NCBI GenBank assembly: GCA_001803565.1
Contig: MHDQ01000066.1
Coordinates: forward strand, 1 to 12,429
Length of the DNA stretch: 12,429 bases
Reading direction: 5' to 3'
Origin: Nitrospinae bacterium RIFCSPLOWO2_12_FULL_45_22
Lineage (GTDB): Bacteria; 2-12-FULL-45-22
Shown here: positions 1 to 12,429 of the stretch, in pieces
Layout: each line of letters begins with the position of its first letter
Numbering within the stretch: the stretch's first letter is position 1
Program-made: the position numbers and the translations under genes
Notes under the pieces: model-generated
The model's input: the letters and a program-made list of their open reading frames with translations, nothing else
What the model was told of the DNA's origin: nothing
Database searches by the model: none

Positions 1-16
1 CTTTCAATATTCCCAT
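1..16 (-). CDS. Start of a gene that runs off the window edge
   Basis: An ATG at 16-14 opens a frame reading Met-Gly-Ile-Leu-Lys before the window ends. It has a good ribosome binding site, GGAGAAGG, at about 25-18. The gene lies 94 bp downstream of the accC stop and reads the same way, so it is probably the next gene of the accB-accC unit. Genes for Asp23-type proteins often follow accC in related clusters, but five codons are too few to identify a product. Confidence 0.45.
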
Positions 17-109
17 TTCCTTCTCCCGACTTAATTCAAGCAGGAACGGTAGCGTATTATGTTGTTTGCTACCATATGAAAGGACTGCACCTTGGATTTT
101 CTGGTGTTA

Positions 110-1453
110 TTATTTTTGGGGGATAAAGCGGTCTAAAAAATCGGTATAGAATTGCCCCTGGACAAAATCTTTATCCCTTAATATCTTCAGGTGTAGAGGT
201 ATCGAGGTCTTAACCCCTTCTATAGTAAATTCTTCCAGGGCCCTTACCATCTTGGCAATAGCCTCTGCCCGCTCCTGGCCATGGGCAATGACTTTGGCTA
301 TCAATGGGTCATAATAGGAAGTTATAGCATAGTCAGCATGGGCAGCGCTATCTACCCTTACCCCATGACCACCAGGCAGATGTAGGACAGTGAGATTGCC
401 GGGTGATGGAGCGAAAGTATCCGGGTCCTCAGCATATATTCGGCATTCTATAGCATGGCCTAGTTGCTTAATCTCTTTCTGTTGCCTACTTAACGGTTCG
501 CCAGCCGCAATCCTTATCTGTTCTTTTATCAAATTCATATGGGTTACTACCTCAGTAATGGGGTGTTCTACCTGGATACGGGTATTCATCTCTATAAAAT
601 AGTAGTTACCTCCTTTATCGAGCAAAAATTCTATTGTCCCGGCATTCACATAATTGGTGGCCTTAGCGGCCTTTATAGCCATCCTGCCCATTTCTCGCCG
701 TAATTCCTTGTCTATAGCCGGGGATGGAGTTTCTTCCAATATCTTCTGATATCGGCGTTGGATGGTACATTCCCTTTCGCCTAGATGGAGCACATTTCCC
801 CACTGATCAGCAAATACCTGAAATTCAATATGCCTGGCTTGCTCGATATATTTTTCCAGATAGATTTCCGGGTTGTCAAAAGCTGCCTGGGCCTCTCTTT
901 GGGCCATAATAAAAGAAGTCTCCAGCCCTTCTTCTTTAGCTGCCAGCCGCATCCCCTTGCCCCCTCCACCAGCCACTGCCTTTATTAGAAGAGGATAGCC
1001 GATCTCGCGGGCAATCTTCAGGGCCTCTTCTAGCTTAGTTATCCTATGCTCATTGCTGGGCAAGATGGGCAGGCCCGCTTTCTTCATGACTTGTTTGGCT
1101 TCCCATTTGTTCGTCAACTGTCTCATGGTAACGGCGGGAGGGCCAATAAATTTTATCCCACATTCTTCGCACACCTCTACAAAATGTACATTTTCTGCCA
1201 GGAAACCATACCCGGGATGTATGGCCTCAGCACCCGTAATCTCGGCTGCGCTAATTATATGGGGTAGGTGTAAGTAGCTGTTGGAGCTATCAGCCGGCCC
1301 TATACAAACCGCCTCATCGGCGTACTTCACCGGCAATGAGTCCTTATCACTAAGCGAATAAACAGCTATGGTAGCAATACCCAACTCTTTGCAAGCCCTG
1401 ATTATCTGCAGGGCAATCTCTCCTCGATTTGCTACCAGTATCTTCTTAAACAA
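110..1453 (-). CDS. accC: Biotin carboxylase subunit of acetyl-CoA carboxylase
   Basis: The protein carboxylates the biotin on BCCP with ATP and bicarbonate, the first half-reaction of acetyl-CoA carboxylase in cytosolic fatty-acid synthesis. I start it at a TTG (1453-1451) preceded by AGAGGAA. This gives 447 residues beginning MFKKILVANRGEIA, the usual AccC start and length. An upstream ATG at 1501 would add 16 residues encoded by a repeat and is unlikely. Visible features are the N-terminal biotin-carboxylase domain, the glycine-rich ATP-grasp loop AGGGGKGM (161-168), Glu288, Asn290 and Arg292 in FIEMNTRIQVEHP, and the C-terminal domain with CRIYAEDP. The normally conserved MGDK stretch reads LTNK, with Lys116 kept. 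It follows accB, but a long hairpin separates the two. No carboxyltransferase genes are in the window. A biotin carboxylase for another acyl-CoA carboxylase remains possible. Confidence 0.95.
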   Translation of the reverse strand: MFKKILVANRGEIALQIIRACKELGIATIAVYSLSDKDSLPVKYADEAVCIGPADSSNSYLHLPHIISAAEITGAEAIHPGYGFLAENVHFVEVCEECGIKFIGPPAVTMRQLTNKWEAKQVMKKAGLPILPSNEHRITKLEEALKIAREIGYPLLIKAVAGGGGKGMRLAAKEEGLETSFIMAQREAQAAFDNPEIYLEKYIEQARHIEFQVFADQWGNVLHLGERECTIQRRYQKILEETPSPAIDKELRREMGRMAIKAAKATNYVNAGTIEFLLDKGGNYYFIEMNTRIQVEHPITEVVTHMNLIKEQIRIAAGEPLSRQQKEIKQLGHAIECRIYAEDPDTFAPSPGNLTVLHLPGGHGVRVDSAAHADYAITSYYDPLIAKVIAHGQERAEAIAKMVRALEEFTIEGVKTSIPLHLKILRDKDFVQGQFYTDFLDRFIPQK

Positions 1454-1474
1454 TGTAAATTCCTCTAAAAGATA

Positions 1475-1649
1475 TAGCCACGGATACACACGGATAAACA
1501 CCGATTTTTGCCTTCATTGCAAAATTAGCACTAAAAAATTAACCATTAACAAGGGATGGAATTATTTTGAAATGTTAATTGCTAATTTTGCATTTTGCAT
1601 GGAAACGGGTTTTTAGCCCTCTGTGTCTATCTGTGTACATCTGTGGCTA
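1475..1649. repeat. Long inverted-repeat (hairpin) element between accB and accC
   Basis: The outer arms are 1475-1503 and 1621-1649. They are built from short words of the type CACGGATA and CACAGATA, and 23 of 29 positions are complementary. An inner pair, GCAAAATTAGCA at 1519-1530 and TGCTAATTTTGC at 1580-1591, is perfect. A further pair follows inside it (AATTAACCATT at 1538-1548 with AATGTTAATT at 1571-1580). The whole could fold as one long imperfect stem in RNA. Its left end is only a few bases from the accC ribosome binding site. No reading frame inside looks coding. Confidence 0.8.
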
Positions 1650-1703
1650 AAAAGTTACAAAATTTCATTGCTGAGCCCGTAAAGGGTTATGTAAGAGTGA
1701 TTT

Positions 1704-2132
1704 CTACATAGGTTCTATCAGGAAAAGAGGTTCGCCATACTCTACAGGCTGACTATTCTGGGGCAGGATAGCAACTACCCTGCCCCGTGCATCAGCTTCT
1801 ATCTCATTCATCACCTTCATAGCCTCTACAACGCATAATACCTGGCCCTTCTCTACAACATCATCCACTTCGACAAATGGCTCTGCCCCCGGGGATGGTG
1901 CCCGGTAAAAGGTCCCTACAATAGGCGATGTTATTTGAAGAAAATTGTTCTCCTTAGAGGGTTCTCCTGGGATATTATTCTGTTCCCCGGAAGGCTCATG
2001 AGAGGTTATAGGGCCGGGCTCTGGCACCTTTTTTTTCAATTTTATTCTGAATCCATCATGCTCTAACTCAAGCTCAGAGATATTTCTGGACTCGAAGAGA
2101 TCCAGGAGCTCTTTTAGTTCTTGTAAGTTCAT
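1704..2132 (-). CDS. accB: Biotin carboxyl carrier protein (BCCP)
   Basis: This is the carrier subunit of acetyl-CoA carboxylase: biotin on its lysine shuttles CO2 from AccC to the carboxyltransferase. It has 142 residues, slightly short for the family (about 150-160). The N-terminal part (1-36) is the usual helix and strand of BCCP (MNLQELKELLDLF...). A Pro/Glu-rich linker spans about 37-62. The biotinyl/lipoyl domain (about 65-142) begins ITSPIVGTFYRAPSPG and carries the motif EAMKVMNEI with the biotinylated Lys106. The ATG is preceded by AAGGAGAAGGG. It begins 18 bp after the peptidase stop, so the two are almost certainly co-transcribed. accC follows after a 250-bp gap filled mainly by a hairpin element. 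Confidence 0.96.
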   Translation of the reverse strand: MNLQELKELLDLFESRNISELELEHDGFRIKLKKKVPEPGPITSHEPSGEQNNIPGEPSKENNFLQITSPIVGTFYRAPSPGAEPFVEVDDVVEKGQVLCVVEAMKVMNEIEADARGRVVAILPQNSQPVEYGEPLFLIEPM

Positions 2133-2150
2133 TACCCTTCTCCTTAAAAA

Positions 2151-3245
2151 CTATCCCCGGACCTGCCAGGAACTATTAATAGCCTGAGTCAATATATGGC
2201 ATCTGCCACCCTTCACCAAGACCATATCTTCTATCCTAACACCACCCCACGAAGGGATATAGATCCCTGGTTCAAGGGTAAAAACCATACCTTCTTTGAT
2301 AACAGAGCCATTATACCATGTTATTACCGGATCTTCATGCACGGCCATGCCTACTCCATGACCAGTACCATGACTGAAATAGTCCCCATAGCCCGCTTCT
2401 TCGATGACTTTGCGGCAACAACCATCTAAATCAACACTATTTATCCCCGGCTCAACCCCTTCTATGGCAGCCTGCTGGGCTTGCAAGACAATCTGGTATA
2501 TCTTTCTCTGTTCAGCCTCTTGCTCAGCAGTAGCCCCAGCCAGGGCAAAAGTACGCGTAATATCAGCATGGTAACCGTTTAAAGTGCATCCCCAGTCAAT
2601 AGTAACTAATTCTCCCGGCCTTAATCCTTTCTCAGACAGTTTCCCATGTGGCATAGCTGAGCGCTCTCCGGAGACCACTATAGTCTCAAAAGGGATCCTT
2701 TCTGCCCCTAATTTCTTCATTTGATATTCCAGTTCTATAGCCAAATCCACTTCTCTGGCCCCGGGCCGGATAAAGTCTTTAATAGTCTCTAATGCCTTAG
2801 CAGCTAATTGGATGGCCTTATCAATAAGCCTTATCTCCCCCTCCTCTTTTACTACCCGAAACTCTTCTATCGCCTTATTAATCGGGATAAGCTCCACGCC
2901 ATTTATCGCCAGGGTCTCCTTTAGCCTATTAAAACTGGAATAGACTAACGCTTCGGGTTCAAATCCTAGCTTCCTAATTTTTACTTCCTTAATTGTCTCT
3001 ATAATAAATTCCAGTTGTTTACCCCGGTATCCCCTCAACTCAAACCCCTTAACCTCTTCCTGGGTTTGAGTGGTGTAACGTCCATCAGCCAGAAATAAGG
3101 CCCGCTGAGCCGTAATTATGATAACCGCTGTAGAACCAGTAAATCCACTCAGATAGTGGATATTATCTATATTAGTGACCAGAAGGCCCTCTACCTCCCA
3201 TTCACTCAGTCTGTCTCTCACCCTATCTAAACGCTGCTTTACCAC
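2151..3245 (-). CDS. pepP: M24-family Xaa-Pro peptidase
   Basis: This is a cytosolic metallopeptidase of the creatinase/aminopeptidase P fold, probably cleaving X-Pro bonds in peptides. It has 364 residues. An N-terminal creatinase-like domain (about 1-130, with NIHYLSGFTGS) is followed by the pita-bread catalytic domain. All five expected metal ligands are visible: Asp217 (TIDWG), Asp228 (HADITR), His296 (GTGHGVGM), Glu325 (LEPGIYI) and Glu339 (RIEDM). His200 (MPHG) and His303 (AVHEDP) are also present. The start is GTG (3245-3243) with AGGA about 11 bases upstream. It reads directly into accB after 18 bp. The usual neighbour efp, found between these two genes in many bacteria, is absent. 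Aminopeptidase (pepP) versus dipeptidase (pepQ) activity cannot be settled from sequence. Confidence 0.9.
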   Translation of the reverse strand: MVKQRLDRVRDRLSEWEVEGLLVTNIDNIHYLSGFTGSTAVIIITAQRALFLADGRYTTQTQEEVKGFELRGYRGKQLEFIIETIKEVKIRKLGFEPEALVYSSFNRLKETLAINGVELIPINKAIEEFRVVKEEGEIRLIDKAIQLAAKALETIKDFIRPGAREVDLAIELEYQMKKLGAERIPFETIVVSGERSAMPHGKLSEKGLRPGELVTIDWGCTLNGYHADITRTFALAGATAEQEAEQRKIYQIVLQAQQAAIEGVEPGINSVDLDGCCRKVIEEAGYGDYFSHGTGHGVGMAVHEDPVITWYNGSVIKEGMVFTLEPGIYIPSWGGVRIEDMVLVKGGRCHILTQAINSSWQVRG

Positions 3246-3293
3246 AAAAATCTTTGTCCTTAGGCCAGTTTTATCATTTGGGGCAAAAATATC

Positions 3294-3544
3294 GTAAGTA
3301 TTCAGTAAACCACGAGATTAACACAAGATTATCACAAGATTTTCTTCCTAATCTCTAAACTCTCCTCGCCAACATTTAGTAGCAAACCAACCCTCTTCCT
3401 GGTAGCCTTCAAATAATTTAAAAGTTGTGCCTCAGCATTAGCTGCACCAATAATCTTTTCAGTTATATCTTTATAGAGCCATTTCTCTTCATTATCTTGG
3501 GTAAATCTTGTGGTTTCATTAAACGGGGTTCAGTGAGTATTTAC
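3294..3544. mobile_element. Inverted-repeat element containing a decayed GxxExxY gene
   Basis: The ends are imperfect terminal repeats: GTAAGTATTCAGT at 3294-3306 and the complement of GTAAATACTCACT at 3532-3544. Just inside are arms made of a CACAAGATTA-type word: several copies at about 3308-3343 and one reverse copy, AAATCTTGTGGTTT, at 3503-3516. The interior encodes a fragment of a GxxExxY protein. The terminal sequence resembles those of the elements at 6217-6364 and 11739-11914. No transposase is present, so any movement would need help in trans. Confidence 0.6.
3332..3517 (-). pseudogene. Remnant of a GxxExxY (PD-(D/E)XK-like) protein gene
   Basis: Reading from 3517 to the TGA at 3334-3332 gives a 61-codon frame with no start codon. 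Two pieces match my recollection of the GxxExxY family. The first is LYKDITEKIIGAA, the usual N-terminal helix. It is joined directly to NAEAQLLNYLKATRKRVG and LLLNVG, the usual C-terminal part (typical form: EAQLLNYLKATGxKVGLLINFG). The middle of the protein, including the GxxExxY motif and the nuclease-like core, is missing. This suggests an internal deletion plus loss of the start. Intact members have about 120-130 residues and no established function. The last codons and the stop lie in the CACAAGATTA word array of the enclosing element. Confidence 0.75.
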
Positions 3545-3598
3545 ATCAAATCTTACCATAGTCCAAGCAAAAACAGTGAAGTTTATTATCATATTTTC

Positions 3599-3694
3599 CT
3601 ATAAAACGTCAAGGTTATACAGCTTCAGCTTATCCTCCCTAACCAAATAATCTTTGCGGGTATTGGTAAGCGGTTCAAGCGTGAACTTCCTTAC
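3599..3694 (-). other. Open frame continuing past the membrane-protein stop codon
   Basis: After the TAG at 3697-3695 the same frame stays open for 31 codons to a second TAG at 3601-3599. The peptide includes KFTLEPLTNTRKDYLVRED, is hydrophilic and has no ATG or GTG start. It may be a lost C-terminal extension of the upstream protein, a scrap of another gene, or chance. From 3545 to 3598 I see nothing recognisable. Confidence 0.2.
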
Positions 3695-4441
3695 CTATGC
3701 CTCCTCTTCCTCTTCTTTCTTCTTAGGGCGGAGAGAGAGGGTATCCCAAAGGGCTATGCTCAGGGCTATTATTGCTAGAAGTATAATAGTAGCATAGCCA
3801 TAACTCCTGGAAGAATAGAGGAGTAAATCATCGAAGCGGCCGATTAAGAGAGACATCCGGGCCATTACGGTATAGCCAAAAGCCGCCCCAAAAGATACCA
3901 TCAAGAAGTATATCCCGACCCGTGATACTCCCCTACCTATACCCCTATGTTGTACAGAAAAGAAAAAGTAAAATAGTACTGTGACTACCCCAACCAGGAT
4001 CAAGAAGGCATTAAAATTACTCCAGGTAAATATATGCAACCCTGAGCTACTGGCCTGTACCAGCGGCTTTAAGGTGCCTTGAATCTGCTGCAGTATATAA
4101 GAGGAGATAATCCGTGGGATAGCCACCCCAGAGCCAAACCCTACAATAAAAGCAAATGATATCCGGCTGAGCCAGGATATTCGGGGGATAAATCTGGCCA
4201 GGATCAAGATACCCAGGGTAGCTGGTAAGATAAGCCACCAACGCCCTTCCTGTACCATGGGACTATAAAGGGATTTAACCATTGTATCATAATATATCCT
4301 TACCAGGGTATAACCCATAGAGACCCCTATGTAGAGGTGTTCGCCTAGCTTGAAGAACGGGTTATCTTTATAGAGAAAGCTATACATGAATAGGGTCAGG
4401 CCGACTGCTACCCAACCCCCTAATAAAATATCACCCGGCAT
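3695..4441 (-). CDS. Polytopic inner-membrane protein of unknown function
   Basis: The protein has 248 residues and is mostly hydrophobic. Candidate membrane segments are about 6-23, 35-50 (weaker), 66-85 (WWLILPATLGILILARF), 91-112, 139-160 (very hydrophobic, with VLFYFFFSVQ), 172-192 and 217-236. It ends in a highly charged tail, RPKKKEEEEEA, probably cytoplasmic. I see no catalytic motif and do not recognise a named family. The ATG has TAGGAG 7-8 bases upstream. It lies downstream of the secreted vWA gene on the same strand, and with the ExbB-ExbD-TonB genes before that, an envelope-related role is a reasonable guess. The frame continues open for 31 codons beyond its TAG stop. Confidence 0.8.
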   Translation of the reverse strand: MPGDILLGGWVAVGLTLFMYSFLYKDNPFFKLGEHLYIGVSMGYTLVRIYYDTMVKSLYSPMVQEGRWWLILPATLGILILARFIPRISWLSRISFAFIVGFGSGVAIPRIISSYILQQIQGTLKPLVQASSSGLHIFTWSNFNAFLILVGVVTVLFYFFFSVQHRGIGRGVSRVGIYFLMVSFGAAFGYTVMARMSLLIGRFDDLLLYSSRSYGYATIILLAIIALSIALWDTLSLRPKKKEEEEEA

Positions 4442-4528
4442 CTTTACTCCTACAATTCAATTTAGCATTACCAAATCAAATAAACAGAAATTCCACCCAT
4501 TTAATTTATAAATATCCATTCAATATGT

Positions 4529-4642
4529 TTAGAAGTTGGCCACTTGAATTATCAGGCGTTTCCCATTGTTAATGGTAATCTGGGCATCAGTGATTTTCTT
4601 AGCGGCAAATTCCGCTAGCATCTGATGCTCAGGTTCCTGATC
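4529..4642 (-). pseudogene. Possible tail end of a small broken gene
   Basis: This is a 37-codon open frame between TAG at 4645-4643 and TAA at 4531-4529. It contains HQMLAEFAAKKITDAQIT followed by INNGKRLIIQVANF, a composition that looks coding, with a possible ATG at codon 8. It ends 88 bp before the membrane-protein start. There is no ribosome binding site at the internal ATG, and the frame begins at the edge of the nested-hairpin element. I therefore read it as a C-terminal remnant, possibly of the frame that begins at 4851. The family is not recognised. The remaining 4442-4528 is AT-rich with nothing recognisable except the membrane-protein ribosome binding site. Confidence 0.3.
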
Positions 4643-4784
4643 CTAATGATTCAATGATTTGGGTGTGGCTATTTTCTGTCAGAGAGACCCGTAACTCAAC
4701 CCTTCAGGGTTGACCAATCAGGGCTAAAGCCCCGAGTTACACCAACTTTATGACAAAGAATAGCCATACCCTAATGATTTAATG
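4642..4784. mobile_element. Nested-hairpin element flanked by 15-bp direct repeats
   Basis: Direct repeats CCTAATGATTCAATG (4642-4656) and CCTAATGATTTAATG (4770-4784) differ at one base. Between them an outer stem pairs 4661-4680 with 4752-4771, with about 17 of 20 positions matching. A second stem pairs GTAACTC (4691-4697) with GAGTTAC (4734-4740). It encloses two small hairpins, CAACCC-TTCA-GGGTTG (4697-4712) and GGGCT-AA-AGCCC (4721-4732). The layout resembles a compact branched fold. It looks like a small inserted repeat with a target duplication, although the second direct repeat touches the outer stem. It carries no gene. Confidence 0.6.
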
Positions 4785-4851
4785 TAATTGTCGAACTGGA
4801 AATAGCATGAAAAGAAAAGATGAGGTGGTGCACGATTCGTCTGCTGTTCAT
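4771..4851 (-). pseudogene. Possible head of the same small broken gene
   Basis: An ATG at 4851-4849 has a strong ribosome binding site, AGGAGG, nine bases upstream. It opens a 26-codon frame beginning MNSRRIVHHLIFSFHA and ends at a TAG inside the direct repeat of the nested-hairpin element. If the element and one copy of the repeat were removed, this frame would run in phase into the tail at 4529-4642, interrupted only by that TAG. The peptide itself is not recognised and could be chance. The ribosome binding site is the best evidence. Confidence 0.25.
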
Positions 4852-4855
4852 CCTT

Positions 4856-4879
4856 TTAATCCTCCTCTTAATCCTCCTC
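4856..4879. repeat. Two tandem copies of a 12-bp word containing AGGAGG
   Basis: TTAATCCTCCTC occurs at 4856-4867 and again at 4868-4879. On the minus strand each copy reads GAGGAGGATTAA, duplicating a strong ribosome-binding sequence just before the ATG at 4851. The pair sits 23 bp after the vWA stop codon. Confidence 0.7.
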
Positions 4880-4901
4880 ATGACTATGCTTTAATGAGAT
4901 T

Positions 4902-6182
4902 TTAGGGGTTCTTAGGTTTTATCTGGAGTTCTAGATCAAGTTTTTCTTTCCGATATTGCATTAACCTATCTCTTTCTTTAGCTAAAGTCAATTTTAGCCC
5001 CCTTAACTGATCTCTAGCTAGGTCTAGTTGGAAGGCGATATTGTCATGCGTTTCTGGTTTGAGCCAGTATAAAGAGAGGAGCTTCTCTGCCGCAGTCCCA
5101 TCAGTAGCCGTAACTGATACCCTCACCTTATTTAAACCCTCGGTTAAGGGTACCAGGGCCAAAAAGAAGCCCTCCGGACTCACCAGCATCTCTGAGGCCG
5201 GTTTGGTCAAGGTAGTGTTCTCTACTAGTATGTTTCGTAGCTTGATAAACCTTGCTTCCTCTAAACGGGTAATGATCTCCCCCAGGTTAGAAAGTCCGGT
5301 AAACTGGCCACCAGTAACCCGGGCTATCTCCTGGAGAGTAAAAGGAGAAGAAAGGGCATCTGGACCCAGGGCATAAGTATTGATTTGTATCCCAGCCATA
5401 TAGGCCAGATGGGCTGCACTGATGGTGAGGATTTTGTCCTCAGGATCGGCTGCATTGGCACTACCTACCGGAAAACTGGGGAAGCCGTCACTAAGGAGTA
5501 GGATGATTTTCTTTGTGCGATCATTGGTATGATAACCTGGCGGTTGAGTATCGCTCATCAGACCCATTAATGCCTCGATTCCTAACCGGATACCCGCTGC
5601 TATGTTGGTTCCTCCACGCGCTCCGTTGGTCTTCATCCTATTCAAGGCTTCAGTTATACGGGCATATTCTTTGGTCAGGGGTTGTTCACAATAAGCATCA
5701 GGCGTGGCAATATTGCTACGGCCACTACCGCCCTTAAAATCACCACTGAAACTGATTAAACCCACCTCAGTAGTATCGGGGTCTAATAGCCGCAGCAATC
5801 TCCGGGCTGCTAAAATCTCTGCCGCAAAAATAGAATCGTCCGGGTCAGTATTACCCTCTCCTATCAGACCTTCTAACTCCCGGTAAAGAGTAGGTGCCCG
5901 GCCAATTACTCCATCGTTATCGAGATCCATCCCACAAGGGGCGGCGGCGCTGCCAGAAGTATCCAGGGCAATGATTACTTCATATTTAATATCCTGGCTG
6001 TCAGTGGTATAGATATAGCCAGAGATCGGGGCAATAGGAGAAGTATAATCTAACTTCATACCCGGTAGAGGAAAGTCAATAACCAGCTCTATCTCAGCTA
6101 AAGAGCTTTTGGGTAAAAGCAAAGTAAGGAAGGTCAATATTAAGGCACAAGAGAACTTTTTTTTTAAAGGGACCTCATTCAT
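4902..6182 (-). CDS. Secreted von Willebrand factor A domain protein
   Basis: The protein has 426 residues. A signal peptide is visible at 1-29 (KKK, then CALILTFLTLLLP, ending SSLA), so it is exported. A vWA domain spans about 66-310 with a complete MIDAS metal site: DTSGS (74-78), Thr192 (GGTN) and Asp232 (LLSDG). A DLDNDG loop at 86-91, directly after the first MIDAS motif, resembles an EF-hand calcium loop. Residues about 315-375 look like a beta-sandwich (Ig-like) domain. Residues about 384-420 are a charged helix, probably coiled coil. No C-terminal membrane anchor is seen. The ATG is closely preceded by GGGAAG, a poorly spaced site. It follows the exbB-exbD-tonB genes after an inverted-repeat element. 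The partner and function are unknown; a protein-binding role in the envelope is inferred. Confidence 0.88.
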   Translation of the reverse strand: MNEVPLKKKFSCALILTFLTLLLPKSSLAEIELVIDFPLPGMKLDYTSPIAPISGYIYTTDSQDIKYEVIIALDTSGSAAAPCGMDLDNDGVIGRAPTLYRELEGLIGEGNTDPDDSIFAAEILAARRLLRLLDPDTTEVGLISFSGDFKGGSGRSNIATPDAYCEQPLTKEYARITEALNRMKTNGARGGTNIAAGIRLGIEALMGLMSDTQPPGYHTNDRTKKIILLLSDGFPSFPVGSANAADPEDKILTISAAHLAYMAGIQINTYALGPDALSSPFTLQEIARVTGGQFTGLSNLGEIITRLEEARFIKLRNILVENTTLTKPASEMLVSPEGFFLALVPLTEGLNKVRVSVTATDGTAAEKLLSLYWLKPETHDNIAFQLDLARDQLRGLKLTLAKERDRLMQYRKEKLDLELQIKPKNP

Positions 6183-6216
6183 CTTCCCGTTAACCCTTTT
6201 AAACCATAAAAATATA

Positions 6217-6364
6217 GTAAGCGTTCAGTTGTCAGCAGTCAGTCTTCAGCTAAATTAATCGTGAGGCGTAAGGAGTAAGAAAAATTTCTACTCATGCCTT
6301 ACGATAAGTTTTGCTGACCGCTGACAACTGACGGCTCAGCGGTAAATACTACCCTAAACGCTTA
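6217..6364. mobile_element. Inverted-repeat element between the tonB-like and vWA genes
   Basis: The ends are GTAAGCGTTCAGT (6217-6229) and the complement of TAAGCGTTTAGGG (6352-6364). Inside are arms of a GTCAGCAGTCAG-type word: 6226-6242 pairs with 6314-6330 at 16 of 17 positions. The centre has GTGAGGCGTAAGG-type words facing CATGCCTTAC, making an inner imperfect stem. There is no gene inside. The left end closely resembles those of the elements at 3294 and 11740. The element fills nearly the whole gap and ends 5 bp before the tonB-like stop codon. Confidence 0.65.
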
Positions 6365-6369
6365 TTTTG

Positions 6370-7113
6370 TTATTTCAGGAGGTATTTTATGGGGATAGTA
6401 CCCCATTGCTCTTCTTGTGGGGCATCGGGGGGTAAAGGATTAAAACGCCATTTCTTGAGATAGGCCATCATCTCTCCTTCCAAAGTAGGATCACCCCGCC
6501 GGATGGGGATAACCCTACCTATAGCGCCATCAGGCAGGACCCAAAACTTTAGCTCAATCTCTACTATGGCTCTAAGCTGCAGAGAAGGTGGTGGCGGTCT
6601 AAATATTACCTGTCTTTTACCAGCCGGTCCCTTAATCTGCCACGGCTCTTCTACAAGCAACTCTTTTTCTTTCTCAACAGGTATTTCTATCTTCTCAAGA
6701 AGCCGGGCCTCTTCGGCTCCGATAAGTTCTTGAGAGACTTCCGGACTGAGAAAAATCTCTCCCTTTTCGGTAAACATACCAGGGTCTAGGGGTATTTCTG
6801 TGGGTGGTAGAGAAAAAGTTTCTGGTAAATGTATAGTCGGTCTCCGGGTACGTTCCAGCGCTCCTTGCACATCCAGCTCCATACCTTTAGCCCATAGGGT
6901 TTCTGGTTTTATGGGTGGTTCTTGTAGCTTAGCCGCGGGGCTTTGCAGCGCAGATTCGGCTGGTATAAGGATAACTTCCGTGTATCTTGGCTCTGGCAAA
7001 GCATGGAGAGAAAAGCCCGGTACAAACATTAATATATATACATGCAAAAGAGCAGATAGGACAAGAGAGAGCCCCAGAAAGGAATTTTTATTTCTCATCT
7101 CACTGAGCGCCAT
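6370..7113 (-). CDS. tonB: TonB-like energy-transducing protein
   Basis: The protein spans the inner membrane and periplasm and passes energy from ExbB-ExbD to the outer membrane. It has 247 residues. There is one N-terminal membrane segment (about 11-33) in which Ser20 and His24 reproduce the S-x-x-x-H spacing of the TonB anchor. A long Pro/Glu-rich periplasmic linker follows (about 38-175). The C-terminal domain (about 180-247, with VEIELKFWVLPDGAIG and AYLKKWRFNPLPPD) matches the TonB C-terminal fold. The ATG used here overlaps exbD by 14 bp. A second ATG at 7098-7096, two bases after the exbD stop, would give 242 residues (MRNKNSF...) and is equally plausible. TolA is less likely given the C-terminal domain. 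The protein's outer-membrane partner is not obvious in the window. Confidence 0.85.
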   Translation of the reverse strand: MALSEMRNKNSFLGLSLVLSALLHVYILMFVPGFSLHALPEPRYTEVILIPAESALQSPAAKLQEPPIKPETLWAKGMELDVQGALERTRRPTIHLPETFSLPPTEIPLDPGMFTEKGEIFLSPEVSQELIGAEEARLLEKIEIPVEKEKELLVEEPWQIKGPAGKRQVIFRPPPPSLQLRAIVEIELKFWVLPDGAIGRVIPIRRGDPTLEGEMMAYLKKWRFNPLPPDAPQEEQWGTIPIKYLLK

Positions 7114-7519
7114 TCACTGATTTCTTTGGTAAGGCAGCAATGGCTATCCTCTCTATCCCGGCTACCTTTGCTGCATCCATAACCTCTACTACCCGGCCAT
7201 GCAATACTTCTTTATCGGCGCTGATAATCAAAAATGCCTCTTTATTGGCCGTCACTTCTTTCTTCAACTGGGTCTCAAATGCCTTCAGCGGAACCTTTTT
7301 GTCCCGGAAGAATAGGCTACCATCCCTGGTAATAAGGATTACCAGCTCTTTTCTTATGCTAGACTCAATAGTAGTGGCCTTGGGCAGGTCCACTTTTATG
7401 CCGGGCTGGAAGACAAAAGATGAGGTCAGCATAAAAAAGATCAGCAGGAGCAAGACACAATCTACCAGCGGAGTAATATCAAAAGTCGCCCTAACTCTTT
7501 TTCTGCGAGAGAACCACAT
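7100..7519 (-). CDS. exbD: ExbD/TolR-family proton channel subunit
   Basis: The protein has 139 residues, a normal length. A basic cytoplasmic start (MWFSRRKRVR) precedes a single membrane helix (about 15-36, ITPLVDCVLLLLIFFMLTSS). That helix carries Asp20, the proton-handling aspartate of the family. Residues 37-139 form the periplasmic domain (VDLPKATT... and LIISADKEVLHGRVVEVMDAAK). It starts 29 bp inside the end of exbB and overlaps the tonB-like gene at its 3' end, so the three are one translationally coupled unit. Sequence alone does not fully separate ExbD from TolR. The adjacent TonB-type C-terminal domain favours ExbD, while the nearby TPR protein could fit a Tol-type system. Confidence 0.92.
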   Translation of the reverse strand: MWFSRRKRVRATFDITPLVDCVLLLLIFFMLTSSFVFQPGIKVDLPKATTIESSIRKELVILITRDGSLFFRDKKVPLKAFETQLKKEVTANKEAFLIISADKEVLHGRVVEVMDAAKVAGIERIAIAALPKKSVNGAQ

Positions 7520-8165
7520 CTTCTCTATCCTTTTCCCAGAATACTTCTAGAATATCCAGCGAGTTTTGTTCCATATCTAAAGTCAAAGAGTCTACCTTAT
7601 TTATAAAATAATTATAAAATAGCTGACTGGGGATGGCTACGGTCAAACCTGCCGCGGTAGTGAGTAATGCCTCCGAGATACCGCTGGCTAAGGCCGTAGG
7701 TTCTCCTACACCCCGTAAGGCAATGGTATAAAAGGCCCGGATCATACCTGTGACAGTCCCTAGCAACCCTAACAGGGGGGCAATGCTAACAATAGTCCCC
7801 AGGGTAGCCAAATGCCTCTCTAATACTCTTACCTCTTGCCGACCTGCTTCACTAACAGCTTCCTTGATTTCAGCTTTAGGCTGGTTAATATTTTTGATGG
7901 CAGCCAGGACAATGCGACTCATAGGAGAAGAGTTTTTTTGGCAAAGCTCTATAATATCTGCGATCCTTTCTATCCGGATTAGATCCTGGACCCTGAACAG
8001 GGTCTCAGGTCTTATTATTCGCCCTCGACGTAAACTGATGAGCCGCTCGATGATTATAGCCAGGGACAATATAGAACAAAAAAGGATGGGATACATTACT
8101 GGCCCACCTTTAATAAATAAGTCTATCAATCTCTCCCCACCAAATATGCCCTCTATCCCTTCCAT
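7491..8165 (-). CDS. exbB: ExbB/TolQ-family proton channel subunit
   Basis: The protein forms the inner-membrane channel that uses the proton gradient to drive the TonB-like protein. It has 224 residues with the usual three membrane segments: about 21-43, 119-142 and 165-188. A cytoplasmic domain lies between the first two. The family signature APLLGLLGTVTGMI is at 129-142, with the polar Thr137 and Thr139, followed by GISEALLTTAAGLTVAIP at 162-179. The ATG has a strong ribosome binding site, AAGGAGGAAGAG. The gene begins 42 bp after the S23-family gene, and a tandem-word array lies in that gap. It overlaps exbD by 29 bp. Confidence 0.94.
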   Translation of the reverse strand: MEGIEGIFGGERLIDLFIKGGPVMYPILFCSILSLAIIIERLISLRRGRIIRPETLFRVQDLIRIERIADIIELCQKNSSPMSRIVLAAIKNINQPKAEIKEAVSEAGRQEVRVLERHLATLGTIVSIAPLLGLLGTVTGMIRAFYTIALRGVGEPTALASGISEALLTTAAGLTVAIPSQLFYNYFINKVDSLTLDMEQNSLDILEVFWEKDREDVVLSQKKS

Positions 8166-8182
8166 CTCTTCCTCCTTAAGTA

Positions 8183-8223
8183 AGTTCTAGGTTCTAGGTT
8201 CTAAGTTCTAGGTTCTAGGTTTT
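8183..8223. repeat. Tandem array of a GTTCTAG-type word, left flank of the S23 gene
   Basis: The words AGTTCTAG, GTTCTAG, GTTCTAAG, TTCTAG and GTTCTAG follow one another on the plus strand. The array overlaps the last codons and the stop of the S23-family gene and ends shortly before the exbB ribosome binding site. The same words occur in reverse orientation at 8591-8634. Confidence 0.85.
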
Positions 8224-8576
8224 CGCAGGTATCTGATAAAACCATTGATAAGATTAATTACAGTATTTGCTTGGTTATAAATACTATCGAACTCTTCTAT
8301 AGAGAGATATTTTCTATCAAGAGCCACGTACATATGACTTTTAACCTCAGATACAGAAGCCCTTGCTATTATCAAGAATTGGATAAATTCCTTATTTGTC
8401 TCTCGATCAAAACCCTCGCTGATATTGGACATCGCCGAGATAGAGGCCCGTCGTATCTGATCCCTTAACCCATAATCGTTAGAAAAGTTACCATTATTAG
8501 AGACATCATAGATCATATTTACCAATTTCCTGGCCTCTCTCCATGCATCTATATCCTCAAACTTCTCTATCTTCAT
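8208..8576 (-). CDS. S23 / four-helix-bundle protein (23S rRNA intervening-sequence family)
   Basis: This 122-residue protein of the S23 or IVP family was first noted in intervening sequences within 23S rRNA genes. It is now known as a widespread stand-alone gene of uncertain function. The family pattern is clear: FEDIDAWREARKLVNMIY near the start, then LRDQIRRASISAMSNISEGF, then FIQFLIIARASVSEVKSHMY, then a last helix, consistent with four helices. The ATG has GGGGAG and AAGG upstream. The final residues, KPRT, and the stop are encoded by the flanking GTTCTAG-type array. An inverted copy of the array lies upstream, so the gene sits in a bracketed cassette between the TPR and exbB genes. There is no rRNA here, and a direct role in the neighbouring envelope system is doubtful. 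Confidence 0.88.
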   Translation of the reverse strand: MKIEKFEDIDAWREARKLVNMIYDVSNNGNFSNDYGLRDQIRRASISAMSNISEGFDRETNKEFIQFLIIARASVSEVKSHMYVALDRKYLSIEEFDSIYNQANTVINLINGFIRYLRKPRT

Positions 8577-8590
8577 AACCTTACTCCCCT

Positions 8591-8634
8591 AACTTAGCAC
8601 TTAGCACCTAGAACTTAGAACCTAGAACTTTTTT
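8591..8634. repeat. Tandem array of the GTTCTAG-type word, right flank of the S23 gene, inverted
   Basis: On the plus strand the array reads AACTTAG, CACTTAG, CACCTAG, AACTTAG, AACCTAG, AACTTTTT. Its complement repeats the words of the array at 8183-8223, so the two are in opposite orientation around the S23-family gene. The array supplies the TAG stop of the TPR gene at 8624-8622 and ends 14 bp upstream of the S23 start. Confidence 0.85.
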
Positions 8635-11600
8635 TCTAGGCGCTCTTTGATCTCGGCAATCTTTTTTTTGACCAATTCTCTCTTTCCCGGATCTTTGCCC
8701 TCCTTTACCACCCTCTGGTAAATACTCAGGGCCTCAGACCATCTTTGTAGTTGTTCATAATTTTGCCCGGCCTTGATCAATGCCTCAGTAGATAGCTCTT
8801 TCTGTTCAGGATAGAGATAAGCCACTTTTAGATACTCTTCTATACCCTTCTGATACTCAGCAGCCCGGGTATAAGAATCGGCCAATTTGAAATGGGCCCT
8901 GGCACTTACTTCCTTATCAGGCGACTGGGTAGCTTTAGCAAACCACTCCTGCGCCTTTGCCAGTTCATTTTTCTCTGTGGATATGTCTCCCAGCGCTAGA
9001 TAGCTCCTGAAAGAATACGGCTCTTGGGGGAAGCTAGCTATCACCTTCTGGAAATAAGCTACCGCCTTATCCTTCTGACCGGATGAATAGAGGCAGGAGC
9101 CAATATAATAGAGGGCCTGGGGCACTAGGGGATGCTGAGAAAATTCTGCAATAAACCGCTCAAACCCATAACTGGCCTTTTGATATTCTCGGAGATAGAA
9201 GTTTGCTTCAGCCGTCTTGAACTGTGCTACTGGCCTGAGGCTACTGGCTGGATAGGATTCCAGGAGGCGCTGATAGGAGCGTAGAGCCGAGGCATAGTCT
9301 TTTGCCTGAAAATCCAATTCGCCTATCTGGAAAAAGGCCTTATCAGCTTCCGGGTTCTGGGGAAATACTTCTATGATAGCTTGATACATCTTCCTGGCTC
9401 CAGCGGTATCGCCTTCGGCTAATTGCTGTTCGCCCATCTGATACCTCAGGGTCATACTGAAGAGATGATGAGAATAACGGGTGAGGAATTTCTGGCTCAA
9501 GTCAAAAAACCCTTTTTTCTGGCCTTGTTGCAGGACGGTCTGGATAATAGCATATTCCGGTTCCGCTATCTGAGGATCAGAAGGATAGCTATTTATGATC
9601 TCCTGATAGGTCTTTAATGCCTGCGTATAATCCTTTTCGTTATAATAAGAATCGCCTATAGCCATCGAGGCCCGGAAGGCATAAGGGCTTTTGGGATAGT
9701 TTATAACCACCTTTTTCAACTCATTCCGCGCCACCGGGTAATTCTTTTGCAGAAAATAAGACATCCCATACCAGTACTGGGCATCATCACTCCATTCGCC
9801 CGGAGGTGACTTGGCTAATAGCCCCTCAAAGGCCCTCCTGGCTTCAGGATAATCCTCTCTTTTATAGCTGATCCACCCTAGTTGAAAAAGGGCTCCCTCC
9901 TGTAGACTACTCTGCGGAAATTGCTGTAAAAATCTCTGGAAATGGGTATAGGCCCGATCATATTCTTTAAGATTAAAATAGCACTCACCCAGCCGGAAAA
10001 GGGCCTCAGGCAGCAAGGTACTGTTAGGATATTTATCTATCAATTGCTGGAACAAGGGGGCGGCTTGTTGCCATTTCTCAGTGCGGTACAAGACCCAGGC
10101 CTTGCCATATAAGGCATAATCGGCCTTCTGTCCTTCAGGCGAGATAGCCCCATAGGCCTGCAGGGCTCGGCTAAACTCCTCTTGCTGGAAGCGGGATTCG
10201 GCCAGCCAGAAATTGGCCTCATCTATAAAAGGTGAGTCCGGGAATAGTTGTAAGAAACCTTCCAGGGCTTGGGCAGCCAGTTGATATTCGCCGGCTTGAT
10301 AATAGGATAAGCCTATACGTAACAGGGCCTTCTGATCAAGCTGTAGCGGCTTAACGCCGGTAGCTAGAAACTTTTCTGACTGGCGATAATACTCTATCGC
10401 CTTATGATACTCTTTGATCTGGTAATGACCTTCGCCTAACAAGAATAAGACCAGGGGCTTCAGGGAACTATCCGGATAATCCTTCAACAACTGACCGAAT
10501 ACCCGGATAGCCTCAGGGAAATCTTTTTGCTCTATCTGATAAGCCCCGACTTCGAATATAGCCTTATCCAGCCAGGGGTCCTGATGAGGGTGTTGAGTCT
10601 GGTAGGTTGACAGGAGGGCGGTAGCTTTAGGCAGATTCTTTAGTCCCAGGTAAGCCCGCATCTTGCCTATCAATACCGAGCCCTGGAAGCCACTCTGGGG
10701 GAAGTGCTTTTCTAGCTCCTCCCAGCTTGCTAATGCCTTAGCAAAGTCCTTTATATTAACCTGAGACCAGCCAATCCCATATAGGGCCCGCTCTGCTAAA
10801 GGGCTTGACGGATATTTTTGCCAATATTCTTCATACCGCCTCAGGGCATTAGGATAATCCCGGGCATAATAGAGACATTCCGCCTGCCAGAACAACGCAC
10901 TGTCCACTAAGGGACTGGTAGGTAATTTTTCTCTCAGCTCTTTAAATGCCTGACTGGCCTCACTAAATTTATCTAAGGTATAAAGGGCACCTCCACGCAA
11001 ATAGTAGCCCGACGAAACCAGGGCCGAGTTATTAACCGAGGAGGCATGCTTAATCACGAGGGCATATGCCTTCTCTGCCTGCAAATAATCCTTTTTTTCT
11101 AGATATGTCCAACCTGAAGAAAGATAGGCATAAGGGATATAGCGATGCTCAGGATGGTCTCTTATCAATTCTTCATAAGCCTTCAGGGCCTGAGCCGGCT
11201 CTTTTCGGTTGCTATACGCCTCACCCAACCAGTAGAGGGCTTCACCCCGGTATCTCCCCTGGCGATATTTACGCAGCAAAGTCTCCCAATTCTTTATCGC
11301 CCCAGTAAAATCCTCTTTCTGGAACTTATGCAACCCGATCTTATAATAGGCCTTTTCCTGTACCAGCAGCTTCATAATAGAGGCAGTTACAGCATTACGA
11401 TAGAACCAGCCGGGGCGCTTCTCCTGCGGAATATCCTTAACTATGGGTGTAGTCTCCAGGAATGCCAGTTCCTGCCTTATATCGGGTCTTTCTTTCTCCA
11501 GGCCATACCATATCTCCTGGGGCTGTAGCTTTTCTTTCTCCTCTTTTAGGACAGTAGTATCCTCACCAATTATTACTACCTCTGGCAACTGGATAGGCTC

Positions 11601-11687
11601 CTGAGCCTTTTTCTCCTGGGCCCAGATGCTCGGGCCAAGGGCAATCAGGATAATAATTACCAGGAAATAAAAGATTCTTTTCCTCAT
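8622..11687 (-). CDS. Large exported TPR-repeat protein
   Basis: The protein has 1021 residues when started at the ATG at 11687-11685, which has TAAGG at good spacing. A GTG at 11702 would add five residues and lacks a binding site. The first 24 residues (MRKRIFYFLVIIILIALG, then PSIWAQ) are a signal peptide. Mature residues 31-45 (PIQLPEVVIIGEDTT) resemble the LPEVVV-G stretch near the N-terminus of many TonB-dependent proteins. From about residue 110 to the end there are roughly 24 TPR-like units of 33-37 residues, with repeated patterns such as GDSYYNEKDYTQALKTYQEI, and a short basic tail. The overall form resembles an expanded YbgF/CpoB or BamD-type TPR scaffold in the periplasm. It lies upstream of exbB-exbD-tonB. 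Its stop codon falls inside a repeat array. The partner is unknown. Confidence 0.9.
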   Translation of the reverse strand: MRKRIFYFLVIIILIALGPSIWAQEKKAQEPIQLPEVVIIGEDTTVLKEEKEKLQPQEIWYGLEKERPDIRQELAFLETTPIVKDIPQEKRPGWFYRNAVTASIMKLLVQEKAYYKIGLHKFQKEDFTGAIKNWETLLRKYRQGRYRGEALYWLGEAYSNRKEPAQALKAYEELIRDHPEHRYIPYAYLSSGWTYLEKKDYLQAEKAYALVIKHASSVNNSALVSSGYYLRGGALYTLDKFSEASQAFKELREKLPTSPLVDSALFWQAECLYYARDYPNALRRYEEYWQKYPSSPLAERALYGIGWSQVNIKDFAKALASWEELEKHFPQSGFQGSVLIGKMRAYLGLKNLPKATALLSTYQTQHPHQDPWLDKAIFEVGAYQIEQKDFPEAIRVFGQLLKDYPDSSLKPLVLFLLGEGHYQIKEYHKAIEYYRQSEKFLATGVKPLQLDQKALLRIGLSYYQAGEYQLAAQALEGFLQLFPDSPFIDEANFWLAESRFQQEEFSRALQAYGAISPEGQKADYALYGKAWVLYRTEKWQQAAPLFQQLIDKYPNSTLLPEALFRLGECYFNLKEYDRAYTHFQRFLQQFPQSSLQEGALFQLGWISYKREDYPEARRAFEGLLAKSPPGEWSDDAQYWYGMSYFLQKNYPVARNELKKVVINYPKSPYAFRASMAIGDSYYNEKDYTQALKTYQEIINSYPSDPQIAEPEYAIIQTVLQQGQKKGFFDLSQKFLTRYSHHLFSMTLRYQMGEQQLAEGDTAGARKMYQAIIEVFPQNPEADKAFFQIGELDFQAKDYASALRSYQRLLESYPASSLRPVAQFKTAEANFYLREYQKASYGFERFIAEFSQHPLVPQALYYIGSCLYSSGQKDKAVAYFQKVIASFPQEPYSFRSYLALGDISTEKNELAKAQEWFAKATQSPDKEVSARAHFKLADSYTRAAEYQKGIEEYLKVAYLYPEQKELSTEALIKAGQNYEQLQRWSEALSIYQRVVKEGKDPGKRELVKKKIAEIKERLEKKF

Positions 11688-11738
11688 AGCTAACCTTACC
11701 ACCTAAAATTTATTATCCCCCATTTCAATATTAAAATT

Positions 11739-11914
11739 AGTAACCGTTCAGCCACCAAGGCACTAAGTCACCAAGAAGCTCAAAACTTAAAATGCAAAGT
11801 CTAAAATTAAGGTAATTATTCCTCAGCTTTGCACTTTTAGCTTTGCGTTTTACATTTCCTTGGTGCCCTTGTGTCTTAGTGGCTGATAAAGATTAGCCGG
11901 GTGAACGGTTACTA
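11739..11914. mobile_element. Inverted-repeat element upstream of the TPR gene
   Basis: The terminal repeats are perfect over 12 bp: AGTAACCGTTCA (11739-11750) and TGAACGGTTACT (11902-11913). Next come arms of CACCAAGGCAC-type words: 11749-11775 pairs with 11859-11885 at 22 of 27 positions. The centre holds words of the type AAAATGCAAAG facing CTTTGCGTTTT, forming an inner imperfect stem. No gene lies inside. The element ends 3 bp before the DUF2283 stop codon. Its ends resemble those at 3294-3544 and 6217-6364. Confidence 0.7.
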
Positions 11915-11917
11915 AAA

Positions 11918-12139
11918 TTATACCGGCTGAGCTGATTCACGATAGATGGCCAGATTAATAATCTGGGTGGGATCTTTTGTTGTCCTTTTACTGGCATCAA
12001 GGATTTCAATATCCACAATTCGTTTATCTTTAGCATAGTCAATGATTATTCCATCTACTTCTAACGAATCATCAATCTCCACATCCGGTAGAATTTCTAT
12101 ATTAAGCAAGTCATGAACTGGATCATACTCTATTTTCAT
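11918..12139 (-). CDS. DUF2283-family small protein
   Basis: This 73-residue protein matches the DUF2283 pattern: MKIEYDPVHDLLNIEIL, then a short acidic hairpin (EIDDSLEVDGIIIDY), then RIVDIEILDASKRT. The family has no settled biochemical role. Its members are often paired with a DUF4258-type gene and are suspected by some to belong to toxin-antitoxin-like pairs. No partner is visible here. The ATG is preceded by AAGG and GGG within about 15 bases. The stop lies 3 bp from an inverted-repeat element, beyond which the TPR gene begins, so the gene may be transcribed on its own. Confidence 0.85.
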   Translation of the reverse strand: MKIEYDPVHDLLNIEILPDVEIDDSLEVDGIIIDYAKDKRIVDIEILDASKRTTKDPTQIINLAIYRESAQPV

Positions 12140-12162
12140 AAATCCCTTTGCCTTCTATTTTT

Positions 12163-12193
12163 ATCATAATATCACAATACAACTCCTTTTCAA
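12163..12193 (-). promoter_or_regulatory. Possible promoter for the DUF2283 gene
   Basis: TTGAAA (12193-12188) and TATGAT (12168-12163) resemble -35 and -10 boxes. The 19-bp spacing is longer than the usual 17, and the predicted start would lie about 15-20 bp upstream of the ATG. This is a weak call. Confidence 0.25.
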
Positions 12194-12242
12194 AGATAAT
12201 GATAGATAATGGATAGGCAGTTAGGAAGGTTTTAGATAGGGC

Positions 12243-12317
12243 AACTCCGGGTAGCGAAACCGTGAGTGTCAGAGTTCTCACAAAGAGAAATTTAATCAAG
12301 TGAGAGAACCCTCTTTG
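12243..12317. other. Possible structured RNA or pseudoknot, unidentified
   Basis: Several complementary pairs interlock here. AACTC (12243-12247) pairs with GAGTT (12272-12276), and CGG (12248-12250) with CCG (12260-12262). GTTCTCAC (12274-12281) can pair with GTGAGAGAAC (12300-12309) with a two-base bulge. CAAAGAG (12281-12287) pairs perfectly with CTCTTTG (12311-12317). The last two pairings cross, giving either a pseudoknot or two alternative folds. I do not recognise a riboswitch or RNA family. The rest of 12140-12429 contains no convincing gene, only short open frames. Confidence 0.3.
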
Positions 12318-12429
12318 ATCTTTATATGGGGTAATCTATGGGATCGGTTGCGTTCATGCTAGCTCTAATAGGCTATATTGGAAAAATGTTAGGCAAATGA
12401 AAGTGGACATCGGAATTGTTATGAAATAA

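Follow-up and report, generated by a model that had tools for sequence, protein, structure and literature searches.

The window, by which we mean the whole stretch of 12,429 nucleotides that was analysed, carries three short elements between protein genes (Table 1). They are 149-251 bp long, no transposase ORF was found within them, and searches against Rfam at gathering thresholds gave no match in the window. A first-pass annotation of the same DNA had described them as sharing one terminal sequence around unrelated interiors. The left ends that it listed (3294, 6217 and 11740) all proved correct, with 0 mismatches to the motif GTAASYRTTCASY. The right ends were confirmed for element 3, which is perfect at 11912, and for element 1, where the end at 3544 (GTAAATACTCACT, 3532-3544) has 2 mismatches; in element 2, however, the outermost base is T for C and the end is best placed at 6365 (ATAAGCGTTTAGGG) and not at 6364. 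The annotation was also right that a different short repeated word lies just inside the ends of each element. These words are CACAAGATTA in element 1, GTCAGCN heptamers in element 2 and CACCAAGGCACTAAGT in element 3, and in each case they form inverted arrays.

Table 1. Mobile-element features of the window.
Feature	Coordinates	Strand	Details
Decayed fourth element (probable)	1455-1658 (approx.)		inner module (CACGGATACACACGGATAAAC...) aligns to the interior of IS66-ended L179:1245-1456
Element 1, IS66-ended MITE, 251 bp	3294-3544		terminal inverted repeats 3294-3306 and 3532-3544
Element 1, left word array (AAACCACGAGATTAACACAAGATTATCACAAGAT)	3307-3340	+	inverted partner ~3494-3516
GxxExxY (PDDEXK_3) gene remnant in element 1	3350-3439	-	C-terminal part only; PF13366 E=3.0e-4
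Separate palindrome GGGTGTGGCTATT...AATAGCCATACCC	4661-4771		8-bp flank duplication AATGATTT at 4653-4660 and 4773-4780
Element 2, IS66-ended MITE, ~149 bp	6217-6365		right end decayed
Element 2, 7-nt word array (TTCAGTTGTCAGCAGTCAGTCTTCAGC; GTCAGCN heptamers)	6224-6250	+	inverted partner ~6312-6338
23S-rRNA-IVP (four-helix-bundle) cassette	8181-8630	-	gene 8208-8576, PF05635 6.4e-34; inverted 7-nt word arrays (GTTCTAG/GTTCTAA) at 8181-8221 and 8591-8630
Element 3, target-site duplication TAAAATTA	11732-11739 (left copy)	+	right copy 11913-11920
Element 3, intact IS66-ended MITE, 173 bp	11740-11912		perfect terminal inverted repeats, right end 11900-11912 with 0 mismatches

The three elements are preserved to different degrees. 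Element 3 is intact, and as DNA it folds into one long hairpin (-36 kcal/mol, z -6.45). The flanks of element 1 match at 5/8 positions and thus hold no intact target duplication; sister copies have an 8/8 duplication at L044:4877-5106 and L192:5295-5522 and a 7/8 duplication at L052:1112-1361. Element 1 also contains a gene remnant whose PF13366 match is over its cut-off, and a related element (L195:3529-3864) keeps a larger remnant of a GxxExxY gene, with a best match to residues 34-116 of 117. No target duplication was found at element 2. Its right end (GCGGTAAATACT...) is similar to the one found in a different sub-family (L062:8565-8726) and, judged from the sequence, element 2 is possibly a recombinant. 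The probable fourth element has a right end, GTAACTTTTTAGC, at 1646-1658 on the minus strand. The palindrome at 4661-4771 belongs to a second MITE family which is unrelated to the three elements.

Within the window, 10 matches to the end motif at up to two mismatches were found compared with 3.5 ± 1.8 expected, a modest excess, and three of the ten are words belonging to element 2. Across the 3.67 Mb and 321 contigs of the host genome, the frequency of the motif, on which the first-pass annotation had staked its proposal, was far above that of the reversed control pattern. Exact matches to GTAASYRTTCASY numbered 114 (62 + 52 by strand) against 1 (1 + 0), and at up to one mismatch there were 183 + 190 = 373 against 27 + 24 = 51. 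Motif counts were near background in 59 other genomes, none of them closer than the same order. Among 84,980 species searched for exact GTAACCGTTCASCCACNAAGGCAC, the single match outside the host was in the Deltaproteobacteria MAG CSMAG_1170. This element (L153) has a GTAACCGTTCAGCCACTAAGGCAC end and a similar interior, lies in another phylum and shows no clear target duplication. From its sequence, horizontal spread is a possible explanation for this likeness across phyla.

Target duplications and the IS66 assignment

Much as the annotation had suggested, inverted motif pairs separated by up to 420 bp were collected from 1.70 Mb of the 3.67 Mb host genome, together with the duplications at their flanks. 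An exact 8-bp direct repeat flanked 13 of the 22 exact-motif pairs and 20/53 at one mismatch, while none of the 22 exact pairs had an exact flanking repeat of 5-7 or 9-13 bp. As a safeguard against circularity, a motif-blind scan considered all GTAA...TTAC pairs 40-450 bp apart with exact flanking repeats. Thirty-one units had a repeat of 8 bp, one had a repeat of 7 bp and none had a repeat of 9 or 10 bp; control tips of equal composition gave 0-2. The 62 ends of the 31 units rebuild the consensus, positions 9 and 11 being T and A, respectively, in 60/62, and fall into several sub-families (GTAACCGTTCA[CG]C, GTAAGCGTTCAGC, GTAAGTATTCAGT, GTAACAGTTTAGCC, GTAATTGCTCAATA, GTAACTACTCAGG and others). 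Element 3 of the window is one of these 31 duplication-supported units. The exact 8-bp target duplications demonstrate transposition, and they support the earlier suggestion that one machinery acts on a family of miniature elements.

The first-pass annotation knew of no named family with this layout, but the GTAA tip together with the 8-bp duplication points to IS66, and more precisely to the ISBst12 type. ISDge4, a member of the ISBst12 group, has the terminal inverted repeats GTGACTACTCAGCA / GTAACTGCTCAGCA and an 8-bp repeat, CCTCGATG (PMC12898284), and 8-bp repeats are also listed for the IS66 members ISPpa5a and ISPpa7 (PMC3281130). The ends of IS66 relatives outside the host were read at eight plasmid loci. 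Four of them are complete elements bounded by an exact 8-bp repeat: ISGst1 (end GTAACTATTCAGCCACAT, repeat AAAAGAAC) and the plasmid elements of Thiodictyon (GTAACCGTTTAGCCCCCC, CGCCGGCC), Methylotuvimicrobium (GTAATCGTTTAGCCCCC, GTCGAGCT) and Nostoc (GTAACCGTTCACAGG, CTAAAAAC). The Thiothrix element has an 8-bp repeat (CAATTGGT) and a weaker end match (GTAACTGAACAGT), and the remaining three of the eight loci yielded no clear pair of ends with such a repeat.

The host genome contains a single recognisable IS66 TnpC, which occupies C275:12150-13467 including its left end (PF03050 1e-18, zf-IS66, NF033517 1.6e-47). Its NF033517 score is below the curated cut-off of the model because the ORF is cut. 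The ORF begins at C275:12283, 133 bp inward of a left end that reads GTAACCGTTCACCC, and no tnpA or tnpB ORF precedes it; it resembles in this the ISBst12 group, whose members have a single TnpC without tnpA/tnpB. The ORF is interrupted by an assembly gap (Ns from 13469 onward), and the right end is unassembled. It is a candidate for the transposase with the same ends that the annotation had suggested looking for, with the same left end and a right end lost in the gap. At this position (L083:13469, on C275) a short N run joins the transposase ORF in frame to unrelated HD-domain-like gene sequence, and the junction is probably a scaffolding misjoin that hides the IS66 right end. No IS66-ended unit of 400-2500 bp with a duplication of at least 7/8 was found in the 1.70 Mb, and thus no complete autonomous copy. 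Relatives of the resident TnpC were not found in viral contigs. We also considered that the MITEs are simple internal deletions of the resident IS66 element, and rejected this since only a tip region of ~14-25 bp is shared.

Interiors, nesting and word-array cassettes

Folding was carried out for 29 of the 31 duplication-supported units, namely those of at least 80 bp, and every one was more stable than shuffled sequence (z -2.8 to -14). Their interiors include several types of word array, made up of TCAGC heptamers, CACCAAGG-like 8-nt words, CACGGATACA-like 10-nt words or GCAGAGNC, as well as further types, e.g. GTCATTCTGAGC. MITEs of the TCAGC type have their best self-match at 7/14 nt. Identical word types also occur outside IS66-ended pairs.

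Comparison of related copies showed how such interiors arise. The MITE at L186 is 123 bp long, and the same MITE at L061 carries an additional 120-bp palindrome; a near-identical free copy of this insert is the palindrome at 4661-4771 of the window, which has its own 8-bp duplication. Element 3 differs from L058:12260-12459 by one substitution and by a 27-bp palindrome (CCTGCCTGTGCGGTGCACGCAGACAGG) at the hairpin apex, the rest being identical. The 27-bp palindrome is a small repeat of its own. A unit of 267 bp at L188, with the target duplication CTTTATAC, is a four-layer nest in which the body of element 3 lies within a CACGGAT word array, itself within a different IS66 frame. These empty and filled copies demonstrate nested insertion as the way in which interiors change, which bears out the earlier impression that they are swappable.

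Word arrays also surround genes. The IVP cassette of the window lies between an ExbB/MotA-type gene on one side and a large TPR gene on the other, and no IS66 ends were found at it. In the host genome, inverted short-word arrays flank most GxxExxY and 23S-rRNA-IVP genes, whereas only 12/1409 control ORFs of this genome reached an inverted-array score of 40 or more. Sixteen plasmid and viral loci with IVP or GxxExxY genes (L211-L226) were sampled outside the host, and in 15/16 the score was above that of all 200 shuffles. The array words differ from locus to locus and are common to both arms. The self-matches of pooled IVP arms at spacings of 7 and 14 nt were 0.69 and 0.67, respectively, compared with 0.24-0.33 at other spacings; for GxxExxY arrays one fixed period was rejected, as periods of 8-11 nt were seen. 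The viral contigs scanned held three IVP loci, and no GxxExxY relatives were found in them.

Comparison of related plasmids (L227-L232) revealed sites without a cassette. The IVP cassette is absent from the related plasmid between cas10 and cmr3, nrdB and nrdA, cas6 and cas4, and an integrase gene and a hypothetical gene, and the GxxExxY cassette is absent between radA and a FAD gene. The flanks are ~72% to 99% identical; not every junction could be located to the exact base, and none of these sites has an established target duplication.

Taken together, the three window elements are very probably IS66-family MITEs of the ISBst12 (single-transposase) type, the cargo of which consists of stacked palindromic arrays. 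According to this model, TnpC acting in trans would recognise the ~13-bp terminal inverted repeat GTAAsyrTTCAsy and would move any DNA between two such ends, leaving a target duplication of 8 bp. Since nothing but the ends would matter, the cargo would drift and be replaced. Stacked palindromic word arrays make up most of the cargo in this genome, and further insertions enter them close to the apex of the hairpin or immediately internal to the ends. We infer that the elements were mobilised by the resident TnpC or by a relative that has since been lost. The word arrays appear to be gene-less relatives of the IVP and GxxExxY cassettes, and some element interiors may be what is left of mobile cassettes of a second, little-studied type.

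A broader proposal, to which we would give an even chance as a whole, is that two widespread classes of mobile cassettes exist, one defined by IVP/S23 genes and the other by GxxExxY genes. The ends of such cassettes would be inverted arrays of locus-specific words, alike in both arms, with a period that depends on the class, 7 nt in the case of IVP and ~8-11 nt in that of GxxExxY; cassettes of both classes that have decayed or lack a gene would supply interiors of IS66 MITEs and may explain the cyanobacterial heptanucleotide repeats. The link of IVP and GxxExxY genes to inverted word arrays may be new, and a partial text search of the literature found no link between heptamers and IVP cassettes. 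If the proposal is true, it would provide a general rule for two common unexplained gene families, 23S-rRNA-IVP and GxxExxY, as cassettes within locus-specific inverted arrays, and it would tie rRNA intervening sequences to both heptanucleotide repeats and MITE interiors.

The arrays also suggest a different reading of the elements, in which the word-array interiors, as IVP- or GxxExxY-type cassettes, are the real mobile units and the IS66-like tips at their edges are convergent. Such a reading gains from the occurrence of identical arrays without IS66 ends (window 8181-8630 and the L188 nest) and from the presence and absence of IVP cassettes at orthologous sites in other bacteria. We nevertheless regard it as very unlikely, as the duplications directly adjoin the GTAA tips on their outer side in units with all kinds of interior, and in complete plasmid IS66 elements a transposase gene is enclosed by such tips and duplications. 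Hardly credible, too, is that the elements are regulatory or structural palindromes (REP/ERIC-like sequences or terminators) spread by duplication or selection, with the shared ends as a protein-binding site. All elements are indeed intergenic and form strong hairpins, but exact duplications are confined to a single length, 8 bp, and to GTAA tips, IS66 elements have the same ends, and for intact copies the target duplications refute this explanation; some copies may have a second function. Another DDE family as the mover (IS6, IS256, ISAs1 or IS1595), although these also give duplications of ~8 bp, is highly improbable given that the tip GTAAnyrTTCAsy is found on IS66 elements and borne by the genome's own IS66 TnpC.

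Comparison with known systems

The IVS of the Coxiella 23S rRNA (PMC4990558) is a hairpin unit in which terminal inverted repeats enclose an IVP gene, and the IVP gene of the window encodes the same protein family. The cassette in the window differs in that it does not lie in rRNA and in that its ends are tandem 7-nt words which vary by locus; the window elements are likewise not located inside a 23S rRNA helix. The STRR heptanucleotide repeats of cyanobacteria and Xanthomonas (PMC4692102) are intergenic tandem 7-nt words, as are those described here. In the text of that paper the terms 'S23' and 'intervening' are absent, and no link to an IVP gene is made.

Closer to the elements themselves are MITEPsy1 (PMC3189936) and MITECca01 of Cardinium (PMC9769881), which are also short and non-autonomous with IS-like ends. 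MITEPsy1 has a target duplication (PMC3189936), both are thought to be moved in trans, and their ends tie them to ISPsy2 (PMC3189936) and ISCca4 (PMC9769881), respectively. Each of them, however, was described as one repeated sequence, whereas in the present case at least five types of interior share one end family and, unlike in those descriptions, the host genome contains several end sub-families.

The ends have their counterpart in the ISBst12 group of IS66 (ISDge4, ISGst1), which shares with the window elements the GTAA tip, the end GTAAC(T/C)(G/A)(T/C)TCAGC and the 8-bp target duplication. ISDge4 and ISGst1 carry a single TnpC ORF, whereas the window elements have no transposase and enclose unrelated palindromic interiors within their 149-251 bp. 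Thus an anonymous-looking repeat family becomes a set of IS66-type MITEs with a testable transposase, and the filled and empty copies show one end family carrying many interiors, with palindromes within palindromes. The machinery is most likely IS66-type transposition in trans, which is known in kind and not new. Three features are unusual, namely how many kinds of interior one end family encloses, that their nesting can be seen directly, and the rule that may hold for IVP and GxxExxY cassettes.

Follow-up and report, generated by a model that had tools for sequence, protein, structure and literature searches.

An S23 gene between inverted heptamer arrays in a Nitrospinae genome resembles the intervening sequences of ribosomal RNA

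S23 is known mainly from insertions in ribosomal RNA, the intervening sequences (IVSs), whose long stem is cut out by RNase III. To our knowledge, the origin and role of rRNA IVSs have been open questions since about 1990, and neither the S23 (four-helix-bundle) family nor the GxxExxY family, both common in environmental bacteria, has a known function. We also know of no nuclease or polymerase activity for S23. In diversity-generating retroelements, retrohoming is assisted by a DNA hairpin. The 23S rRNA IVSs of Coxiella and Leptospira lie in rRNA hairpins and are thought to be mobile or selfish (PMC4990558). In the Coxiella IVS, an S23 ORF sits in the stem with GACAGAT heptamers upstream of its start codon; strains vary in repeat number, and the ORF is seemingly untranslated (PMC4990558). 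The S23 protein 2gsc of Xanthomonas is a homopentamer of four-helix bundles (PMC4990558). S23 has structural homology to Avd of diversity-generating retroelements, with Avd of phage BPP-1 (PDB 4DWL) and S23 (2GSC) reported as structural homologues (PMC10053308).

We analysed a stretch of 12,429 nucleotides from Nitrospinae bacterium RIFCSPLOWO2_12_FULL_45_22 (contig MHDQ01000066.1), hereafter the window. On its minus strand, at 8208-8576, lies an intact S23 / 23S_rRNA_IVP four-helix-bundle gene of 122 aa, which matches PF05635 with an E value of 6.4e-34 (116.8 bits, cut-off 33.8) and the NCBIfam entry TIGR02436 (four helix bundle protein), and has 2gsc as a PDB relative (E 1.8e-16). PADLOC returned no match to a known defence protein for S23. 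The arm at the 3' end of the gene (8182-8221, plus strand) is an array of the word GTTCTAG, for which Tandem Repeats Finder reports period 7 and 5.4 copies at 8184-8221, while the inverted array at the 5' end (8591-8630, minus strand) has period 7, consensus AACTTAG, and 5.7 copies. The two arms form inverted repeats of 40 nt, 85% complementary and 369 nt apart, with a 30-nt core that is 93% complementary. Their inverted alignment score was 50, against a maximum of 37 among 2,935 random pairs with the same spacing in the same genome. Folded as RNA, the whole stem-loop element of arm, S23 and arm (8182-8630, minus strand) shows a 27-pair terminal stem enclosing S23 (z = -4.43 vs shuffles). The first-pass annotation had described an intact S23 gene between inverted GTTCTAG-type arrays, and both halves of that description hold.

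The arrays extend into the coding sequences beside them. The last codons and stop of S23 (8208) are encoded by the arm 8182-8221, and the arm 8591-8630 overlaps the last codons and stop (8622) of the upstream host gene, a TPR-repeat protein gene (YbgF/BamD-like, 8622-11702, minus strand) whose terminus ...AAG TTC TAG falls within the first word of the array. The downstream host gene encodes an ExbB/TolQ proton channel (7491-8165, minus strand; PF01618, E 9.5e-34). It had been proposed that the arrays split a TPR-exbB junction, and the junction is indeed uninterrupted, with no cassette, in L023 and L024, the two genomes whose ExbB proteins are closest; both belong to distant lineages, as the collections contain no near relative of the host. 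Conservation of the cassette at this place in all relatives, which had also been considered, did not occur among these closest available junctions. The nearest ExbB is 53% identical and the one same-order genome is incomplete; a search for close relatives and a scan of named genomes with ExbB found no close empty site for the window cassette. An S23 ORF, complementary stem-forming termini and period-7 heptamers on both sides are hallmarks of an IVS, and all are present here, yet the cassette is not in a 23S rRNA hairpin: there is no rRNA in the window, and it sits between TPR and exbB.

The same anatomy recurs across this genome. It has nine S23 genes in total, divergent and at unrelated junctions, and twelve GxxExxY matches, seven of which are strongly truncated, all seven being C-terminal remnants. 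Flanks were inverted and mutually matching for 9/9 S23 genes and 11/12 GxxExxY copies or remnants; the sole exception among the 21 is cut by a contig end. This agrees with the earlier suggestion that the two families occupy the same kind of setting. The word changes from copy to copy nearly every time, with GTTCTAG, AGAACAAAG, CATTAGGT, ATAGCTG, GCGGAATTC and TTAGCAA around S23 and CACAAAGA, CACAGAGG, CGCAGATT, CAGGATAAA and CACGAGATTA around GxxExxY. A common end sequence is absent from the S23-bearing copies, each of which has a private word only. The change of word with each copy and the match to the anatomy of known rRNA IVSs both go beyond the first-pass annotation. The GxxExxY remnant noticed in the window is real: 3350-3439 matches PF13366, at positions 84-114 only. 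It lies within a small element (3290-3545, minus strand) with CACAAGATTA-type arms at 3311-3341 and, inverted, near 3494-3512, of which the genome sample holds at least three copies (further copies in L116 and L118). In the repeated element with ends like GTAAGTATTCAGTAAACC / GGGTTCAGTGAGTATTTAC (window 3290-3545, L116, L118 and L014), only the C-terminal third of GxxExxY is kept.

We then turned to 29 genomes that have no rank below domain in common with this one and that carry S23 homologues about 40-58% identical to the window protein. Inverted-matched flanks were found at 22/29 of these loci vs 2/28 ExbB loci (p 1.8e-6), and at 19/26 loci in a family-wide PF05635 sample vs 0/19 for Gp49, a small toxin family used as control (p 1.8e-6); p-values are approximate for several of the tests, in which the loci are related to one another. 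GxxExxY flanks beat all 200 shuffles in 21/25 cases, and the D...E-h-K motif expected of PD-(D/E)XK nucleases is kept in 24/25 GxxExxY proteins. A tabulation of S23 genes against flanking arrays thus upholds the proposed association for 19 of the 26 genes and not for the other seven (about a quarter), which have no detectable arms, a pattern that fits decay or loss. Both families are bracketed by arrays in distant genomes too, which supports the earlier idea of a repeat-based mobile system in which they are either the cargo or the functional part. Across genomes the commonest word period is 7, followed by 8 and 9, and the two arms agree in most elements; because one arm is an inverted copy of the other, the only meaningful polarity of the word relative to the gene is inward. 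Plasmid S23 copies in Calothrix, Nostoc and Riemerella have the same look, although the element ends in Calothrix are unreadable because the two plasmids with the same S23 have a 3.6-kb segment in common. A phage search gave no S23 match. As a separate observation, genome G009 has fifteen short S23 matches on contigs 2, 3, 7, 12 and 13, many of which form divergent pairs separated by some hundreds of bases, in contrast to the solitary copies of other genomes.

Within an element the arms stay matched, and between elements the words differ greatly. Both features would be expected if the arrays had a mutational origin, in which slippage makes the arrays, hairpin-templated repair copies one arm to the other, matched arms can therefore form beside any gene, and the gene association is secondary; the variation in repeat number between Coxiella strains (PMC4990558) points the same way. 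This explanation leaves open why S23 and GxxExxY are bracketed but Gp49 and ExbB are not, and it does not account for the dispersed copies or the insertions with short duplications described below. We therefore regard it as an improbable origin for the elements, though slippage and hairpin-templated repair may well be the route of word drift.

The word was found to follow the gene. With aligned arms only, and three nearest neighbours taken from the arms of other genomes, the gene family was correctly named in 49/59 cases (shuffled mean 28.7, maximum 39), while a bag-of-4-mer classification of whole flanks failed (59%) because the arms make up little of each flank. At the hyfC-FeS junction, in ten species of one family, S23 is present in nine and absent in one. 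In exchanged pairs at this junction the flanks are 86-95% identical and S23 63-72%; for G130/G391 and G267/G395, the flanking genes have 89-95% DNA identity but S23 only 67-68%, and the cassette has therefore been exchanged. In partial rank correlation the words here go with the S23 allele (0.65, permutation p 4e-4) and scarcely with the host (0.26), and G391 and G395, from different genera, have both the S23 type and ATTTACAATTTGG words in common. Because the words sort by gene family and, at an orthologous site, by S23 allele, these data argue for S23 as the functional part over S23 as cargo. At the ispG-proS junction of another family, S23 is intact in G362 and decayed in G232, and gene-less hairpins with other words are found in the sister species G094, G386 and G388, a series that records loss of the gene at this site. 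Just upstream, in the ispG coding region (L354-L358), arrays of different words (TCAATGT; GGTTAAC; CTACAAGC...CTGAAGC) were observed at one position in sister species, and the coding-region element of G388 is also present at its ispG-proS junction.

An S23 dN/dS of 0.05-0.15 indicates strong purifying selection, and in co-directional gene pairs sense orientation prevails by 15:1 for S23 and 12:1 for GxxExxY. Together with the strong terminal stem, these are properties that an ordinary host gene might have if its arms were signals for transcript processing or stability and nothing moved. Against this, S23 has been swapped for a divergent allele, has decayed or is absent at orthologous junctions, this genome has nine divergent copies at unrelated junctions, and arms of the same type occur with no gene and inside other copies. 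This alternative is already disfavoured and is, in our estimate, highly improbable. The sense bias is consistent with read-through expression, since there is little space for a promoter next to the upstream arm, and it would also be consistent with an RNA step.

The link to rRNA was examined with the Coxiella heptamer GACAGAT, used as a DNA pattern against named genomes. S23 lay within about 0.5 kb at only 5 of the 119 loci with this pattern, and the bare word is therefore not diagnostic. GACAGAT-bracketed S23 genes were found in one Saprospiraceae, one Elusimicrobia and one Bacteroidetes genome, and in Subsaxibacter GACAGAT adjoins an S23 gene between thrB and thrC. A Propionivibrio MAG has a GACAGAT S23 element inside its 23S gene, with arms matching at 32/34 positions, and a covariance-model alignment places the insertion site in the five-nucleotide tip loop of an LSU rRNA hairpin. 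Given the same arms, the same word and the same gene inside and outside rRNA, intergenic S23 elements and rRNA IVSs are, on this evidence, one kind of thing. We found no link between IVSs and intergenic S23 in the literature searched, which took in few subscription journals and preprints.

Repeats were surveyed in a genome sample of 1.31 Mb in pieces, about a third of the genome. A 940-kb sample gave 80 inverted repeats above threshold vs six in a mismatched control, and in the first sample dispersed repeat families take in 158/466 intergenic pieces. Most inverted-repeat elements of the genome sample lack any gene. Twelve element pairs were nested and five side by side, a biased count, because an element with an insertion in its arm escapes detection. 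In the window, gene-less inverted arrays, mostly nested and mostly of dispersed families, take up several of the larger gaps between genes. Nested arrays with outer CACGGATAAA and inner TTAGCATT words occupy 1475-1655, and an inverted repeat element from a family with 7 members in the genome sample lies at 4649-4783. At 6215-6365, outer GTTCAGTTGTCAGC words enclose inner CGTAAGGAGTAAG in an element of a 15-member family, and at 11732-11920 a further nested array has the outer end GTAACCGTTCAGCC, words CCACCAAGGCACTAAG and inner AAAACTTAAAATGC. A DUF2283 gene (PF10049, E 1e-12; 11918-12139, minus strand) adjoins this last element.

For the element at 11732-11920, an occupied counterpart exists in L052: there the loop of the hairpin (11737-11911; also in L073) is interrupted by a 120-bp hairpin and CTTA is duplicated, so that the window copy represents the empty site. 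Likewise, one hairpin is uninterrupted in L055 and L095, but in L123 its loop has taken up a 65-bp hairpin and TCCTA is duplicated. A third loop insertion separates L077 from L350. Another insertion, in L063, lies at a loop edge and has shared-type ends and a longer duplication, and those in L059 and L326 lie in arms. Across the six curated insertions, the target's loop was hit three times, a loop edge once and an arm twice, so that with few events and one rRNA copy a preference for loops is suggested, not proven. Target duplications were short at two gene-less insertions (TCCTA and CTTA) and longer at others; all came from gene-less copies, and no clean-duplication jump of an S23-bearing copy was seen.

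Many gene-less copies terminate in shared GTAANCGTTCAG-like ends that resemble ordinary transposon ends. Among copies of 100-300 bp, GTAANCGTTCAGC accounts for 56 ends in 1.3 Mb and GTAANNGTTTAGCC for 57. These copies, the L063 insertion, and the position of the GxxExxY remnant at 3350 within a repeated element are what would be expected if the arms were miniature inverted-repeat ends moved by a transposase in trans, with S23 and GxxExxY as passengers. However, no transposase was found between shared ends in the genome sample, where two long intervals contain ordinary genes, and the S23-bearing copies have their private words in place of a common end. A passenger role also leaves unexplained why words follow the S23 allele or the gene family, and we consider it unlikely. 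The transposase candidates between shared ends were TPR, GGDEF-like and acyl-CoA dehydrogenase-like genes, and were rejected. A further family without genes was observed in L081, L093, L110, L120, L123 and L346; its related copies vary in internal length and end in GTAACAGTTCACxGGG (21 such ends in 1.3 Mb).

We thus consider it probable that the window cassette is an IVS-type mobile stem-loop element whose S23 is a dedicated protein acting on its own arms. That the cassette is a mobile element is very likely, and that its S23 acts on the element's arms is rather probable. Each element has arms built from its own word, and that word goes with its S23 allele. There is good support for mobility of the class; the part of S23 in driving it, and the manner, we infer as follows. 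In their hairpin form, whether RNA or DNA, the arms would be recognised and bound by an oligomer of the element's own S23, which would help to install the element at new places, with existing hairpin tips among the preferred targets; such targeting is favoured on balance. Where an element lies in an operon or rRNA gene, RNase III could cut the long stem from the transcript, and the host would survive the insertion because the element can be excised in this way; for intergenic copies, this processing is presumed by analogy. An RNA intermediate is possible but rather doubtful. Gene-less hairpins would be non-autonomous or decayed relatives, and GxxExxY genes, with their PD-(D/E)XK nuclease motif, would run a parallel set with other words. 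More broadly, and only tentatively, we propose a pan-bacterial class of mobile stem-loops in which S23 or the nuclease-like GxxExxY partner would read a private, fast-changing arm word and place the element in hairpin tips, those of rRNA included. No transposase of a known kind would take part, and what is recognised would be the word arrays together with the shape of the hairpin. Since S23 is related to Avd of diversity-generating retroelements, the process might include an RNA or cDNA step.

With the same arms, word and gene in and out of rRNA, the question of what these gene families do and that of the origin and role of rRNA IVSs merge into a single one open to laboratory experiment, namely whether each S23 binds its own word. 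The link would also account for much of the repetitive intergenic DNA in genomes of this type, as in the 158/466 pieces above, and the recurrence of the element layout across distantly related bacteria offers a testable lead on the role of the S23 family.

Among known systems, the CPR rRNA-gene insertions (PMC11270868) are alike in occupying rRNA stem-loop sites and in that a few encode 23S_rRNA_IVP, but most carry LAGLIDADG or GIY-YIG genes and spread as introns or by homing. The Beggiatoaceae TAACTGA arrays (PMC4679880) are also intergenic tandem heptamers in many copies, but with one word genome-wide, in direct and not inverted orientation, and with no S23 link in that paper. Unlike diversity-generating retroelements, the S23 elements have no reverse transcriptase; none was found near S23, and the single RVT_1 match in the genome is on contig 291. 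That reverse transcriptase (L072) forms one portion of a large protein that also has TPR and primase-like stretches; it adjoins a gene that we read as resembling a cas6-type CRISPR gene. MITEs resemble our elements in being short, gene-less and dispersed, with inverted ends and, at the two gene-less insertions above, short target duplications. They differ in that the S23 copies have no fixed end sequence, end in tandem words and hold a partner gene. The fixed terminal repeats of MITEs or insertion sequences were not found in S23 copies, shared ends being present only in some gene-less copies, and no transposase of an autonomous copy was found in the sampled third or so of the genome, where the elements hold only S23 or GxxExxY. 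Compared with the 23S rRNA IVS, the window copy lies in an operon, its word is element-specific, and it has gene-less and GxxExxY-bearing relatives in large numbers; what they have in common is an S23 ORF in a stem of complementary ends, with tandem heptamers (GACAGAT in Coxiella). The window cassette is thus IVS-like in its working, yet by location it is no rRNA IVS.
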